DNA from: a bacterium
GTDB taxonomy: Bacteria; Desulfobacterota; Deferrisomatia; Deferrisomatales; Deferrisomataceae
Length of the DNA: 64,000 nt
NCBI GenBank assembly: GCA_027021615.1
Contig: JALUTY010000097.1
Location: forward strand, 1 to 64,000
Direction: 5' to 3'
Each line of letters opens with the position of its first letter. The first letter of the stretch is position 1. Positions 1-64,000 of this stretch are shown here, piece by piece. The position numbers and the translations under genes are program-made. The notes beneath the pieces were generated by a model. It was not told the origin of the DNA and ran no database searches. It was given only the letters and a program-made list of their open reading frames with translations.

Positions 1-2
1 GC

Positions 3-107
3 GCGGCCGTGCTGGGCGGGGTGTTCCGTGCCCCCGACCTGGAGTCCCGGGCCCGGGCGTACCGCCAGGAGGCGCTCCGGGTTTTCGCCAGCCCGGCGAC
101 GAAATAG
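3..107 (+). CDS. C-terminal end of an unidentified protein (5' end outside window)
   Basis: Only the last 34 codons are visible, in the frame that closes with TAG at 105-107. The readable tail (LGGVFRAPDLE, then an Arg/Ala-rich helix) resembles the last strand and helix of a TIM-barrel enzyme. Because thiDN and thiC follow on the same strand, a ThiE-type thiamine phosphate synthase is possible, but this is a guess from a short fragment. The last codons and the stop lie inside the start of an interspersed repeat that recurs at 58669, so the natural C-terminus may have been replaced by repeat sequence. Confidence 0.4.
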   Translation, partial: AAVLGGVFRAPDLESRARAYRQEALRVFASPATK

Positions 108-388
108 ACGTGCCGTCTTGGCAGGCGGGGCAAGGGGCCTGCGATTCAGGTGTCATACCAAGTTGCCATCCATCGGATACGTATCCGGGGGCGGGGCAAG
201 GGACCTGCCTCCGGCCGGGCGCGAAGCCAGGCATTGAGATTCGCCGCGCAGGCACGGGGCGGGGGAGCTGGCTTCATGGCAACCGTTGGAATCCGCACCC
301 TTTCGCAGTTCAGACGCCGGAGGCGCTGCGCGGCGAGCCAAGGGGCCGCGCCCGGCTCTCCGGCAGGTCCCACGCCCCAGAGGGCGTC
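93..388 (+). repeat. Interspersed repeat R1, copy 1, with a duplicated segment
   Basis: Starts with CCGGCGACGAAATAG, which matches the left end of the copy at 58669, and ends with a right arm that closes in CCCACGCCCC. The segment GGCGGGGCAAGGG.CCTGC occurs twice (about 128 and 192). Between the two lies a ~50-bp insert holding CATACCAAGTTGC and the palindrome GGATACGTATCC, which resembles one end of the TACCAA element at 14422. Together with 389-449 this fills the gap before thiDN. I see no TPP riboswitch here; the only expression signal is a GAGGAG ribosome-binding site just before 450. Confidence 0.75.
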
Positions 389-449
389 AATTTGGCCGCC
401 GGAGTAAGAGTAGTAACGGTTCCACCGGACGAACGACGAGGAGTCCTTC

Positions 450-1817
450 ATGAGACCAGACACCGTTCCCCCCCGGGTGCTCACCGTGGCCGGGTCCGAC
501 TCGGGGGGAGGTGCGGGCATCCAGGCCGACCTGAGAACCTTTGCCCTGCTCGGGTGCCACGGCAGCTCGGCCCTGACCGCGGTCACCGCCCAGAACTCGG
601 TGGGGGTCCAGGGGGTGTTCCCCGTGGACCCGGAGGCCGTGGGGGCCCAGATCCGCAGCGTGCTCTCGGACATCGGGGCCGATGCGGTGAAGACCGGCAT
701 GCTGTTCTCGGCGGAGATCGTCCGGTCCGTGGCCAAAGCCCTGGGGGAGCACGGGGTGGAGCGGTTGGTGGTGGACCCGGTGATGGTGGCCAAGGGCGGG
801 GCGCCGCTCCTGCGGGAGGACGCCCGCGAGGCGTTGGTGCGGGATCTCCTGCCCCGGGCGCTCCTGGTCACGCCCAACCTTCCCGAGGCCGAGGTGCTCA
901 CGGGCATAACGATCCGTTCCGAGGCCGATCGCTACCGGGCCGTGGACCGGCTCCTGGCGCTGGGCCCCCGGGCGGTCCTCCTGAAGGGGGGGCACGGGCA
1001 GGGGGCCGTGGTCCTGGACCTGTACGCCGACCGGGACGGCCGGCAGGAGGCGTTCCGCTCACCCCGGGTGGACACGCCCCACACCCACGGCACCGGGTGC
1101 ACCCTGTCGTCGGCGATCGCCGCGTTCCTGGCCCGGGGGGAGGACCCCGTGGCCGCGGTGCGCCGGGCCCGGGCGTTCCTGCACGAGGCGATCCGGCACG
1201 CCTATCCCCTGGGGGCCGGACACGGCCCCACCAGCCCCTGGCACGGGTCGCCCCTGGTGGCCCGTGCCGGGGTGCTCGACGACCTGTGGGAGGCGTGGGA
1301 GATCCTGGAGGCGGAGAACCCCGTGGACCTCGTGCCCGAGGTCCAGTCCAACCTGGCCCAGGCCGTGCCCGCGGCAGCGGACCCAGAGGACGTGGCCGCG
1401 TTTCCCGGCCGGATCGTGCGGTGCGCCGGGCGGGTTCGCCGTCTGGAGGGACCCCGGTTCGGGGCCAGCCGCCACATGGCCAAGATCCTGCTGGCCTCGG
1501 CCCGGTGGGGAAGCCCGTTCCAGGCCGTGATGAACGTCCGGTACGGGCCGGAGGTGGTGGAGGCGTGCCGGGCCGCGGGGCTGCGGGTCGAGGGGTTCAG
1601 CCGGGCCGACGAACCCCGGGAGGTGAAGAGCAGGGAGGGGTCCACCCTGGAGTGGGGGACCCTGCAGGTGCTGGAGCGGTGCGGGTACGCGCCCGACGCC
1701 ATCTACGACACGGGGGACCTGGGCAAGGAGCCCATGGTGCGGATCTTCGGGGAAACCGCCCCGGACGTGGCGCGCCGGGTGGCGGCCGTGGCCCGGGAGC
1801 TTACGAACGCGAGGTGA
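450..1817 (+). CDS. thiD: Bifunctional hydroxymethylpyrimidine (phosphate) kinase / ThiN-type thiamine phosphate synthase
   Basis: 455 aa. Residues ~8-260 form a ThiD ribokinase-fold kinase: the N-terminal AGSDSGGGAGIQAD motif binds the pyrimidine, and the GTGCTLSSAIAAF motif near residue 215 is the anion-hole/ATP region. ThiD makes HMP-pyrophosphate. Residues ~275-455 match the ThiN family (FGASRHMAK, MNVRYG, EPMVRIFG), which couples HMP-PP and thiazole phosphate in many archaea and some bacteria in place of ThiE. The ATG is preceded by ACGAGGAG. The stop lies 3 nt before thiC, so the two are translationally linked. A ThiD-ThiN fusion is a known arrangement; that it replaces ThiE here is inferred, since the gene upstream cannot be identified. 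Confidence 0.88.
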   Translation: MRPDTVPPRVLTVAGSDSGGGAGIQADLRTFALLGCHGSSALTAVTAQNSVGVQGVFPVDPEAVGAQIRSVLSDIGADAVKTGMLFSAEIVRSVAKALGEHGVERLVVDPVMVAKGGAPLLREDAREALVRDLLPRALLVTPNLPEAEVLTGITIRSEADRYRAVDRLLALGPRAVLLKGGHGQGAVVLDLYADRDGRQEAFRSPRVDTPHTHGTGCTLSSAIAAFLARGEDPVAAVRRARAFLHEAIRHAYPLGAGHGPTSPWHGSPLVARAGVLDDLWEAWEILEAENPVDLVPEVQSNLAQAVPAAADPEDVAAFPGRIVRCAGRVRRLEGPRFGASRHMAKILLASARWGSPFQAVMNVRYGPEVVEACRAAGLRVEGFSRADEPREVKSREGSTLEWGTLQVLERCGYAPDAIYDTGDLGKEPMVRIFGETAPDVARRVAAVARELTNAR

Positions 1818-1820
1818 CAC

Positions 1821-3101
1821 ATGACGATTCTGGAGGCCTGCCGTGCCGGCCGGGTGCCCGAGGAGGTGGCTGCGGCAGCAAAGGCGGAGAACGTGGACCC
1901 AGAGGCCCTCGCGGCCTCGATCGGCCAGGGGGAGGCGATCGTGTGCCGGAACCGGAACCGGCGCAACTGCCGGCCCCTGGCCATCGGCAAGGGGCTTCGG
2001 ACCAAGGTGAACGCCAACATCGGGACCAGCAAGGACCAGATGGAACCGGACCTGGAGATGGCGAAGCTCCGGGCGGCCCTCCAGGCCGGGGCCGACACCG
2101 TGATGGACCTCTCCACGGGGGGGCCGCTGCGGGAGATCCGGCGACGGATCCTGGAGGAGTGCCCGGCGCCGGTGGGCACGGTTCCCATCTACCAGGCGGC
2201 CGTGGACACGGTGGAGTCCGGCCGTTCGATCACCGAGATGGACCCCGACCGGCTGCTGGGCGTGATCGAGGACCAGGCCAAGGAAGGGGTGGACTTCGTC
2301 ACGGTGCACTGCGGCATCACCCGGGAGGGGGTGCGGTTCCTGGAGAGCCAGCCGCGGCTCCTGGGCGTGGTGAGCCGGGGCGGGTCGTTCACGGTGGCGT
2401 GGATGCGCCACAACCGGGCGGAGAACCCCTTGTACGAGCGGTTCGACCGGCTCCTGGAGATCTGCCGGGAGCACGAGGTGGTTCTGAGCCTGGGCGACGG
2501 GTTCCGGCCGGGCGCCCTGGCCGACGCCACCGACCGGGGCCAGATCCACGAGCTCATGGTGCTAGGTCAGCTGACGCTCCGGGCCTGGGAGGCCGGGGTC
2601 CAGGTCATGATCGAGGGGCCCGGCCACGTGCCCCTGGACCAGATCCAGGCCAACGTGCAGCTCCAGAAACGCCTGTGCCACGGCGCGCCGTTCTACGTGC
2701 TCGGTCCCCTGGTGACCGACGTGGCCCCGGGGTACGACCACATCACCTCGGCCATCGGCGGCGCCCTCGCGGCCTGGGCCGGGGTGGACATCCTGTGCTA
2801 CGTGACCCCTTCGGAGCACCTGGGGCTGCCCGACGTGGAGGACGTTCGCCAGGGCGTGATCGCCGCCCGGATCGCGGGCCATGCCGCCGACGTGGCCAAG
2901 GGCGTGCCCGGGGCCCGGGCCTGGGACGACGCCATGGCCGAGGCCCGGGCCGACCTGGACTGGAAGAGGCAGATCGAGCTCGCCGTGGACCCCGCCCGGG
3001 CCCGGCACGTGCGCGAGCGCTGCCTGCCCGGCGACGAGGAGGTGTGCTCCATGTGCGGCGAGTTCTGCGCCGTGAAGGTGTTCTCGGGCCGGGGGGAATG
3101 A
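1821..3101 (+). CDS. thiC: Phosphomethylpyrimidine synthase ThiC (radical SAM)
   Basis: 426 aa, the size of the short anaerobe/archaeal-type ThiC. The enzyme rearranges aminoimidazole ribotide to HMP-phosphate using S-adenosylmethionine and a [4Fe-4S] cluster. Visible family motifs include NANIGTS near residue 70, MDLSTGG near 95, and EGPGHVPLDQIQ near 258. The C-terminal cluster-binding segment reads CSMCGEFC near residue 407: its spacing is C-x2-C-x3-C, one residue shorter than the C-x2-C-x4-C of the well-studied long ThiC proteins. The ThiC paralogue BzaF (benzimidazole synthase in anaerobic B12 synthesis) is the main alternative, but the adjacent thiDN favours thiamine. The ATG has a GAGGTGA site upstream. 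Confidence 0.9.
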   Translation: MTILEACRAGRVPEEVAAAAKAENVDPEALAASIGQGEAIVCRNRNRRNCRPLAIGKGLRTKVNANIGTSKDQMEPDLEMAKLRAALQAGADTVMDLSTGGPLREIRRRILEECPAPVGTVPIYQAAVDTVESGRSITEMDPDRLLGVIEDQAKEGVDFVTVHCGITREGVRFLESQPRLLGVVSRGGSFTVAWMRHNRAENPLYERFDRLLEICREHEVVLSLGDGFRPGALADATDRGQIHELMVLGQLTLRAWEAGVQVMIEGPGHVPLDQIQANVQLQKRLCHGAPFYVLGPLVTDVAPGYDHITSAIGGALAAWAGVDILCYVTPSEHLGLPDVEDVRQGVIAARIAGHAADVAKGVPGARAWDDAMAEARADLDWKRQIELAVDPARARHVRERCLPGDEEVCSMCGEFCAVKVFSGRGE

Positions 3102-3111
3102 GGCGGCCTGG

Positions 3112-3391
3112 GGTTCAGTGGACAGATTTCAGCTTCGGTAGGCCGCAAGGCAGCCTGTTTGCGGGGTACAGACTTTGTGTACGTCTCGGTCCGAGCGGTG
3201 CGTGCGGGGCATGGGGTCTACCTCCGGCCGGGCGCGAAGCCGAGCATGAGATTCGCCGCGCAGGCACAACACACGGGAGTTGGTTTCAGCACGGGTGGGT
3301 GCAAGGGGTACCATTTCGCGGTCCGGGCGCCGGAGGCGCTGCGCGGCGAGCATAGGAGCCGCGCCCGGCTCTCCGGCAGACCCCATGCCCC
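3112..3391 (+). repeat. R2 left end followed by R1 copy 2
   Basis: 3112-3136 (GGTTCAGTGGACAGATTTC) is the left end of repeat family R2, also seen at 10346. From about 3139 the sequence is the reverse-orientation counterpart of 51716-51970. R1 itself is two-armed: the left arm begins GGGGCATGGGGTCT (about 3209), and the right arm, read on the other strand, begins with the same GGGGCATGGGGTCTGCC and ends at 3391. The arms match over roughly 60 bp, including a shared CGCCGCGCAG block. There is no coding potential in this gap. Confidence 0.8.
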
Positions 3392-3575
3392 CTAGCCCGC
3401 ATTATTCATGAAGCCTTCTGCTGCAACCGCCGATTGCACGCCATCTCGGGGCGTGCTCGCGCCTCGGGGCTCGACGTACCGTCCAGTACGCCTGCGCCCC
3501 TCGGCGCTGCGCTTGCCCCGATCTGACGCACACTCGACGGTTTCGCGACGAACGCTCATGAATAATGCGGGCTAG
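3392..3575 (+). mobile_element. MITE-like element, copy 1 (184 bp)
   Basis: Both ends read CTAGCCCGCATTATTCATGA in inverted orientation, a perfect 20-bp terminal repeat. The interior continues as an imperfect palindrome (CATCTCGGGGCGTGC against CTTGCCCCGATCT). A second, closely similar copy lies at 51971-52156. No open reading frame for a transposase fits, so it must be mobilised in trans. The outer CTAG on each side is probably a 4-bp target duplication: the related sequence near 10490 has CCGG at the same place with no insert. The IS family is not identified. Confidence 0.85.
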
Positions 3576-3576
3576 G

Positions 3577-3719
3577 CTTTGATTCTGGCCCCTGACCCCC
3601 ATGCCCCCGAGATTTGGCGCGGTTCGAGAGCCGCTCGGCCGCCTAGCTGCCTAGCCGCCCAGCGGGCCGAAGGCCTCCGACCGACGACCAACGACTGACG
3701 ACCAACGACCGAAGTTGCC
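3577..3719 (+). repeat. R2 right end, then octad and GACCGAN heptad arrays
   Basis: 3577-3600 is the right end of R2 (GATTCTGGCCCCTGAC). From 3641 come three 8-bp units (GCCTAGCT, GCCTAGCC, GCCCAGCG), then GGCCGAAGGC. From 3679 come five 7-bp units (GACCGAC, GACCAAC, GACTGAC, GACCAAC, GACCGAA), closed by GTTGCC directly before the ATG at 3720. The same order occurs at 20537-20608. The array leaves no room for a Shine-Dalgarno sequence before the MFS gene. Confidence 0.8.
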
Positions 3720-4970
3720 ATGGCGACCAGGGACCGGGCGGTGTGGGGGTGGGCGCTGTACGACTGGGCGAACTCCGCGTTCGCCACGGTCGTGATGGCC
3801 GGGCTGTTCCCGGTGGTGTTCCGCGATGTGTGGAGCACCGGGGTGGCGCCGGAGGTGGGCACCTTCCGCCTCGGCGTGGTGAACTCGGCGGCCAGCCTCG
3901 TGGTGGCCGTGGCGGCCCCCTTGCTCGGGGCCGTGGCCGACGCGGGGGGGCATCGGAAGCCGTGGCTGGTGGGATTTGCGGCCCTGGGGATGGCCGGGAC
4001 CGGGCTGTTGGCCCTTGTTCCGAGCGGAAGGTGGATCGCCGCCGCCCTCCTGTACGGAGGGGCCACGGTGGGGTTCATGGCGGCGAACGTGTTCTACGAC
4101 GCGCTCCTGATGGAGGTGGCCCCGGAGGAGCGTCGGGACCGGGTGTCGGCCCTGGGGTACGCCTTGGGGTACCTGGGAGGCGGCCTGGCGTTCCTGGGAA
4201 CGCTGGCGGTGGTGCTGGATCCCCTGCGGTTCGGCCTGCCGGACACGGCTGCGGCGGTGAGGGCCTCGTTCCTGTCGGTGGCGGTGTGGTGGGCGGTCTT
4301 CACGGCGCCCCTCGTGCGGTGGGTGCCCCGCGGCTCGGCCGGCCCTCGGCTGGACCTGTCGGAGGGGTTCCGGCGGCTGGCCGATACACTCGGCAGGCTG
4401 CGGGCCCACGGCCCGGCCGTCAGGTTCTTGATCGCATACTGGCTGTACATAGATGGGGTGGACACCGTGGTTCGGATGGCCGTGGACTACGGGATGGCGC
4501 TGGGCCTCGGGTCAGCGGGCTTGATGAAGGCCCTCCTGATCACCCAGTTCGTGGGGTTCCCGGCGGCCCTGGTCTACGGGCGGTTGGGGGAGCGGGTGGG
4601 GCCCCGATCGGCGATCCTGGTGGGGCTGGTCGTGTACGCCGGGGTGACCGTTTGGGCCCGCGGCATGGACTCTGTGGGGGAGTTCTACACGCTGGCCGTG
4701 GTGGTGGGGCTGGTGCAGGGGGGGGTGCAGGCTTTGAGCCGCTCCTTGTTCTCGCGGCTGGTGCCGCAGGGCCGGAGCGCTGAGTTTTTCGGGTTCTACA
4801 ACCTGATGGGCAAGTTCGCCGCCGTCCTGGGACCGGTGCTCATGGGAGCGGCAGGCCTGTGGACCGGGGACCCCCGTAACGGGGTGCTGGCCGTGACCGG
4901 ATTGGTGGTGGCGGGGGGGCTGGTGCTTCTCAGCGTGCCGGGGGGTGGGGCCCGCCGCAATGCTGCATAG
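3720..4970 (+). CDS. MFS transporter, UMF1 / Atg22-like family
   Basis: 416 aa with about twelve hydrophobic segments. The N-terminus has the YDWANSAFATVV signature of the UMF1/Atg22-like permeases, a Major Facilitator subgroup of unknown substrate in bacteria (Atg22 exports amino acids from the yeast vacuole). The loop after TM2-3 holds DAGGHRKPW, matching the MFS A-motif. The ATG directly follows a heptad array and has no ribosome-binding site, so the start rests on the conserved N-terminus. It stands alone between repeats and the phasin promoter. The fold is confident; the substrate is unknown. Confidence 0.85.
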   Translation: MATRDRAVWGWALYDWANSAFATVVMAGLFPVVFRDVWSTGVAPEVGTFRLGVVNSAASLVVAVAAPLLGAVADAGGHRKPWLVGFAALGMAGTGLLALVPSGRWIAAALLYGGATVGFMAANVFYDALLMEVAPEERRDRVSALGYALGYLGGGLAFLGTLAVVLDPLRFGLPDTAAAVRASFLSVAVWWAVFTAPLVRWVPRGSAGPRLDLSEGFRRLADTLGRLRAHGPAVRFLIAYWLYIDGVDTVVRMAVDYGMALGLGSAGLMKALLITQFVGFPAALVYGRLGERVGPRSAILVGLVVYAGVTVWARGMDSVGEFYTLAVVVGLVQGGVQALSRSLFSRLVPQGRSAEFFGFYNLMGKFAAVLGPVLMGAAGLWTGDPRNGVLAVTGLVVAGGLVLLSVPGGGARRNAA

Positions 4971-5056
4971 CCGCATTTCACTATCCCGGCCTAACATCAT
5001 GGTTTTTCAGAGGGATTCCAGTACCCCATCGGCCACAAGATCTATCCTTTCGGTCA

Positions 5057-5085
5057 TTGACGTTGCAGCGCAGCATCACTAGACT
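5057..5085 (+). promoter_or_regulatory. Sigma-70-type promoter of the phasin-like gene
   Basis: TTGACG (5057-5062), a 17-bp spacer and TAGACT (5080-5085). The spacer is rich in GCA/TGC (TTGCAGCGCAGCA), like the spacers of the two other PHA-related promoters at 5637 and 10156. Prediction from sequence only. Confidence 0.55.
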
Positions 5086-5129
5086 CGCTACCGTCACGAA
5101 ACCCACGGTACGACGAGGAGGTGAAAGCC

Positions 5130-5417
5130 ATGCCCGCACGCGAGACGCTTCTGGATCGAACGGCCAATCTTTGGAGTCAGCAGATGGACCGGTGGATCGA
5201 GTCGGTCAACCTCTGCCAGAACCAGTACGAACGCATGATGAACCTGTGGATGGGGCAGATGACCGAGGCTCAGAAGGAGGGGCAGAAGTTTTGGAAGGAG
5301 TGGATGGACTGCTGCACCAAGGGCCAGGCCGACTGGCTCAAGACCGTGCAGACCGGGCTGAAGGAGACGGCGGAGCTGTTCCGGTTTGAGCCGCCGTCCC
5401 AGGGGGCGAAGGGCTGA
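5130..5417 (+). CDS. Small phasin-like PHA granule protein
   Basis: 95 aa, predicted wholly helical, with many Trp, Gln, Lys and Glu residues in amphipathic heptads (WSQQMDRWIESV, FWKEWMDCC), as in phasins that coat PHA granules. It lacks a signal peptide and membrane segment. The ATG at 5130 is chosen over the in-frame GTG at 5121 because GAGGAG (5115-5120) lies 9 nt before the ATG but touches the GTG. A terminator follows at once, so it is monocistronic. The closeness of phaJ and the phaE-phaC operon supports a granule role. The CC pair near the middle is unusual. The family assignment rests on composition and context. Confidence 0.65.
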   Translation: MPARETLLDRTANLWSQQMDRWIESVNLCQNQYERMMNLWMGQMTEAQKEGQKFWKEWMDCCTKGQADWLKTVQTGLKETAELFRFEPPSQGAKG

Positions 5418-5424
5418 CCTGCCA

Positions 5425-5455
5425 AAAGGGGCGGGGCATGGCGCCCCGCCCCTTT
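5425..5455 (+). terminator. Rho-independent terminator after the phasin-like gene
   Basis: Perfect inverted repeat AAAGGGGCGGGG / CCCCGCCCCTTT around a 7-nt loop, 7 nt after the stop codon. The T tract is short (TTTAC). From here to 5636 (about 180 bp) I recognise nothing else. Confidence 0.75.
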
Positions 5456-5636
5456 ACTGGAGAAGGAAGGCATTGTCAGGCTCATGCCCCTGTCCTCTGG
5501 AACCAGGCCCCTGCACCCCAGGCCCCCGCCCCACACAGAGCAATACTTTTGAAGGGTTCAGTGCATGCTTTCCCTCTGACAACGGAGAAGGGATCCGCCC
5601 TCCCGGGGAGTAGGCGTGGGTTCCGGGCCCGCCTCG

Positions 5637-5669
5637 TTGACCCGAGGGGGGCCTGCAGGTAGGCTGCAG
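5637..5669 (+). promoter_or_regulatory. Sigma-70-type promoter with two CTGCAG sites, before the PhaJ-type gene
   Basis: TTGACC (5637-5642), a 17-bp spacer and TAGGCT (5660-5665). CTGCAG occurs in the spacer (5653-5658) and overlapping the -10 (5664-5669), 11 bp apart and so on one face of the helix. CTGCAG also sits in the spacer of the pha operon promoter at 10156. TGC-rich sites of the CTGC/GCAG type are known targets of PhaR-type repressors of PHA genes; a regulator here is inferred. Confidence 0.5.
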
Positions 5670-5716
5670 ATGCGCCGATGGGACGCTCTCACCAGCGCAC
5701 GAAAGGAGCCACGCAG

Positions 5717-6262
5717 ATGAGAACCGTCAACGAGATCCGGGTCGGAGACCGGGCAAGCCTGGTGCGGGAGGTGACCGAGGCGGACCTTGCCCTCTTTGCC
5801 GCGGCCAGCGGCGACACGAACCCGATCCATTTCGACGAGGCCTACGCAGAGTCCACCTTCTTCAAGGGGCGTATCGCCCACGGAATCCTATGCGCGAGCT
5901 TCCTGTCGGCCGTGATCGCGGGAAAGCTGCCGGGTCTGGGCACCATTTACGTGAGCCAGACCCTGAAGTTCCGGGCACCCGTTCGGATCGGGGACCGGAT
6001 CACGGCCGAGGTGGAGGCGCTGGAGGTGGACCCGGAGAAGAACCGGGTGAGGCTTCGGACCACCTGCACGAACCAGGACGGGGTGGTGGTGCTCGACGGC
6101 GAGGCGGTCGTGATGCCGCCCCGCCGCAAGATCCCGGCCGAGCAGCTGGAGGAGATCGCCCGTCGGCGGGAGGCCCTCGAACAGAGTTTGTGGGAGTATC
6201 GGAACTCCGTGCTCGAGCGCAGGCGGGCGGCCGAGGAGGCGATCCGCGCGTCGCTGGAATAA
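5717..6262 (+). CDS. phaJ: MaoC/PhaJ-type (R)-specific enoyl-CoA hydratase
   Basis: 181 aa. Residues ~1-135 form a hot-dog-fold MaoC/PhaJ domain with the catalytic Asp/His segment GDTNPIHFDEAYA, followed by FKGRIAHG. PhaJ converts trans-2-enoyl-CoA from beta-oxidation into (R)-3-hydroxyacyl-CoA, the monomer used by PHA synthase. The last ~45 residues form an extra Arg/Glu-rich helix that typical PhaJ proteins (~135 aa) lack; it may mediate docking to granules or partners (inference). The ATG at 5717 follows GAAAGGAG by 9 nt and is preferred to the upstream ATG at 5678. The context with phaC and phaE supports the PHA role; a general MaoC dehydratase is the alternative. Confidence 0.82.
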   Translation: MRTVNEIRVGDRASLVREVTEADLALFAAASGDTNPIHFDEAYAESTFFKGRIAHGILCASFLSAVIAGKLPGLGTIYVSQTLKFRAPVRIGDRITAEVEALEVDPEKNRVRLRTTCTNQDGVVVLDGEAVVMPPRRKIPAEQLEEIARRREALEQSLWEYRNSVLERRRAAEEAIRASLE

Positions 6263-6265
6263 ACC

Positions 6266-6450
6266 AGCGACGAAAGAGACGCACTTTATCGGCGGGGAGG
6301 GGCAAGGGGCCCGGTGGAGCGCCGGGCGTGGCTCTTACATCGCTGCATCCGGCACTCACCCATGGCGGGAGCCAGGCCCTTTGTCCCTCCCGAGCAGGGG
6401 GGCGATAGCAGATAGCTCCTGCTCAACCACCGGGGAAAGGGCCGCCCCCC
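6266..6450 (+). repeat. Diverged R1-related repeat between convergent genes
   Basis: Begins CAGCGACGAAAGAGACGC, a decayed form of the R1 left end, 12 nt after the phaJ stop. It continues with GGAGCGCCGGGCGTGGCTC and a segment ending in GCTGCATCCGGCACTC that recurs at ~48665-48715. The end, read on the minus strand, holds GCTATCGC and CTGCTCGGGAGG, which recur at 39880. It may supply terminators for both converging genes, but no clear U-tract hairpin is visible. Confidence 0.6.
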
Positions 6451-6452
6451 TC

Positions 6453-7211
6453 TCAGATCCTCAGCCCCCCATCCACCTCGATCACCCGTCCGTGGACGTA
6501 GTCGTTCTCCAGTATGAACCGGAGGGCGTGGGAGATCTCTTCGGGACGGGCCATGCGGCCGACGGGGATCAGGGCCTCGATCTTCCTCCGCACCTCCTCG
6601 CGCATCTGGGAGGTCATGTCCGTGGCCACGTACCCCGGGGCGAGGGCCGCTACCCGGATGCCGTAGCGGGCGAGCTCCTTGGCCCACACCACGGTCATAG
6701 CGTCGATCCCCGCCTTGGTGGCAGAGTAGTTCGTCTGCCCGATGGCGCCGGAGCGGTTGACCGAAGAGATCGACACGATCACCCCTCCTGTCCCCTGGTC
6801 GACCATCCGCTTCGCCGCCTCTCTTCCGCACAGGAACACCCCCGTGAGGTTCACGTCGACGACCTCGCTCCAGTAGGCCGTGGGCATCGTCTGGACGACG
6901 CCGTCCTTCCTCTTGACGAACAGGGCGTCCCGGGTGATCCCGGCGTTGGCCACTAGGGCGTCGATCCCGCCGAGCCGCTCCACGAACCGCTCGAACAGCG
7001 CCTGCACCTCTGCCTCGGAGGCCACGTCGGCCCGGTGGGTCCAGATCTCCTCACCGGCCTGCCGGGCTTCCTCGGCCAGCCGGGCCAGGCGCTCCGCGTT
7101 GGTGGCGCACACGCCCACCCGGGCGCCGGCCCGGGCCAGGTCCAGGGCGAACCGGCGGCCCAGGCCCCGCGCCCCCCCAGTGATCAGGATCCGGGATCCC
7201 TCGATCTTCAT
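6453..7211 (-). CDS. SDR-family 3-oxoacyl/acetoacetyl-CoA reductase (PhaB/FabG-like)
   Basis: 252 aa classical short-chain dehydrogenase. The NAD(P) motif TGGARGLG lies near residue 11, the NAG motif near 89, and the catalytic Ser and NYSATK (Tyr/Lys) near residues 140-160. The C-terminus ends VIEVDGGLRI as in FabG/PhaB. PhaB reduces acetoacetyl-CoA to (R)-3-hydroxybutyryl-CoA for polymerisation. It is last in the minus-strand pha operon, 10 nt after the phaC stop, and its ATG has a GGAGG site (read on the minus strand). FabG-type fatty acid reductase is the alternative; the location favours PHA synthesis. Confidence 0.85.
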   Translation of the reverse strand: MKIEGSRILITGGARGLGRRFALDLARAGARVGVCATNAERLARLAEEARQAGEEIWTHRADVASEAEVQALFERFVERLGGIDALVANAGITRDALFVKRKDGVVQTMPTAYWSEVVDVNLTGVFLCGREAAKRMVDQGTGGVIVSISSVNRSGAIGQTNYSATKAGIDAMTVVWAKELARYGIRVAALAPGYVATDMTSQMREEVRRKIEALIPVGRMARPEEISHALRFILENDYVHGRVIEVDGGLRI

Positions 7212-7221
7212 GGGCCTCCTC

Positions 7222-8286
7222 CTACACCCGTTCCTTCACCCACCGGGCGATGGTCGGGGCCAGCTCCCGCTGGGACCGGCTGCTCACGTAGATGCCGATG
7301 TGCCCACCGGGGAACGAGAGCGTGGTAAAGTCCTGGGTGCCCACCACCTTCTCGAGGGCCTTGGAGGAGGACGGGGGCACCAGGTGGTCCTCATTGGCGA
7401 AGATGTTCAGCACCGGCATGGTGATGTTCTTCAGGTCCACCCGGCGGCCGCCGAGCTCCACCTCGCCCCGGATCAGCTTGTTCCCCTGGTAGAACTCCTT
7501 GATGAACTCCCGGAACGCCTCCCCGGCCTGGTCCGGGCTGTCGAAGATCCACTTCTCCATGCGCAGGAAGCTCCGCAGGTTCTCCTCGTCGTCCAGCACC
7601 GACACGAACCCCACGTACTTCTGCACCATGAGCTGCCACGGCTTCAGCATCAGGAACCCCCAGTTCATGAACTCGCCGGGCACGTTCCCGAACGCCTCCA
7701 CCATGGTGTCCACGTCGAGATGCTGGGACCAGATGTTGAGCAGGCCGTCCTTCACATGGAAGTCGACCGGGGTCACCATGGTGATCAGGTTTTGGATGCT
7801 CTCCGGATGGAGCGCCGTGTAACAAAGGCTGAAAGTCCCTCCCTGACAGATCCCCAGCAGGTTGATCCGGTCCAGGCCGTGACGCCGCTTGATCACCTCG
7901 ACGCAGGAGTGGATGTATCCGTTGATGTAGTCGTCTAACGTAAGCCACCGCTCTGCCCGGTTCGGGTATCCCCAGTCGATCAGGTACAGGTCCATGCCCT
8001 GCTCCAAGAGGTTCCGAACCATGGAGCGGTCCTCCTGGATGTCCACCATGTACGGCCGGTTCACCAGGGCGTACACGATCAGGACCGGCACCTTACAGGG
8101 CCGCTTCCGGCGGGGGAGGTAGTGGTAGAGGACCACGTCGTCCTCCCGGTACACGACCTCCTTGGGCGTGGGAGCCACGTCGATCTCCCGGATGTCCACG
8201 ATGGAGTCGAGGCCGCGCACGAGCTTGCGGTGGAAGTCCACGGCCTCTCGCATGGCCTCATCGGGCGTGATCTGGATCGGAAACAC
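7222..8286 (-). CDS. phaC: Class III PHA synthase catalytic subunit PhaC
   Basis: 354 aa, the normal size for class III PhaC (about 355 aa), an alpha/beta-hydrolase that polymerises (R)-3-hydroxyacyl-CoA. The lipase-like box is GICQGG with the nucleophile Cys147. The Asp and His of the triad fall in NEDHLVPPSSS and GGHIGIYV. The conserved IDWGYP segment lies near residue 103. The start is GTG at 8286 after an AGGAGGGGTGA site. The phaE stop is at 8290, so the two subunit genes are separated by 3 nt, as expected for the obligate PhaE-PhaC complex. Confidence 0.96.
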   Translation of the reverse strand: MFPIQITPDEAMREAVDFHRKLVRGLDSIVDIREIDVAPTPKEVVYREDDVVLYHYLPRRKRPCKVPVLIVYALVNRPYMVDIQEDRSMVRNLLEQGMDLYLIDWGYPNRAERWLTLDDYINGYIHSCVEVIKRRHGLDRINLLGICQGGTFSLCYTALHPESIQNLITMVTPVDFHVKDGLLNIWSQHLDVDTMVEAFGNVPGEFMNWGFLMLKPWQLMVQKYVGFVSVLDDEENLRSFLRMEKWIFDSPDQAGEAFREFIKEFYQGNKLIRGEVELGGRRVDLKNITMPVLNIFANEDHLVPPSSSKALEKVVGTQDFTTLSFPGGHIGIYVSSRSQRELAPTIARWVKERV

Positions 8287-8289
8287 GGC

Positions 8290-9495
8290 TCACCCCTCCT
8301 GCTTGGGCCCGGCCTCGGCCGGGGCGGTTGGCTCGGTCTGCGCCTCGTTCGCGGTGGTCTTGCCGGCACCCGCGGCCTTGGCCCGGCCCCGGCGTCGGGC
8401 GCCTACCGTCGGCTTCTTCGGTCCGGTCTCCTGGGCCGCCCGAGCCTCACGGAGCGCGTCAAGCTCGCGTCGCAACGCCTTCACCTCCCGCCGAAGCTCG
8501 TGCATGTGGCGGTAAGCGTCGTCGAGCTCGGTGCGGGTCGGCAGGTGCAGGGTCCGAGCGAACGCCTCGACGATCTGGCGCTCGTGCACCCGGTAGTGCA
8601 TGGCCGCGTTCACGAATCGGCCCTGGATCTCGGCGAAGGACTCGGTGCTGGCAACCTCGAAGTAGGCCTTCTCGGCGCAAGACACCCACAGGTCGAACAG
8701 CTGGCGGGCGCTGGTGACGGGCTTGCCCTTCTCTGCCCGCTCCACCAGCTCCCGCAGGAGGGTCTCCATGGCCCGGACCCCTGCGTTGGTCACCTCGGCC
8801 TGGAACTCGGCCTGGGCCCTCTGCACGTCCACCCAGGTCTCGTAGGCCCGGGCCGCCTTCTCCTGGAACTCCCGGGTGTACCCGATGGCCGGGGCGGCCA
8901 GGAACCGGCCGAGTGTGGACTCGTAGGTGTCCCAGAACACGTTCATCATCTTGAGCACGGCCCGTCGGTCGCCGGCCATCGCCTCGCCCAAGTGGCCCCC
9001 CGCCTCCCGCGTGGACTCCATCCACGGGGCCATCATCTTCTGCGCTTCGGTGGCCCACAGGCGCCACAGCCCCGGCAGCTCTGCCGCCACGGTAGCGGTT
9101 CCTTGGGCCGTGGGGAGCCACCGCAAAGGGTTCTCTTCCAGATCTTTCTTGATCTGGTCTACGTACCGCCTCAAGAGATCGACCCAGTCCTCCCCGGCTT
9201 CGATCTGGGGCGCCAGGCTCTGGAGCATCTGGGACACGAACGCCACGAACCGAAAGAACACCTCCTCGCCGGCGAACAGGGAGCGCACCACCTGGGGAGG
9301 CAGGCCGGGGCGGCCGCGGGCCCATGTTTCCAGGGACCGGGCCATCTGCCGGCGCCATCCCTCCAGCCACTGGGACCAGAGGCCGTCCCCGGTGCCGGCG
9401 GTCTCCCCCGCAGCCGGCATCCACCGCTCCCACCAGGTACGCTGCAGGTCGGTCCACGCTTTGGTCGCCTGCTCCATCTGCTCGTTCCAGCTCAT
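8290..9495 (-). CDS. phaE: PHA synthase subunit PhaE with basic C-terminal tail
   Basis: 401 aa. PhaE is the non-catalytic partner of class III PhaC. Visible features: a Trp-rich N-terminus (TWWERWM), an all-alpha middle with the PhaE-like segment ENPLRWLPT near residue 126, and a C-terminal coiled coil (ELRREVKALRRELDALREA). After it comes an unusual ~45-residue Ala/Lys/Arg/Pro tail (RRRGRAKAAGAGK) like the tails by which some phasins bind nucleic acid. The start is ATG 9495 after GAAAGGAGGGT; the same frame stays open upstream to 10017 only by chance. A heptad repeat array lies between this gene and the gene before it. Confidence 0.92.
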   Translation of the reverse strand: MSWNEQMEQATKAWTDLQRTWWERWMPAAGETAGTGDGLWSQWLEGWRRQMARSLETWARGRPGLPPQVVRSLFAGEEVFFRFVAFVSQMLQSLAPQIEAGEDWVDLLRRYVDQIKKDLEENPLRWLPTAQGTATVAAELPGLWRLWATEAQKMMAPWMESTREAGGHLGEAMAGDRRAVLKMMNVFWDTYESTLGRFLAAPAIGYTREFQEKAARAYETWVDVQRAQAEFQAEVTNAGVRAMETLLRELVERAEKGKPVTSARQLFDLWVSCAEKAYFEVASTESFAEIQGRFVNAAMHYRVHERQIVEAFARTLHLPTRTELDDAYRHMHELRREVKALRRELDALREARAAQETGPKKPTVGARRRGRAKAAGAGKTTANEAQTEPTAPAEAGPKQEG

Positions 9496-9525
9496 CACGA
9501 GACCCTCCTTTCGGCCCGGGCCGCA

Positions 9526-9573
9526 GTAACTTCGGTCCACGATTGCCGGTCTTCGGTCCACGGTCGATCGGTC
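9526..9573 (-). repeat. GACCGAN heptad array upstream of phaE
   Basis: Read on the minus strand: GACCGATC, GACCGTG, GACCGAA, GACCGGC, AATCGTG, GACCGAA, then GTTACTGC. The 7-bp period and the closing GACCGAA-GTTAC match the arrays at 3679, 20192 and 20575. The GTTAC end again faces the start codon of the downstream gene, here phaE, about 30 nt away. Confidence 0.8.
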
Positions 9574-9595
9574 GAAAAGCCCGAACCCAACGCGG

Positions 9596-10060
9596 CTACT
9601 TAGGCTTGTCGCCGGAGCCGGTCTTTGTTGGGTCGAGCCAGGCGCGGGCCCAGTCCATCTGGGCTTGGAGCGTTTTCTCCGTGAGCTCGGCCCACCGGTC
9701 CAGGGCGGCCCCTGCCTCGGCGGGGCCACCCTGCTCCCTGAGCAGAGTTCGTAGGTGCCGGACCGTGTCCTCCGCCTCCTCGAGGCGGGCCTTGAGCTCC
9801 TCGTACCGTCGGGCGAGCTCCGCGTACCGGTACCGGGGGACCACCCCCAGCATGTCCCACCAAGCTTCCAGGACGTCCTGGAGACTCTGGGGATCGGTCC
9901 GGCCCGCCCCTTCGGGCAGCCAGAGCCGGGCCCATCGAGCCAGGTCCTCGGGCCCGGGGGGCTTGGCTCCCAAGGACTCCATCGCCTTGCGGAGCGACTC
10001 GGTCCCCTCCAGGGCATCGGCGGCGAACCGGAGCCACTGACGCATCAGGTCGGGTTGCAC
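9596..10060 (-). CDS. Coiled-coil protein of the pha operon (function unknown)
   Basis: 154 aa, all-helical and acidic, with a strong coiled coil near residues 80-115 (ELARRYEELKARLEEAEDTV). It has no signal peptide or membrane segment. It is the first gene of the pha operon: the 10156 promoter lies upstream and phaE follows after 100 nt. Short Trp-containing helices (LRFAADAL, AWWDMLG, QMDWARAWLD) recall PhaE and phasins, so it may be a second PhaE-like subunit or a phasin. I do not recognise a named family. The start is GTG 10060 with GGAGG 7 nt before it; the in-frame ATG five codons later is the alternative. Confidence 0.7.
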   Translation of the reverse strand: MQPDLMRQWLRFAADALEGTESLRKAMESLGAKPPGPEDLARWARLWLPEGAGRTDPQSLQDVLEAWWDMLGVVPRYRYAELARRYEELKARLEEAEDTVRHLRTLLREQGGPAEAGAALDRWAELTEKTLQAQMDWARAWLDPTKTGSGDKPK

Positions 10061-10155
10061 GCGACGACCTCCTCTCCCCCCCTGGGGCTCCGTCCTTGTG
10101 CGGTGTGATCTGACAGGGCCGGGAGCGAACGAGGGTCCACCCCGACAAGATCACC

Positions 10156-10184
10156 TGAATAATCGCACTGCTGCAGCGCGTCAA
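10156..10184 (-). promoter_or_regulatory. Sigma-70-type promoter of the pha operon
   Basis: On the minus strand TTGACG (10184-10179), a 17-bp spacer and TATTCA (10161-10156). The spacer begins CGCTGCAGCAGTGC and so contains CTGCAG. It implies a leader of roughly 90 nt before the GTG at 10060. The hexamers are close to consensus. Confidence 0.6.
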
Positions 10185-10329
10185 CGGAACGGCAGGATAA
10201 ACTCTTCTACCCGAACGGGTATTTCCCGGATCCGCCGGCTGTGAGCCGGCCCGGGCCGCAGGGGGCGGACGGAGCGGATCGGGGTTTCCGGCCCGCGGCC
10301 GGCGTGATAGTCTGAAAGTTCCCAGGGAC

Positions 10330-10652
10330 CGGGGGCGGGCATGGGGTTCAGGAGACAGATTTCAGCGGACAGAAGACAGGTGTTCAAAAATGCTCCCCCG
10401 ACTGCCGGGGTGGTCCCTCTCTGTCCACTGGCATCTGAATTCTGGCACCTGATACGGCCGCGCCCGGCTCTCCGGCAGACCCCATGCCCCCCGGGCTTTG
10501 ACCGCCGGGTCGAAAGCCAGTTGGAAGCGGACAGAAGACAGGGAATCCCGAAAAGCAGCTTGGGTTCCCGGGGGGATCCTCTCGGGGTACCGAAGAGCCT
10601 TTTCCCCGTCCACCGACTTCTGAATTCTGGCCCCTGAAACCTATGCCCTCGA
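10330..10652 (+). repeat. Two R2 copies with an R1 right-end fragment between them
   Basis: Copy 1 (about 10346-10450) runs from TTCAGGAGACAGATTTCAGC to CATCTGAATTCTGGCACC; copy 2 (about 10512-10642) runs from GTTGGAAGCGGACAGAAG to CTTCTGAATTCTGGCCCC. In each copy the two ends are inverted versions of each other. Between them (10463-10500) is an R1 right end that continues GCCCCCCGGGCTTTGA; this is the uninterrupted form of the site where the MITE sits at 3392. The stretch 10185-10329 contains only GC-rich inverted repeats. Confidence 0.7.
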
Positions 10653-10721
10653 GACCGTGAGGTGGCGCCAAAGAGGCGGGGCCATGCTTGGAACACTCTG
10701 GAATCAAGTAGGTTTTCATGC

Positions 10722-10750
10722 GTCCTAGCCTCCCAGCGTCCTAGCGGAAG
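10722..10750 (+). repeat. Short octad array ending in GAAGTTACT, before miaB
   Basis: 8-bp units CCTAGCCT, CCCAGCGT, CCTAGCGG followed by AAGTTACTG, about 20 nt before the miaB ATG. The closing GTTACT box is the one that ends the heptad arrays elsewhere, but here it follows octads directly. Confidence 0.6.
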
Positions 10751-10771
10751 TTACTGATTGCAGGTACCAAT

Positions 10772-12151
10772 ATGGATTCCTTGCGGTTCTACGTGCAGAC
10801 GTTTGGGTGCCAGATGAACGACCACGACTCGGGGGTGCTGGCCCGCCTGCTGGAGGAGGCTGGTCACCTGGAGGTGGCCCGGCCGGACGAAGCGGACCTG
10901 ATCGTGGTGAACACCTGCGCCATCCGGGAGAAGGCCGAGCAGAAGCTGTTCTCCCAGCTGGGTCGATACCGCTTGCTCAAGGACCGGCGCCCCGATCTGA
11001 CGATCGCGGTGGGTGGATGCGTGGCCCAGGATGCGGGCTGCCGCCTGTTCCGTCGGGCCCCCTACGTGGACCTGGTGTTCGGCACCCACGCCCTCCAGGA
11101 CGTGCCGGACCTGGTGGCCCGGGTTCGGCGCACCGGCCGACGGATCGCGGCCACCCCCGAGGAGCAGGACCCCGAGCGGCTCGAGGCGTTCTACGCCCAC
11201 CACCGTGCCCGGGCGGTCACGGCCTACGTGACCGTGATGCAAGGGTGCGACAACTACTGCGCCTACTGCATCGTGCCCTACGTCCGGGGTCGGGAGCTGT
11301 CGCGGCCCGCCGACGAGGTGGTGGCCGAGGTGGAGCGGCTGGTGGCGCAGGGCGTGGCCGAGGTGACCCTGTTGGGGCAGAACGTGAACTCCTACGGCCT
11401 CAAGCCCCGGGGAGAGACCGACTTCCCGGCGCTGGTGCGGCGGCTCGCCCGCATTCCGGGGCTCCTTCGGATCCGCTTCACCACGAGCCATCCCAAGGAC
11501 CTGTCCGACGATCTGATTCGCTGCTTCGGCGAGGTGCCCGCGCTGATGCCCCACATCCACCTGCCCCTTCAGTCCGGGTCGGACCGGGTGCTGGAGGCCA
11601 TGCGGCGGAGATACACCGTGGCTCGGTACCTCTCGCTGGTGGAGCGCCTGCGGCAGGCCCGGCCCGAGATCGCGATCACCTCGGACATGATCGTGGGGTT
11701 CCCGGGGGAGACTGAGGAGGACTTCCGGGCCACGCTCGAGGTGATGGAGCGGGTGCGGTTCGACGGGCTGTTCAGCTTCAAGTTCTCTCCGCGGCCGGGC
11801 ACCCTGGCGGCCCGCCTGCCAGAGCCCGTGCCGGAGCCGGTGAAGGAGGAGCGGCTGGCGCGGCTGCAGGCCCTGCAGCAGGCCCACACCCTCGAGCGCA
11901 ACCAGGCCCTGGTGGGTACGGTCCGGCCGGTGCTGGTGGAGGGGCCCAGCAAGGCCGGAGGGGGCCAGGTGAGCGGCCGAACGCCGGAGAACAAGATCGT
12001 GAACTTTCCGGGCGACCCGGCGTGGGTCGGCCGGGAGGTGGACGTCCGGATCACGGCGGCGGCCGTGAACTCCCTTCGGGGAGAGGCCCCGGCTGCCCCG
12101 AGCGTCGGGCCGGACCATCGGCCGGGAGGCGTGGCGTGTACGTTCAGATGA
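10772..12151 (+). CDS. miaB: tRNA-2-methylthio-N6-dimethylallyladenosine synthase MiaB
   Basis: 459 aa methylthiotransferase that adds the 2-methylthio group to i6A37 of tRNA using two [4Fe-4S] clusters and SAM. The N-terminal cluster cysteines lie in FGCQMN, VNTCAIRE and VGGCVAQ. The radical-SAM motif is CDNYCAYC (C-x3-C-x2-C), followed by IVPYVRG as in MiaB. A TRAM domain occupies the last ~65 residues. The ribosome-binding site is weak (AGGTACC). The end overlaps the next gene by 16 nt. Family and length agree with true MiaB rather than MtaB or RimO. Confidence 0.95.
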   Translation: MDSLRFYVQTFGCQMNDHDSGVLARLLEEAGHLEVARPDEADLIVVNTCAIREKAEQKLFSQLGRYRLLKDRRPDLTIAVGGCVAQDAGCRLFRRAPYVDLVFGTHALQDVPDLVARVRRTGRRIAATPEEQDPERLEAFYAHHRARAVTAYVTVMQGCDNYCAYCIVPYVRGRELSRPADEVVAEVERLVAQGVAEVTLLGQNVNSYGLKPRGETDFPALVRRLARIPGLLRIRFTTSHPKDLSDDLIRCFGEVPALMPHIHLPLQSGSDRVLEAMRRRYTVARYLSLVERLRQARPEIAITSDMIVGFPGETEEDFRATLEVMERVRFDGLFSFKFSPRPGTLAARLPEPVPEPVKEERLARLQALQQAHTLERNQALVGTVRPVLVEGPSKAGGGQVSGRTPENKIVNFPGDPAWVGREVDVRITAAAVNSLRGEAPAAPSVGPDHRPGGVACTFR

Positions 12152-12639
12152 AGATCGAGGCCGTGGCCCTGGATCCCCGGTCCAAGGGGCCGGTGGTACT
12201 CCTCAAGGACACCGAGGGCCGGTACACGCTGCCGATCTGGATCGGCGTGCCCGAGGCGGCGGCCATCGCGTACGCCATGGAGGGGGTGCGGCCCCCGAGG
12301 CCCATGACCCACGACCTGCTGCGCATGGTGCTGGAGGAGGTGGGGGCCTCGGTGCACCGGGTGGACATCGACAGCCTCGAGGACAACGTGTTCCACGCCA
12401 AGATCCACCTGGAGCTCCCGGGCGGGGTCAAACGTCTGATCGACAGCAGGCCCTCGGACGCCATGGCCTTGGCGCTTCGCACGGGTGCCGCGATCTTTGC
12501 CGAGGAGTCCGTGCTCAAACGGGCCGCGGCCGTTGAGGTGAAGGAGCCGGATGGGGGGGGCGGCGAAGGGGACGACGACCCGTGGAAGGAGTTCCTGGAA
12601 AGCCTCGATCCCGAGGCCTTTGGCAAGTACAAGATGTGA
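12136..12639 (+). CDS. Bifunctional nuclease family protein (DUF151)
   Basis: 167 aa. The core matches the DUF151/bifunctional nuclease family: VALDPRSKGPVVLLKD, then LPIWIG near residue 35, VDIDSLEDNVFHAKI near 78 and DSRPSDAMALALR near 103. Members have been described as DNase/RNase in plants; the bacterial role is unclear. The GTG at 12136 is preferred to the ATG at 12148 because GGGAGG lies 7 nt before it and the family has a few residues before the first strand. It overlaps the end of miaB. The Gly/Asp-rich C-terminus (GGGGEGDDDPW) is probably disordered. Confidence 0.88.
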   Translation: MYVQMKIEAVALDPRSKGPVVLLKDTEGRYTLPIWIGVPEAAAIAYAMEGVRPPRPMTHDLLRMVLEEVGASVHRVDIDSLEDNVFHAKIHLELPGGVKRLIDSRPSDAMALALRTGAAIFAEESVLKRAAAVEVKEPDGGGGEGDDDPWKEFLESLDPEAFGKYKM

Positions 12640-12656
12640 CCGAGGGAGGTCTCATC

Positions 12657-13649
12657 ATGTCTGCGAGCGAAGCCTCTCCTTGGTTGCCCCGGGAGCGGTT
12701 CGGAAACGCCCTGACCCTCTTTTCGGCCGACACCGGGCCCGAGCCGCCGGTGCGGCTGCGGCAGATCATGGCCCGGCTGCCCCGGGAGGTGGTGGAGCGG
12801 TTCACCGGGTGCGGGTCGCCGATCCCAGAGGCCATCGAGGGGCGCAGGGTGCTGGACCTGGGGTGTGGCACCGGTCGGGACGTGTTCCTGTGTGCGGCCT
12901 TGGCCGGCCCCACGGGCTTCGTGATGGGCCTGGACCGGGATCCGGGCAACCTGGAGGTGGGCCGGCGCAACGTGGTGGCGGCCATGCGGGCCTTCGGTAA
13001 CCCGGAGCCGAACGTGGCCTTCCGCCAGGGCAACATTGAGGACCTGGAGGCGGCAGGGGTGGAGGACGAGGGGTTTGACGTGGTGATCTCGAACCGGGCC
13101 CTCAACCTGGTCCGACCGGGCTTGCAGGTGCTCCGGGAGGTGTACCGGGTGCTCAAGCCCGGCGGGGAGTTCTACTTCGCCGACGTGTACACCGACCGGC
13201 GGCTTCCCCACGAGGTGGCCTCCGATCCGGAGGTGGTTCGCGAGCACCTGGGCGGGGCCGCCTATGTGGGGGACTTCGTGCGCACGGCCCGCCGGGCCGG
13301 GTTCGTGGACCCCCGCATCGTCGGGCGCCATCCCCTGCGGCTGGCAGACCCCCACCTGGAGTCCCGGTTGGGGGGGGTGGGGTTCTGGGCGGTGACCTTC
13401 CGGCTGTTCAAGGTGCTCGACCTGGAGGAGGGGGAGGAGGACTACGGCCAGGCCGCCCGGTACCGCGGAACCATCCCCGGCTGCGCCCACCACTTCGCGC
13501 TGGACGCCGAGAACCGGTTCGAGGCCGGCCGTGCCGTGCCGGTGGGGGGGAACACGGCCCGGATCCTGCTCCAGTCCCGGTTTGCCCCCCACTTCGACCT
13601 GATGGGCGACTTCTCCCGTCATTACGGGCCGTTCGGGGCCCGCCGCTAG
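12657..13649 (+). CDS. ArsM-like SAM-dependent methyltransferase lacking arsenic-site cysteines
   Basis: 330 aa Rossmann methyltransferase. VLDLGCGTGRDVFL near residue 65 binds SAM. The layout follows the ArsM (arsenite methyltransferase) family: GCGSPIPEAIEG before motif I, then RVLKPGGEFYFADVYTDRR, and a C-terminal CAHHFALD region. In ArsM the arsenite-binding cysteines lie in SNCV.NL and ECLGGA; here these read SNRALNL and EHLGGA, so both are replaced (Arg and His). Arsenic methylation is therefore unlikely and the substrate is unknown. The ATG follows GAGGGAGGT. It lies 17 nt after the nuclease-family gene and 7 nt before an EcfT-like gene. Confidence 0.8.
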   Translation: MSASEASPWLPRERFGNALTLFSADTGPEPPVRLRQIMARLPREVVERFTGCGSPIPEAIEGRRVLDLGCGTGRDVFLCAALAGPTGFVMGLDRDPGNLEVGRRNVVAAMRAFGNPEPNVAFRQGNIEDLEAAGVEDEGFDVVISNRALNLVRPGLQVLREVYRVLKPGGEFYFADVYTDRRLPHEVASDPEVVREHLGGAAYVGDFVRTARRAGFVDPRIVGRHPLRLADPHLESRLGGVGFWAVTFRLFKVLDLEEGEEDYGQAARYRGTIPGCAHHFALDAENRFEAGRAVPVGGNTARILLQSRFAPHFDLMGDFSRHYGPFGARR

Positions 13650-13656
13650 CTCGGCC

Positions 13657-14421
13657 GTGAGGCCGCTCTCCGGGGAGGGGCCGCGCCCCTCGGCCCTCGC
13701 CCAGGCGGATCCCCGGGCCAAACTGGCCGCCTGCACCGGCGTGCTGGCCGGGGCGCTGGGCGCTGGGCCGGCCGGTCTGGTCCTGGCGGCGGCGGTGGTG
13801 ACCGTCGGGTGGTACAGCGCCCGGTTGGGGGTGCGGCCGCTCCTGCGGGGAGTGCGGCCGGTCGGGGGGCTGCTGGCGTTCACCCTGCTGTTCCATCTGT
13901 TCGCCACCCCCGGCGTGCCCCTGCCCGGAACCCGATGGCTGCCTGTGCCCCCCACCGCCGAGGGCCTGGTCGCCGGCCTGGGGGTGTGCGCCCGGCTGGG
14001 TCTGGCCGTGGTGGCCGCCCGGCTCCTCACCGCGGTCACCCCGCCCCGGGACCTGGTGGACGCTTTCCTGTGGGGCCTGTCGCCGCTGGAACGATGGGGC
14101 CTGCCCATGGCCGAGGCGGGCCTGAGCCTGTTGGTGGCGCTTCGGGCCGCACCGCTGGTGCTGTCGGAGGCCCGGGCGCTCGCGGCCGCGGTGTCGGCGC
14201 GGTGCCCGGCCGGCCGGACCCGCCTGTGGCTCCTGCGCCGAGGCACCGAGGCGTTGACGAGGCGGGTGCTCACCCGGGCCCGGTGGACGGCCCGGGCCCT
14301 GGCGAGCCGGGGGTGGACCCCGGGCCGGATCGGGTCCGACCGTTGGGTCCGTCGGAGGGGGGTGGACGCGGTTCTCTGGGGCCTGGGGGGAAGCCTGTTC
14401 GTGATGGGGATCGTGTGGTGA
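13657..14421 (+). CDS. EcfT/CbiQ-like energy-coupling factor transmembrane protein
   Basis: 254 aa with about five hydrophobic segments. The domain order and the C-terminal cytoplasmic ARALASRGW motif fit EcfT/CbiQ, which couples ATPases to substrate-binding S components in vitamin and metal ECF transporters. No EcfA ATPase or S component is in the window, so this is an orphan or works with distant partners. The start is GTG 13657. The TGA stop (14419-14421) is also the left flank of a TACCAA element; without it the stop would overlap the truA start as GTGA. Confidence 0.65.
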   Translation: MRPLSGEGPRPSALAQADPRAKLAACTGVLAGALGAGPAGLVLAAAVVTVGWYSARLGVRPLLRGVRPVGGLLAFTLLFHLFATPGVPLPGTRWLPVPPTAEGLVAGLGVCARLGLAVVAARLLTAVTPPRDLVDAFLWGLSPLERWGLPMAEAGLSLLVALRAAPLVLSEARALAAAVSARCPAGRTRLWLLRRGTEALTRRVLTRARWTARALASRGWTPGRIGSDRWVRRRGVDAVLWGLGGSLFVMGIVW

Positions 14422-14642
14422 TACCAATTTGCGATCAAGATGAGCTCATAGGGGGGCGATGTGGGGGCCGTCGGTCCCCCGCCGGAAAAGACGGCCTCGC
14501 CGAAGCCGGTACGGCTCGGTCCGCTGCGGCGCGTGAGAGCACGCGCCGCGGGCGCTCCCCTGCGCCGAGCGGCTTGAACGGCTCGGCCGTAGCGCTCCGG
14601 GCCAACGGCCCCCAGATCGCTGGCTTCGAATGCGACTTGGTA
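14422..14642 (+). mobile_element. TACCAA-ended element inserted between the EcfT-like gene and truA
   Basis: Begins TACCAATTTGCGATC and ends GATCGC..GCGACTTGGTA; the ends are imperfect inverted repeats over about 24 bp (TACCAA / TTGGTA perfect). It is flanked on both sides by TGA (14419-14421 and 14643-14645), consistent with a 3-bp target duplication. Its last base A plus TG of the right flank make the truA ATG. It encloses the palindromic repeat at 14463-14613. No transposase is encoded. Confidence 0.75.
14463..14613 (-). repeat. Palindrome-core repeat (family B), copy 1
   Basis: Bounded by GGGGGCCGTCGG and CCAACGGCCCCC (inverted). The core at 14526-14549 is a perfect 10-bp palindrome, GCGGCGCGTG and CACGCGCCGC, around the loop AGAG. 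On the minus strand it aligns with 52303-52462 through the core and its flank (GCGGACCG.GCCG, CGAGGCCG). It lies inside the TACCAA element. Confidence 0.75.
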
Positions 14643-15415
14643 TGAGCGGGTCGGAGCGAAACATCGCCCTGGTTCTCGAGTACGACGGCACCGGGTACGG
14701 CGGTTGGCAGGTGCAGCCCAACGCGCCGTCGATCCAGGCCGAGGTGGAGTCGGCCCTGGAGACGCTGCTGAAGAGCCGGGTCCGGGTCACCGCCTCGGGC
14801 CGAACCGATGCCGGGGTGCACGCCCTGGGCCAGGTGGTCCACTTCCGGACCCGGGGCCGCATCCCCCTGAAGGGGCTGTTCCACGGCCTGAACAGCCTCT
14901 TGCCCCCGGCCGTTGCGGTGCGCCGGGTCCACGAGATGCCCCCGGAGTTCGACGCCCGCCGCAGCGCCCGGGAGAAGACCTACCGGTACCGGATCCACCG
15001 GGCCGCCGCTCCGTCCGCCTTCGCCAGGCCTTTCAGCTGGCGCCTCACGGGGCCGCTGGACCTGACCGCCATGGCCGAGGCCGGGCGGCGGCTCGTGGGA
15101 ACCCACGACTTTGCCGCCTTTCGGGCTGCGGGGTGCGGGGCCGTCACCACGGTGCGGACGGTCACGGCCGTGGACCTGATCCGGCGAGGGGAGTTCCTGG
15201 AGATCGAGGTCACGGGGAACGGATTCTTGCGTCACATGGTCCGGATCATGGTGGGAACGCTGGTGGAGGTGGGCCGGGGCCGGATGACGGTGGGGGACGT
15301 CGCCGACCTGCTGTCCCGGCCGGACCGGGAGGGGGCCGGGCCCACCGCGCCGGCCCGGGGCCTGGTGCTCGTGGCCGTGCGCTACAGCACGAGCCCCCTG
15401 GGGTCGTTTCCGTGA
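14642..15415 (+). CDS. truA: tRNA pseudouridine synthase A
   Basis: 257 aa. TruA makes pseudouridine at positions 38-40 of tRNA anticodon stems. The catalytic Asp lies in SGRTDAGVHALGQ near residue 55, and YRIHRA and NGFLRHMVR are further family motifs. The ATG at 14642 is preferred over the in-frame ATG at 14630, which lies wholly inside a repeat. No Shine-Dalgarno precedes it, and the A of the ATG comes from the end of the inserted element. The TGA stop overlaps the next gene's GTG start by four bases (GTGA). Confidence 0.93.
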   Translation: MSGSERNIALVLEYDGTGYGGWQVQPNAPSIQAEVESALETLLKSRVRVTASGRTDAGVHALGQVVHFRTRGRIPLKGLFHGLNSLLPPAVAVRRVHEMPPEFDARRSAREKTYRYRIHRAAAPSAFARPFSWRLTGPLDLTAMAEAGRRLVGTHDFAAFRAAGCGAVTTVRTVTAVDLIRRGEFLEIEVTGNGFLRHMVRIMVGTLVEVGRGRMTVGDVADLLSRPDREGAGPTAPARGLVLVAVRYSTSPLGSFP

Positions 15416-18372
15416 ACCCGGCGACCCAGGTGCTGACCCGGATCGCCCGGGTGCAGGCTCGGAGCCGCAGGGTGGCCGCGGTGCGGGCCGGGGCCGCGTT
15501 CTTGATCGGGGCGGGCTCGATGGTGCTCGCGTCCGTGGCGGTGCTGGCCTGGGCTCCGGCCGAGGCGAGCGCCGGGATCGCGGCGGTGTTCCTGGCCGCC
15601 GCCCTCGTGACCGGCGTGGGGGGGGCGCGCCGGGCGTGGCTGGCCGCCCGGCCGATCGGTACGCCCCAGGAGGCGGCTGAGGCGGTCGCCGTGCTGTATC
15701 CGGACCGGAGGCAGGAGCTGGAGGCCGCGGTCGATCTCGCCCGGTGGGGCCCCGAGGGGGCCCGGGCCCGGGGGGCGAGCCCCGAGCTGGTGGAGGCTGC
15801 GGTGCGGGCCGGGGCCGAGGCCCTGGAGGGCGTGGCTCCGGAGAGGGTGGTGCCCTGGGACCCCGCCCATCGGGTTGTGGGGTGGGGGCTGGCCGCAGCC
15901 GCGGCCGCGGCACTGGTCCTGGCCGGGGGGCCGGAGCGCGCCCGCAACGGATGGGCCCGGCTCGTGAGCGGTGGGGAGCCGGCCCCGGTGTCCGTCGGGA
16001 ACCTGGTGCTCGAGCTGTTCCCGCCGGGGTACACCGGGCTCGCACCCCAGAGGATCGAGGGATCGGACGGCTCGTTCGAGGCCTACCCCGGGACCCGCGT
16101 CGTGCTCTCGGGCCGGTTGTCCCGGTCCGTGGGCTCCGGCGTGTGGGAGGGACCGGCCGGCGAGACGGCGGCCCTGGAGCTGGCGGGCCGAGGGTTCCGG
16201 GTCTCGTGGCTGGTCTCCAAGGCGGGCGGGTACCGGTTGCGGTTCTGGGACGGCAAGCGGGAGGTCCCCTCGGACTTCGGGGCGGGGTCGGTCGTGCTCC
16301 GGCGGGACCGGCCGCCCGTTGTGGATCTGGTGGAGCCCGAAGGCGACCTGGAGCGGTTCCGGGACCAGGAGATCCGGGTTCGGTTCCGCGCCCGGGACGA
16401 CTTCCGGGTGGAGTCGGCCGAGGTGGTCCTCCAGGGCGAGGTGGAGGTGCGGGTGCCGGTTCGGCTCCGGCCGGGTCCGTCGGTGGAGGGCGAGGCTCGG
16501 ATCCTGCCCCTGGCTCACCCCGAGCTCGGTGCCGGCGCCCATCTGCGGGTGGAGGCCCGGGACGGGGACACGGTCTCCGGCCCCAAGGCCGGTTTGAGCC
16601 GTTCGGTGTACGTGTCATTCCTGGACGCCCGCAAGCTTCGAGGCGACATCGAGAACCTGGAGGAGCGGCTCCTGGACGGGGTGCTGGAGATCCTGGCCGA
16701 CCTGCTCGAGGCCGGCCCGGGCACGGACCTGGCCCCAGCCCGGGAGAAGGCCCGGGCCCTGCTCACCCTGCTGGACGAGCTGGCCGAGCGGGTGCGGCTG
16801 GCCGCGGAGGACGGGGCGGCCGGGGCGGTGGCCGTCCTCGGGGTGGAGGCCGGGCTGCGGACGGCCCTGGGGCCGTTCGCGGACGGGGGACCGGGTGGGG
16901 AGGCCCTGGTGGAGGAGCTGGAGCGGGACGCCCTGTTCCTGGACCGGCTCCTCAGGGACCTGCGCATGGAGGAGGCCCTGGGGCTGGGGGACGAGATCGC
17001 GGCCCTTCAACGCAGCCTGTTCGACGACCTCCAGCGGGGGGCCGACCCCCAGGACCTGGTCAAGCGGGTCGAGCAGATTCAGGACCTGGTGGCCCGGATG
17101 GCTGAGCAGCTCGGCCGCAGCGCCCGGGAGATGCCCGACGCCTTCGCCAACGCGGACGCCGTGGCGAACATGCCCCGCAGCGAGCTGGAGGAGCAACTCC
17201 AGCAGCTTCGAGCCGCCCTGGCCGCCGGCGATCAGGAGCGGGCCCGGGGCCTGGCCGCCCAGATCCTCGAGACCCTGAGCCGGTGGCTCTCGGCCCTGGA
17301 GGAGGCGGCCCAGGGCGCGGCCCGTCAGGAGGCGGATCCGGTTCTGGCCGAGCTGGGGGAGGCCGAGGCCGCGCTGGGAGATCTGGCGGCGGCCCAGGAG
17401 AAGCTGCTGGGCCAGACCCGGGACGTGGCTCGGGACGTGTCGACCCGGGCCTGGGAGGAGTTCCAGGGATCCGCACGGGAGGGGTTCCTGGCTCGTCAGG
17501 AGGAGCGCCTCCGAAGGATCGAGCAGGCCGCCCGAGAGATGGCCCGCGAAGCTCCCCGGACCGGGCTCCACGGTGCTGCCTCCCCGGGGGGGGACAGCCC
17601 CCTGGACCTGTTCGAGAAGGAACGGGCCGTGACCGGGGCCGCCAGGGAGCTGCGCCAGGCCCTGGCCGAGGACTGGGCCTCGGCCAGGACCGCCCTCGAG
17701 GCTCTGGAGGCGGCCGTGCAGGACCTGCGGCAGGGGGTGGAGCAAGGGCTGAGTCCCGAGTCCCCGGCCCGGCCGCGGATCGGCCGATCGGCGGAGACCG
17801 CCCGGAAGAGCCTGGAGGCGATCCGATACGACCTGGACGCCCTGGCCCGGGAGCGGCTGCGGTCGGTGAGCCCGGAGGAGGCGGCCCGCCTGGCCGAGGC
17901 GGCCCGGCGGCAGGCCGATCTCCGGAGCCGGGCCGGGGACCTGGCCCAACGCCTGGAGGATCTGGGCCGCCAGACCCCGTTCCTCGACCCGGAGGCTGCC
18001 GAGCGGGTGCGCTCGGCAGCCGGTCGAATGGGTCGGGCCGGAGGCCGGCTGGGCCAGGGGGACCCCTTCGGCGCGGTGCCGCCCCAGGTGGGGGCCCTGG
18101 AGGACCTCGCCGGCGCGGCACAGCGGCTGCGGCAGGCCCGCCGGCGCCTGGAGCAGGCCGGGCAGGGGGGCGGCATGGCCCTCCTGCGCCGGCCCGGGGG
18201 CCGAGGCATGGGACGGGACGTGGACCGGGGGCCGGTGGAGATCCCCCGGGACACCGAGGCCCAGGAGCTTCGGGCGTTCCGCCAGGAGGTGCTGCGGGCC
18301 ATGCGGGAGGGCCGGCCGCCCCCGGGGTACGAGGAGGCCGTGGAGCGCTACTACGAGCGCCTGATCCGGTGA
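15412..18372 (+). CDS. DUF4175-like large membrane-anchored coiled-coil protein
   Basis: 986 aa. Two N-terminal hydrophobic segments (residues ~25-65) and a third near 162-177 anchor it; beta-rich Ig-like segments follow (about 190-400). From ~410 to the end it is Glu/Arg/Leu-rich helical coiled coil. This fits the DUF4175 family found beside MoxR/VWA genes in Gram-negatives. The start is GTG 15412, overlapping the truA stop. It ends 46 nt before a TPR metallopeptidase gene. The role is unknown; context suggests the envelope-stress/aerotolerance-type cluster continued at 20632-27519. The long coiled coil suggests it spans or braces the periplasm (inference). Confidence 0.7.
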   Translation: MNPATQVLTRIARVQARSRRVAAVRAGAAFLIGAGSMVLASVAVLAWAPAEASAGIAAVFLAAALVTGVGGARRAWLAARPIGTPQEAAEAVAVLYPDRRQELEAAVDLARWGPEGARARGASPELVEAAVRAGAEALEGVAPERVVPWDPAHRVVGWGLAAAAAAALVLAGGPERARNGWARLVSGGEPAPVSVGNLVLELFPPGYTGLAPQRIEGSDGSFEAYPGTRVVLSGRLSRSVGSGVWEGPAGETAALELAGRGFRVSWLVSKAGGYRLRFWDGKREVPSDFGAGSVVLRRDRPPVVDLVEPEGDLERFRDQEIRVRFRARDDFRVESAEVVLQGEVEVRVPVRLRPGPSVEGEARILPLAHPELGAGAHLRVEARDGDTVSGPKAGLSRSVYVSFLDARKLRGDIENLEERLLDGVLEILADLLEAGPGTDLAPAREKARALLTLLDELAERVRLAAEDGAAGAVAVLGVEAGLRTALGPFADGGPGGEALVEELERDALFLDRLLRDLRMEEALGLGDEIAALQRSLFDDLQRGADPQDLVKRVEQIQDLVARMAEQLGRSAREMPDAFANADAVANMPRSELEEQLQQLRAALAAGDQERARGLAAQILETLSRWLSALEEAAQGAARQEADPVLAELGEAEAALGDLAAAQEKLLGQTRDVARDVSTRAWEEFQGSAREGFLARQEERLRRIEQAAREMAREAPRTGLHGAASPGGDSPLDLFEKERAVTGAARELRQALAEDWASARTALEALEAAVQDLRQGVEQGLSPESPARPRIGRSAETARKSLEAIRYDLDALARERLRSVSPEEAARLAEAARRQADLRSRAGDLAQRLEDLGRQTPFLDPEAAERVRSAAGRMGRAGGRLGQGDPFGAVPPQVGALEDLAGAAQRLRQARRRLEQAGQGGGMALLRRPGGRGMGRDVDRGPVEIPRDTEAQELRAFRQEVLRAMREGRPPPGYEEAVERYYERLIR

Positions 18373-18418
18373 GGCGCCGGGGAACGGGCCGAAAGGCCGC
18401 GGAGAATCGAGGACCCAC

Positions 18419-20044
18419 ATGATCCTCCGTTCGTTTGGGTCGGCATCGTACAGGGCGGCGAAGGGGGTCTGGCCGGCGGTCGTGGCCGCGCTGCTCCTGG
18501 GCGCCCTGTGGGTCGGGGCGGCGCAGGGCGCCGAGGTGTACGGCGTGTCGGCCCGGGATCTGGGGCTGTACCTGGGCAGCAACCTCCTGGCCTCCTGGAG
18601 GGTGGCCGAGGCCCGGCAGTGGGTGGACCGCTTGGCCGCCGAGCGTCCCGACGACCCGCAGGTGCGGGCGCTGGAGGCCCGGGTGCTGTTCTTCGAGGGC
18701 CGTTACGCCGAGGCCCGGGACCTGCTGGAGCAACTGGAGGCCGAGGGGCCGTTCCGGGACCTGGTGGAGACCACCTGGGCCCGGACCCGGTCCATGCGGG
18801 CCCGGGCCGGCGGGGGGTTCCGGGTGTTCTGGGACGACCCCAAGGACGAGATCCTGGTGGATCCGGCCCTGGAGGGCCTGGCCCGGGCCCGGGAGGCGGT
18901 GGCCGAGCGGCTGGGGTTCGATCCGGCCGGAGAGGAGGTGCGGGTGGAGATCTACCCCACGGCCGCCGCGTTTACCGAGGTGTCCACCCTCACCCGGAAG
19001 GAGGTGGAGACCTCGGGCACGATCGGCCTGTGCAAGTTCGACCGGATCATGATCACGAGCCCCCGGGCGACCCTGTGGGGGTACCGGTGGCGCGACACCC
19101 TGTGCCACGAGTACGTGCACCTGGCCGTGTACCGGTTGAGCCGGGGCCAGGCGCCCATCTGGGTCCACGAAGGGGTGGCCAAGTACCTGGAGGGGGCGTG
19201 GCGGGGGGAGACGGGGGAGGTCGGACCCGCGGGCCGGGCGCTGCTGGCGCGGCGCATGCGGGAGGGGACGCTGATCTCGCTGGAGGAGATGAGCCCTTCC
19301 GTGGCGAAGCTGCCCTCGGCCGAGGACACGGCCCTGGCCTTCGCCGAGGTGGGCACCATGATGGCGTTCCTGGTGCAGCAGCGGGGGCCGGACGCCCTGC
19401 AGCGCCTGGTGGAGGGCATCGGGGACGGGCTGGGGGACCGGGAGGCCCTCGCGGCCGTATGGGGCGGGCCGTTCGACGCCTTCGACCGGGCCTGGCGGGA
19501 GTGGGTGGAGGCGCAGGGGTTCTCGGAGGACCCGGTGGAGGTGCTTGGGCTGCACCTGGCGGATCGGGGGGGCGAGGGGGAGGAGCCCTCGGACGCTCCC
19601 GATCCCCAGGCCCGGGACTACCTACGCCTGGGCGACCTGCTCCGGGGCAAGGGGCGGATGGCGGCGGCCGCGGTGGAGTACGAGAAGGCCTACGCGTCCG
19701 CGCCCCGGGCCCCTGGCGTGGCGTCGCGCCACGTGCTGGGGCTCCTGACCCGGGGCCGGTTCGACGAGGCCGTGTCCGTGGCGGACCAGGCCCTGCGCCT
19801 CTACCCGGACCTGGCGGTCCTGTGGTACCGAAAGGCCCTGGCCCTGTGGGAGCTGGACCGGCCCGGCGAGGCCCTGGACGCCCTGGACGAGGTGCTGGAG
19901 ATCAACCCCTTCCACCTGCCCACCCGTCGGCTGAGGGCCGAGGTGCTCGATCGGCTCGGGCGGCTCGACGCGGCCCGGGCCGAGGCCGAGGTGGTGGCGC
20001 TGCTGGAAGGGGGCCCGCCGAGCCACGGCCGCACGGCCGAGTGA
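18419..20044 (+). CDS. Secreted TPR protein with a gluzincin (peptidase MA-like) domain
   Basis: 541 aa. A signal peptide (LLLGALWVGAAQGA, cut after residue ~40) is followed by TPR-like helices (60-125). Then comes a metallopeptidase domain with the zinc motif HEYVH near residue 230 and the third ligand in WVHEGVAKYLEG about 20 residues later, as in the peptidase MA family. More TPR repeats lie at ~400-520. It is probably a periplasmic or outer-surface peptidase. It follows the DUF4175-like gene on the same strand and precedes the MoxR cluster across a repeat block. The ATG follows GAGGACC. The substrate is unknown. Confidence 0.8.
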   Translation: MILRSFGSASYRAAKGVWPAVVAALLLGALWVGAAQGAEVYGVSARDLGLYLGSNLLASWRVAEARQWVDRLAAERPDDPQVRALEARVLFFEGRYAEARDLLEQLEAEGPFRDLVETTWARTRSMRARAGGGFRVFWDDPKDEILVDPALEGLARAREAVAERLGFDPAGEEVRVEIYPTAAAFTEVSTLTRKEVETSGTIGLCKFDRIMITSPRATLWGYRWRDTLCHEYVHLAVYRLSRGQAPIWVHEGVAKYLEGAWRGETGEVGPAGRALLARRMREGTLISLEEMSPSVAKLPSAEDTALAFAEVGTMMAFLVQQRGPDALQRLVEGIGDGLGDREALAAVWGGPFDAFDRAWREWVEAQGFSEDPVEVLGLHLADRGGEGEEPSDAPDPQARDYLRLGDLLRGKGRMAAAAVEYEKAYASAPRAPGVASRHVLGLLTRGRFDEAVSVADQALRLYPDLAVLWYRKALALWELDRPGEALDALDEVLEINPFHLPTRRLRAEVLDRLGRLDAARAEAEVVALLEGGPPSHGRTAE

Positions 20045-20057
20045 CCCGGCGCTCCAC

Positions 20058-20118
20058 GAGGCCCCTGCGGGGCAGAGACTAGAGACCAGAAACTAGAGAC
20101 TAGAATCTTAGGGGCCTC
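20058..20118 (+). repeat. ACTAGAG heptads inside an inverted repeat
   Basis: GAGGCCCCT (20058-20066) pairs with AGGGGCCTC (20110-20118). Between them are 7-bp units AGAGACT, AGAGACC, AGAAACT, AGAGACT, AGAATCT. The same layout recurs at 27564-27622. It begins 13 nt after the TPR-peptidase stop and could act as a terminator-like hairpin. Confidence 0.65.
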
Positions 20119-20191
20119 GTCCCGTTCGTTCGATGGGCAAGCTCTCCAGCAGACCCCATGCCCCCCGACTCCGATGTCGAGACGAGCTTTC

Positions 20192-20232
20192 GACCGACGA
20201 CGAACGGCTGACGACCAACGACCGAAGTTACA
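20192..20232 (+). repeat. GACCGAN heptad array ending GTTACATG
   Basis: Units GACCGAC, GACGAAC, GGCTGAC, GACCAAC, GACCGAA (20192-20226), then GTTACATG. The ATG that follows opens only a short reading frame without family features, so this array no longer serves a gene; an R1 copy lies next to it. Confidence 0.75.
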
Positions 20233-20305
20233 TGGAAGCCCCCTTCGGCCCCTTCGGGGCCCTACAACGGGAAAGGTAACTTTCGTTGGCCCGGGTCCAT
20301 TGCCG

Positions 20306-20500
20306 GCGGCGGGGCAGGGGGCCTGCTTCCGGCCGCGCGCGAAGCCAGGCATTGCGATTCGCCGTGCAGGCACGGGGCACGGGCGGTGGTTTCATGACCG
20401 TTCGGCGGGGCACGAACAGGACTCATGATACGAGCGTAGGAGGCGCTGCGCGGCGAGCTGAGGAGCCGCACGCGGCTCTCCAGCAGGCCCCCTGCCCCCC
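20306..20500 (+). repeat. R1 copy 3
   Basis: Starts GGCGGGGCAGGGGGCCTGC, carries the arm segment CGCGCGAAGCCAGGCATTG, the shared GGAGGCGCTGCGCGGCGAGC block and the right end GGCTCTCCAGCAGGCC. It lacks the CCCGGCGAC left extension of the copies at 93 and 58669. Confidence 0.75.
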
Positions 20501-20536
20501 GAGGCCTTGGCGGCGGTTCGGGGAAGCGGCCTGGGC

Positions 20537-20608
20537 GCCTAGCTGCCTAGCCGCCCAGCGGGCCGAAGGCCCCCGACCGACGACCGTTGACCGTAGACCG
20601 AAGTTACT
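20537..20608 (+). repeat. Octad plus GACCGAN heptad arrays before moxR
   Basis: GCCTAGCT, GCCTAGCC, GCCCAGCG, GGCCGAAGGC (20537-20570), then GACCGAC, GACCGTT, GACCGTA, GACCGAA (20575-20602) and GTTACT. The octad part is base-for-base the same as 3641-3674. The moxR ribosome-binding site and ATG follow within 25 nt. Confidence 0.8.
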
Positions 20609-20631
20609 AGAAAACGGGAGGATCGTGGCCG

Positions 20632-21642
20632 ATGCATACCCAGCCCGCCCCTGTGGAGGGGAGTGACATTCAGTTGGTCGCCGAGGCGGCCCGGGCGCGG
20701 GACGCCGTGCGCTCCGAGATCGCCAAGGTGATCGTGGGCCAGCGGGAGGTGGTGGACCTGTTGCTGGTGAGCCTGTTCAGCCAGGGGCACGGTCTGTTCA
20801 TCGGGGTGCCCGGGCTGGCCAAGACCCTGCTGGTCCACACCCTAGCCGACACCCTGGCCCTGGAGTTCAAGCGGGTCCAGTTCACCCCCGACCTGATGCC
20901 CAGCGACATCACGGGCACCGAGGTGCTGGAGGAGGACCGGTCCACCGGGAGGCGGGAGTTTCGGTTCCTGCCGGGCCCGGTGTTCACCCACATCCTGCTG
21001 GCCGACGAGATCAACCGGGCCTCCCCCAAGACCCAGGCGGCCCTGCTTCAGGCCATGCAGGAGGGCAAGGTCACGGTGGCCGGCCAGGACCACCCCTTGC
21101 CCCGGCCGTTCCTGGTGTACGCCACCCAGAACCCGGTGGAGCAGGAGGGCACCTATCCCCTCCCCGAGGCCCAGCTCGACCGGTTCCTGTTCTCGATCGA
21201 GGTGGATTATCCCGACGTGGACGAGGAGGTAGAGGTGGTCCGCCGCACCACGGCCGGGCCTCCCAAGCCGGTGGCCAAGGTGCTGACCCCCGAGCAGATC
21301 GCCCGCCTCCAGGACCTGGTTCCCCGGATCCCCGTGCCCGACGCCACCCTGGCCTATGCGGTCCGGCTCGTGCGGGCCACCAGGCCGGGCCCCGAGGCGC
21401 CTCGGGCGGTCAACGAGTTCGTGGCCTGGGGGGCCGGCCCGCGGGCGGCCCAGCACCTGATCTCAGGGGCCAAGGCCCGGGCCATGCTCGACGGCCGGTT
21501 CGCGGCCGGGCCCGACGACGCCACCGCCCTGGTGGGGCCCGTGCTCAAGCACCGGATCGTGACCAACTTCCGGGCCGAGGCCCAGGGCGTGGGCGTGACG
21601 GAGATCCTGGACGAGGTGGTGAGGTTCGTCCCCCGTGCTTGA
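20632..21642 (+). CDS. MoxR-family AAA+ ATPase
   Basis: 336 aa. Walker A is GVPGLAKT near residue 59, Walker B is [10 protein letters not shown] near 122, and sensor 1 lies in [10 protein letters not shown]. MoxR ATPases act as chaperones that activate or insert VWA-domain partner proteins, usually encoded next door. Here the next genes carry DUF58 and VWA domains. The ATG follows GGGAGG with a 10-nt gap. Its stop overlaps the DUF58 gene. It is the first gene after the repeat block, so it probably has its own promoter in or after the arrays. Confidence 0.92.
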
Positions 21643-22549
21643 CCGGGCCGACCTGTACGACGCCGGTCTGGTGGCCCGGTTGAGCCGGTGGGGGGTGCCG
21701 GGGCCGGCCAGCCCCTACCCCCAGCGGGGGGTGCACCGCAGCTCCCGCCGGGGGGTGAGCCTGGAGTTCTCGGAGCACACCGAGTACGCGGCCGGCGACG
21801 ACCTGCGCCACCTGGACTGGCGGGTGTACGCGAAGACCGACCGGTTCTACGTCAAACGCTACGAGGACGAGCGCCTCCAACGGGCGGTCCTGGTGGTGGA
21901 CGCGAGCGGGTCCATGGCCTACGGGGCCGACGCGGGGGAGGTGCGGGGAACCAAGTACCACACGGCCGCCCGCTGGGCCGTGGCCGTGGCCGCCTGCCTG
22001 CTGCGGCAGGGGGACACGGTGGGGCTGGTGCTGATGGGGGGGCAGGGAGCCCCGCCGGCCCTGTCGCCTCGGGGCGGCATCGCCCACCTCTCGGCCCTGA
22101 TCGAGGCCCTGGCCGGCACCCGTCCCCACGGCGGGGCCGGGCTGGCCGGGGGGTGCTCCGCCCTGGCCGACCGACTCGGCCGATCGGCCGCGGTGTTCGT
22201 GTTCTCCGATCTCCTGGACCCTGAGGACGAGGACCTCGAGCCCCTGCGCCTGCTGCGGGCCCGGGGCCTTGCGCCCCGCGTGATCCACCTCCTCCATCCG
22301 GACGAGCTGGATCTCCCCTTCGAGGACCCCACCCGGTTCCGGGACCTGGAGGGTCCGGCCGAGCGGGTCCTGGATCCGTTGGCGGTGCGGCGCGCCTACC
22401 GGGAGGAGATCCGGTCGTTCCTGGACCGGGTGTCCCGAAAGGCCCTGGCCCAGGGGGTGCCGTACGCCTTCGTCCCGACCCACGGGGACCCGGCCCCGGC
22501 CCTGGCCGGGCTGGTCCGAACGGCGAGGAGGGGCGGTTGGACTTCCTGA
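21635..22549 (+). CDS. DUF58 domain protein (VWA-like)
   Basis: 304 aa. It has the DUF58 signature: [33 protein letters not shown] segment near residues 45-70, and a VWA-like metal site VVDASGSM near residue 90. DUF58 proteins are standard partners of MoxR ATPases. The start is GTG 21635, overlapping moxR by 8 nt. The stop overlaps the next gene by 13 nt, so the five genes from moxR to 27519 form one operon. It lacks a membrane segment, so it is probably cytoplasmic or peripheral. Confidence 0.9.
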
Positions 22550-24558
22550 GACCGTGGTTCCTGTGGGGGCTCGCGGCCGCGGCGCTGCCGGTGCTCCTGC
22601 ACCTGCTGGGCCGGCGGAGGGTGCGCACCGTGCCCGTGGGCACCCTTCGGTTCCTTGAACGGGCGGCGGCCCGGGCCCAGGCCCGTTGGAGGATCCGGCG
22701 GTGGCTGCTGCTGCTCGCCCGGATGCTTGCCCTCGCCGGCCTGACCCTCCTCTACGCGGGACCGGGGTGCACCACCGGAGGCGACGGCCGGGGGCCGTCG
22801 GGGTGGGTCCTGGTCCTCGACACCTCCCCCAGCATGGCCGCGGTACGGGACGGTCGTTCGGCCCTGGACCGGGCGCGACAGGCCCTGCTGGCCGTGGTGG
22901 ACCGGGCCGGGCCCCAGGATCGGTTCTGGTTCCTCGGCACCTCGGCTCGGGACGAGATCCAGGGCCCCATGGATCCGGCCGGGACCCGCCAGGCCCTGGA
23001 GGCGGCCCGGGTGCGGGCCGGTGCCCACGACCTGGGTCGGGCCCTTGCGGCGGCCCGGGCCGCGGCCGGGGGCGGTCAGGGGGCCGTGATCGTGGTGGCC
23101 TCGGACCTCCAGGCCCGGGCCTGGCCCCGACAGCCGCTGCGGTGGGACGGGCCTCGGGTTCCGATGTTCCTGGTGGACTGCGGATGGCCCGATCCCGTGA
23201 ACGTGTGGATCGGCCGGGTGGCCGAGACCCCGGAGGGGCTGGACGTGGGGGTGGGAGGGGGGGGCACCGATGCCACGGTCACCCTTCGGCTGGTCGAGCC
23301 GAGTCGGCCGGCCCGCAAGGCGTTCGTGGAGCCCGGCCGGGCCGGGGCCCGGTTCTCCCGCGAGGCCCGGCCGGGCATCGTGGATCTGACGGTGGCGCCG
23401 GGGGGCGAGCTGGCGTGGGACGACCGGCTCCGGCTGCCCTCGCGCCGAAGCGGAACGCCCCGGGTGCTCCTGGTCAACGGCGACCCCCAGGGGTTCGAGC
23501 TGCGCGACGAGCTCCTGTTCGTGCGCAAGGCCCTCGCGCCCGACGGCGCGCTGGCCGGGCGGTTTCGGGTGAGCGAGGTGCGGCAGTCCGACCTGCGGCC
23601 CGGCGATCTGGAGGGGGTGGAGGTGATCCTGGTCGCGAACCCCCGGCCGTTCTCCGGTGAGCTCGTCCGGGCCCTGGCGGAGCGGGTGGCCGGCGGCGCC
23701 ACCCTGGTGGTGTCCGCGGGGTCCCACCTCGTGCCGGGCACGGACTTCGGCCCGCTGTTGCCGGCCCCGCTCCGCGACCGGGTGGAGGTTCCGGCCGACG
23801 ACCCCTCGCGGCCGCCCTACGAGACCCTGGATCCGGCCGGGTTCGGGGGGTTCATGGACGTGTTCCAGGATCCCGGCCGAGGTGATCTGGCGGCCACCAA
23901 GGTCCGTCGTTACTGGGTCCTGGACATCCGGTCCGCCGACGGGGTGCGGGTGCTGGCCCGGCTGTCGGGAGGGGCGCCGGTGATGCTGGAGCGCCGCCGG
24001 GGCCGCGGCCGCCTGATCTTCGTGGGCACCACCCTGGACCGGGACGGGGCGGACCTGTGCCTCCAGGCCGGGTTCGTTCCGTGGTTGGAACGGCTGGTGC
24101 TCTACGGCTCGGGCCGGCTGCGGCCCCGGGTGCCCCCGGTGGTGCAAGCCGGGGTTTCCCTGGACCTGCCCTATCCGGGCACGGTCACCATCGAGGGCCC
24201 GGACGGGTTCCGGGTGCTGTGGGCGCCGGGAGACCCTGCCCCGGTGCCGGAGGCGGTGGGGCTGTATCGGGTGGTGACCCAGGCCGGGACCGAGGACCGG
24301 TTCTTCGCTCGCATCGATCCTGCCGAGTCGGACCTGGCCCGGCTGGAGCCGGCCGAGGCGGCCCGGCGCCTGGGAGAGGGTACCATGTGGGTGCGGCCCG
24401 GCCGAGGACTGCCGCTGACCGGCCGGAGGCTGCCCGGCCGGGTCGACGCCTCGGCCTGGGTCGCCGGGGTCGTGCTGGGGGCGCTGCTGGCCGAGGCCCT
24501 GCTCTCCGGTCGGGGGCGGGGCTGGGCGGGCCGGAGGAGGGCGGATCGTGGCGCATGA
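22537..24558 (+). CDS. BatA-like membrane protein with VWA domain
   Basis: 673 aa. The N-terminus matches the double-membrane-segment BatA domain (WFLWGLAAAALPVLLHLLGRRR, with the second segment near residues 55-75). A VWA domain follows with the MIDAS start LDTSPSM near residue 92. The C-terminus holds a further segment (AWVAGVVLGALLAEALL). BatA-like proteins belong to Bacteroides aerotolerance-type operons; the function is not settled. The start is TTG 22537 within the end of the DUF58 gene. The central ~400 residues include a Rossmann-like part resembling the class I amidotransferase fold found in this family. Confidence 0.82.
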   Translation: MDFLRPWFLWGLAAAALPVLLHLLGRRRVRTVPVGTLRFLERAAARAQARWRIRRWLLLLARMLALAGLTLLYAGPGCTTGGDGRGPSGWVLVLDTSPSMAAVRDGRSALDRARQALLAVVDRAGPQDRFWFLGTSARDEIQGPMDPAGTRQALEAARVRAGAHDLGRALAAARAAAGGGQGAVIVVASDLQARAWPRQPLRWDGPRVPMFLVDCGWPDPVNVWIGRVAETPEGLDVGVGGGGTDATVTLRLVEPSRPARKAFVEPGRAGARFSREARPGIVDLTVAPGGELAWDDRLRLPSRRSGTPRVLLVNGDPQGFELRDELLFVRKALAPDGALAGRFRVSEVRQSDLRPGDLEGVEVILVANPRPFSGELVRALAERVAGGATLVVSAGSHLVPGTDFGPLLPAPLRDRVEVPADDPSRPPYETLDPAGFGGFMDVFQDPGRGDLAATKVRRYWVLDIRSADGVRVLARLSGGAPVMLERRRGRGRLIFVGTTLDRDGADLCLQAGFVPWLERLVLYGSGRLRPRVPPVVQAGVSLDLPYPGTVTIEGPDGFRVLWAPGDPAPVPEAVGLYRVVTQAGTEDRFFARIDPAESDLARLEPAEAARRLGEGTMWVRPGRGLPLTGRRLPGRVDASAWVAGVVLGALLAEALLSGRGRGWAGRRRADRGA

Positions 24559-25315
24559 TGCGGGCCTGTGGAGCCGTCGGCGGTTCCTGGCCGTCCTGGG
24601 GGCGGCGGCGCTGGGGCCCGGTCTGGCCCGGGGATACGGGCTCCGGTCCTACTTCACCTGGACCCAGCTGCGGTACCCGGGGGCCTGGGACCCCAACCCC
24701 CGGGCGGCCGGCCGGTTTCTGCGGGAGCTCGCCCGACGCACCAGCGTGGAGCCCGCGGGTCGCCGGCGGGTGCTCGACCCGGGTGACCCGGGGCTGTTCG
24801 AACTGCCGTTCTTGTACGTGGCGGGCCGGTTCGGGCCGCCGGAGCTCGGCCCGGCCGGCGAGGAAGTCTTGGCCCGGTACCTAGAGCACGGGGGGTTCGT
24901 GCTGTTCGACGACGCCACCGGGGTGGCGGACTCGGGGTTTGCCGAGGGGGTGGAGGATCTGCTCGGTCGGGTGATGCCGGGCCGCCCCCTGACCCCCCTG
25001 CCGGCCGACCACACGGTGTACCAGAGCTTCTATCTCCTGTCCGGAGCGCCGGGGCGGGTCTTGGTAAAGCCGTTTCTCTATGGTGTGGATCGTGAAGACC
25101 TGACCCCGGCCGTGCTCAGCGTGAACGACCTGTCCGGCGCCTGGGATGCGGACCCCGTGGCCGGGTTCACCCACCCCTGTGTGCCCGGCGGAGAGCGTCA
25201 GCGGGAGCTGGCGTTCCGGCTGGGGGTGAACCTGGTGCTCTATGCGCTCACCGGCAACTACAAGAAGGACCAGGTCCACATCCCCTTCATCCTGAAGCGG
25301 AGGCAGCGGAGGTGA
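24548..25315 (+). CDS. DUF4159 domain protein with Tat-type signal
   Basis: 255 aa. Residues 9-25 carry a twin-arginine signal (SRRRFLAVLGAAALG), so it is probably exported folded. The rest is DUF4159: FTWTQLRYPGAWDPNP near residue 36, LPFLYVAGR, GGFVLFDD near 118, and a C-terminal NLVLYALTGNYKKDQVH. DUF4159 proteins accompany MoxR/BatA clusters and have a glutamine-amidotransferase-like fold without known activity. The start is GTG 24548, overlapping the previous gene; the stop overlaps the next GTG start. Confidence 0.85.
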   Translation: MAHDAGLWSRRRFLAVLGAAALGPGLARGYGLRSYFTWTQLRYPGAWDPNPRAAGRFLRELARRTSVEPAGRRRVLDPGDPGLFELPFLYVAGRFGPPELGPAGEEVLARYLEHGGFVLFDDATGVADSGFAEGVEDLLGRVMPGRPLTPLPADHTVYQSFYLLSGAPGRVLVKPFLYGVDREDLTPAVLSVNDLSGAWDADPVAGFTHPCVPGGERQRELAFRLGVNLVLYALTGNYKKDQVHIPFILKRRQRR

Positions 25316-27519
25316 GCCCGGCCGCCGGATGGGTGTGGAAGGCGGCCTCGGCCGGCTGGCTCCTGGCGCTGGCAGTGGTCGTGGCCGCCGCGCTGGCGGC
25401 CTGGGTGACCACCTCGGGCAGGGCCCGGGGATGGAGACGTTGGGTGCTCGTGGCCGTCCGGTTGGCGGCCCTGGCCGCGGTGGCGCTGGCGGTGCTGCGG
25501 CCTGCCCGGGAGGTGGCCCTGACCCGCGTCCGGCCCGTGCCGCTGGCCGTGGTGGTGGACACGTCGAGGAGCATGAGCCTGGGCAAAGAGCCGCCGGCCG
25601 AGGGGGTACGGGCCTGGGTCGGTCGGTGGGAAGGCCGGCTGGAGGCCTTGGGTCGGGCCTACCACGTTCGGTTCTTCGGGCTGGGGGATCCGCCGCCCGT
25701 CCTGTCGCCTGGCGAGGTGCGCTTCGGCCGGGACACCACTCCCCTGGGCCGCACGTTGGAGGCCGTGGCCCGGGCCTCCATGGACACGGCGGCCGTGATC
25801 CTGCTCTCGGACGGCCGGGACACCGAGCGGCCGGGCCGGGTGCCCAACGGTCTGCCGTTCCCGGTGTACCCGGTGGTGCCGGCGGGCACCGCGGCGGCCG
25901 ACCTCTGGGTGGACGCCGTGGACGTGCCGCCGGTGGCGTTCATCCGCACGCCCACCGAGGTGCGGGTCCGGCTGGTGGCCCACGGCATCCCGGACGGGCC
26001 GGTGACGGTGACCCTGAGCGAGAACGGCTCGCCCCTGGCGGCGGAGCAGGTCCGGCTGGAGTCCGGGGCGGCAGAGGTCGTCCTCTCGTTCACCCCCCGT
26101 CGCACGGGCCGGAGGGCCTACCGGGTGGACGTGTCTGCCGTGGCAGGGGAGGAGACCGTCCGGAACAACCGGGCGTTCTTCCGCCTGAACGTGATCCGCG
26201 ACAAGACCCGGGTGCTCCTGGTGGCGGGAACCCCCACCTGGGACGTGCGGTTCCTCCGCCGCCGGCTCCGCCAGGATCCGGGGGTGGACCTGATCACCTT
26301 CCTGATCCTGCGGACGCCCCGGGACCTGGCCCTGGTTCCCCAGGAGGAGCTGAGCCTGATCCCGTTTCCCACCCGGGAGCTGTTCGGCCAGGAGCTGCCC
26401 AGCTTCGACGCCGTGATCTTCGCCAACTTCGACTACGCCCCCTACGTGCCCCGCCGGTACCTGGAGAACCTGGTCCGCTACGTCCGAGGCGACGGGGGCG
26501 GCTTCGCCATGCTGGGGGGGGACCGGTCCTTCGGCCTGGGAGGGTACCGGGGCAGCCCCCTGGAGGCGATCCTGCCCGTGGACCTGTCGGGCATGGTGCC
26601 GGGCCAGGCTTTCCTTCCGGGCCGGTTTCGACCCCGCCTCACCCCGGCCGGCGAGGCCCACCCCCTGATGCGTTGGAGCCCCGACCCGGCCGAGAACCGC
26701 CGGCTGTGGGAGAGCCTGCCGCCGCTGGAGGGCATGAACTGGGTGCTCCGGCCCCGTCCGGGGGCCGTGGTCCTGGCCGAGAACCCCGAGCGACGCAACG
26801 AGTACGGCCCGTTGCCCCTGGTGGTGGCGGCCGAGGTGGGGGCGGGCCGGGTGCTCACGATCGGCACCGACAGCTTGTGGCGCTGGACCCTGCCCCGGGT
26901 GGGGGCCGGGGAGGACGAGGGCGCGTACCGGGACTTCTGGACCCGGGCCCTGCGGTGGCTCGTGCACGACCCGGACACCGAGCTGGTGCGCCTGGCCGTG
27001 CCTGCCGGGCCGGTGCGGGCCGGTGCGGCCCTGGAGCTGAAGGCCCGGGTGCTGGATCCGTCGTACCGACCGGCCACCGGCGCCGAGGTGTTGGGCCGGC
27101 TGAGGGACGAGGCCGGTGCGGAGCTGCCCCTCTCGTGGGCCGAGACGGCTCCGGGCGAGTACGCGGCCCGGCCGGTGGTGCCGCCCCGCTCAGGGGTGTG
27201 GACGGCCGAGATCGAGGCCCGGCTGGGCGGTGCGGTCCTGGGCTGGGACCGGCTCGGCATCCCCGTGGAGGAGCCGAGCCCCGAGCCCCTGCGGGTGGGG
27301 GTGGACCGGGCGTACCTGGAGGCTCTGGCCCGGGCCACCGGGGGGCGGGTCGTCGATCCCCGGGACGACGGGGTGTTCCGTGACCTGGAGGACCAGGCCC
27401 GGCGCCGCACCGAGGTGGTGGGCCGCCGGGTGGACGAGGTCTGGGCCCGGTGGCCCCTGTGGGCCCTGACCGTAGCGCTCATGGTCCTGGACTGGGGGCT
27501 GCGGCGGCTGTGGACCTGA
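25312..27519 (+). CDS. Membrane-anchored VWA / glutamine amidotransferase-like protein
   Basis: 735 aa. Two hydrophobic segments at the N-terminus (residues ~12-35 and 43-63), then a VWA domain with VVDTSRSM near residue 81. Ig-like strands (200-290) precede a class I amidotransferase-like domain (RVLLVAGTPTWDVRFLRR near 300, GGGFAMLGGDRSFGLGGY near 397). A final membrane helix is LWALTVALMVLDWGLRRLW. This is the large VWA/GATase partner usual in such clusters. It ends the moxR operon. The Cys-His-Glu triad of active amidotransferases is not evident. Confidence 0.82.
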   Translation: MSPAAGWVWKAASAGWLLALAVVVAAALAAWVTTSGRARGWRRWVLVAVRLAALAAVALAVLRPAREVALTRVRPVPLAVVVDTSRSMSLGKEPPAEGVRAWVGRWEGRLEALGRAYHVRFFGLGDPPPVLSPGEVRFGRDTTPLGRTLEAVARASMDTAAVILLSDGRDTERPGRVPNGLPFPVYPVVPAGTAAADLWVDAVDVPPVAFIRTPTEVRVRLVAHGIPDGPVTVTLSENGSPLAAEQVRLESGAAEVVLSFTPRRTGRRAYRVDVSAVAGEETVRNNRAFFRLNVIRDKTRVLLVAGTPTWDVRFLRRRLRQDPGVDLITFLILRTPRDLALVPQEELSLIPFPTRELFGQELPSFDAVIFANFDYAPYVPRRYLENLVRYVRGDGGGFAMLGGDRSFGLGGYRGSPLEAILPVDLSGMVPGQAFLPGRFRPRLTPAGEAHPLMRWSPDPAENRRLWESLPPLEGMNWVLRPRPGAVVLAENPERRNEYGPLPLVVAAEVGAGRVLTIGTDSLWRWTLPRVGAGEDEGAYRDFWTRALRWLVHDPDTELVRLAVPAGPVRAGAALELKARVLDPSYRPATGAEVLGRLRDEAGAELPLSWAETAPGEYAARPVVPPRSGVWTAEIEARLGGAVLGWDRLGIPVEEPSPEPLRVGVDRAYLEALARATGGRVVDPRDDGVFRDLEDQARRRTEVVGRRVDEVWARWPLWALTVALMVLDWGLRRLWT

Positions 27520-27563
27520 ACCTGGTTTCGCCGGACGGGCATCGATATGATTCCCGAACCCCC

Positions 27564-27622
27564 GGGCCCCTGCGGGGGAGAAACCGGAAACTAGAGACTA
27601 GAGACTAGAATTTGGGGGGCCT
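27564..27622 (+). repeat. ACTAGAG heptads inside an inverted repeat, copy 2
   Basis: GGGCCCC and GGGGGGCC bracket the units GGAAACT, AGAGACT, AGAGACT, AGAATTT. It follows the end of the moxR operon by about 45 nt, the same relation to an upstream gene as at 20058. Confidence 0.6.
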
Positions 27623-27689
27623 GGCCCGTTAGCCGAAGTCAGACCCCATGCCCCCGAGCCGGGATGCCGTGACGCAGCTAGGGGGATGG

Positions 27690-27745
27690 AAGATGTTTCT
27701 GGCCTCCCAGCTTCCTCGCATCCCAGCGGGCCGAAGGCCCGAGGT
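27690..27745 (+). repeat. Octad array before the 27767 gene
   Basis: GGCCTCCCAGCTTCCTCGCATCCCAGCG-type 8-bp units, followed by GGGCCGAAGGCCC and then GAGGTGAC, a variant of the GAAGTTAC box. It directly precedes the gene at 27767. Confidence 0.55.
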
Positions 27746-27766
27746 GACTCAACGCGGGTGAGATCC

Positions 27767-28807
27767 ATGGCAGAACGACGCGACGACGATATGTGGGTCC
27801 GGCTGATCCGGGCTGCGGTCCGGATCAAGGAGCTGGCCCCGTGGCGGTGGATGGACGAGGCCCAGGTGTTCGGGGTGGTGGACCCCGAGACGGGCGAGCA
27901 CGGGTACGTGAGCGTGATGGGGACCCAGGGGCAGCACCTGGCCGTGGCGGTGTACCGGGGGCCGGTGGGGCTGTTGGGGTTTTCGCGCATGCAGGCAGGG
28001 GAGCTTGAGGAGCGGCCCGAGCTCTTTTTCGAGATCCCCCAGCTCCAGGTGTCGTTCGAGGACCGGAGCATCCTGAGCCGGCAGGACTGGGAGCTGCTGA
28101 GGCACAGGGGGTTCCGCTTTCGGGGCCGTCAGGCCTGGCCCCTGTTCCGGGCCTACCGGCCGGGGTGGGAGCCGTGCCTCCCCGACGAGGCCGAGGCCCG
28201 GTTCCTGGCCCTGGCGGTCGAGCAGCTGTTCGATGTGGCCACTCGGCTCGAGCAGGACCCCACCATCCTGTTCGGTCCCGCGCCCGACGCCCTGCTGCAC
28301 CGGGTGGCCCGGGGGCGGGGGGGTGCGTGGCGGTGGTCCGACCGGTACATGCCTCCGCCCGAGTTCCCGGACACCCGCATCCCCATCGCCATCGAGGGGA
28401 GCCTGGTGGAGCACGTGGAGGGGCTTCCGGTGGGCATCGGATGCGTGGAGGTGGAGGCAGGGCTGGCCCCCCTGCCGGTGGGGCCGCGGCGGGGCGAACG
28501 GTTCTTCCCCGTGATGCTCCTGATGGCCGACGAGCGCACCGGCGCCGTGGTCCACATGGAGACCCTGGAGCCCATGGAGCCCTACGAGTACACCTTTGGC
28601 GAGATCCCCCAGGCCCTCCTCGAGGGGTTCGCCCGGGCAGGCCAGCGGCCCCGGGCCGTGCGGGTGAGGCCCGGGCTGGTGGCCGGCGTGTTGAAGGCGG
28701 TAGAGCAGGGCATCCCCTGGCTGCGGGTCGAGGTGGTGCCGGCCGTGCCGGCGGCCCAGGCGGCGAGGGAGTCGCTGTTGGCGTTCCTGGAGGAGGAGCG
28801 GCGGTGA
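27767..28807 (+). CDS. Conserved protein of unknown function
   Basis: 346 aa, soluble, mixed alpha/beta. The N-terminal third contains DPETGEHGYVSVMGTQGQH and AVYRGPVGLLGF, a pattern I associate with the DUF6930/DUF7309-type proteins of unknown role, but I cannot confirm the family. It has no signal peptide or membrane segment. The start at 27767 follows GGGTGAGATCC; the same frame is open to 27686 through repeat sequence. tamB follows about 60 nt later on the same strand, so they may be cotranscribed. No function is proposed. Confidence 0.7.
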   Translation: MAERRDDDMWVRLIRAAVRIKELAPWRWMDEAQVFGVVDPETGEHGYVSVMGTQGQHLAVAVYRGPVGLLGFSRMQAGELEERPELFFEIPQLQVSFEDRSILSRQDWELLRHRGFRFRGRQAWPLFRAYRPGWEPCLPDEAEARFLALAVEQLFDVATRLEQDPTILFGPAPDALLHRVARGRGGAWRWSDRYMPPPEFPDTRIPIAIEGSLVEHVEGLPVGIGCVEVEAGLAPLPVGPRRGERFFPVMLLMADERTGAVVHMETLEPMEPYEYTFGEIPQALLEGFARAGQRPRAVRVRPGLVAGVLKAVEQGIPWLRVEVVPAVPAAQAARESLLAFLEEERR

Positions 28808-28868
28808 AGGGTTGTCCCGGCCGGGCCGGGCCGGGCCGGCCGCCGGGCCTCCGTCCGCGGGGTTTGCG

Positions 28869-31800
28869 GTGAGGCGCGTGCTGTGGGGGATGCTCGGCGT
28901 GGTGGGGACGGTGGTGGCCGGGCTGTGGGCCTTGGGCTTGCCGCCGGTGGAGCGGGCCGTGGTGGGGTGGGCCCAGGCCCGTGCGGGCCGGGCGGGCATC
29001 GACCTGGAGGTCGGATCCTTCGACTTCGATCCGTGGAAGGTGCGGGTCAGGGTGCAGGCGCTCCACGTGCGGGGTCCCTCGGGCCGGTGGCGGGTGGACC
29101 TGGACGAGGGCGAGGTGCGGCTCCACCCGGGCCGGTCCCTGGCGGGCCGGCCCCGGCTGACCCTGCGGCTGGTGCGGCCCCGTGTGCGGGTGGCGGCCGG
29201 ACCGGGTGGTAGGGAGGGCCGCCCGCGGCAGGGACCGTCGGAGGGAGCCCGGCTCTGGCTGGCCTCGGTGGAGGAGCTGGAGATCGTCGGCGGCGAGGTC
29301 TCCTGGGCCGACCCTTCCCGGGAGCTGGAGGTGATCCTTCGGTCGATCGACGGCCGCTGGGAGGACGACCGGGGGGAGGTGCGGCTGGGCCGGGGCGAGG
29401 TGCGATGGGCCGGCCGGGCGCAGGCCTTGGAGGCCGTGTTCCGGGGTTCGCGCCGGTGGGGCGTGCTCCGGATCGACGAGGCGTCCCTGAAGCTGCCGTG
29501 GGCCTCGGTGGGCCTGGACGGCACGTGGGGAAGGCGCGATCGGCTGGCCCTGGCCCTGCGGATCGGGCTGCGGGCCGGCGAGGTCCCGGCGGAGTGGATC
29601 GCGGCGGCCCGCTTGGGGCGGTTCGCGCCGCTGGCCGGCGAGGTCTCGGTGGTGGGCCGGGTCGGGGGCACCGTGTCCGAGCCCGCGGCCGAGGGCACGG
29701 TTCGGCTGTCGGACGGACGGTTCGGTCCGGTGACCGGGGCCACCGCCCGGGCCGCGTGGAAGGCGGACGGGGCCGGCCTTCGGTTCACCGGGCTGCGGGT
29801 CACGAGCTCGGTGGGCGGGGTGGACGCCATGGAGGGCGGGCTGTACTGGGACGGCGGGCTCCGGCTGAAAGCGGCCGGCCGGGTGGAGGGGTTTGACCTG
29901 CGTCCCTTCATGGGCCTGTTCGTGCCCAGATGGTTCCCCGTGGGCCTGCGGGCCGCCGGCCGGGTGGAGGCCCGGGGCTCCCTGCGGCCGCGGCTCGCGC
30001 TGCGCTACCGGCTGGCCTGCGGGGTGGAGGGGCTGGACGTGACCGTGCGGCCGGGAGAGGCTCCGGTGTACGGCCTGGACCGGGCCCGGGTGGAGGCCGA
30101 GGGCACGGTGGGAACCCGCGAACTGACGGTGGACCGGGCCGACATCCGGTCCGGCTCGGCCCGGGTGCGAATCTCCAAGGGCCGGGTGGAGTACCGCAAG
30201 GGCTTGTGGTTCGACACCGAGCTGTCCTTCGAGGATCTAGCCCTGGCCGGCCGGTGGGCCCCCCCCGGCCTGCAGGCGAGCGGCACGGCGCGGGGCCGGT
30301 TCGGCGGTCCCTACCGGAACCTGGAGTTCACCTACGACCTCGCGGCCGGGGTGGCCTATCGAGGCGTAAATCTGGGACCGGTGGAGGCCCGGGTCTGGCT
30401 GGACTACCGTGGGCTGCGGATTGACGGGGGGCGGTGGACCCTCCCCTGGGGCCAAGTGGAGGGGGAGGGGGCTGTGGGGTGGACCTCGGACCGCCCTATC
30501 GATCTCACTGTGGAGGCTTGGGAGGCAGACCTGGCCGGCTTGGCCGGGGCCGTGGGGGAGATGGGCTGGCCGGTTCCGGTGGAGGTCGGGGGCACGGCCG
30601 CGGTCCGGGCCCGGGTGACGGGCGGCCCGCGGGATCCCCGGTTCGAGGCCCGCATCAAGGGCCAAGGGGTGGCGGTGGGCCGCCTGCGGATCCCGGACCT
30701 GACCGCCACGGTGCGGGCCCGGCCGGGGCGGTGGGTGGTGGAGGAGTTCCGAGCGGGGGTGTACGGGGGCATCGCCCGGGGGGCGGGCCGGGGGGACCGG
30801 GTCGGGCTGGAGGCGCGGGTGGACCTGGGGGGTGTGGATCTGGACCGGCTGGCCGGGGCGCTCGGGACGCGCCCGGGCCCCCGGCTGCGGGTCGGCTTGT
30901 TTCAGGGGCGGGTCGACGTGACTGGCCCGTACGCCTTCCCGCGGGTTCGCGCCGAGGGCACGGTGACCGGGGCGGTGGTGGCCGGCCGAAACCTCGGCCC
31001 GGTGGCCGTGACCGCCGGGTGGCAGGAAGGACGGGTGAGGGCTCGGGCCCGGGCGTACGGAGGCGCGGTGCGGGTGGAGGCCCAGGTCGTGCCCCGGCCG
31101 GCCGGCCGGCTGCGGGTGGCATGGACGCTGGAGGGATGGGACCCCGGGGAATGGGAAGGTCTGCTGCCCCGGGGGCTCCGGCTGGGGCGGCTGGACGGCA
31201 GTGGCACCGTGGAGGGCCGCATCGGGGCCCCGCTCCCCATCTGGACCGCCGAAGGGGAGGTGAAGGCCGGGGCCGTGACCTACCTGGGCAGGCCGGCGGG
31301 GTCGGTGAAGATCCGCGCCGACGCAGGAGGCAAGGGGGTCGGCTTCCGGGTCTGGGTGCCCGAGCTGGGCACCCGGGCCGAGGGCCTGTGGTCCCTGGAG
31401 CCGGGCTGGCCTCTGGAGATCAAGGTGGACGTGGCCGACCTGCCCCTGGACCGGGTGGCCCGGGGGGGGTGGGACGGCCGGATCTCGGGCAGCCTCCGGG
31501 GGGTCGGGGGGATGCGGGGGCTGTTGAAGGCCCGGTCGCCGGCAGAGGTGGTGTCGGCCCTGGCCGAGGTGCGGGGCGAGGTCTCCTGGAGGAACCTCCG
31601 GATTCCAGGCGGGGGGGCGGTCCCCGACGGAACCGCCCGGCTGGAGACGAGAGAGGCGCTGCCCCTCGTGGAGGTGTCGGCCGGCCCGGTGGCAGGGACC
31701 CTCCGGCTGCTGGACCGCCGGGATCTCGCGTGGCGGGCGAGCGCCCGGCTGCGGGACGTGCGGCCCGAACTCTACGTGGGGCCCTGGATTCCCCCGGGCT

Positions 31801-33611
31801 GGGGAGGCCGGGTGAGCGGCACGGCCAAGGCCGAGGGTCGCGCCGAGCGGTTGGAGACGGCTTCGATCGAGCTCCGGGTCGAGGACCTGGCGGGGCCGGG
31901 GCTCCGGCCCTCGCGGTGGGAGGTGGCGGCCCGGCTCGCCGGGGGGCGGTGGGAGGCCACGGCAAAGGGGGGGGAGACGCTGCGGGCGGAAGGAGCCTGG
32001 TCCCTGGCAGAGGGCGGGTCCGGCCGGGTGGTGCTCCGGGGGTTCGCTCCGGCCGAGTGGGTGGCGGAGGGCCGCTGGCCGAAGGACGTGGAGGCCCGGG
32101 TGGACGGGGAGGTCGCGTTCCAGGTGGCGGCCCGGGGAGCCCTGTCGGCCGAGGCGGACCTGTCCCGGGTGACCGTGTCGGTGCCGCCGGTCCGGTTGCG
32201 CAACCACGGGCCGGTGCGGGTGCGCTGGGACGGTGGGACGCTCCGGTTCGACCAGGTGTGGCTCGAGAACGGGGAGTTCACCGTCACCCTTTCGGGCAGG
32301 GCCGGCCTCGAGGAGGGGTGGGCGGTTCGGGGGAAGGCCCGGTGTGACCTTGCCGCGCTGGCCCGGTTCCTGCCACCGGTGGAGTCGGCCCGGGGCGTCC
32401 TGTTCGCCGACCTCCAGGTGGTGGGCCCCTGGGCGTCCCCCGCTCTCAGGGGGCCGATCCGGGTGCTGCCGGGGGCCGAGGCGCGGCTGAAGGCGGTGGC
32501 GTTGCCCATCACCGAGGCAGAGGCCTCCGCGTACCTGGATCCCCAGGAAGGGCTGCTGCTGGAGTGGTTCGACGCGGCCGTGGGCAGCGGCCGGATCCAC
32601 CTGGAGGGCCGGGTGCCGCTGCAAGGGATCCGCCCCACGGACCTACGGATGTGGGCCGAGGTTCGGGACGTGGCCTACGAGCAGCCCCCCGGGGTGAGCT
32701 ACCAGGCGGACGCGGATCTGCTGATCTCGGGGCTTCCGCCGAACCTGCGGATTGGCGGCGAGATCCGGCTGGACCGGTTCCGGTACACCCGTCGAATCTC
32801 GTGGAAGACCATGCTCCTCAATCTGCTCCAACGCCGACCCCGCCGGGTCGAGGCAGCCGCGTCCGAGGGTGGGGTGGTGGTGGATCTGGCAGTTCGGGGC
32901 GATCGGGACCTGCGGATCGAGAACAACCTGGCCCAGGTGGACCTGGCGGCGGATCTGCGGGTGCGGGGAGCCCTGCCCCGGCCCCTCCTCTGGGGGCGGG
33001 TGGAGTTCACAGGAGGCGAGGTGCGGTTCCGAAACACGGTGTATGAGGTACGGCGGAGTGCGGTGGAGTTCCTGGGGGATGCCGGCCCGGCTCCCCTGCT
33101 GGACGTGCACGCCCGGGCCCAGATCTCGGGATACCTGGTGAACGTGGATCTCACGGGACCCCTCGACGATTACCAGGTGTTCCTGTCGAGCTCCCCTCCC
33201 CTGGACCGCACGGATATCGTGTCGCTTCTGACCCTGGGGGCCACCTCCGACACCTTGGCAGGGGGGCAAGGCGTTTCCGCGGCCGAGGCCGCCAGCTTTC
33301 TGACCGGCAAGGTGCAGGACACCCTGGAGTCTGGGGTGGGCGAGATCCTGGGGTTCGACCAGTTCCACATCGACCCGGCCTACTCTCCGGCGGCCCAGAG
33401 CACGGTGCCCCGGATCACCATCGGCAAGGCGATCACCCGAGAGCTGTACGCCCGGTACGCCGCAACCATCGGTGCCGAGACATCCCAAGATCTGGAGGTG
33501 CAGTACCGGCTCAGCCCCCACGTGTCCGTTCTGGGTACCTGGTCCGACCGAGGCTCCGAGACCTCGGGGTCCCTGGGTGGAGAGGTCCGGTTCCGGTTTT
33601 CGTTCCGATGA
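28869..33611 (+). CDS. tamB: TamB-type translocation and assembly module protein
   Basis: About 1580 aa. An N-terminal membrane helix (RRVLWGMLGVVGTVVAGLWALG) is followed by a very long beta-strand-rich body of AsmA/TamB-type repeats. The C-terminal ~350 residues match the TamB (DUF490) domain, including the ...SSPPLDRTDIVSLLTLG segment near the end. TamB proteins bridge the periplasm, working with TamA/BamA in outer-membrane protein assembly and lipid transport. The exact start is uncertain: GTG 28869 puts the membrane helix at the N-terminus; TTG 28812 would add 19 residues. The stop overlaps the BamA-like gene (ATGA), so they are coupled. Confidence 0.9.
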   Translation: MRRVLWGMLGVVGTVVAGLWALGLPPVERAVVGWAQARAGRAGIDLEVGSFDFDPWKVRVRVQALHVRGPSGRWRVDLDEGEVRLHPGRSLAGRPRLTLRLVRPRVRVAAGPGGREGRPRQGPSEGARLWLASVEELEIVGGEVSWADPSRELEVILRSIDGRWEDDRGEVRLGRGEVRWAGRAQALEAVFRGSRRWGVLRIDEASLKLPWASVGLDGTWGRRDRLALALRIGLRAGEVPAEWIAAARLGRFAPLAGEVSVVGRVGGTVSEPAAEGTVRLSDGRFGPVTGATARAAWKADGAGLRFTGLRVTSSVGGVDAMEGGLYWDGGLRLKAAGRVEGFDLRPFMGLFVPRWFPVGLRAAGRVEARGSLRPRLALRYRLACGVEGLDVTVRPGEAPVYGLDRARVEAEGTVGTRELTVDRADIRSGSARVRISKGRVEYRKGLWFDTELSFEDLALAGRWAPPGLQASGTARGRFGGPYRNLEFTYDLAAGVAYRGVNLGPVEARVWLDYRGLRIDGGRWTLPWGQVEGEGAVGWTSDRPIDLTVEAWEADLAGLAGAVGEMGWPVPVEVGGTAAVRARVTGGPRDPRFEARIKGQGVAVGRLRIPDLTATVRARPGRWVVEEFRAGVYGGIARGAGRGDRVGLEARVDLGGVDLDRLAGALGTRPGPRLRVGLFQGRVDVTGPYAFPRVRAEGTVTGAVVAGRNLGPVAVTAGWQEGRVRARARAYGGAVRVEAQVVPRPAGRLRVAWTLEGWDPGEWEGLLPRGLRLGRLDGSGTVEGRIGAPLPIWTAEGEVKAGAVTYLGRPAGSVKIRADAGGKGVGFRVWVPELGTRAEGLWSLEPGWPLEIKVDVADLPLDRVARGGWDGRISGSLRGVGGMRGLLKARSPAEVVSALAEVRGEVSWRNLRIPGGGAVPDGTARLETREALPLVEVSAGPVAGTLRLLDRRDLAWRASARLRDVRPELYVGPWIPPGWGGRVSGTAKAEGRAERLETASIELRVEDLAGPGLRPSRWEVAARLAGGRWEATAKGGETLRAEGAWSLAEGGSGRVVLRGFAPAEWVAEGRWPKDVEARVDGEVAFQVAARGALSAEADLSRVTVSVPPVRLRNHGPVRVRWDGGTLRFDQVWLENGEFTVTLSGRAGLEEGWAVRGKARCDLAALARFLPPVESARGVLFADLQVVGPWASPALRGPIRVLPGAEARLKAVALPITEAEASAYLDPQEGLLLEWFDAAVGSGRIHLEGRVPLQGIRPTDLRMWAEVRDVAYEQPPGVSYQADADLLISGLPPNLRIGGEIRLDRFRYTRRISWKTMLLNLLQRRPRRVEAAASEGGVVVDLAVRGDRDLRIENNLAQVDLAADLRVRGALPRPLLWGRVEFTGGEVRFRNTVYEVRRSAVEFLGDAGPAPLLDVHARAQISGYLVNVDLTGPLDDYQVFLSSSPPLDRTDIVSLLTLGATSDTLAGGQGVSAAEAASFLTGKVQDTLESGVGEILGFDQFHIDPAYSPAAQSTVPRITIGKAITRELYARYAATIGAETSQDLEVQYRLSPHVSVLGTWSDRGSETSGSLGGEVRFRFSFR

Positions 33612-36307
33612 GGCGGCTGGTTTCCCTTCTGCTGGCGCTGGTGCTGGGGGCGGGCACGGCCGCTGCCGGCAAGAGCCGGGACGTGGTCTCCCGGCTGGTG
33701 GTCGAGAACCGCACGCAGGTGCGTGACAAGGAGGTCCTGCGGCTGCTTGGGTTGCGGGCGGGCAGGCCTCTGAACAGCCGGGAGATCGAGCGGGGCCTGG
33801 GGCTTCTCGCCCGAAAGGTGGAGGTGGGGGAGGTCCGGGTCGAGACCGAGCCGGGGGCCGCCGGGGGGGAGACAGTCACGGTCACAGTGCTCCCGAGGCT
33901 CCTGGTGCGGTCGGTGGGGGTGCGGGGCGGGCCCCGCCGTGTCCGGGAGCGGGCCGAGGCCCGGTTGCGCACGGTGCCGGACCGGCCGGTGGTGTGGGCC
34001 CGGATCGAGAAGGACCGGGCGGAGGTCCGCGAGGTGTTCCGGAGAGAGGGGTACCCCGAGGCCCGGGTCACGCCGGAGGTCCGTCCTGGCGGTTCCGGCC
34101 AGTGGGCCGAGGTGGTGTTCCGGGTGGAGCCGGGGGAGCCCCGCCGGATCGTCGAGGTGAGCTGGCCCCCAGACTTCCCGGTGGAGCCGTGGCGCCGCGA
34201 GGCCCTGTTGGGACTGGGGCGGGGAGATCGGGCGAGCGAGCCGGACCTGGAGGCCGGGGTCCGGCGGCTCGTGTCGTTCCTCCGGCGAAGCGGCTACCCC
34301 GAGGCCCGGCCCGGCCGCAGCCGGTTCATCCCGACGGAAGGGGGCGTCCGGCTCGCCGTGGGCGTGATCGCCGGCCGGCCGATCCGCTTCCGTTTCGAAG
34401 GGGTTTCGGAGTGGCGGAAAGGGGCGCTGCGGGCCGCGCTCCGGGAACGGTTCGGCCAACCCGTGGACCGAGCCTGGCTGGATGCCGCGGCTGGGGCCGT
34501 GGCCGAGGTGCTGCGGGCCGACGGGTATCGGGACGTGCGTGTGAGCCCCTGGGAGGGTCCGGCCGGGGAACGGGTGGTCACGTTTCGGATCGAGCCGGGG
34601 CCGCGGGTCGCGGTGAAGCGGGTGGAGTTCCGGGGGAACGAGACCCTGTCGGCCCGACGGCTCCGGCGGTACATGGCCCTGGTGCAAGGGGGGGTGCTGA
34701 GACCCCCGCCGTTCACCCAGGATGCCCTGGAGCGGGATCTCCGGGTCCTGACCGAGTACTACGCCACCAAGGGGTTCTGGGACGCGCGGGTGTCCTTGGA
34801 GGAGATGACCGTCGATCCCCGAGGCGCGGCCTCGCTGATCCTCCGGGTTGAGGAGGGCACGAGGTATGGGTGGGGCGAGGTGTCCGTCCGGGTGTCCGGG
34901 GCCGAGTCGTTCCGGGCCCCGGTCGACCGGGTGCGGTCGGGAAGGTGGGCCGACGCCGGGGAGCTGGAGGAGGTGCGGCGGGAGCTGATCCAGCGGCTCG
35001 CCGCGGCCGGGTTCCCCGAGGGTCGGGTCACCTACGAAACCCGGGTGCGGCGGGAGAGCGGGGTGGTGGACGTGGCGTTCCGGGTCGAGACCGGCCCGAA
35101 GGTGCGGTTCGGCAAGGTGGTGGTCAGCGGCAATGCTCGCACCCAGACCAAGGTGATCCGCAGGGAGCTCACGTTTCGGCCCGGAGAACCTTGGGATCCG
35201 GCCGCGATCCGGGCGTCCCGACAGAGGCTGTACGACCTGGGTTTTTTGCGAAGGGTCGAGGTGGTGCCGGTTCCCACCCTCGCGCCCGCCGGGGTTCGGG
35301 ACGTGGAGGTGCGGGTCGAGGAGCAGGACGCGGGCCTCGTGGAGTTCGGGTTGGGGTACGGCACCGAGGAGGGGGTGAAGGGGTTCCTGGGGTTGAGCCA
35401 CGCCAACCTAGGGGGTTACGGCCGGAGCTTGGGGGGGCGGTACGACTTCGACCGCTTGGAGCGGTCCCTGGCGGTGAACGTTCGAGAGCCCTGGCTGTTC
35501 AACCATCCCGTGGACCTGCGGGTGAGCCTCGTGGATCGGGTGTCCGATCTGCCTGCGTACCACCTGAACGCCACGGCCCTCCAGGTAAGCCTGGACAAAC
35601 GCCTGGGCCCCAAGGCCCGCGGATCGCTTGTGTACACGCTGGAGTCGAACCGGCTGACCGATCTGGTCCCCGAGGCCGTGGAGGCGGGAGCCCCCGTCAC
35701 GAGCTATCTGCTCTCCTCGGTCGGGCCGTTCCTCGCCTGGGACTCCCGGAACGACCCTTTCCGGCCCCGCAGGGGGTTTTACCACACGCTCCAGGCCGAG
35801 TGGGCCACCGATCTTTTGGGGTCCGAGGTCCAGTTCGAGCGCTACACCGGCACCGCGAGCGGATACTTCAGCTCTGGCCGCTTCACGCTGGCTTTGCTGG
35901 GGCGGGGTGGGCTGGGGCTCACCCGGGGCAAGACGGCCGAGCTGCCCGTGAACAAGCGGTTCTACCTGGGGGGGCGGAGCACGGTGAGGGGGTTCCACCG
36001 GGACGCCATCGGCCCGCGGTCCGCCGACGGGAGCCCCCTGGGGGGCGACGTCATGGTGAACCTGCGGGCCGAGCTCCGGTACCGGTGGAGGGGTGCCGTG
36101 GGGTTCGCCCTGTTCTGGGACGCCGGTAACGTGTGGAACCGGTCCGTGGAGCCCCCCCACTACGGGGCCCTTCGCCAGGGGGCCGGTGTGGGGTTCCGAT
36201 ATGAGACTCCGGTGGGCCCCCTGGCCCTGGATCTGGGGATCAACCTCTCCCCCCGGGAGCACGAGGACCGCACCGTCTGGCACTTCACGGTGGGAAACGT
36301 GTTCTGA
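33608..36307 (+). CDS. BamA/TamA-family outer-membrane assembly protein with expanded POTRA region
   Basis: 899 aa. A signal peptide (LVSLLLALVLGAGTAAA) is followed by ~550 residues of repeated POTRA-like units (each with GYP.A.V or KGFWDARV-type segments) and a C-terminal 16-strand barrel from ~residue 570. The barrel carries the conserved VRGF loop motif and ends HFTVGNVF with the terminal Phe needed for Bam recognition. The POTRA region has room for about seven domains, against five in BamA and three in TamA. Coupling to tamB (ATGA) suggests it is the TamB partner. No signs of truncation. Confidence 0.88.
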   Translation: MRRLVSLLLALVLGAGTAAAGKSRDVVSRLVVENRTQVRDKEVLRLLGLRAGRPLNSREIERGLGLLARKVEVGEVRVETEPGAAGGETVTVTVLPRLLVRSVGVRGGPRRVRERAEARLRTVPDRPVVWARIEKDRAEVREVFRREGYPEARVTPEVRPGGSGQWAEVVFRVEPGEPRRIVEVSWPPDFPVEPWRREALLGLGRGDRASEPDLEAGVRRLVSFLRRSGYPEARPGRSRFIPTEGGVRLAVGVIAGRPIRFRFEGVSEWRKGALRAALRERFGQPVDRAWLDAAAGAVAEVLRADGYRDVRVSPWEGPAGERVVTFRIEPGPRVAVKRVEFRGNETLSARRLRRYMALVQGGVLRPPPFTQDALERDLRVLTEYYATKGFWDARVSLEEMTVDPRGAASLILRVEEGTRYGWGEVSVRVSGAESFRAPVDRVRSGRWADAGELEEVRRELIQRLAAAGFPEGRVTYETRVRRESGVVDVAFRVETGPKVRFGKVVVSGNARTQTKVIRRELTFRPGEPWDPAAIRASRQRLYDLGFLRRVEVVPVPTLAPAGVRDVEVRVEEQDAGLVEFGLGYGTEEGVKGFLGLSHANLGGYGRSLGGRYDFDRLERSLAVNVREPWLFNHPVDLRVSLVDRVSDLPAYHLNATALQVSLDKRLGPKARGSLVYTLESNRLTDLVPEAVEAGAPVTSYLLSSVGPFLAWDSRNDPFRPRRGFYHTLQAEWATDLLGSEVQFERYTGTASGYFSSGRFTLALLGRGGLGLTRGKTAELPVNKRFYLGGRSTVRGFHRDAIGPRSADGSPLGGDVMVNLRAELRYRWRGAVGFALFWDAGNVWNRSVEPPHYGALRQGAGVGFRYETPVGPLALDLGINLSPREHEDRTVWHFTVGNVF

Positions 36308-36334
36308 CGGCGCGGTCGGTTCGGGCCGAGGGGG

Positions 36335-36739
36335 CTACATGCTCGGAACGAGCCGCAGGCTGACCTTCGAAGGATCGAAGCTGACGACCTGGACCGGCAT
36401 CTCTTGACTCGAAAGCTGCTGGATTGCGTCGGCCAAGGTCTGCGCCGTGCCCACGTACTCCACCTGGAGCTGACTCACCGCGTTGGCATCGAAGGACTGT
36501 TGGTAGATCCCTTTCACGCCGGGGACCGAGCGAAGCTTCTGCTTGAACAGGGAGAGGGTCTGGTAGTCCACCCCCTCGATCTCCACGGAGAGCAGGGCGG
36601 TGGCGGGGACGGAGGGCCTCCTTTGCATCGAAGCGGTTTTCGTGCGTTCGGGCCCCTTCACGGCCTTGTTTGAGCTTCCCACGCAAGCGAACAACATCAG
36701 GGATGCCGAGGCCAGCACGATCGCCTTCCACTTCTTCAT
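36335..36739 (-). CDS. Small lipoprotein of unknown function
   Basis: 134 aa. The signal ends in the lipobox LMLFAC (Cys19), so it is a lipoprotein. The mature part (residues ~45-134) is a compact alpha/beta domain (LLSVEIEGVDYQTLSLFKQKL, VEYVGTAQTLADAIQQL) that looks like a BON or ACT-like ferredoxin fold. Codon choice is less GC-extreme than in its neighbours (KKWKAIVLASASLM, many Gln/Ser), which may hint at transfer. The ATG follows GAGGAGGG. It converges on the BamA-like gene, with 27 nt between the stops. Confidence 0.75.
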   Translation of the reverse strand: MKKWKAIVLASASLMLFACVGSSNKAVKGPERTKTASMQRRPSVPATALLSVEIEGVDYQTLSLFKQKLRSVPGVKGIYQQSFDANAVSQLQVEYVGTAQTLADAIQQLSSQEMPVQVVSFDPSKVSLRLVPSM

Positions 36740-36783
36740 AACGCCCTCCTCGTACTTGTGAGACCGGTTTCGTGTGGTCGAAT

Positions 36784-36812
36784 CCCCTATCAGAAACGAA
36801 GGAACGGGTCAA
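36784..36812 (-). promoter_or_regulatory. Possible promoter of the lipoprotein gene
   Basis: On the minus strand TTGACC (36812-36807) followed, after a 17-bp spacer, by TAGGGG. The -35 is good, the -10 poor. It sits 45 nt before the lipoprotein ATG, at the 3' end of the neighbouring regulator gene. Confidence 0.3.
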
Positions 36813-36843
36813 GGTCGTGCGATGCCCACCGAGGGGCCTGGGA

Positions 36844-37719
36844 TCAAGGGCGGGTTGTAGCTGCGGGCATGAACCCCCCTTTTTGCTCGTCCCATTCGTA
36901 CTCCCCCACCCCCCACAGCGCCCGAAGGTCTCCGGCCGAGAGCCCCAGGCCGGCCGCGGCGTCCAGCCGCTCCAGGGCGCCGAGGACCTCTGCGTCCGAG
37001 ATCTCGAAGTCCGCGTCCTGGTCCGCCCAGTGCACGTACTCCAGGTCGGTCCGGGCTTCTCCCCGGATCGGGTCCCCTTCCCCCCGGGCGCGGGTGACCA
37101 CCCGTCCCCGGAACCGGTGGGTGCTGCCTTCGGGGCCCGCCGGAGCCCGAACGACGTACCCGATCCGGGTGCTGCCGCCGGAGACGGTGAGAATCCAGCG
37201 GACCACGCCGTCGTCGCCGGGCCCCTGGGTGGGGGGAGGGACCGCGCCCTCGAAGGTCCATCCCCGCGGTAGCTCCTCCCGCACCACGACCCGTATCGGG
37301 CGGGTGCCCGCCCCCTCCACCTGGATCACCACCGGGATTCTCGTCCCCGGCGGGCAGTAAGGGGGGAGGAGCCGCCGGGCCTCCACCTCCCCACTGCCCA
37401 CCCACAGCCACCATCCGGCCGCGAGGATCACGGTGGGGGCCACGGCCCCCACCACCCACGCGAGACGCCTGGCCGTGCGGGGTGGCGTCGGCCGGGAAGC
37501 CGGAAGGATCTCCTCGAGCTCCACCTCCAGGGCCCGGGCCAGGGCCTCGGCGTTCTCCCGGCGCACCGACGCCGTCCGGTTGTTCTCCCACCGGCTCACG
37601 GTATCCACGCTGACCCCCACCACCTCGGCCACGTAGAGCTGGGTGAGGCCCTTGGCCTCCCGGATGCTCCGCACCCGTCCGCCGTCGAGGCCCACCGTGG
37701 GGGCGTCGGGCCGGCTCAC
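36844..37719 (-). CDS. Membrane-anchored HTH (XRE) regulator with extracytoplasmic domain
   Basis: 291 aa from GTG 37719. Residues ~10-65 form a Cro/C1-type helix-turn-helix (LTQLYVAEVVGVSVDTVSRWENN). One membrane helix follows near 85-105 (AWVVGAVAPTVILAAGWWLW). The rest (~170 residues) is a beta-rich domain outside the membrane. Such one-component proteins can sense an outside signal and bind DNA directly. The reading frame extends to ATG 37779, but that ATG lies inside a perfect inverted repeat (37777-37800), so the GTG with GGTGAG upstream is preferred. It is divergent from a cytochrome c gene, its likely target (inference). Confidence 0.78.
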   Translation of the reverse strand: MSRPDAPTVGLDGGRVRSIREAKGLTQLYVAEVVGVSVDTVSRWENNRTASVRRENAEALARALEVELEEILPASRPTPPRTARRLAWVVGAVAPTVILAAGWWLWVGSGEVEARRLLPPYCPPGTRIPVVIQVEGAGTRPIRVVVREELPRGWTFEGAVPPPTQGPGDDGVVRWILTVSGGSTRIGYVVRAPAGPEGSTHRFRGRVVTRARGEGDPIRGEARTDLEYVHWADQDADFEISDAEVLGALERLDAAAGLGLSAGDLRALWGVGEYEWDEQKGGFMPAATTRP

Positions 37720-37776
37720 GACGGGCTCACCCGAGCCGGGCCCACGCCAGGCCGGCGCAAGCCGGACCCGACCCGA

Positions 37777-37800
37777 CATCGGGCCCCATGCGGCCCGATG
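37777..37800. promoter_or_regulatory. Perfect inverted repeat, candidate operator
   Basis: CATCGGGCC and GGCCCGATG separated by 6 bp, between the divergent HTH regulator and cytochrome genes. The symmetry and place fit a dimeric HTH binding site controlling both. No U tract follows, so a terminator is unlikely. Confidence 0.5.
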
Positions 37801-37904
37801 TGGATGGCGCCCGCCCAGTCCCAGCCGTATAGGTTGGGGGAGAGCCCGGCGCGGGGCGCCACGTCGGGCCTTCTACCCCCCAAACCCGGGAAGGAGGATC
37901 TGCC

Positions 37905-38363
37905 ATGAGAAACCCCGCTGTGCTGACCTCGGTGCTCGTCGTCGCCGTTGCCGCCGTCCCGGCCGTCCGGGCCGGGTATGCCTCGGTGCCCGTGCCGGAG
38001 ACCCTGGAGCTCAACGTCCAGGCGAACCATCCCGACACGGCCGGGCTCCCCAAGGATACCAAGGCGGTGCCCGAGTTCTCCCACCGGCGCCATGCCGAGG
38101 AGTACCTGAAGGGCCGCCAGACCTTCTCCCGTTTCCCGTACGAGGACTCGTTCACCTGCGCCGCCTGCCACCACACGGCCCAAGCCCCGGAGCAGGCCGG
38201 GTCATGCCTGTCGTGCAAGGACGCGGACCGGATGTTCGCGGCTGTGGGAGGCCCCGGCAAGGTGAAGAACCTGTTCCACGAGGTGTGCCGAACGTGCCAC
38301 AAGGCCGCGGCCAAGGCCGGGGCGGCCGAGCCCCCCACCCGGTGCTCAGGCTGCCACCGGTGA
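37905..38363 (+). CDS. Periplasmic class III-type multihaem cytochrome c
   Basis: 152 aa. The signal peptide ends near residue 23. The mature protein has three CxxCH haem motifs (CAACHH, CRTCHK, CSGCHR) and a fourth reading CLSCKD. The spacing and the upstream FSHRRH histidines recall cytochrome c3 (four haems, bis-His). The fourth motif is CxxCK, so either that haem has a lysine ligand, as in NrfA, or it is lost. It probably shuttles electrons in the periplasm. The ATG follows AAGGAGG. A strong terminator follows, and the gene is divergent from the HTH regulator. Confidence 0.85.
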   Translation: MRNPAVLTSVLVVAVAAVPAVRAGYASVPVPETLELNVQANHPDTAGLPKDTKAVPEFSHRRHAEEYLKGRQTFSRFPYEDSFTCAACHHTAQAPEQAGSCLSCKDADRMFAAVGGPGKVKNLFHEVCRTCHKAAAKAGAAEPPTRCSGCHR

Positions 38364-38372
38364 GCCCCGCCG

Positions 38373-38407
38373 CCCCCGGGCCGGTCGGCCCGGGGGTCAT
38401 TGTTGTT
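38373..38407 (+). terminator. Rho-independent terminator of the cytochrome gene
   Basis: Perfect 10-bp stem CCCCCGGGCC / GGCCCGGGGG with a GGTC loop, followed by TCATTGTTGTT. Confidence 0.8.
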
Positions 38408-38450
38408 ACCCCGGCGGATAAGCAGGCGCTATCGCTCCCTTGCCCCGCCC
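38406..38450 (+). repeat. Fragment of an R1-associated repeat
   Basis: CCCCGGCGGATAAGCAGGCGCTATCGCTCC-type sequence that matches 39862-39898 up to the shared TGCCCCGCCC; the copy here lacks an internal ~20-bp block (GCTCGGGGAGGCAGGTCC) that is present there. Confidence 0.65.
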
Positions 38451-38457
38451 CATCCTC

Positions 38458-39786
38458 CTACCCCCCTGCCCGGCGCTTGCGCTCGACCCGGTCGTGGGGT
38501 CGGTCGCGGAGCTCCACCAGCGCGTACTCGTCGGTGGTGGCCCGGTGGAAGGCATCCTCCCCTTGCGCCCGGCAGGCGAGGCAGCACCGCCGGGGTAGCT
38601 CCACGGTGAGCACCTTGCGGGCGGGGTTCTCCCAGCTCTCCAGGACCATTGTCCCCCCGCAGTCGTCGCACACTCGAACCCGTTCGCGTTGCTGCTCCCG
38701 GATGCCGGCTCCGTCGTAGAACACGCTCCGGGTCTCCTCCAGGTGGGTGCGGCCCCGGACCGCTTCGGCGCGTAGGTCGTCACGCCGAAGAAACTTCTCC
38801 AGCATCAGCTCGCACAGGCGTTCGACGTACTGGCGCGACCGTTCCCCCATCTGCAGTAGGTCTGGGTGGTAGTCGGGTTCGATCACGGCGCTGGTGTCCA
38901 GACCCGCCATGGCCAGAAGGATGCCCGTGTTCACGTAGGGCAGCGCGCTCTGCACGGAGTAGCCCCCCTCCAGCACGGCCACGTGGGCCCGAAGCCGGCG
39001 GGTCAGGGTGGCGTAGCCCTGGGCCGTGATCGCCATGTCGGTGATGGGGTCCGTGAAGTGGTTATCCTGGCCGGCCGAGTTCACGACCAGATCGGGCTTC
39101 CACTCCTCGAGCACCGGCAGCACCAGGTGGTCGAGCACGTGCAGGAGGCCGTCGTCCGTGGTGCCGGGGGGCAGGGGTATGTTCAGCGTAGTGCCGAAGG
39201 CGTTGGGTCCGCCGAACTCGTCCGGGAACCCCGAGCCCGGGTAGAGGGTTCGCCCGTCCTGATGGATCGAGATGAACAGGGTGTCCGGGTCGTGCCAGTA
39301 GATGTCCTGGGTGCCGTCGCCGTGGTGGCAGTCGGTGTCCACCACGGCCACCCGAAGGCCGCCGTAGTGGCGCCGGAGGTGCTCGATCATGACGGCCTCG
39401 ATGTTGATCACGCAGAACCCCCGCAGGCCGTGGACCACCCGCCGGGCGTGGTGCCCGGGCGGCCGCACGAGGGCGAAGGCCCTCTCCACGTCCCCGTCGA
39501 GGACCCGGCGGGCCGCCTCGATGGCCCCTCCGGCCGACACCAGGTGGGAGGGGCTGGTGTGGGTCTCCAGGTCCGGGACCCCGGTGTGGACCCGCTCCAC
39601 GTCGGCCATCTCGGCCACCCGGGGCGGGTACTCGACCACGCCCTCGATGTCCAGAAGCCCCTCCTCGAAGATCTGGTCCCGGGTGTACAGGAGCCGCTCC
39701 TCCCTCTCCGGGTGGGTGGGGTCGATGGCCCAGTCGAACGCCGGAAAGAACACCACTCCCGTGCGTTGGGGCGCGCGAAGCCGCAT
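38458..39786 (-). CDS. Histone-deacetylase-family hydrolase with C-terminal zinc-ribbon-like extension
   Basis: 442 aa. Residues ~1-330 are a class I/II HDAC-like arginase-fold deacetylase: RPPGHHA near 130, DTDCHHGDGT near 170 (metal ligands) and SAGQDNHFTDP near 263. Bacterial members deacetylate acetylated small amines or act like AcuC on acetyl-CoA synthetase. The last ~80 residues carry paired cysteines (CDDC and CCLAC) suggesting a zinc ribbon, which is unusual for the family. The ATG at 39786 follows AAGGAG. An octad array ending GGGCCGAAGGCCC lies just upstream. The substrate is unknown. Confidence 0.85.
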   Translation of the reverse strand: MRLRAPQRTGVVFFPAFDWAIDPTHPEREERLLYTRDQIFEEGLLDIEGVVEYPPRVAEMADVERVHTGVPDLETHTSPSHLVSAGGAIEAARRVLDGDVERAFALVRPPGHHARRVVHGLRGFCVINIEAVMIEHLRRHYGGLRVAVVDTDCHHGDGTQDIYWHDPDTLFISIHQDGRTLYPGSGFPDEFGGPNAFGTTLNIPLPPGTTDDGLLHVLDHLVLPVLEEWKPDLVVNSAGQDNHFTDPITDMAITAQGYATLTRRLRAHVAVLEGGYSVQSALPYVNTGILLAMAGLDTSAVIEPDYHPDLLQMGERSRQYVERLCELMLEKFLRRDDLRAEAVRGRTHLEETRSVFYDGAGIREQQRERVRVCDDCGGTMVLESWENPARKVLTVELPRRCCLACRAQGEDAFHRATTDEYALVELRDRPHDRVERKRRAGG

Positions 39787-39794
39787 GACAGACT

Positions 39795-39850
39795 CCTTGG
39801 GCCTTCGGCCCGCTGGAAGGCGCGAAGGCTGGAAAGCCGGAAAGCTGAAA
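39795..39850 (-). repeat. Octad array upstream of the deacetylase gene
   Basis: Read on the plus strand: GGCCTTCGGCCC, then 8-bp units GCTGGAAG, GCGCGAAG, GCTGGAAA, GCCGGAAA, GCTGAAAA. On the minus strand the array ends in GGGCCGAAGGCC only ~8 nt before the ribosome-binding site. Confidence 0.65.
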
Positions 39851-39860
39851 ACCTCTCCTA

Positions 39861-39955
39861 ATGCCCCGGCGGAAGACGGGCGCTATCGCTCCCTGCTCGG
39901 GGAGGCAGGTCCCTTGCCCCGCCCTCCGAGGTGACGCGCCTATCTTGTCGCCGGG
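39861..39955 (-). repeat. R1 left half and associated segment, minus orientation
   Basis: 39904-39955 is, on the minus strand, nearly identical over ~50 bp to 58669-58719 (CCCGGCGACAAGATAGG, then the block ending GGACCTGC). 39862-39903 carries GGCGCTATCGCTCCCTGC, shared with 38406 and 6400. The R1 left end again faces the 3' end of a gene, here the HyuA-like gene ending at 40042. Confidence 0.75.
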
Positions 39956-40041
39956 CGAACAGGAGGCCAACAACCGCCCCCTGAACCCCATGCCCCCGCC
40001 GGAAACCGCCTCGGCCCTGGCAGGACGTGGGGAGGGGCTCC

Positions 40042-41700
40042 TCAGTCGACCCGGCTCAGGATGCCGGGCCGGATCTGGGCCCGGAGCCGGTGGATCCGGC
40101 CCACGGTGGCGAACCCCTCGATCACGTTGAAGCTCTCGACGTCCGCGATGTCCACCGGGGCCGCGGGGTCCAGCTCCCCCTTGGACCTCGCGGCCGCGAG
40201 CACGGCCTCGGTGGCCCGGGTCTGGAGGTCCGCCAGGGGGAAGGAGGCGGGGATCTCCTCGTACACCCCGGCCTCCGGAATGGACAGGTACCCGCGGGCC
40301 GTGTCCGCGACCGCGTGCACCTCGGCGTTTACCCGGGCCACGGCAGCGCCCACGGCGTTGGCCACATCGAAGTGGTTGGGCACGGTGACCGGCAGACCGA
40401 TCGCCTCCTCCACGTAGGGCGCGATGGCTCGGGCCGGGCCGCCCACGGCCAGGATGCGGGCAGGCCGGACCCGATGCCCCTCCAGGAGCTCGTGCAGGGT
40501 GTAGACGGGCCGGGCGTTCACCTCGTCCAGGGTGCGGCGTACGGCCCCGGCGATCTCGACGGCCCAGGCCTGCAGGATCCGACGAGCGGCCTCCTCCGGC
40601 AGGGTGCCCAGCTCGTTCGCCAGGGGCGCCAAGGCCTCCAGGGCCCGCTGGCGGTTCCCCACGGCTCGGCCCAGCACCACCAGGGCGTCGGTGGGGGTGG
40701 GATGGGTGCCCCCAAGGGCCGCCGGGGGACCGAACCGACGGGGGCCGACCCGGATCTCCCCTTCCTCCACCCGGACCCAGCTGTCTCCCCCCGCCGGTGC
40801 CGACCGGGTGAACAGGGCCCGGATCTGGGTGAGGTACGGGCCGATGGTGGCCCCCTGGGGCTCCAGCAAGGGGGCGCCGGCCGAGAACAGGCAGATGTCA
40901 GTGGTGGTGCCCCCGATGTCGAGACCGACGGTCTCGGCGGCCACGGTGTCGAGGGCCAGGGTGCCCAGCGCGCTCGCCGCCGGGCCCGAGAGGGCGGTCT
41001 CGGCCGGGTTGGCCAGGGTGCGGGCGGCGTGGGTGCCGCCGTCGGCCCGCAGCAGGTACAGGGGGGCCAGCACGCTGAACCGCCGGAGGGCGTCGGTCAT
41101 GGAGGCCACGAAGGTCCGATGGAGCCGCCACGCGCCCGCTGCCAGGTAGGCCGTGGCTATGCGGCGCGGGAAGTTCAGGGTGCCGGCCAGCTGGTGGCCC
41201 AGGGCGACGAAATCGAACCGATCGCCGGCCAGCTCGGCCAGCCGGCGCTCGTGGGTGGGGTTGCGGGTGGAGAACTTGCCGGCCACGGCCAGCACCCGGA
41301 TGCCGGCGGCTGCGAGCTCGTCCAGAAGCCGCCGGGCCGCCTCCTCGTCCAGGGGCACGATCTCCCGTCCCCGGTGGTCCACGGCGCCGGGCACCACCCG
41401 GAACCGGTCGTCCAGGGCGAGCAGCCGGGGCGAGATCCCCGGCCCGGCCGTCACCAGGGTGCCGGTGGGCTCCAGGTCCCCCTGGACCACGGCGTTGGTG
41501 ACCAGGGTGGTGCTGAGCACCACCCGGCGCACCGCCCGGGGGTTGATGCCGTCCAGCAGCTCCTCCAGGGCGTCCAGGGTGCACTCCCGAAGGTCGGCGT
41601 GGGTGGGGACCTTGACCTTGTGGAGGACCCGTCCCTCCTCCACGGCCACACCGTCGGTGTGGGTGCCTCCCACGTCGATGCCGAGAAAGATCCCCCTCAT
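40042..41700 (-). CDS. HyuA-like hydantoinase/oxoprolinase family protein
   Basis: 552 aa. The N-terminal ATPase motif is FLGIDVGGTHTDGV (residues 4-18). A second phosphate-binding motif is GLDIGGTTTDICLF near 270, as in the HyuA subunit of ATP-dependent hydantoinases, oxoprolinases and acetone carboxylases. It is shorter than usual HyuA (about 680 aa), lacking part of the C-terminus. No HyuB partner is nearby. The ATG at 41700 overlaps the DUF362 gene's stop (ATGA) and follows AGGAGG. It is last in a seven-gene operon. The reaction is unknown; pairing with a DUF362 ferredoxin-like protein may mean a redox-linked function. Confidence 0.82.
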   Translation of the reverse strand: MRGIFLGIDVGGTHTDGVAVEEGRVLHKVKVPTHADLRECTLDALEELLDGINPRAVRRVVLSTTLVTNAVVQGDLEPTGTLVTAGPGISPRLLALDDRFRVVPGAVDHRGREIVPLDEEAARRLLDELAAAGIRVLAVAGKFSTRNPTHERRLAELAGDRFDFVALGHQLAGTLNFPRRIATAYLAAGAWRLHRTFVASMTDALRRFSVLAPLYLLRADGGTHAARTLANPAETALSGPAASALGTLALDTVAAETVGLDIGGTTTDICLFSAGAPLLEPQGATIGPYLTQIRALFTRSAPAGGDSWVRVEEGEIRVGPRRFGPPAALGGTHPTPTDALVVLGRAVGNRQRALEALAPLANELGTLPEEAARRILQAWAVEIAGAVRRTLDEVNARPVYTLHELLEGHRVRPARILAVGGPARAIAPYVEEAIGLPVTVPNHFDVANAVGAAVARVNAEVHAVADTARGYLSIPEAGVYEEIPASFPLADLQTRATEAVLAAARSKGELDPAAPVDIADVESFNVIEGFATVGRIHRLRAQIRPGILSRVD

Positions 41701-42818
41701 CCTGGCCTCCTGCGCCCGGGGCGGCCCCCGAGCGAAAGCATCCGCCGTCGGGGCACCCAGGCGGCCCCGGTGGGACACAGCTCTTGACAACAGTAGCACC
41801 GAATGCACTGTCGGGGCGAGAGCCGGGGGGGAGAACCGGGCGCCAGGGCCTGGGCCGGGCAGCCTTCCACGCAAACTCCGCATCCCGTGCAGGTGGTGGC
41901 ATCGAACCGGGGAAGGGGGGCGGTGAGCGCCCGGGCCAGGCTCCGCAGGGGCGCCGGAAGTCGCCAGTCGCAGGGGCTGCCGGGCGCCGGCCGGAACCGG
42001 ATCGGGGCGGCCGGGTCGCCCACCACCCGGATGCGGTCGGGCGAGATCCGGCCGGTGCGTCGGCTCACCGCCACGGTGGGTACGTCGTCCGGCCGGAACC
42101 CCGACAGCCGCGTGGCCACCCAGTCGAGGGCCGGCGCATCGGCCGACGCGAGCACCAGCCCCCGGTCGAGGGGCTGGCCCCGTCCCGGCCCCGGCCCCTC
42201 CATGGCCACGATCCCGTCCAGCAGGGTCACGGCGGGCCGGATCGCCCCTTCCAGGTCCAGCAGGTGCTGGGCGAACGTCTCCGGGGTCCGGCCGGCCCGG
42301 AAGTGGAGTCGGACCTTGCGCCGGCCGGGCATACTCCCGAACAGGTTCTTCACCCCCAGGGTGAGGCCCATCATGGTGTGAGTCTTCCACTTGGCCAGGT
42401 TCCACACGCGGTCCGCCTCGAGGACCCGCGCCGACACCGACACGGCCTTGTACACCCGGCCGTGGGCCATGGCCACGGGACCGTCGGCCAGGTCCACCAC
42501 CTCCACGCCGTGACGGCGGCACACCGCAGCCACGCCCGAGACCCGGGCCACCCGTCCGGCCGTGCCCAGCCCGGGGGAGTCGGCCACCACCGCTTGGGCT
42601 CCCAGGTCCGCCAGCACGCCGAGCACGGCGTCCACCACGGCCGGGTGGGTGGTGACGGCGGTCTCGGGCTTCCGGGGAGCCAGAAGGTTGGGCTTCACGA
42701 GCACGATGTCCCCCCGGCCCGCGAACCGTTCCGCCCCCCCCACGAGTTCCAGGGCCCGCCGGACCACGTCGCCGGCGCCGGCGTAGTCGGGTGCGGCGAC
42801 CACGGCGACCCGGGTCAC
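41697..42818 (-). CDS. DUF362 protein with two [4Fe-4S] ferredoxin motifs
   Basis: 373 aa. Residues ~1-290 are the DUF362 domain (VLVKPNLLAP near 40, WNLAKWKTHTMMGLTLGVKNLFG near 140). The C-terminus carries two clusters, CTGCGVCVEGCP near 312 and CIRCYCCQELCP near 340, each C-x2-C-x2-C-x3-C. Members are uncharacterised; many accompany radical or reductive metabolism in anaerobes. The GTG start at 42818 overlaps the pabC stop, and the stop overlaps the HyuA-like ATG. This is a plausible electron donor or carrier for the HyuA-like protein (inference). Confidence 0.85.
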   Translation of the reverse strand: MTRVAVVAAPDYAGAGDVVRRALELVGGAERFAGRGDIVLVKPNLLAPRKPETAVTTHPAVVDAVLGVLADLGAQAVVADSPGLGTAGRVARVSGVAAVCRRHGVEVVDLADGPVAMAHGRVYKAVSVSARVLEADRVWNLAKWKTHTMMGLTLGVKNLFGSMPGRRKVRLHFRAGRTPETFAQHLLDLEGAIRPAVTLLDGIVAMEGPGPGRGQPLDRGLVLASADAPALDWVATRLSGFRPDDVPTVAVSRRTGRISPDRIRVVGDPAAPIRFRPAPGSPCDWRLPAPLRSLARALTAPLPRFDATTCTGCGVCVEGCPAQALAPGSPPRLSPRQCIRCYCCQELCPTGAAWVPRRRMLSLGGRPGRRRPG

Positions 42819-43672
42819 GGTCGGCGCGTCTCCGCTTGCACGAGACGGGCGTACGCCCGTTGAAACCAGCGGGTGTGGGGACCGGGCTCCCCGGATCCCA
42901 CCGGCCGGCCGTCCACGCGGACCAGGGGCACCACCTCGACCACCGAGCTGGTGAGGAACGCCTCGTCGCTCTCGGCCAGGTGACGGGGCTCGTAGAACCC
43001 CTCGTCCACGCGGAGGCCGGCGACCCGGGCCAGGTGGAGGATCACCTCCCGGGCGATCCCCGGCAGGCAGCCGGTGTCAGGGTGGGGGGTGAACAGCCGG
43101 TCCTCCCGGACCCAGAACAGGTTCGAGGTGGCTCCCTCGGCCAGATGGCCTTCGGTGGTGGTCAGAAGGGCCTCGGCACCCGGGGGAACCCGTCCCAGGG
43201 CCAGCACCGAGTCGAGGTAGGCCAGGGTCTTGTGCCCCTGGAGCGGCAGGCCCCGGGCCCGCAGGGGCCAGGGAAGGGTACGGGCCGCCACCCCCTGTTC
43301 CCGACGGTCGGCCAGGTCGGCCGGCAGGGACCGCAGGGTGGCGAGCAGCAGGGGCCGCCCGGCCGAGGCCGGCCGGGGGCCGGCCGGCAGGGGACCCCGG
43401 GTCCAGGTGAACCGGACGACCGCGTCCGGAGTCCGGTTGGCCCTAATCAGGCCGGCCACCACCGGGCCGGGGTCCGGCGGGGGGGGGAGCCCCAGGAACG
43501 CGGCCGAGGAGGCCAAGCGGGCCCAGTGCTCGGCCAGCCGGAACGCCCGGCCTCCGTAGACCCGCACGGTCTCGAACAGACCGTCGCCGTACAGGAGCCC
43601 CCGGTCCGCGGCCGGCACCGCGGCCTCGGCCTCGGACACGATCCGGCCGTCGATCCAGGCGTACCGGATCAC
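42815..43672 (-). CDS. pabC: Aminodeoxychorismate lyase
   Basis: 285 aa fold-type IV PLP enzyme. The PLP lysine is in GHKTLAYLDSV near residue 149; GLLYGDGLFETVRVY lies near 25 and GATSNLFWV near 187. PabC cleaves aminodeoxychorismate to p-aminobenzoate and pyruvate for folate. It follows pabB with a GTGA overlap, which supports ADC lyase over a branched-chain aminotransferase or D-amino acid transaminase. The start is GTG 43672. Confidence 0.88.
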   Translation of the reverse strand: MIRYAWIDGRIVSEAEAAVPAADRGLLYGDGLFETVRVYGGRAFRLAEHWARLASSAAFLGLPPPPDPGPVVAGLIRANRTPDAVVRFTWTRGPLPAGPRPASAGRPLLLATLRSLPADLADRREQGVAARTLPWPLRARGLPLQGHKTLAYLDSVLALGRVPPGAEALLTTTEGHLAEGATSNLFWVREDRLFTPHPDTGCLPGIAREVILHLARVAGLRVDEGFYEPRHLAESDEAFLTSSVVEVVPLVRVDGRPVGSGEPGPHTRWFQRAYARLVQAETRRP

Positions 43673-45057
43673 GGGCCCCTCCACACCCGGCCCTCGCCCG
43701 TGAGCACCTTCAGGAACGACTGGGCCTTGGTCACGGTCTCCTCGTACTCGGCCTGGGGGTCCGAGTCGGCCACGATCCCCCCGCCCACCTGGAAGTGGAT
43801 CCGGCCGTCGTGGACCACGGCGGTGCGGATGGCGATGTTCAGGTCCACCCGGCCCGAGAAATCGATGTAGCCGATGGAGCCGCAGTACACCCCCCGGGAG
43901 GTGGGCTCCAGCTCGTCGATGATCTCCATGGCCCGCACTTTGGGGGCTCCCGTGATCGATCCACCGGGAAACGAGTTGCGCAGGCAGTCCACCACGTCCC
44001 GGCCGGGGTGGATCCGGCCCGCTACCGTGCTCACCAGGTGGTGGACGTTGGCGTAGGACTCGATGATCAGGAACTCGGGAACGTGCACCGAGGTGTAGGT
44101 GCACACCCGGCCCAGGTCGTTGCGCTCCAGGTCCACGATCATGACGTGCTCGGCCCGGTCCTTTGGGCTCGCCGCCAGGGCCCTGGCCAGCCTCCGGTCC
44201 TCCTCGGGGGTGCGGCCCCGGGGCACGGTGCCCTTGATCGGCCGGGTCTCGATGTGGTCCCCATCGATCCTCAGATAGCGCTCCGGAGAGTTGCTGAGCA
44301 CCGCGAACCCGTCGGGGAACAGGCAGGCCCCAAACGGGGCGGGGCTGGTGGTGCGCAGCCGGTCGTAAAACCCGAGGGGGTCTCCGTCGAACGGCGCGGT
44401 GAACCGCTGGGAGAGGTTGGCCTGGTAGATGTCGCCGGCCGCGATGTAGCACTTGGCCCGCCGGATCGCCTCGCAGTAGGCGTCGGGGGTGAAGTTGCTC
44501 TCCAGGCGCGCGCGGTCCACCAACGGGGGAGGGGGTGGGGGAGGCACCTCCCGGGCGGCGAGGGCCTCCCATCGATCCCGGCTCTCCTCGCGGTCGCCCG
44601 GAGGGCCGGCCAGGCACAGGCAGACCCCGCCCGTGGCCGGGTCGAACGCGGCCACCGTGTCGTAGAACCCGAAGAACAGGTCGGGCATCCCCAGGTCGTC
44701 CCGGGTGGTGGGCCGGATCGCCTCGAGGTGGGAGAACAGGTCGTAGGCCAGGTACCCGATGGCTCCCCCCGGGGCCATGGGAAACGGGCCGCGGGGCCTG
44801 CGGTGCTGGAAGAGCAGCTCCCGCAGGAGCTCGAAGGGGTTGCCTTCCCAGTGCTCGGTGCGGCCGGCGCGGAGCCAGCGGAGTTCGGCTCGGTGCCCTT
44901 TGGCGTACACGACCAGGAAGGGATCCGAGGCCACGAACGACCGGCGGCCCAGGGGCCCCGGCGCGGCGCTGTCGAGAAACGCCGGGTAGGGCCGCCGGGC
45001 CAGACCGTAGAAAGCCCGCTCCGACGTGGGCGCTGGGTAGATCTCCACGATGTCCAT
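43669..45057 (-). CDS. pabB: Aminodeoxychorismate synthase component I
   Basis: 462 aa chorismate-binding enzyme. It contains the PIKGT segment (RPIKGTVPRG near residue 273), whose lysine marks PabB against the PIAGT of anthranilate synthase TrpE. Other motifs are SPERYL, DLERNDLGRVC near 326 and GGSITGAPKVRAMEII near 377. It adds the amino group to chorismate at C4. The glutaminase partner PabA is not in the window. It lies 11 nt after the PBP1A gene in the seven-gene operon. Confidence 0.92.
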   Translation of the reverse strand: MDIVEIYPAPTSERAFYGLARRPYPAFLDSAAPGPLGRRSFVASDPFLVVYAKGHRAELRWLRAGRTEHWEGNPFELLRELLFQHRRPRGPFPMAPGGAIGYLAYDLFSHLEAIRPTTRDDLGMPDLFFGFYDTVAAFDPATGGVCLCLAGPPGDREESRDRWEALAAREVPPPPPPPLVDRARLESNFTPDAYCEAIRRAKCYIAAGDIYQANLSQRFTAPFDGDPLGFYDRLRTTSPAPFGACLFPDGFAVLSNSPERYLRIDGDHIETRPIKGTVPRGRTPEEDRRLARALAASPKDRAEHVMIVDLERNDLGRVCTYTSVHVPEFLIIESYANVHHLVSTVAGRIHPGRDVVDCLRNSFPGGSITGAPKVRAMEIIDELEPTSRGVYCGSIGYIDFSGRVDLNIAIRTAVVHDGRIHFQVGGGIVADSDPQAEYEETVTKAQSFLKVLTGEGRVWRGP

Positions 45058-45068
45058 TGCGATTCCGT

Positions 45069-47059
45069 TCAGCGGGAGGGCGGTATCAGGGTCAGGCGGC
45101 CTGCCAGGCGGGGCCAGCGCAGGGTCCTGTGCTCACAGGGGCGGGTCGGTTCGGAGCCTCGGGCAAAGGCCGCGAGGGCGGTCTCGGGGCAGTCGGGGCC
45201 TGCCTTCAGCCCCGTGCGGGTGTCGATCTCCACGAACACCACTCCCGGCGGCACCGGCCACGGCGGGGGAAGCTCGGTCCCGGCCGCCGCAGCCATGGTG
45301 GCCCTCCAGACGGGGAGTGCGGCCCGGGCCCCGGTTTCCCCCCGGCCCAGGGGAGTGTTGTCGTCGCACCCCACCCACACGGCCAGGGCCAGCCGGCTGG
45401 AGAACCCCACGAACCAGGCGTCACGCTGGTCGTCAGTGGTGCCGGTCTTGCCGGCCACGGGAAACGGAAGGTCCCGGGCCCCGCGGCCCGTTCCCTCCCG
45501 GACCACGGCCCGGAGCATGTCGGTGATCAGGTATGCCGTGACCGGATCGAGCACCCTCCGGGGCGCGGGCGGGCGGGGCCAGAGATTCCGGCCGTCGGGG
45601 CCGTAGACCGCTCGGACCCAGTGGGGCTGGGGCAGCATCCCTCCCGAGCCGGCCGCGGCGTAGGCCCGGGCCAGCTCCAGCGGGCTCACCCCTCCCACCC
45701 CGAGGGCCTCGGCCGGCCCCTGCCCCAGGGGCCCCGTGAGCCCCAGACGGCGGGCCGTGACGTCCACCTTCCGCCGACCCAGCGCCTGGAACAGCCGCAC
45801 GGCCGGCAGGTTGCGGCTGCGGGCCAGGGCCCGGCGCAGGGTCATCTCGCCCTCGAAGGTCCCGTCGTAGTTCGAGGGCTTCCACGGCTTGGTGGGATGG
45901 GCCCCGGGAAACGAGCCGGGCGCGTCGATCAGGGTGTCGGCCTGGGTGTACCCCTGCTCCAGCGCGGTGAGGTACACGAAGTACTTGAAGGCGGATCCCG
46001 GCTGCCGCCGGGCCTGCAGGGCCCGATCGAAGGGGCTTTCGGACCAGCTGCGACCCCCCACCTGGGCGCGTACCGCGCCGGTGCGCAGGTCCAGGGCGAC
46101 CACTGCGCCCTGGGTGGGGCGCTTCCGGCGGGGATGGCGCCGGTCCACCGCCCCGAGGCCCTCGGCCAGGGCGGCCTCGGCTGCCTCCTGCACCGCGGGC
46201 GACAGGGTCGTGTACACCCGGAGCCCACCCTCGTACACGGGATCGAGGCCCAGGGTCTCCACCAGACGGCGGCGCACCGCCTCCACGAAGTAGGGAGCGC
46301 GCACCTTGGGCCGGGCAGCGGGCCGGGGCAGGGGTTCGGCGCGGGCGCGGGCCACGGCCTGGGCACCGGCCCAGCCCAGCTGTTCCATCCGTCCCAGCAC
46401 CAAGCCCCGCCGGGCCCGCGCCCGGTCGGGGTTGCGGAACGGGTCGTACCGGGACGGGGCCTTGGGCAGGGCCGCCAGCAGGGCCGCCTCGGCCAGGTCG
46501 AGCTCGGAGGCCGGCTTGCGGAAGTACACCTGGGCCGCCGCACCCACCCCGTACGCGCCGTTTCCCAGGTAGATCTGGTTCAGGTAGAACTCCAGGATCT
46601 CCTGCTTCGTGTACCGTCGCTCGATCTCCAGGGCCAGCAGGGCCTCCCGGAGCTTCCGAGCCAGGGTGCGCTCGGGGGTGAGAAAGAGCACCTTGGCCAG
46701 CTGCTGGGTGATGGTGGAGCCCCCCTCCACCACTCGGCCCTCCACCAGGTCCACGGCCAGGGCCTTCAGGATGCGGCCCACATTGAGCCCGAAGTGCTCG
46801 AAGAACCGATGGTCCTCGATGGCCAGGAAGGCGCGGATCACATGGGGAGGGAGCTCCTCCAGGGTTACGGGGATCCGCCTCTCCACGCTGAACTCGGCCA
46901 GCAGGCTGCCGTCGGCCGCGTACACCCGCGTGGCCGCCGGGGGCCGGAAGGTCTCCAGGCGCGACACCTGGGGAAGCCCCTGGGCGAGGAGCCACAGGGC
47001 CGAGACGAGAAACCCCAGGCCGGCCCCGGCCGGCAGGGCCAGCAACAGCACCAGGCGTC

Positions 47060-47063
<4 letters not shown>
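45069..47063 (-). CDS. Penicillin-binding protein 1A-type bifunctional murein polymerase
   Basis: 664 aa. An N-terminal membrane anchor (VLLLALPAGAGLGFLVSALWLL) is followed by a GT51 transglycosylase (catalytic Glu in IEDHRFFEHFG, residue ~86; GGSTITQQLAK; LEIERRYTKQEILEFYLN). The transpeptidase follows with QPGSAFK near 365, SRNLPAV and AGKTGTTDDQRDAWF near 545. It builds and crosslinks peptidoglycan. The start is TTG 47063, overlapping the phoH stop (TTGA). Confidence 0.93.
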
Positions 47064-48039
<976 letters not shown>

Positions 48040-48043
<4 letters not shown>

Positions 48044-48477
48044 GGCTCCGTCTGTCCGGAGGTGCCCACCACCTGCACCTCGATCCTGCGGGTCCGCGCC
48101 CGGTTGTCGAAGTCGCACAGCACGAACTGCTGCCAGGTACCCCTCACCAGCCGCCCCGCCCGAACCAGGAACGACAGGGAGGGGCCCACCAGGGCGGCGC
48201 GCACGTGGGCGTACCCGTTGCCGTCTCCCCAGGCTCGGTCATGGTGATAGGGAACCCCGGCCGGGGCGGTGCGCTCCAGCGCCTCGGCCAGATCCCGGAC
48301 CACCCCGGGCTCGAACTCGATGGTGGTCAGGGCTGCGGTGGAGCCGGGGACGAAGCAGACCCCGTTGCCCTCCCGCACCCCCCATGAGGCGATCACCTGC
48401 TCCAGGTCGGGGGTAAGGTCCAGGGTATGACCGCGTCCCCGGGTTTCGTAGGAAAGGGTTGTGCTCCAGATCTGCAC
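48040..48477 (-). CDS. yjbQ: YjbQ-type (UPF0047) protein, possible secondary thiamine-phosphate synthase
   Basis: 145 aa. It matches the UPF0047/YjbQ family in length and motifs: WSTTLSYETRGRGHTLDLT at the start, GVCFVPGSTAAL near 43, GNGYAHVRAALVGPS near 92 and the GTWQQFVLCDFD end. E. coli YjbQ has weak thiamine phosphate synthase activity, so it may back up the ThiN domain in this window. The start is GTG 48477. It is the first gene of the seven-gene operon; upstream is a repeat block. Confidence 0.85.
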
Positions 48478-48499
48478 GGTCTCAAGAAACTCCGGTGGC

Positions 48500-48937
48500 G
48501 ACGAGCAGCCATTCCCCCTGTCCACCGCCCTCTAAACTCTGGTCCCCGATGGGGGAGCGACGTCCACGTTGCCACCCGGGCCCAAGGTGCAACAAAAAGC
48601 CCTCAGGTTTTCCAGCCTTCTATTACTCCGGTGACGAAACCGACGGGCTTGGGGGCGTGGGGTCTGCGGGAGCGCCGGGCGTGGCTCCTGCCGTCGCTGC
48701 ATCCGGCACTCCGCCGACGCGTGGAGTGTTCCAGACCCCTGGCACACCGAAAACGCCCCGTATTCCCGAGGGGGTTCATTTCGTCCGGCTGAGTGCCGGA
48801 TACAGCGTAAGCCGGATGCCGCCCTCACGCACGGGCGAAAGCAGACCCCGCACCCCCTACGGCCGCTTGCGCGTCTTTAGCGCCGCCGGGGGGTCTAGCT
48901 AGCCTTTGAGCCTCCCAGCGGGTCGAAAAGGCCCGCC
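48500..48937 (+). repeat. Mixed R1/R2 fragments and an octad array
   Basis: 48508-48560 carries an R2 right end (CCCTGTCCACCGCCCTCTAA). 48655-48715 shares GGAGCGCCGGGCGTGGCTC and TCGCTGCATCCGGCACTC with 6315-6360. 48890-48937 holds octads (GTCTAGCT, AGCC.., CCTCCCAG) and GCGGGTCGAAAAGGCCCGCC next to the HDOD gene stop. The ~465-bp gap has no credible gene. Confidence 0.6.
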
Positions 48938-48942
48938 CACCG

Positions 48943-49791
48943 CTACGCCAGGGTGAACAGGTCCTGGGCGGCGCGAACCCGCTCGGCCAGCTGGGCGAGC
49001 ACGTCCTGCACGTCGGCGGTGTCCTCAAGGCCTACGGAGGTCAGGCTGTCCACGTCCAGCCGATAGGCCAGGCCGTCGGCGCCCACCCCCTGGCCCAGGG
49101 TCATGGTGAGCGCGTCGGCCAGATGGGAGATCTGGGCCAGGGTCCGGTCGAGCCGCGCCTCGGCCGGCCGATGGTGGTACCGGACGGACTCCACCAAGGT
49201 CTCTGGGAAGCCCCAACGCTCCAGGAGCCGGGCGCCCACCTCGGGGTGGGGCACCCCCACCACCCGCCTCTCGGCCTCCTGCCAGGAGATGCCTTCCTCC
49301 TCGGTCAACCGCCGGATCTCCCGGATGGACGGGGCCACGAACTCCGCGAGCACGATCTTGCCGAGGTCCTGGAGCAGCCCGGCGGTGTACGCAGTGCCCG
49401 GCGCCGGGTACCGGATCCGCTCGGCCAGCAGCTCGGCGGCAAGGGCCGAGGTGACGCTGCTGCGCCACAGGTCCCCGGCCGCCAGGGCGTACCCCTCCTG
49501 GGCCGGGGTGAGGTAGCGGCTCGCGAGCACCGTGAGCGCGATCTGCACGATCTTGCGCAGGCCCAGCAGGCCGGTCGCCTGGCGCACCGACGTGACCCGG
49601 GCTCGCAGCCCGTAGATCGGGGCGTTGCAGGCCCGCAGGACGTTGGCGGTCATGGCGGGATCGCGCTCGATCCACCCCGCCACCTGCCCCAGGTTGGCGT
49701 CGGGGTCCTGGGCCGCGGTGAGCAGGCGAACCGCCACGGCCGGCATGGGGGGCAGGGCTTCCAGTTGGCTCAGGATCTGCTGGACGTTCAA
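48943..49791 (-). CDS. HDOD domain signalling protein
   Basis: 282 aa. It is a single HDOD domain (a catalytically inactive HD-type domain): LPPMPAVAVRLL near residue 13, then RDPAMTANVLRACNAPIYGLRARVTSVRQAT-type helices, and GLLQDLGKIVL near 165. HDOD proteins act in chemotaxis, motility and stress signalling. The start is TTG 49791 after a strong GGAGGAGGT, overlapping the cheD stop (TTGA), so it is coupled to CheD. Confidence 0.88.
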   Translation of the reverse strand: MNVQQILSQLEALPPMPAVAVRLLTAAQDPDANLGQVAGWIERDPAMTANVLRACNAPIYGLRARVTSVRQATGLLGLRKIVQIALTVLASRYLTPAQEGYALAAGDLWRSSVTSALAAELLAERIRYPAPGTAYTAGLLQDLGKIVLAEFVAPSIREIRRLTEEEGISWQEAERRVVGVPHPEVGARLLERWGFPETLVESVRYHHRPAEARLDRTLAQISHLADALTMTLGQGVGADGLAYRLDVDSLTSVGLEDTADVQDVLAQLAERVRAAQDLFTLA

Positions 49792-50273
49792 AGGACCTCC
49801 TCCCCCACCCCCAGAAGCCGGACCCGGACCTGGCCGTCGGAGAGGCGTAGCTCCATCGATCGTCCCACGGTGCCGCCGAGGCTCGTTGCGGCGATGGGGA
49901 TCCGTTCCAGGCGACACAGCCCGCCCAGGGCCTCGGCGTTACGGCTGCCGATGTCGAATATGGCGGTCTGTCCGAGCATATTGGCGCCGCCGGCCAGCTT
50001 GGCCACCAGGTCGGTCTTGCGGGCGCCGGCACCCTCCAGGGCCCGAAGCAGCTCGTAGAAGCCGGTGTCCGCATACATGAAGGGGTTGAACTCCCGGCTG
50101 GAGGAGCGGTACCGGGAGTCCGGGAGCATCACGTGCACCAGGCCTCCCACCCGCCGGGCAGGGTCGTACAACGTCAGGCCCACGCAGGACCCGAGGGCGT
50201 ACGTGATCACGATGTCATCGGCGTCCGCACTGACCTTTGCGTCCGAAATCCCTACCACCAGCGTTTCGGCCAT
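49788..50273 (-). CDS. cheD: Chemoreceptor glutamine deamidase CheD
   Basis: 161 aa. CheD deamidates receptor glutamines and helps adaptation, often through CheC. The catalytic Cys lies in ALGSCVGLTLYD near residue 30 and the His in GGLVHVMLPDS near 47; FNPFMYADTG and AKLAGGANML are further family motifs. The ATG at 50273 follows AGGAGG. No other chemotaxis or flagellar gene is in the window. It is divergent from a cytidylate-kinase-like gene and forms an operon with an HDOD gene. Confidence 0.92.
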   Translation of the reverse strand: MAETLVVGISDAKVSADADDIVITYALGSCVGLTLYDPARRVGGLVHVMLPDSRYRSSSREFNPFMYADTGFYELLRALEGAGARKTDLVAKLAGGANMLGQTAIFDIGSRNAEALGGLCRLERIPIAATSLGGTVGRSMELRLSDGQVRVRLLGVGEEVL

Positions 50274-50356
50274 GGGTCCTCCTGAGTGTCGTAGGGCCGA
50301 GCATAGCAAAACGGGGGGGGCAAGCGAAAGCATCGATCGACCTCGCCGCCGTCACC

Positions 50357-50385
50357 TTGAAGCCCCCACCGCCCTTTGTTATAAA
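50357..50385 (+). promoter_or_regulatory. Sigma-70-type promoter of the cytidylate-kinase-like gene
   Basis: TTGAAG (50357-50362), a 17-bp spacer, and TATAAA (50380-50385), close to consensus. The predicted transcript begins near 50392. Confidence 0.7.
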
Positions 50386-50399
50386 GGGCGCCGAATTTT

Positions 50400-50420
50400 G
50401 GCCGGCCTTCGGGGCCGGCC
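50400..50420 (+). promoter_or_regulatory. GC hairpin in the leader before the ribosome-binding site
   Basis: GGCCGGCC (50400-50407) and GGCCGGCC (50413-50420), self-complementary arms around a 5-nt TTCGG loop. It lies 7 nt before the GAGGAGGAG site, so it may stabilise the leader or affect translation. Confidence 0.45.
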
Positions 50421-50440
50421 CTGTCCGCTGAGGAGGAGCG

Positions 50441-51145
50441 ATGCCTGTCATCACGATTTCGAATCAGTTCGGGGCCGGCGGGCCGGAGATCGGGCGGGAA
50501 CTCGCCAAACGGTTGGGGATCGACTATCTGGATAAGGAGATTCTCCACCGCGTGGCGCTGGAGGTGAACGTGCCGGACGAGGAGGTGGAGGAGTTCGAGG
50601 AGGAGCACCACAGTAAGTTCCGAGGATTCTTCTCCACCATCTTCGATCTGGACGCGCTGAAAAAGAAGGCCAAAGCCCCCCCCGAGGAGTTTGCCCAGGG
50701 CTACGACGATCGGGACAAGATCCCCTTCCATTACCGGGTGGACGGCTGGATCGACAGCGACATCTACAAGCAGATGATCGTCAAGGTCATCACGGCCCTG
50801 GGCCGACGCCGGGGCGTAGTGATCGTGGGCCGGGGTGGGCAGGTGGTGCTCCAGGACAACCCCCGCACCGTGCACGTGCGCGTCGTGGCGGACGAGGAGG
50901 ATCGGGTCGCCTGGACGGCCCAGCGGCGGAATCTGTCGCTGGAGGAGGCTAGGGACTTCGTGCATCTGGTGGACGCGCGCAGCCACGACTACCTGCGGTT
51001 CTACTTCGATGTGGACCCGGACCAGCCCACGCTGTACCACGCCGTTCTGAACACGAGCCGGATCCCCCGGGAGCGGTGCGTGGAGATCATCGAAGGGTTG
51101 GCCAGGGATCTGGCAGCCCAGGAGGAGCCCACCGGCGAGGGCTAG
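50441..51145 (+). CDS. Cytidylate kinase-like family protein
   Basis: 234 aa. It has a P-loop (ISNQFGAGGPEIGRELAKRLG, degenerate Walker A) and VGRGGQVVLQDNPRTVHVRVVA near residue 125, as in the cytidylate-kinase-like (Cytidylate_kin2) family. This is not the standard Cmk: the motif differs and the length is greater. The nucleotide substrate is untested in the family. The ATG follows GAGGAGGAG. The gene has its own promoter and a leader hairpin. Confidence 0.82.
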   Translation: MPVITISNQFGAGGPEIGRELAKRLGIDYLDKEILHRVALEVNVPDEEVEEFEEEHHSKFRGFFSTIFDLDALKKKAKAPPEEFAQGYDDRDKIPFHYRVDGWIDSDIYKQMIVKVITALGRRRGVVIVGRGGQVVLQDNPRTVHVRVVADEEDRVAWTAQRRNLSLEEARDFVHLVDARSHDYLRFYFDVDPDQPTLYHAVLNTSRIPRERCVEIIEGLARDLAAQEEPTGEG

Positions 51146-51241
51146 CCCGTACCCCCCGCCCCGTCGGCTCAAGAGACCGGTGCACTCGGCCGATCGGGCG
51201 ACCTGAGAGGGTCGTGGATCGGACGAGCCGAGGAGGTCCCC

Positions 51242-51586
51242 ATGGCTTTCGGACGCGCGGTGTCGCTGGGGGCGGTTGGGGTCCTGCTCTGGACCCTGTG
51301 TGGCGGCGCGTGGGCCGGAGGGGTTTCCCAGTACCTGGTCGAAGGTCGGGTCTACGTGGCCGTGGTGTTCGGTCCGGACGGCCGGGCAGGGGAGGTGGCC
51401 TGGACCGACACCGTCACGGGGAAGCGGGGGGATGCCCCGTTCCGCCGGGACGAAGACGGTCGGCTCGTGGTCCGGCTGCCGCGCGGGGAGACCACCCGGG
51501 TGCACGTGCTGCCCCGCCTGGCCCTGGTGGTGGAGTCGCCGCCCTGGGGCGGGGACGAGCCCGCCCTGGGGGTGAGCCTGGACTGA
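51242..51586 (+). CDS. Small secreted protein of unknown function
   Basis: 114 aa. The signal peptide (SLGAVGVLLWTLCGGAWA) gives a mature domain of about 90 residues, predicted mostly beta (YVAVVFGPDGRAGEVAWTDTVTGKR, RVHVLPRLALVVES). There are no cysteines in the mature part and no recognised family. The ATG has a good GAGGAGGT site. An octad array follows 14 nt after the stop. Confidence 0.7.
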   Translation: MAFGRAVSLGAVGVLLWTLCGGAWAGGVSQYLVEGRVYVAVVFGPDGRAGEVAWTDTVTGKRGDAPFRRDEDGRLVVRLPRGETTRVHVLPRLALVVESPPWGGDEPALGVSLD

Positions 51587-51600
51587 TCCCACCTGAGTTC

Positions 51601-51662
51601 GGGCCTTCGGCCCGCTGGGAGGCTAGGAAGCCGGGAGGCTGGGAGGCTCGAAAACCTCCTTG
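51601..51662 (-). repeat. Octad array after the small secreted gene
   Basis: GGGCCTTCGGCCC, then 8-bp units GCTGGGAG, GCTAGGAA, GCCGGGAG, GCTGGGAG, GCTCGAAA. On the minus strand it ends with GGGCCGAAGGCCC, the same junction as at 3665 and 20561. Confidence 0.65.
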
Positions 51663-51715
51663 ATCTCCGAGCATTCCAAGCACAGCCACGCCTCTGTGTT
51701 ACCACCTAACAGTCC

Positions 51716-51970
51716 GGGGGGCATGGGGTCTGCCGGAGAGCCGGGCTCGGCTCCTATGCTCGCCGCGCAGTGCCTCCTGTGTCCGGACCGCGAAATGGTA
51801 CCCCTTGCACGCAGCTGTGATGAAACCAACCCCCCTGTTCTGTGCCTGCGCGGTGAATCTCAATACGCCCGGCTTCGCGCACGGCCGGAGGCAGACCCCA
51901 TGCCCCGCACCCGACGATCGGACCGAGACATATGCAAAGTCTGTGCCCCGCAAACAGGCCGCCTTGCGGT
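51716..51970 (-). repeat. R1 copy 4, minus orientation
   Basis: Reverse complement of the 3139-3391 region, with the two arms beginning GGGGCATGGGGTCTGCC and ending near GCAAACAGGCCGCCTTGCGG. Its left-flank sequence adjoins the MITE at 51971, where copy 2 instead runs on uninterrupted as TTCGGTAGGCCGCAAGG (3134-3150). Confidence 0.8.
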
Positions 51971-52156
51971 CTAGCCCGCATTATTCATGAAGCCTTCTGC
52001 TGCAACCGCCGATTCCACGCCATCTCGGGGCGTGCTCGCGCCTCGGGGCTCGACGTACCGTCCCGTACGCCTGCGCCCCTCGTGCGCTCGTGCTTGCCCC
52101 GATCTGACGCACACTTGACGGTTTCGCGACGAACGCTCATGAATAATACGGGCTAG
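51971..52156 (+). mobile_element. MITE-like element, copy 2 (186 bp)
   Basis: Ends read CTAGCCCGCATTATTCATGA and its inverse TCATGAATAATACGGGCTAG (one mismatch at the right end). It differs from copy 1 at only a handful of positions. The target site, reconstructed from 3134-3150, was GTAG/CTAG, so CTAG is probably the duplicated target. After it, 52157-52190 is an R2 left end on the minus strand. 52200-52300 holds nothing I recognise. Confidence 0.85.
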
Positions 52157-52302
52157 CGGAGCTGAGATCTGTCTTCTGACCCCTGAACCTCAGGCCCCAT
52201 GCCCCGCCGCCGGCAACGCTCTCGGACCCCGCCAGTTGTCTTCCCTTCTCCCCCGGCCCCCCGCGGGGATCCCAGCTTCCTAAAAAGTATATCCATTCCG
52301 GC

Positions 52303-52462
52303 GGTGGGGCTGGGGGCTCTGACGAAGCGCGACGGCCGAGCAGACCGGGCCGCCCGGCGCCAGGGAAGCGGCTGCGGCGCGTGCCCTCACGCGCCGCAGC
52401 GGACCGCGCCGAGGCGGCCCCTGCGAGGCCGTTCAGCGAAGGAGGGGCCCCCAGCCCCACCC
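52303..52462 (+). repeat. Palindrome-core repeat (family B), copy 2
   Basis: Ends GTGGGGCTGGGGGC and GGCCCCCAGCCCCAC are inverted. The core at 52374-52397 is GCGGCGCGTG and CACGCGCCGC around the loop CCCT. It aligns with the minus strand of 14463-14613 across the core and beyond. It is not inside a TACCAA element here. Confidence 0.75.
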
Positions 52463-52496
52463 CCTCGGGAATCCACGAACTTGCGAACCATGACAC

Positions 52497-52540
52497 TAGC
52501 CTCCCAGCTTTCCAGCCTTCTGGCTTCCCAGCCTTTCCTT
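52497..52540 (+). repeat. Octad array before lexA
   Basis: CTAGCCTCCCAGCTTTCCAG-type 8-bp units (CCTCCCAG, CTTTCCAG, CCTTCTGG, CTTCCCAG, CCTTTCCT) that run directly into the -35 box of the lexA promoter. Confidence 0.65.
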
Positions 52541-52541
52541 C

Positions 52542-52570
52542 TTGACTTACGCAAAACTTACGCATATTCT
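52542..52570 (+). promoter_or_regulatory. lexA promoter with a direct-repeat operator candidate
   Basis: TTGACT (52542-52547), a 17-bp spacer and TATTCT (52565-52570). Within and around the spacer lies a direct repeat of ACTTACGCA (52545-52553 and 52556-52564) with an 11-bp period, a candidate LexA box for autoregulation. Only 7 nt separate the -10 from the lexA ATG. Confidence 0.65.
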
Positions 52571-52577
52571 TTTCGCC

Positions 52578-53192
52578 ATGGCGAGCCCGAGACTCACCCC
52601 GAAGCAGAAGCAGGTTCTCGACTTCATCCGGCAGTACTGGGACCGACACGGTGTGGCCCCCACCCAGCAGGAGATCGCCCGCCGCTTCGGGTTCCGGTCG
52701 TTGGGCACGGTGCAGAACTACCTGAAACGGCTCGAAGCCGAGGGCGTCTTGGAGCGGCGCTGGAACGGGAAGCGTTCCCTCAGGGTGATCGAGGAAGAGA
52801 CCCCACGGCCGTCCTCTGAGTTGCCGCTGCTCGGCACCGTGGCCGCGGGCCGCCCCATTGAGGCCGTGGAGGTGCCCGACACGTTCGAGGTGCCCGCGCC
52901 CATGGCGGCGGGGGGCGAGCGGTTCGTGCTCCGGGTGCGGGGAGATTCGATGGTGGAAGACGGCATCCTGGACGGGGACTACCTTGTGGTGGAACGCCGC
53001 ACCACGGCCCGGCCGGGGGAGACGGTGGTCGCGCTGGTGGACGGAGAGGCCACGGTCAAGCGGTTTCACCCGGTGCCGGGGGGGGTGGAGCTCAGGCCGG
53101 CCAACGCCGCCATGGAGCCGATCCGGGTGGAGCCGGCCCAGAATCTGCGAATCCTGGGCCGGGTGGTGGGGGTGATCCGGTTTTGTCAGTGA
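52578..53192 (+). CDS. lexA: LexA repressor of the SOS response
   Basis: 204 aa. The N-terminal winged helix is APTQQEIARRFGFRSLGTVQNYLKRL (residues ~26-52). The self-cleavage site is Ala-Gly in VAAGRP near residue 93, with the catalytic Ser in GDSMVEDGI near 128 and the Lys in TVKRFH near 165. The ATG at 52578 has no Shine-Dalgarno and lies about where transcription should start, so the mRNA may be leaderless. The TTG at 52542 would put the operator inside the gene and is rejected. A small membrane-protein gene follows after 11 nt. Confidence 0.94.
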   Translation: MASPRLTPKQKQVLDFIRQYWDRHGVAPTQQEIARRFGFRSLGTVQNYLKRLEAEGVLERRWNGKRSLRVIEEETPRPSSELPLLGTVAAGRPIEAVEVPDTFEVPAPMAAGGERFVLRVRGDSMVEDGILDGDYLVVERRTTARPGETVVALVDGEATVKRFHPVPGGVELRPANAAMEPIRVEPAQNLRILGRVVGVIRFCQ

Positions 53193-53203
53193 GGAGGTGC
53201 GCG

Positions 53204-53503
53204 GTGGAGCGAGGGACCCGGGTGGCTCAAGGGGTGGCGGCGGGGTTGGGGTTTCTTGCGGGGTTCCTATGGGCCCTGGAGCAGTGGGCCGGTGCAGCGG
53301 CCCCAGTGCTCGCCGCCGGCGCGGCCTCGGGGATGGTGCTGGCGGCCGGGTACGGCGCGGGGGTGGGGTGGCTGTGGAGACCGGCCCGGGCCGCGAGGGG
53401 TGGGGGGCTACGGGTGGTGATCGCCCCGGCGGGCTTTGGGGGGTCGTTCGCCCTTGCTGCCACGTTAACGATCGGGCTCCTACGGCTGGCGGGGGGGGGA
53501 TAG
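53204..53503 (+). CDS. Small membrane protein cotranscribed with lexA
   Basis: 99 aa with three hydrophobic stretches (VAAGLGFLAGFLWAL, LAAGAASGMVLAAGYGAGVGWLW, FALAATLTIGLLRLAGGG). It starts with GTG 53204 after GAGGAGGT, 11 nt past the lexA stop, so it is probably SOS-regulated. Small SOS membrane proteins are often division inhibitors (SidA, YneA), but no sequence match is claimed. The last 24 nt overlap the end of the convergent histidine kinase gene. Function unknown. Confidence 0.65.
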   Translation: MERGTRVAQGVAAGLGFLAGFLWALEQWAGAAAPVLAAGAASGMVLAAGYGAGVGWLWRPARAARGGGLRVVIAPAGFGGSFALAATLTIGLLRLAGGG

Positions 53504-55126
53504 GCGATCTTCCTCCCCGCGGCGCGAGCCCGAGGCCGGCACCCCGGCCGGGGGAGTGCCGGAGGCCAAGGGAAGGCGGATCCGAAACTCGGTCCCGCGG
53601 CCGGGCTGGGAGTTCACGTCGATCTCGCCCCCGTGGAGGTGGACGATGCGCTCCACCATGGCCAACCCCAGGCCGGTGCCGATCCCAGGGGGCTTCGTGG
53701 TGAAGAACGGCTGGAAGATCTGGGGGAGAACGTCCGAAGGGATGCCGGGCCCGTCGTCCGCCACGGACAGCGCGGCCCATCCCCGGCCGCGGTCGTCCTC
53801 CGCTGTCTCGACCCCCAGCCGGATGGTGCCCCGTTGGCCCAGGGCGTCCTTGGCGTTCATGATGAGGTTCAGCAAGGCCTGCTGGAGCTCCCCTGGTGCG
53901 GCCTCCATCGTGGGGCGCGCTCGCAGGTCCAGCTCGAGGCGGATCCCCGACCCCAGGGCGGGCCGGGCGAGGGTCGCCGCCTGCTCCACGATCCCCGCCA
54001 CCGAGACGGTCGCACGGGGGAGGTCGGTCCGGGCCAGTGCGAGCAAGCTTTGGAGGAGCCGGGAAGCCTGATTCAGGCCGTCGCGGGCGGCGGGGAGGCA
54101 GCGCTCCGGGGGGAGCCCCTGCTCCAACAGATCGAGGTGGCCCCGGATCACGTGGAGAAGGTTGCGGAAGTCATGGGCCAGCCCGCTGGCCAGCCGGCCC
54201 ATGCTCTCCATCCGCTGGGCGTCAGCCATCTGACGGTCGAGGGCCCGCCGCTGCTCCGCGGCCCGACGGGCCTCGGTGACATCCGCCACCAGCCCGAACA
54301 CCCGCCGGCCCTGGGGCCGGACCCAGTCGCGTACCCAACACGTCTGGCCCGACGAGCCGGTGATCCGGTACTCCCGGGATCCGGGCTCGCTCGAGGTCAC
54401 CTGTTCGCGAAACCACCGCAGGGCCGCGGGCCGATCCTCGGGCAGGATCCACTCGCCCCATCGACCCCCGTGGTTCCCGGAGGCGACCAAGGGGCCTCGC
54501 CGGAAAAGGAGCCGCCCCTCCGGGGTCGCGAGATAGGTGGATACGCCAAGGGACTCGAGGATCAGGTCGTTGTGGGTTTCTTGGCGGGCCAGGCGCCGGG
54601 AGAACCGCCGGTTGCGCACCCACTGGGTTACCAGGACCTGGATGTAGGTCAGCAGGCCGGCGGCTCCCAACCCCACCGCGAGGAGGGCCAGTGCAGCCCC
54701 CGCCACCAGCCGCCGTTTGGGGCGCTGGCCGGACAGGACCAGCCGTAGGGTGCCGATCGGCCTGTCCCGATGGACGATCGGACGATCGAAAACAAGAAGC
54801 CCGTTGGGCTCGGTGGGGGAAGCGGTGTCAAAGGGCTGCTCCCAGCGGGCCGCCACCAGGCCCCCTGCGTCCCGCACCTCGACCCCCACCACGTCCGGAT
54901 CCAGGAGCAGGGCCTCCAGGCCAGCGGCCAGGTCCTCCATCTCCAGGTTCCACAGGGGGCGCTGGAGCAACCTGGACGCCACGGCCGCGCCACGGTTGCC
55001 CTTCTCCTGGAGCAGCCGTTCCTCCCGGCGGTGGTCGGCCCAGAGCACCGCAGCGGCAGCGATCCCTGCCAGAAGGGCAGCGTAGGGGATCCATAGGCGT
55101 CGGATCCAGCGCCCCCGCCGTGGCAC
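53480..55126 (-). CDS. Membrane sensor histidine kinase
   Basis: 548 aa. Two membrane segments (residues ~10-30 and ~140-162) flank a ~110-residue periplasmic domain. A PAS-like domain (TYLATPEGRLLF, TGSSGQTCWVRD) follows, then HisKA with GLAHDFRNLLHVI near 321. The ATPase has NLIMNAKDAL (N box), DDGPGIP and GTGLGLAM (G boxes). The HDFRN form of the H box groups it with NtrB/PAS-type kinases. It lies 3 nt after a periplasmic solute-binding gene. No response regulator is in the window. Confidence 0.9.
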   Translation of the reverse strand: MPRRGRWIRRLWIPYAALLAGIAAAAVLWADHRREERLLQEKGNRGAAVASRLLQRPLWNLEMEDLAAGLEALLLDPDVVGVEVRDAGGLVAARWEQPFDTASPTEPNGLLVFDRPIVHRDRPIGTLRLVLSGQRPKRRLVAGAALALLAVGLGAAGLLTYIQVLVTQWVRNRRFSRRLARQETHNDLILESLGVSTYLATPEGRLLFRRGPLVASGNHGGRWGEWILPEDRPAALRWFREQVTSSEPGSREYRITGSSGQTCWVRDWVRPQGRRVFGLVADVTEARRAAEQRRALDRQMADAQRMESMGRLASGLAHDFRNLLHVIRGHLDLLEQGLPPERCLPAARDGLNQASRLLQSLLALARTDLPRATVSVAGIVEQAATLARPALGSGIRLELDLRARPTMEAAPGELQQALLNLIMNAKDALGQRGTIRLGVETAEDDRGRGWAALSVADDGPGIPSDVLPQIFQPFFTTKPPGIGTGLGLAMVERIVHLHGGEIDVNSQPGRGTEFRIRLPLASGTPPAGVPASGSRRGEEDRLSPPRQP

Positions 55127-55129
55127 GGT

Positions 55130-55900
55130 TCAACGCTCCGGTTTCTCGGCCGTGGGGTCGGGGAACGGCGGCAATGGCGGAATCCTTCCCCGGGCCCGCA
55201 GGGCGTTCAGGGTGGCCTCCACCCGCTCCAGATCTTCGCGGGAACAGGTCTTCCGGGAGAGGGCCAAGCGGGCCCATCCCATGAAGACCGGCTCCCCCAC
55301 CGGGACCACCCGGCCCTGTAGCCCGAGGGCCTCGATCTCCCGGAGGGTGGGGTCTCTCATGTCCACGAACGCCGCGATCCGGGCTGCCAACAGCTTGTGG
55401 ATGTTGGTGCGGGTCAGCGCCTCCTCCTCGGCCAACCCCCTTTCCCGGAGGCGGTCCCGAACCCCATCAAGGCGAGCTCCGAAGGTGAACCCTCGAATGA
55501 ACCCCACCGGTCGTCCGAGCTCCTCGAGACTCTCGGGACGGCCGAGCCGCAGGGCCGGGGGGCCGAACATCTGGGCCACCTTGGCGTGAATCGGGGAGGT
55601 GAACCACAGGATCTCTGCCCTCTCCGGGGTGCGGGCGGGGCCGGTGAGCACGTCGAGCTCGCCCGTACGGATCTCGTGGAACACCCGGGCCGGGGGCCGG
55701 ACGCGGAACTCCACCTCGTAGCCCGCTTCCTCCAGCACCAGTCGGGCCAGGTCCACGTCCACCCCGGAGATCCGCTGGCCCTCCACCACCATGTACGGCC
55801 GGTGGTCGAACACCCCCACCCGGAGCACACGCCGGGGCTGGGCTGTGGTGGAAGCAGCACACAGACACCCCAGAACCGTGAGCAGGATGCGTGGTCCCAT
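55130..55900 (-). CDS. Periplasmic solute-binding protein (amino-acid type family 3)
   Basis: 256 aa. The signal peptide (LLTVLGCLCAASTTAQ) precedes an SBP_bac_3 domain: VLRVGVFDHRPYMVVEGQRISGVDVDLARLVLEEAGYEVEF-type start, then GELDVLTGPARTPERAEILWFTSPI. It lies directly upstream of the histidine kinase (3 nt), so it may present a ligand to the kinase. No ABC permease or ATPase is adjacent. The ATG at 55900 follows AGGAGA. Confidence 0.87.
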   Translation of the reverse strand: MGPRILLTVLGCLCAASTTAQPRRVLRVGVFDHRPYMVVEGQRISGVDVDLARLVLEEAGYEVEFRVRPPARVFHEIRTGELDVLTGPARTPERAEILWFTSPIHAKVAQMFGPPALRLGRPESLEELGRPVGFIRGFTFGARLDGVRDRLRERGLAEEEALTRTNIHKLLAARIAAFVDMRDPTLREIEALGLQGRVVPVGEPVFMGWARLALSRKTCSREDLERVEATLNALRARGRIPPLPPFPDPTAEKPER

Positions 55901-55921
55901 CTCGTTCTCCTGTGGGGAAAA

Positions 55922-55962
55922 TGTAACAGTGGCTACAAAAATATACGATTTGTGCGTAACAG
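55922..55962 (-). promoter_or_regulatory. AT-rich divergent region with repeated GTAACAG boxes
   Basis: GTAACAG occurs at 55923-55929 and 55956-55962, 33 bp apart (about three helix turns), in the only AT-rich stretch of the area, between the solute-binding gene and the HD hydrolase gene. On the minus strand TATATT lies between them. A binding site is possible; no clear -35 could be assigned. Confidence 0.3.
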
Positions 55963-56067
55963 GAAAAGGGGGGAGCAGATTTGCCAGGGACGTGGGTCGG
56001 TTGCTCCGGGGAAGGGCCTCTGCTAGGGTATCGCGCCGCCCGAGGGGCGGGGGGAAGGAGGCGGACC

Positions 56068-57219
56068 ATGGCCGGCATTGGCCGCGGAGAGAGGCCGGAT
56101 CTGGCAACCTATGCGGCCCGAAGCGCCCGGAGCCGGGGCCGGGCCCATAAAGAGCCGTTCAAGGACGACCGGCCGGCGTTCGAGCGGGACCGGGACCGGA
56201 TCATCCACTGCGAGGCGTTCCGCAAGCTCGAGTACAAGACCCAGGTGTTCCTGAACCACGAGGGTGACTACTACCGCACCCGGCTGACCCACAGCCTGGA
56301 GGTGGCTCAGATCTCCCGAGGGCTGGCGCGGCGGCTGGGCCTGAACGAGGAGCTGGCCGAGGCCCTGGCCCTGGCCCATGACCTGGGTCACACCCCCTTC
56401 GGTCACACCGGCGAGGAGGTGCTCCATCGGCTGGCCTTCGACGAAGGGGGGTTCGAGCACAACCTCCAGGGCCTGCGGGTGGTCACCCGGCTCGAGGAGC
56501 GGTATCCGGGCTTCCAGGGGTTGAACCTGACCTGGGAGGTGCGCGAGGGGATCGTGAAACACGCCTCGAGCTGGGACCGGCCCCTGACCAAGGGGCTCGA
56601 GGAGTACGAGCTTCACCTGCAGCCCACGCTGGAGGCCCAGCTGATCGACCTGGCGGACGAGATCGCCTACAACAACCACGACATTGATGACGGCTTGGAG
56701 GCGGGGTACATCACCCTGGAGGAGCTGGACGGGGTCGAGGTCTGGCGGGCGACCCGGGAGCAGGTGCGACGGAAGTTTCCCGGTATCTCGGGGCGACGGG
56801 AGATCTACCAGACCATCAGCCACCTGATCGGCCGCATGATGTCGGACGTGGCAGAGGCGACGACCCGAGCTCTGGCCGAGGCAGGGGTCGAGACCCACGA
56901 CGACGTGCGTCGGGCCGGCCGGAGGCTCGTGGTTCGCTCGCCCGAGATGGAGCGATGGAACCGGGAGCTTAAGGAGTTCCTGTACCAACGGCTCTACCGC
57001 CATCCCAAGGTGGAGGCGATGCGGGTGAAGGCCGAGCGGTTCCTCACGGAGCTGTTCCACGCCTACGTGGACAACCGGGGGCTCCTGTCCCGGGCCGACC
57101 AGGAGCGGGCCGAGCGCGAGGGGTTGAAGCGGGTGGTGTGCGACCGGATCGCGGGCATGACCGATCGCAGCTGCCTGGAGGAGTACCGCCGCCTGTTCGA
57201 CCCGTTCCAGAAGGTGTGA
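56068..57219 (+). CDS. Deoxyguanosine triphosphate triphosphohydrolase-like (dGTPase, HD superfamily)
   Basis: 383 aa. It opens with the family's FERDRDRIIHCEAFRKLEYKTQVF segment. The HD metal residues lie in THSLEVAQ (residue ~75) and AHDLGHTPFGHTGE (~108). GFEHNLQGLRVVTRLE and DLADEIAYNNHDIDDGL are further motifs. It removes triphosphate from dGTP (or other dNTPs), controlling dNTP pools. The ATG at 56068 follows AAGGAGG and is preferred to the TTG at 55981. It is 1 nt upstream of the acyltransferase gene. Confidence 0.92.
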   Translation: MAGIGRGERPDLATYAARSARSRGRAHKEPFKDDRPAFERDRDRIIHCEAFRKLEYKTQVFLNHEGDYYRTRLTHSLEVAQISRGLARRLGLNEELAEALALAHDLGHTPFGHTGEEVLHRLAFDEGGFEHNLQGLRVVTRLEERYPGFQGLNLTWEVREGIVKHASSWDRPLTKGLEEYELHLQPTLEAQLIDLADEIAYNNHDIDDGLEAGYITLEELDGVEVWRATREQVRRKFPGISGRREIYQTISHLIGRMMSDVAEATTRALAEAGVETHDDVRRAGRRLVVRSPEMERWNRELKEFLYQRLYRHPKVEAMRVKAERFLTELFHAYVDNRGLLSRADQERAEREGLKRVVCDRIAGMTDRSCLEEYRRLFDPFQKV

Positions 57220-57220
57220 G

Positions 57221-58111
57221 GTGGGCGCGGCCGAGCCCCTGGAGCATGCCCTGGTGCGTCTGGGCGCCGCCCTGGCGGGACGGGTCGCCTGGGAGACCCG
57301 GCTGGCATGGGGGCGCCGGCTGGGACGCCTGTGGTGGGGGGTGGACCGCCGGCATCGCCGGATTGCCCAGGGGAACCTGACCCAGGCGTTTTCGGACCGA
57401 CCGCAGAAGTGGGTACGCGAGATCACCGTGGCGAACTTCGAGCACCTGGGGACCACAGCGGTGGAGTTCGGGGGGATGTTCGCGGAAACCCCTGAGAGCC
57501 TCCTGGCGCGGTACCGGTTCGAAGGCCGCGAACGGCTGGACCGCGTTTTGGAGGAGGGACGGGGGGCGCTGCTGCTCACCGCCCACCTGGGAAACTGGGA
57601 GCTGGCCGGGCTGGCCATGGCCGCGCTGGGGTACCCCGTTCACGCGGTGGGGCGCCGGCTCCGGAACCCCAGGATCGACGCGTGGGTCCGCTCGATGCGG
57701 GAGCGTTTCGGGGGGCGGGTGATCCCCCATCGCCAGGCGGTGCGGCCGGTGCTGCGGGCGCTGCGCTCGGGCGGGCTGGTGGCGTTCCTGCTGGACCAGA
57801 GGGCCCTGTCCCGCGAGGGGGTGCCCAGCGTGTTCTTCGGACGGCCGGTCTCCACGAACCGGGGCCTGGCGACCCTGGCCCTGCGCACCGGGGCTCCCGT
57901 GCTGCCCGCGTTCGACCGGAGGGAGGGGGCCGGCCATGTGGCGTGGTGCGAGCCTCCGCTGGAGCCTCCGCCCGACGGGCCGGCCGAGCAGCGGATCCGG
58001 GAGCTCACCCGCCGGTTCGATCGGGTGATCGAGGAGGCGGTCCGCCGCGTCCCGGAGCAGTGGTTCTGGGTGCACCGGAGGTGGCGGCTGCCGAAGGGAA
58101 TGACGCCGTGA
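57221..58111 (+). CDS. LpxL/HtrB-type lysophospholipid/lipid A acyltransferase
   Basis: 296 aa. It has the HX4E acyltransferase motif (TAHLGNWELAG near residue 123), GRRLRNPRID and FLLDQRALSREGVPSVFFGRP, as in the lauroyl/myristoyl transferases of lipid A. It is probably inner-membrane associated and adds a secondary acyl chain to lipid A. The start is GTG 57221, 1 nt after the HD hydrolase stop. The stop overlaps gmhB (GTGA). The run of LPS genes downstream supports the role. Confidence 0.88.
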   Translation: MGAAEPLEHALVRLGAALAGRVAWETRLAWGRRLGRLWWGVDRRHRRIAQGNLTQAFSDRPQKWVREITVANFEHLGTTAVEFGGMFAETPESLLARYRFEGRERLDRVLEEGRGALLLTAHLGNWELAGLAMAALGYPVHAVGRRLRNPRIDAWVRSMRERFGGRVIPHRQAVRPVLRALRSGGLVAFLLDQRALSREGVPSVFFGRPVSTNRGLATLALRTGAPVLPAFDRREGAGHVAWCEPPLEPPPDGPAEQRIRELTRRFDRVIEEAVRRVPEQWFWVHRRWRLPKGMTP

Positions 58112-58656
58112 GGCCGGCCGTGTTCCTGGACCGGGACGGGACCCTGATCCGGGAGGCGGACTACCTCTCGAACCTCGCCGAGCTGGAGGTGCTGCCCGGC
58201 GTGGACCGGGCCTTGGCCCGGCTGCGCCGGGCCGGGTTCGCCCTCGTGGGGGTCACGAACCAGTCCGGGGTGGCCCGGGGCTACTTTGACCTCGGCTTCG
58301 TGGAGCGGGTCCATCGGGAGATCGACCGTAGGCTCGGGGCTGCCGGGGGCCTGGACGCCTGGTACGTGTGCCCCCACCACCCGGAGATCACGGGGCCGTG
58401 CGGCTGCCGGAAGCCGGCCCCCGGCCTGGTGCTCCGGGCCGTTCGGGACCTGGGGATCGACCTCGCCCGGTCGTGGATGGTGGGCGACAAGGCCTCGGAC
58501 GTGGAGCTGGGACGTCGTGCGGGGTGCCGGTCGGCCTTGGTGCGAACGGGGTACGGCCGTGAGACCGAGGCTTCCCTCGCGGGAACGGGGCCGCGGCCCG
58601 AGGTGGTCGCAGACGATCTCTCTGCCGCCGTGGAGGCCATCTTGTTAAGCCGCTGA
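58108..58656 (+). CDS. gmhB: D-glycero-beta-D-manno-heptose 1,7-bisphosphate 7-phosphatase
   Basis: 182 aa HAD phosphatase. FLDRDGTLIREADYL holds the catalytic Asp pair (residues ~8-10), NQSGVARGYF lies near 52, and the zinc-type loop is CPHHPEITGPCGCRKPAPG near 90-108. The second Asp motif is MVGDKASDVELG near 130. It takes part in ADP-heptose synthesis for the LPS core, fitting the heptosyltransferases that follow. The start is GTG 58108. An R1 repeat begins 12 nt after the stop. Confidence 0.93.
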   Translation: MRPAVFLDRDGTLIREADYLSNLAELEVLPGVDRALARLRRAGFALVGVTNQSGVARGYFDLGFVERVHREIDRRLGAAGGLDAWYVCPHHPEITGPCGCRKPAPGLVLRAVRDLGIDLARSWMVGDKASDVELGRRAGCRSALVRTGYGRETEASLAGTGPRPEVVADDLSAAVEAILLSR

Positions 58657-58668
58657 CGAAACTATTGA

Positions 58669-58889
58669 CCCGGCGACAAAATAGGCGCGTCACCTCGGAG
58701 GGCGGGGCAAGGGACCTGCCTCCGGCCGGGCGCGAAGCCGGGCATGAGATTCGCCGCGCAGGCACGGGATCGAAGAGATGGTTTCATGACAACTCGGTGG
58801 AATCCGAACCCTTTCGCGGTCCGAGCGTCAGAGGCGCTGTGCGGCGAGCTAAGGGACCCCGCCCGGCTCTCCGACAGGTCCATTGCCAC
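58669..58889 (+). repeat. R1 copy 5, most complete left end
   Basis: Starts CCCGGCGACAAAATAGGCGC 12 nt after the gmhB stop, and runs through GGCGGGGCAAGGGACCTGCC, the arm GCCGGGCGCGAAGCCGGGC, the GGCGCTGTGCGGCGAGC block, to the right end GGCTCTCCGACAGGTCC. About 50 bp are near-identical on the minus strand at 39904-39955. Confidence 0.85.
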
Positions 58890-58949
58890 CGATCATGGAA
58901 ACGAGCACGCCTGTTCTGTTGCCGGTTTAAGCCGAACCGAGGATGCGAG

Positions 58950-60113
58950 ATGAGCCGTTCCGAGTGGCCGGTGGTGGAAGGGTTCGGGCCGTACGCTGCC
59001 GATTGCCGGTACTTTACCGGGTACCGGCCGTGCCGGTTCCGACGGCTTTGCGGCGGATGTCCGGAGTACCGCCCCCGGGGCACCCGGATCCTGCTGGTCA
59101 ACCTGGACGCCATGGGCGACGTGGTGCGCACCACTGCGCTGCTCCCGGCCCTCAAGCGGGCCTACCCCCAGAGCTTTGTCTCCTGGGTCACCCTGAAGAA
59201 CGCGGCCCCGATCCTGGAGCACAACCCCTATGTGGACGAGGTGCTCCTCTACGGCCCCGACACGGTCCTGGAGCTGGAGCCGCGGCGGTTCGAACTGGTG
59301 CTCAACGTGGACAAGACCCGCCGCTCGGCAGCCCTGGCCCAGCGGGTTCGGGCGGCCGAGCGGCGGGGGTTCGGGGTAAACGAGCACGGGGCCGTCGTGC
59401 CCCTGACCCCTGAGGCCGGGTATCAGTACTGGACCGGTCTGGACGACGACCTCAAGTTCCACCGGAACCGGAAGAGCGAGCAGCAGATGCTGGCTGAGAC
59501 CATGGGCCTGGAGTTCCGGCGGGACCCCTACGTGCTCGTGCTGGCCCCGGAGGAGCGCGCGTTCGTGGAGCGGACGCGGCGGGCCTGGGGGCTCGGCGGC
59601 GAGGTCGTGGTCGGGCTCAACACGGGCTGCTCCACCCTGTTTCCCTACAAGAAGCTGCCGGTGGAGTACCAGGCCCGGCTGGCCGAGGAGCTCGTCGACC
59701 GGTTTCCGGAGATCCGGGTCCTCCTGCTGGGGGGGCCCGAGGACGCGGAGCGCAACCAGGAGATCGCCCGCCTGACGCGGGCGCCGGTGCTGGAGACCCC
59801 CTGCACCGAGGGGCTCCGGCGGGGCATCCAGTACATGGACCTGGCCGACGTGGTGATCACCGGTGACTCCCTGGGCATGCACCTGGCCATCGGGCTGGGC
59901 AAGCGGGTGGTGGCCTGGTTCGGCCTCACCTGCGAGCAGGAGATCGACTTCTTCGATCGGGGCGAGGCGGTGCTGGCCCGGGTGGGGTGCCGGCCGTGCT
60001 GGCGCCGGGCCTGCGACGAGCCGGTCAAGTGCTACGAGCGGGTGGACAGGGAGGAGCTGCTGGAGGCGGCCGGCCGCCAGATCGAGGCGGCGCGCAGGGA
60101 GAAGACAGGGTGA
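58950..60113 (+). CDS. Glycosyltransferase family 9 protein with an N-terminal Cys cluster
   Basis: 387 aa. From residue ~46 it is a GT9 (heptosyltransferase) fold: ILLVNLDAMGDVVRTTALLPAL, GLNTGCSTLFPYKKLP near 227, and the acceptor/nucleotide motif VITGDSLGMHLAIGLGKRVVAWFG near 307. Before it, ~45 residues hold CRYF, CRFRRLCGGC (four cysteines), and the C-terminus adds CRPCWRRAC and VKCYERV, suggesting a metal or Fe-S site unusual for GT9. The ATG at 58950 follows GAGGATGCGAG; the frame upstream is repeat. Overlaps the next gene (GTGA). Confidence 0.85.
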   Translation: MSRSEWPVVEGFGPYAADCRYFTGYRPCRFRRLCGGCPEYRPRGTRILLVNLDAMGDVVRTTALLPALKRAYPQSFVSWVTLKNAAPILEHNPYVDEVLLYGPDTVLELEPRRFELVLNVDKTRRSAALAQRVRAAERRGFGVNEHGAVVPLTPEAGYQYWTGLDDDLKFHRNRKSEQQMLAETMGLEFRRDPYVLVLAPEERAFVERTRRAWGLGGEVVVGLNTGCSTLFPYKKLPVEYQARLAEELVDRFPEIRVLLLGGPEDAERNQEIARLTRAPVLETPCTEGLRRGIQYMDLADVVITGDSLGMHLAIGLGKRVVAWFGLTCEQEIDFFDRGEAVLARVGCRPCWRRACDEPVKCYERVDREELLEAAGRQIEAARREKTG

Positions 60114-60676
60114 GCGAGGACATCGGTCGGCTCGACGAGTCGTCATGGTTCCACCGGACGTTCGTGAAGAAGCGGGTGACCTGGGGGTTCGTGGCCGGGG
60201 CGCTGTTCGTCCTGCTGGCCGAGCCCACGCGGCAGAGCGTGTTCTGGGGGTTCTGGATCGCGCTCCTGGGCGAGGTCGTGCGGACCTGGGCCTCCGGAAC
60301 CATCGTGAAGACGAAGCAGCTCACCACCCACGGGCCGTACGGTCTGGTGCGCAACCCGCTCTACTCGGGCAGCTTCCTGATCGGTCTGGGGGTCTCGATC
60401 ATGGGGGGGCGCTGGTGGTTCGTGCCGCTGTTCTTCGCCGCGTTCGTGCCGGTGTACCGGGGCCTGGTTCGCAAGGAGGAGCGGGTTCTGCTGGAGCGGT
60501 ACGGAGACGCCTTCCGGGAGTACTGCCGGCGGGTGCCCCGGTTCGTTCCCCGCCGGCTGCCCGGCCCCGGGGACCGGGCCCCCTACGACGCCCGGCGCAT
60601 GTGGAGCAGGCACAAGGAGTGGCAGGCCTGGCTCGGCCTGTACGCGGTGACCCTGTACCTGCTGCTTCGGGCCTGA
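60110..60676 (+). CDS. Membrane methyltransferase (isoprenylcysteine carboxyl methyltransferase/PEMT-like)
   Basis: 188 aa with four or five hydrophobic segments. It has the ICMT/PEMT-type signature GPYGLVRNPLYSGSFLIGLG near residue 75 and RKEERVLLERYGDAFREYCRRVPRF near 117, as in membrane-embedded SAM methyltransferases. Substrates of bacterial members are mostly unknown. The start GTG 60110 overlaps the GT9 stop. The LPS setting suggests a lipid or glycolipid substrate (inference). Confidence 0.8.
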   Translation: MSEDIGRLDESSWFHRTFVKKRVTWGFVAGALFVLLAEPTRQSVFWGFWIALLGEVVRTWASGTIVKTKQLTTHGPYGLVRNPLYSGSFLIGLGVSIMGGRWWFVPLFFAAFVPVYRGLVRKEERVLLERYGDAFREYCRRVPRFVPRRLPGPGDRAPYDARRMWSRHKEWQAWLGLYAVTLYLLLRA

Positions 60677-60696
60677 AAGTCGCGTATACTCTGCCG

Positions 60697-60722
60697 CTAG
60701 AAGGCTGGGAGGCTGAACCCCC
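60697..60722 (+). repeat. Remnant of an octad array
   Basis: CTAGAAGGCTGGGAGGCT, a short run of the 8-bp family, in the 168-bp gap before the Trm112-like gene. The rest of the gap shows only a GC-rich hairpin (60729-60745). Confidence 0.45.
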
Positions 60723-60844
60723 ATGATCCCGGGCTCATAGCCGGGGCCAACCGGTAGGAGCGGCCTCCGTGGGTAGTTCTTCACCCGTCATCTTCCCCCT
60801 TCGAGAGGCCGCGCGGGCTCCGAGGGAGCCCTGAGGAGGAAACC

Positions 60845-61018
60845 ATGGCGTTGCCGCAGGATCTTCTCGACATCCTGGCCTGCCCCCAGTGCAAGGGCGA
60901 GCTGGAGTACCGGGAGGCGGAGAACGCGCTGCTGTGCCACGCCTGCCGCCTTCGGTACCGGGTGGAGGACGACATCCCGGTCATGCTGATCGACGAAGCC
61001 ACCCCCCTGGAAGACTAG
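60845..61018 (+). CDS. Trm112-family zinc-binding protein
   Basis: 57 aa. It matches the bacterial Trm112/YcaR type: [14 protein letters not shown] at the start, then [24 protein letters not shown]. Four cysteines (CPQC, CHAC) bind zinc. Members are small partners of methyltransferases or sit beside LPS genes such as lpxK and kdsB. The ATG follows GAGGAGG. Confidence 0.9.
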
Positions 61019-61060
61019 CCCCAGCGCCGGTCCACCCCCACCACGCCCCCCGGAACCGCC

Positions 61061-61903
61061 ATGCCCCGAGCCCGCCGGCCCGTGCCCCGGCTCTCCGCCA
61101 CCGTGATCTGCCTGAACGAGGCCGAGAAGATCCGCGGCTGCCTGGAGAGCGTGCGGTTCTGCGACGAGGTGGTGGTGGTGGACTCGGGCAGCACCGACGG
61201 CACCGTGGAGATCGCCCGGCAGCTGGCGGACGTGGTGATCGAACGGGACTGGCCGGGGTACGTGGCCCAGCAGAACTTCGCCAAGGATCAGGCCCGGGGA
61301 GAGTGGGTCCTGTCGATCGACGCGGACGAACGGGTCGCGCCGGCGTTGGCCCGGGAGATCCAGCAGGTCCTCGCGCGCGACCCGGCCGAGGACGGGTTCC
61401 GGATCACCCGGCACGTGCACTACCTGGGCCGGTGGATCGACCACTCCGGATGGTATCCGGAGCCCAGGGTGCGGCTGTTCCGGCGGAAGAAGGGGCGGTG
61501 GGAGGGGGTGGACCCCCACTACGACGTGGTGGTCCCGGGCGGGGTCGGACGTCTGGGCGGCGAGATCGTCCACTACACCTACGACGACATGGCCGACCAT
61601 GTCCATACCCTGAACCGGTTCAGCTCGATCCTGGCCCAAGAGCATCACCGGCGCGGTCGCCGGTTCTCGTGGGGGAGCCTGCTACTTCGTCCCCCTCTGG
61701 AGTTCCTGAAGAAGTACGTGCTCAAGAGGGGGTTCCTGGACGGCCCCCAGGGGTTCTACGTGGCATCTTTGTCGGCGTTCTACGTGTTCCTGAAGCTCGC
61801 CAAGCTCTGGGAGCTCGAGCGGGTGGGGCCGGAACGACCCTGGCACCGGGAGGGGGCCGGGAGCGGGCCCTGTTCCCCCCTGCGCCGCGATCCGGGCCCG
61901 TGA
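61061..61903 (+). CDS. Glycosyltransferase family 2 (LPS core type)
   Basis: 280 aa. It has the GT-A fold: SATVICLNEAEKIRGCLESV, VDSGSTDGTVEIA near residue 41, and the metal-binding SIDADERV near 88. It resembles the WaaE/KdtX-type enzymes that add a sugar to inner-core heptose (QNFAKDQARGEW, FRRKKGRWEG). The Gly/Pro-rich C-terminus is probably disordered. The stop overlaps the next gene's GTG start (GTGA). Confidence 0.87.
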   Translation: MPRARRPVPRLSATVICLNEAEKIRGCLESVRFCDEVVVVDSGSTDGTVEIARQLADVVIERDWPGYVAQQNFAKDQARGEWVLSIDADERVAPALAREIQQVLARDPAEDGFRITRHVHYLGRWIDHSGWYPEPRVRLFRRKKGRWEGVDPHYDVVVPGGVGRLGGEIVHYTYDDMADHVHTLNRFSSILAQEHHRRGRRFSWGSLLLRPPLEFLKKYVLKRGFLDGPQGFYVASLSAFYVFLKLAKLWELERVGPERPWHREGAGSGPCSPLRRDPGP

Positions 61904-62910
61904 ACCGCATCCTCGTCATCCAGACCGCGTTCCTGGGGGACGTGGTGCTGACCACACCGCTGTTTCGGGCCCTCCGGAGGCGGTTTCCCGAAGCGCGCCT
62001 CGATGTCCTGGTGACCCCGGCAGCCGCGCCGCTGGTCGAGGAGGACCCCCACCTGGACGAGGTGCTGCGCTACGACAAGAAGGGGGGAGAGCGGCTGGGC
62101 TCCGTGGCCCGCAGGCTCCGGGGCCGGGGGTACGATCTGATCGTGGCTCCCCACCGGTCCCACCGCACGGCCCTACTGGCCCGGTGGATCGGGGCGGTCG
62201 TGCGGGTGGGGTTCCGGGATGCCGGCCTTTGGTGGCTCTACACCCGACGGGTGACGAGGCCGGCGGCCCTGCACGAGGTGGACCGGAACCTGGAGCTCCT
62301 GAGGGGCCTGGGACTCCACCCGGAGCCCGAGGATCGGGTCCTCCACGTAGGGTATACGGAGCGTGAGGTCGAAGAGGTGGAACGGGTGCTGGCAGAGGCG
62401 GGGGGGGAGGCCCACGAGCCCCTAGCCGCCTTGGCGCCGGGGTCGGTGTGGGCCACGAAACGCTGGCCGGCCGAGCGGTTCGCCGAGGTGGGGCGCGGTC
62501 TGCAGGCGCGCGGTTTGCGGGTGGTCGTGCTCGGCGGGCCCGACGACCGAGCGGTGGCCGAGGCGGTGTGTGCGGCGGTCGGGGCCGGGGCCGTGAACGC
62601 GGCCGGGAAGACGTCGCTCAAGGCCCTGGCCGCGTGGATGGACCGCGTGAGGCTTCTGGTGACCAACGACTCGGCCCCGCTCCACGTGGCCGCGGCCCGG
62701 GGCACGCCCACGGTCGCGGTGTTCGGCGCCACCACCCTCGACCTGGGGTTCGGCCCGTTCCACGCGGCATCCCGGGTGGTGGAGGCGGAGGTGGAGTGCC
62801 GCCCGTGCGGCCTCCACGGGGGCCGCAGGTGCCGAAAGGGGCATTTCCGGTGCATGCTGGAGGTGGCCCCCGAGGAGGTGCTGGAGGCGTGCCGGGAGCT
62901 GGTCCGTTGA
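61900..62910 (+). CDS. waaF: ADP-heptose:LPS heptosyltransferase (WaaF/RfaF type)
   Basis: 336 aa GT9. The N-terminal ILVIQTAFLGDVVLTTPLFRAL binds the nucleotide sugar side, APGSVWATKRWPAERFAEVG lies near 176, and VTNDSAPLHVAAARGTPTVAVFGATT near 252 is the acceptor/ADP motif as in WaaF. It adds heptose to the inner core. The start is GTG 61900. The stop overlaps the next gene (TTGA). Confidence 0.88.
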   Translation: MNRILVIQTAFLGDVVLTTPLFRALRRRFPEARLDVLVTPAAAPLVEEDPHLDEVLRYDKKGGERLGSVARRLRGRGYDLIVAPHRSHRTALLARWIGAVVRVGFRDAGLWWLYTRRVTRPAALHEVDRNLELLRGLGLHPEPEDRVLHVGYTEREVEEVERVLAEAGGEAHEPLAALAPGSVWATKRWPAERFAEVGRGLQARGLRVVVLGGPDDRAVAEAVCAAVGAGAVNAAGKTSLKALAAWMDRVRLLVTNDSAPLHVAAARGTPTVAVFGATTLDLGFGPFHAASRVVEAEVECRPCGLHGGRRCRKGHFRCMLEVAPEEVLEACRELVR

Positions 62911-64000
62911 GACCGGCAGAGGGGCTGCGGGTGCTCCACGTGGACACCGGCAGGACGTGGCGCGGCGGCCAGCGCCAGGTGTTCCTGCTCCACCGGGGCC
63001 TGCGGGAGCGAGGGGTGGACAGCCTGCTGGTCTGCTCGGCCGGCGGGGTCCTCCACGACCGGGCCCGGGCGGCCGGGCTGCCGACCCGGGGCATGGGGCT
63101 GCGGGGCGAATGGGACCTGGTGTCGGCCTGGCGGATCTCCCGGCTCGCGAGGCGGTGGGGAGCCGGGGTCCTCCACGCCCACTCCTCCCACGCCCACACC
63201 CTGGCCCTGCTGGCTCGCGTGCTCGGCGCGTCGGCCCCGGTGGTGGTCACCCGGCGGGTGGACTTCGTGCCCCGGCCCCACCCGTTCAACCGGTGGAAGT
63301 ACGGCCGGGCCGACCGGATCGTGGCCATCAGCCGGGCCGTGGAGGGGATCCTCCGGGAGCTCGGGGTGGCCCCGGACCGGATTCGTCGCATCCCCAGCGG
63401 GGTGGAGCCCCATCCCGTGGCGCCGGGGGACGGGCAGCGGTTCCGCAGGGAGCTCGGGGTGGCCCCGGACGAGATCCTGGTGGGAAACGTGGGCCACCTG
63501 GTGGACCACAAGGGGCAGCGGTACCTGGTGGACGCCGTGCCCCGGGTGGTGGAGGCCGAGCCGCGGGCCCGGTTCGTCATCGTGGGCGAGGGCGAGCTGG
63601 AGGGCGACCTCCGGGCCCAGGCGGAGCGGCTGGGGCTGGGCGACCGGCTCGTGTTCGCCGGGCTGCGCACGGACATCGGCGGGGTCCTGGACGGCCTGGA
63701 CGTGTTCGTCATGTCGTCCCACCTGGAGGGCCTCGGAACCTCGGTGATCGACGCCATGCTGGCCGAAAAGCCCGTGGTCGCCGCGGCCGCCGGAGGGATC
63801 CCGGACATCCTGAGGGACGGGGTGGACGGGGTGCTCGTACCGCCCAGGGATCCCGAGGCCCTGGCTCGGGGAATCCTCCGGGTCCTGGGGGACCCGGCCG
63901 ACGCCGCGCGAATGGCCCGGGCCGGCCGGAAGCGGGCGGCCTCGGAGTTCGGGGTGGACCGCATGGTGGACCGGTACGTGGCCCTGTACCGGGGCCTGAC
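62907..64000 (+). CDS. Glycosyltransferase family 4/1 protein (3' end outside window)
   Basis: At least 364 aa, no stop before the window end. A GT-B fold: GRTWRGGQRQVFLLHRGLRERG at residues 14-36, RIPSGVEP near 166, the FVMSSHLEGLGTSVIDAMLAEKPVVAAAAGG donor site near 270-300 (with the E-x7-E type motif). The TTG start at 62907 overlaps the waaF stop by four bases. It probably adds a later core or outer-core sugar; the exact linkage is unknown. Confidence 0.87.
   Translation, partial: MRPAEGLRVLHVDTGRTWRGGQRQVFLLHRGLRERGVDSLLVCSAGGVLHDRARAAGLPTRGMGLRGEWDLVSAWRISRLARRWGAGVLHAHSSHAHTLALLARVLGASAPVVVTRRVDFVPRPHPFNRWKYGRADRIVAISRAVEGILRELGVAPDRIRRIPSGVEPHPVAPGDGQRFRRELGVAPDEILVGNVGHLVDHKGQRYLVDAVPRVVEAEPRARFVIVGEGELEGDLRAQAERLGLGDRLVFAGLRTDIGGVLDGLDVFVMSSHLEGLGTSVIDAMLAEKPVVAAAAGGIPDILRDGVDGVLVPPRDPEALARGILRVLGDPADAARMARAGRKRAASEFGVDRMVDRYVALYRGL

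Follow-up and report, generated by a model that had tools for sequence, protein, structure and literature searches.

How a mobile element can enter the space between two genes that share a stop and a start codon is a question raised by one junction in a 64,000-nucleotide stretch of a Deferrisomataceae genome (hereafter the window). The upstream gene encodes an EcfT-like protein (13657–14421, + strand; CbiQ, PF02361, E = 8.9e-13) and has a 95% identical ortholog in G002, a genome of the same genus. The downstream gene is truA (14642–15415, + strand; PF01416, E = 1.7e-43). Read directly from the window, the TGA at 14419–14421, which continues to end the upstream gene, is followed by a 221-bp element at 14422–14642 (+ strand) and by a second TGA at 14643–14645. 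The element ends, TACCAA...TTGGTA, form terminal inverted repeats (TIRs), TACCAATTTGCGATC at 14422–14436 on the + strand and TACCAAGTCGCATTC at 14628–14642 on the − strand; the letters agree with the layout described in an earlier note on this DNA, the ends being imperfect repeats. Between them lies a long palindrome (element positions 35–199; 14456–14620, + strand) which, by self-match and folding, is predicted to form a strong hairpin, and the DNA fold of the whole element reaches −70.8 kcal/mol (z = −4.4). An Rfam search of the element for structured RNA returned no match worth noting.

The empty site in a relative

Relatives lacking the element would be expected to carry the junction GTGTGGTGAGC. 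In G002, the sole empty orthologue of this junction compared, the same gene junction lacks both the element and one TGA and reads GTGTGGTGAGCGGGT, matching the prediction base for base. Identity of the flanks is 95% on the upstream side and 99% on the downstream side, and when the window flanks are joined across the site, 117 of 117 bases match G002 (...GGGATCGTGTGGTGAGCGGGTCGGAG...). The alignment to G002 ends at ...GTGTGGTGA and restarts at TGAGCGGG..., the two halves overlapping by exactly TGA. Since the halves overlap in this way and the joined flanks match, the insert amounts to the 221-bp element and a single 3-bp duplication, and GTGAGC was the ancestral reading of the junction. The two TGA triplets at 14419–14421 and 14643–14645 are therefore, by direct reading and by this comparison, the left and right target-site duplications.

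The ancestral 4-bp overlap, in which the GTG start of truA shared bases with the TGA stop, corresponds to 14418–14421 (+ strand); it is intact in G002, and only its stop half is now used in the window. An unmodified overlap of the same kind joins truA to the next gene, which encodes a DUF4175 protein by Pfam (GTGA at 15412–15415, + strand), as the earlier note had pointed out. The empty orthologue also bears out two further proposals of that note, namely that the upstream gene kept its stop through the duplicated TGA and that truA exchanged its GTG for an ATG in which the element supplies the A, its last base, and the duplication supplies the TG. With the empty orthologue in hand, this junction is an instance of a transposable element entering a 4-bp stop/start overlap inside an operon with both frames left usable.

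Consequences for truA

That the two genes came through intact, as the earlier note suggests, is true of the reading frames (G002 TruA, which begins GTGAGCGGG, is 98% identical) and not of the signals around the truA start. The 4-bp overlap is lost, the GGGGA at 14406–14410 now lies more than 220 nt upstream of the start, and no Shine-Dalgarno sequence is visible in GCGACTTGGT, immediately before the new ATG. Because truA is left without the overlap, a nearby GGGGA or a visible Shine-Dalgarno sequence, its expression may be changed, possibly reduced, and translational coupling has probably been lost as a side effect, as judged from the sequence of the junction. An in-frame ATG at 14630 offers an alternative start. 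A hairpin joining stop and start in the mRNA was considered and rejected: in the RNA minimum-energy fold the left end of the element pairs with upstream sequence, so we do not claim that stop/start coupling is preserved. A search by consensus found no outward promoter in the element.

A second GTGA junction has been rebuilt to ATG by an independent insertion, a 75-bp element at G002 396270–396344 flanked by genes for a protein kinase and an FHA-domain protein (Pfam). For annotators, these junctions are a warning that a start codon may come partly from a mobile element.

A MITE family within the genus

Full-length 221-bp copies are present nine times in the genome that holds the window (G000; 92–95% identity) and 11 times in G002. 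Searching for the TIR with up to two mismatches gave 172 matches in G000, 210 in G002 and 95 in a further genome, G001, as against 4, 10 and 7, respectively, for a reversed control pattern. Nine other genomes of the order were searched and lack the TIR, so the family appears genus-restricted as far as these genomes go; plasmids and phages searched for the element gave no matches. For the statistics, 1.6 Mb was sampled from G002 and about 0.8 Mb, with the window as part of it, from G000; the tiles were in part picked for TIR hits, a choice that affects element density and leaves the comparison of stop with non-stop sites unaffected. These stretches hold 104 elements at 76 independent sites. The TIR consensus of this wider set is TACCAAGTTGCGTTCAAA, the repeats being imperfect and 15–18 bp long, and lengths fall into classes of roughly 66–96, 111–136, 215–232, 245–264 and 281–285 bp, with a few others up to 344 bp. 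Short (66–344 bp), multi-copy, lacking a transposase gene, bounded by imperfect TIRs and target-site duplications and matched by empty orthologous sites, the element belongs to a known kind, the MITEs. Another end of the family (TCA TACCAAGTTGCCATC) lies at 153–170, at the left edge of the window and with no clear partner end; it adjoins a diverged repeat (174–379) that recurs at 3204–3392, 20292–20499 and 58702–58890.

An autonomous partner that could mobilize these copies was sought by several routes, and none was found. In the 1.6 Mb of G002, a sample of about 40% of that genome, no TIR pair 0.6–3 kb apart encloses a matching transposase. None of 13 PF01609 loci examined has TACCAA-type ends as its own, and PF05598, PF13340 and PF13586 (DUF772, DUF4096 and DDE_Tnp_1_2) are absent from G000, G001 and G002. 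G002 carries seven PF01609 transposase copies with identical match scores and a 400-aa frame; one of these IS copies (2264849–2266611) sits inside a MITE of the TACCAA family whose left end is on a stop codon.

Target site and concentration on stop codons

The earlier note had predicted 3-bp duplications at other copies, and they are intact at 51 of the 76 independent sites: TCA at 25, TGA at 21, TTA and TAA at two each and TTT at one. All but one of these (50/51) are TNA. The elements thus go into TNA, with a strong bias towards TGA on one strand and a preference for C before it and G after it (CTNAG). C precedes 71% of targeted stops and 33% of control stops. Two insertions (G002 305587 and 2520457) lie near the loop of one type of palindromic repeat, GCATCGGC TGA GTGCCGGATGC, apparently another safe non-coding target.

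Gene calls came from a home-made program that uses codon usage and was trained on G002's long ORFs. At 41 of the 76 sites the duplication falls exactly on a gene's stop codon, a concentration that the earlier note had not noticed. Of the 46 TGA/TCA duplications that are intact, 33 coincide with stops, where 10.4 would be expected from the stratified availability of stop and non-coding TGA (p = 1e-12). The excess holds among insertions within 100 bp 3' of genes (33 of 41 on stops vs 22.8 expected; p = 7e-4) and under position-weight models of the flanking bases (p ≤ 1.5e-8). Inside called genes there is no intact TGA/TCA duplication, with 31,927 coding TGA/TCA sites available. Of the upstream proteins scanned, the majority have Pfam matches, which in many cases reach almost to the C-terminus, so the called genes are real. 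Where the two copies of a duplication have become unequal, a stop codon persists in the copy that ends the gene and is often missing from the distal one, a pattern that follows partly from the definition.

For four further stop-codon insertions, empty orthologues exist in which the stop is already in place, so the stop is older than the insertion. Insertions are polymorphic between G000 and G002, present in one and absent from the other in both directions, which indicates that the elements have moved within the genus.

A second MITE family and other repeats

A second and more abundant MITE family, about 228 bp long, has ends TGTTCCGTTTCGCAAA and makes CTAG duplications. It shares with the TACCAA family its size and a GC-rich core of ~110 bp that includes GGCGCGTGAGAGCACGCGCC, while its ends and target differ. 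In the element at truA the core spans element positions 70–178 (14491–14599, + strand; 82–86% identity with the second family), and the window holds it again at 52323–52432 on the − strand. Three of 12 intact copies of the second family are on TAG stops, compared with about 11% of available sites; in this small sample there is no clear excess, and the effect is much weaker.

Two other kinds of repeat were seen in the window. A large inverted repeat pair (3139–3392 and 51717–51973) is about 48 kb apart, with arms of 107 and 146 nt that are 88–90% complementary. Tandem 8-bp units (GCTGGAAA-like) follow a GGGCCTTCGGCCC hairpin at 39791–39859 and 51593–51653 and recur in several intergenic places.

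How the elements come to lie on stop codons

We consider it likely, at a probability of roughly 0.85, that the element at the truA junction is a precise and recent insertion of a genus-restricted MITE whose TNA duplication restores the stop codon, and that such harmless copies survive and accumulate on stops. A transposase, lost or unseen and of a type that we infer, would cut at TNA, mostly TGA/TCA flanked by C and G, and leave a 3-bp duplication. Where the target is a TGA stop, the duplication would hand the upstream gene its stop again; where that stop overlaps the next start as GTGA, the terminal A of the element and the duplicated TG would make an in-frame ATG. Insertions of this kind should cost little and survive, so that copies would build up on stops in a gene-dense genome. 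Together, the TNA rule and the survival of harmless insertions explain why genes are free of elements, along with a large part of the excess on stops, and we infer that survival rather than targeting is the main cause of that excess. The insertion, its duplication, the rebuilt start and the excess on stops are themselves shown by the comparisons above.

The gain itself could be questioned, since two genomes alone cannot polarise gain against loss, and the element might have been ancestral at the truA junction and then precisely lost in G002. This is very improbable: at the empty site the GTGA overlap is perfect, as at the neighbouring junction at 15412; elements of the TIR type duplicate their target when they move in and seldom leave exactly, taking one duplication with them; and several sites are polymorphic in both directions. 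A weightier question is whether insertion is actively steered to TGA stops rather than to TNA sites at large, be it by the transposase itself or by something in the host such as translation termination or a DNA feature of gene ends. Stops carry insertions at 2.5% of the available TGA, compared with 0.29% at 1–20 bp beyond them, 0.46% at 21–50 bp, 0.73% at 51–100 bp and 0.10% beyond 100 bp; this difference, the persistence of the excess after correction for flanking bases and the CTAG-type MITE, which has the same core and lies on TAG stops in no more than 3 of 12 copies, all speak for steering. Survival is supported by what happens as the gap to the downstream gene widens, because the excess over neighbouring sites then falls from 15-fold to about 3-fold. 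Over all downstream gaps the rate is 2.82% at stops vs 0.19% at 1–30 bp; at gaps of at least 60 bp it is 2.33% vs 0.23% at TGA sites 1–30 bp further (p = 0.004); and at gaps of at least 150 bp the excess is weaker and not significant (1.07% vs 0.36% at 1–100 bp, p = 0.14). The excess at gaps of at least 60 bp is not obviously predicted by plain survival and, as it is still significant, we keep active targeting as a reading, although an unlikely one. Against it also stand the lack of any known mechanism and the rarity of ATGA/GTGA among targeted stops (9/41 vs 734/1311 control stops), which resembles base preference plus selection and fits both the preference for C at −1 and selection against uncoupling.

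The strongest form of that reading is a bacterial transposition system in which translation stop codons are actively sought out: TGA would be both target and duplication, and the ends would have evolved to finish in A so that an overlapped NTGA start is rebuilt as ATG. This is likewise doubtful; if true, it would let the elements spread in operons and gene-dense genomes with no gene broken. Elements might instead be kept after stops by positive selection, their hairpins protecting mRNA 3' ends or terminating transcription. The strong hairpin would suit such a role, and eight of 10 stop insertions of one sub-family have the same end towards the gene, but the other sub-families have no clear orientation bias (5 vs 2 for the 221-bp class) and the sole terminator-like site in the element is on the antisense strand. 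Moreover, termination would harm insertions in operons, as at the truA junction and at G002 396270, and an element 1–30 bp past a stop should do equally well, where almost none is found. Neither the orientation of the elements nor the position of terminator-like sequence thus supports a function in termination or mRNA stabilisation, and we regard positive selection as improbable, more so than active targeting.

With accumulation by survival as the preferred reading, the 33 of 46 intact duplications on stops offer a quantitative case in which to ask whether safe sites are chosen by bacterial elements or merely reflect filtering by selection. They also raise the question of whether TGA-rich, gene-dense genomes are a built-in refuge for TNA-targeting elements.

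Comparison with known systems

In the open-licence literature searched, we found no MITE family concentrated on stop codons and no start rebuilt from element plus duplication; stop-codon occupancy by a MITE family appears to be undescribed. The nearest systems each share part of the pattern. Chunjie of Geobacter uraniireducens (Chen et al. 2008, Genetics 179:2291, doi 10.1534/genetics.108.089995) is described as a multi-copy MITE of about 178–235 bp with TIRs and direct repeats (PMC10969869). Like the element at truA, one copy lies inside an operon, by the title of the paper 'without disturbing the operon structure'; unlike the TACCAA family, neither a stop-codon preference nor a rebuilt start figures in that description (PMC10969869). 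QMITE1 and QMITE2 of Coxiella burnetii contact functional genes at the genes' 3' ends, a few of the elements ending exactly at the stop codon (PMC5896051). They differ from the TACCAA family in that their duplications vary in sequence and the genes are mostly extended into the element, and the available part of that source reports no duplicated stop codon or rebuilt start (PMC5896051). The IS1031 group of the IS5 family has a TNA target and a 3-bp duplication, and ISLrh is inserted into TGA (PMC12016507). The TACCAA family resembles this group in its TNA target, TGA included, and in its 3-bp duplication, whereas the ISLrh ends GAACCTGTCTAGTATCT (GAACCT...) differ from the family consensus (TACCAA...), which does not start with GA (PMC12016507). 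Elements of the MITE type in operons and at the 3' ends of genes are thus already known, as is duplication of TNA by members of the IS1031 group (PMC10969869, PMC5896051, PMC12016507).
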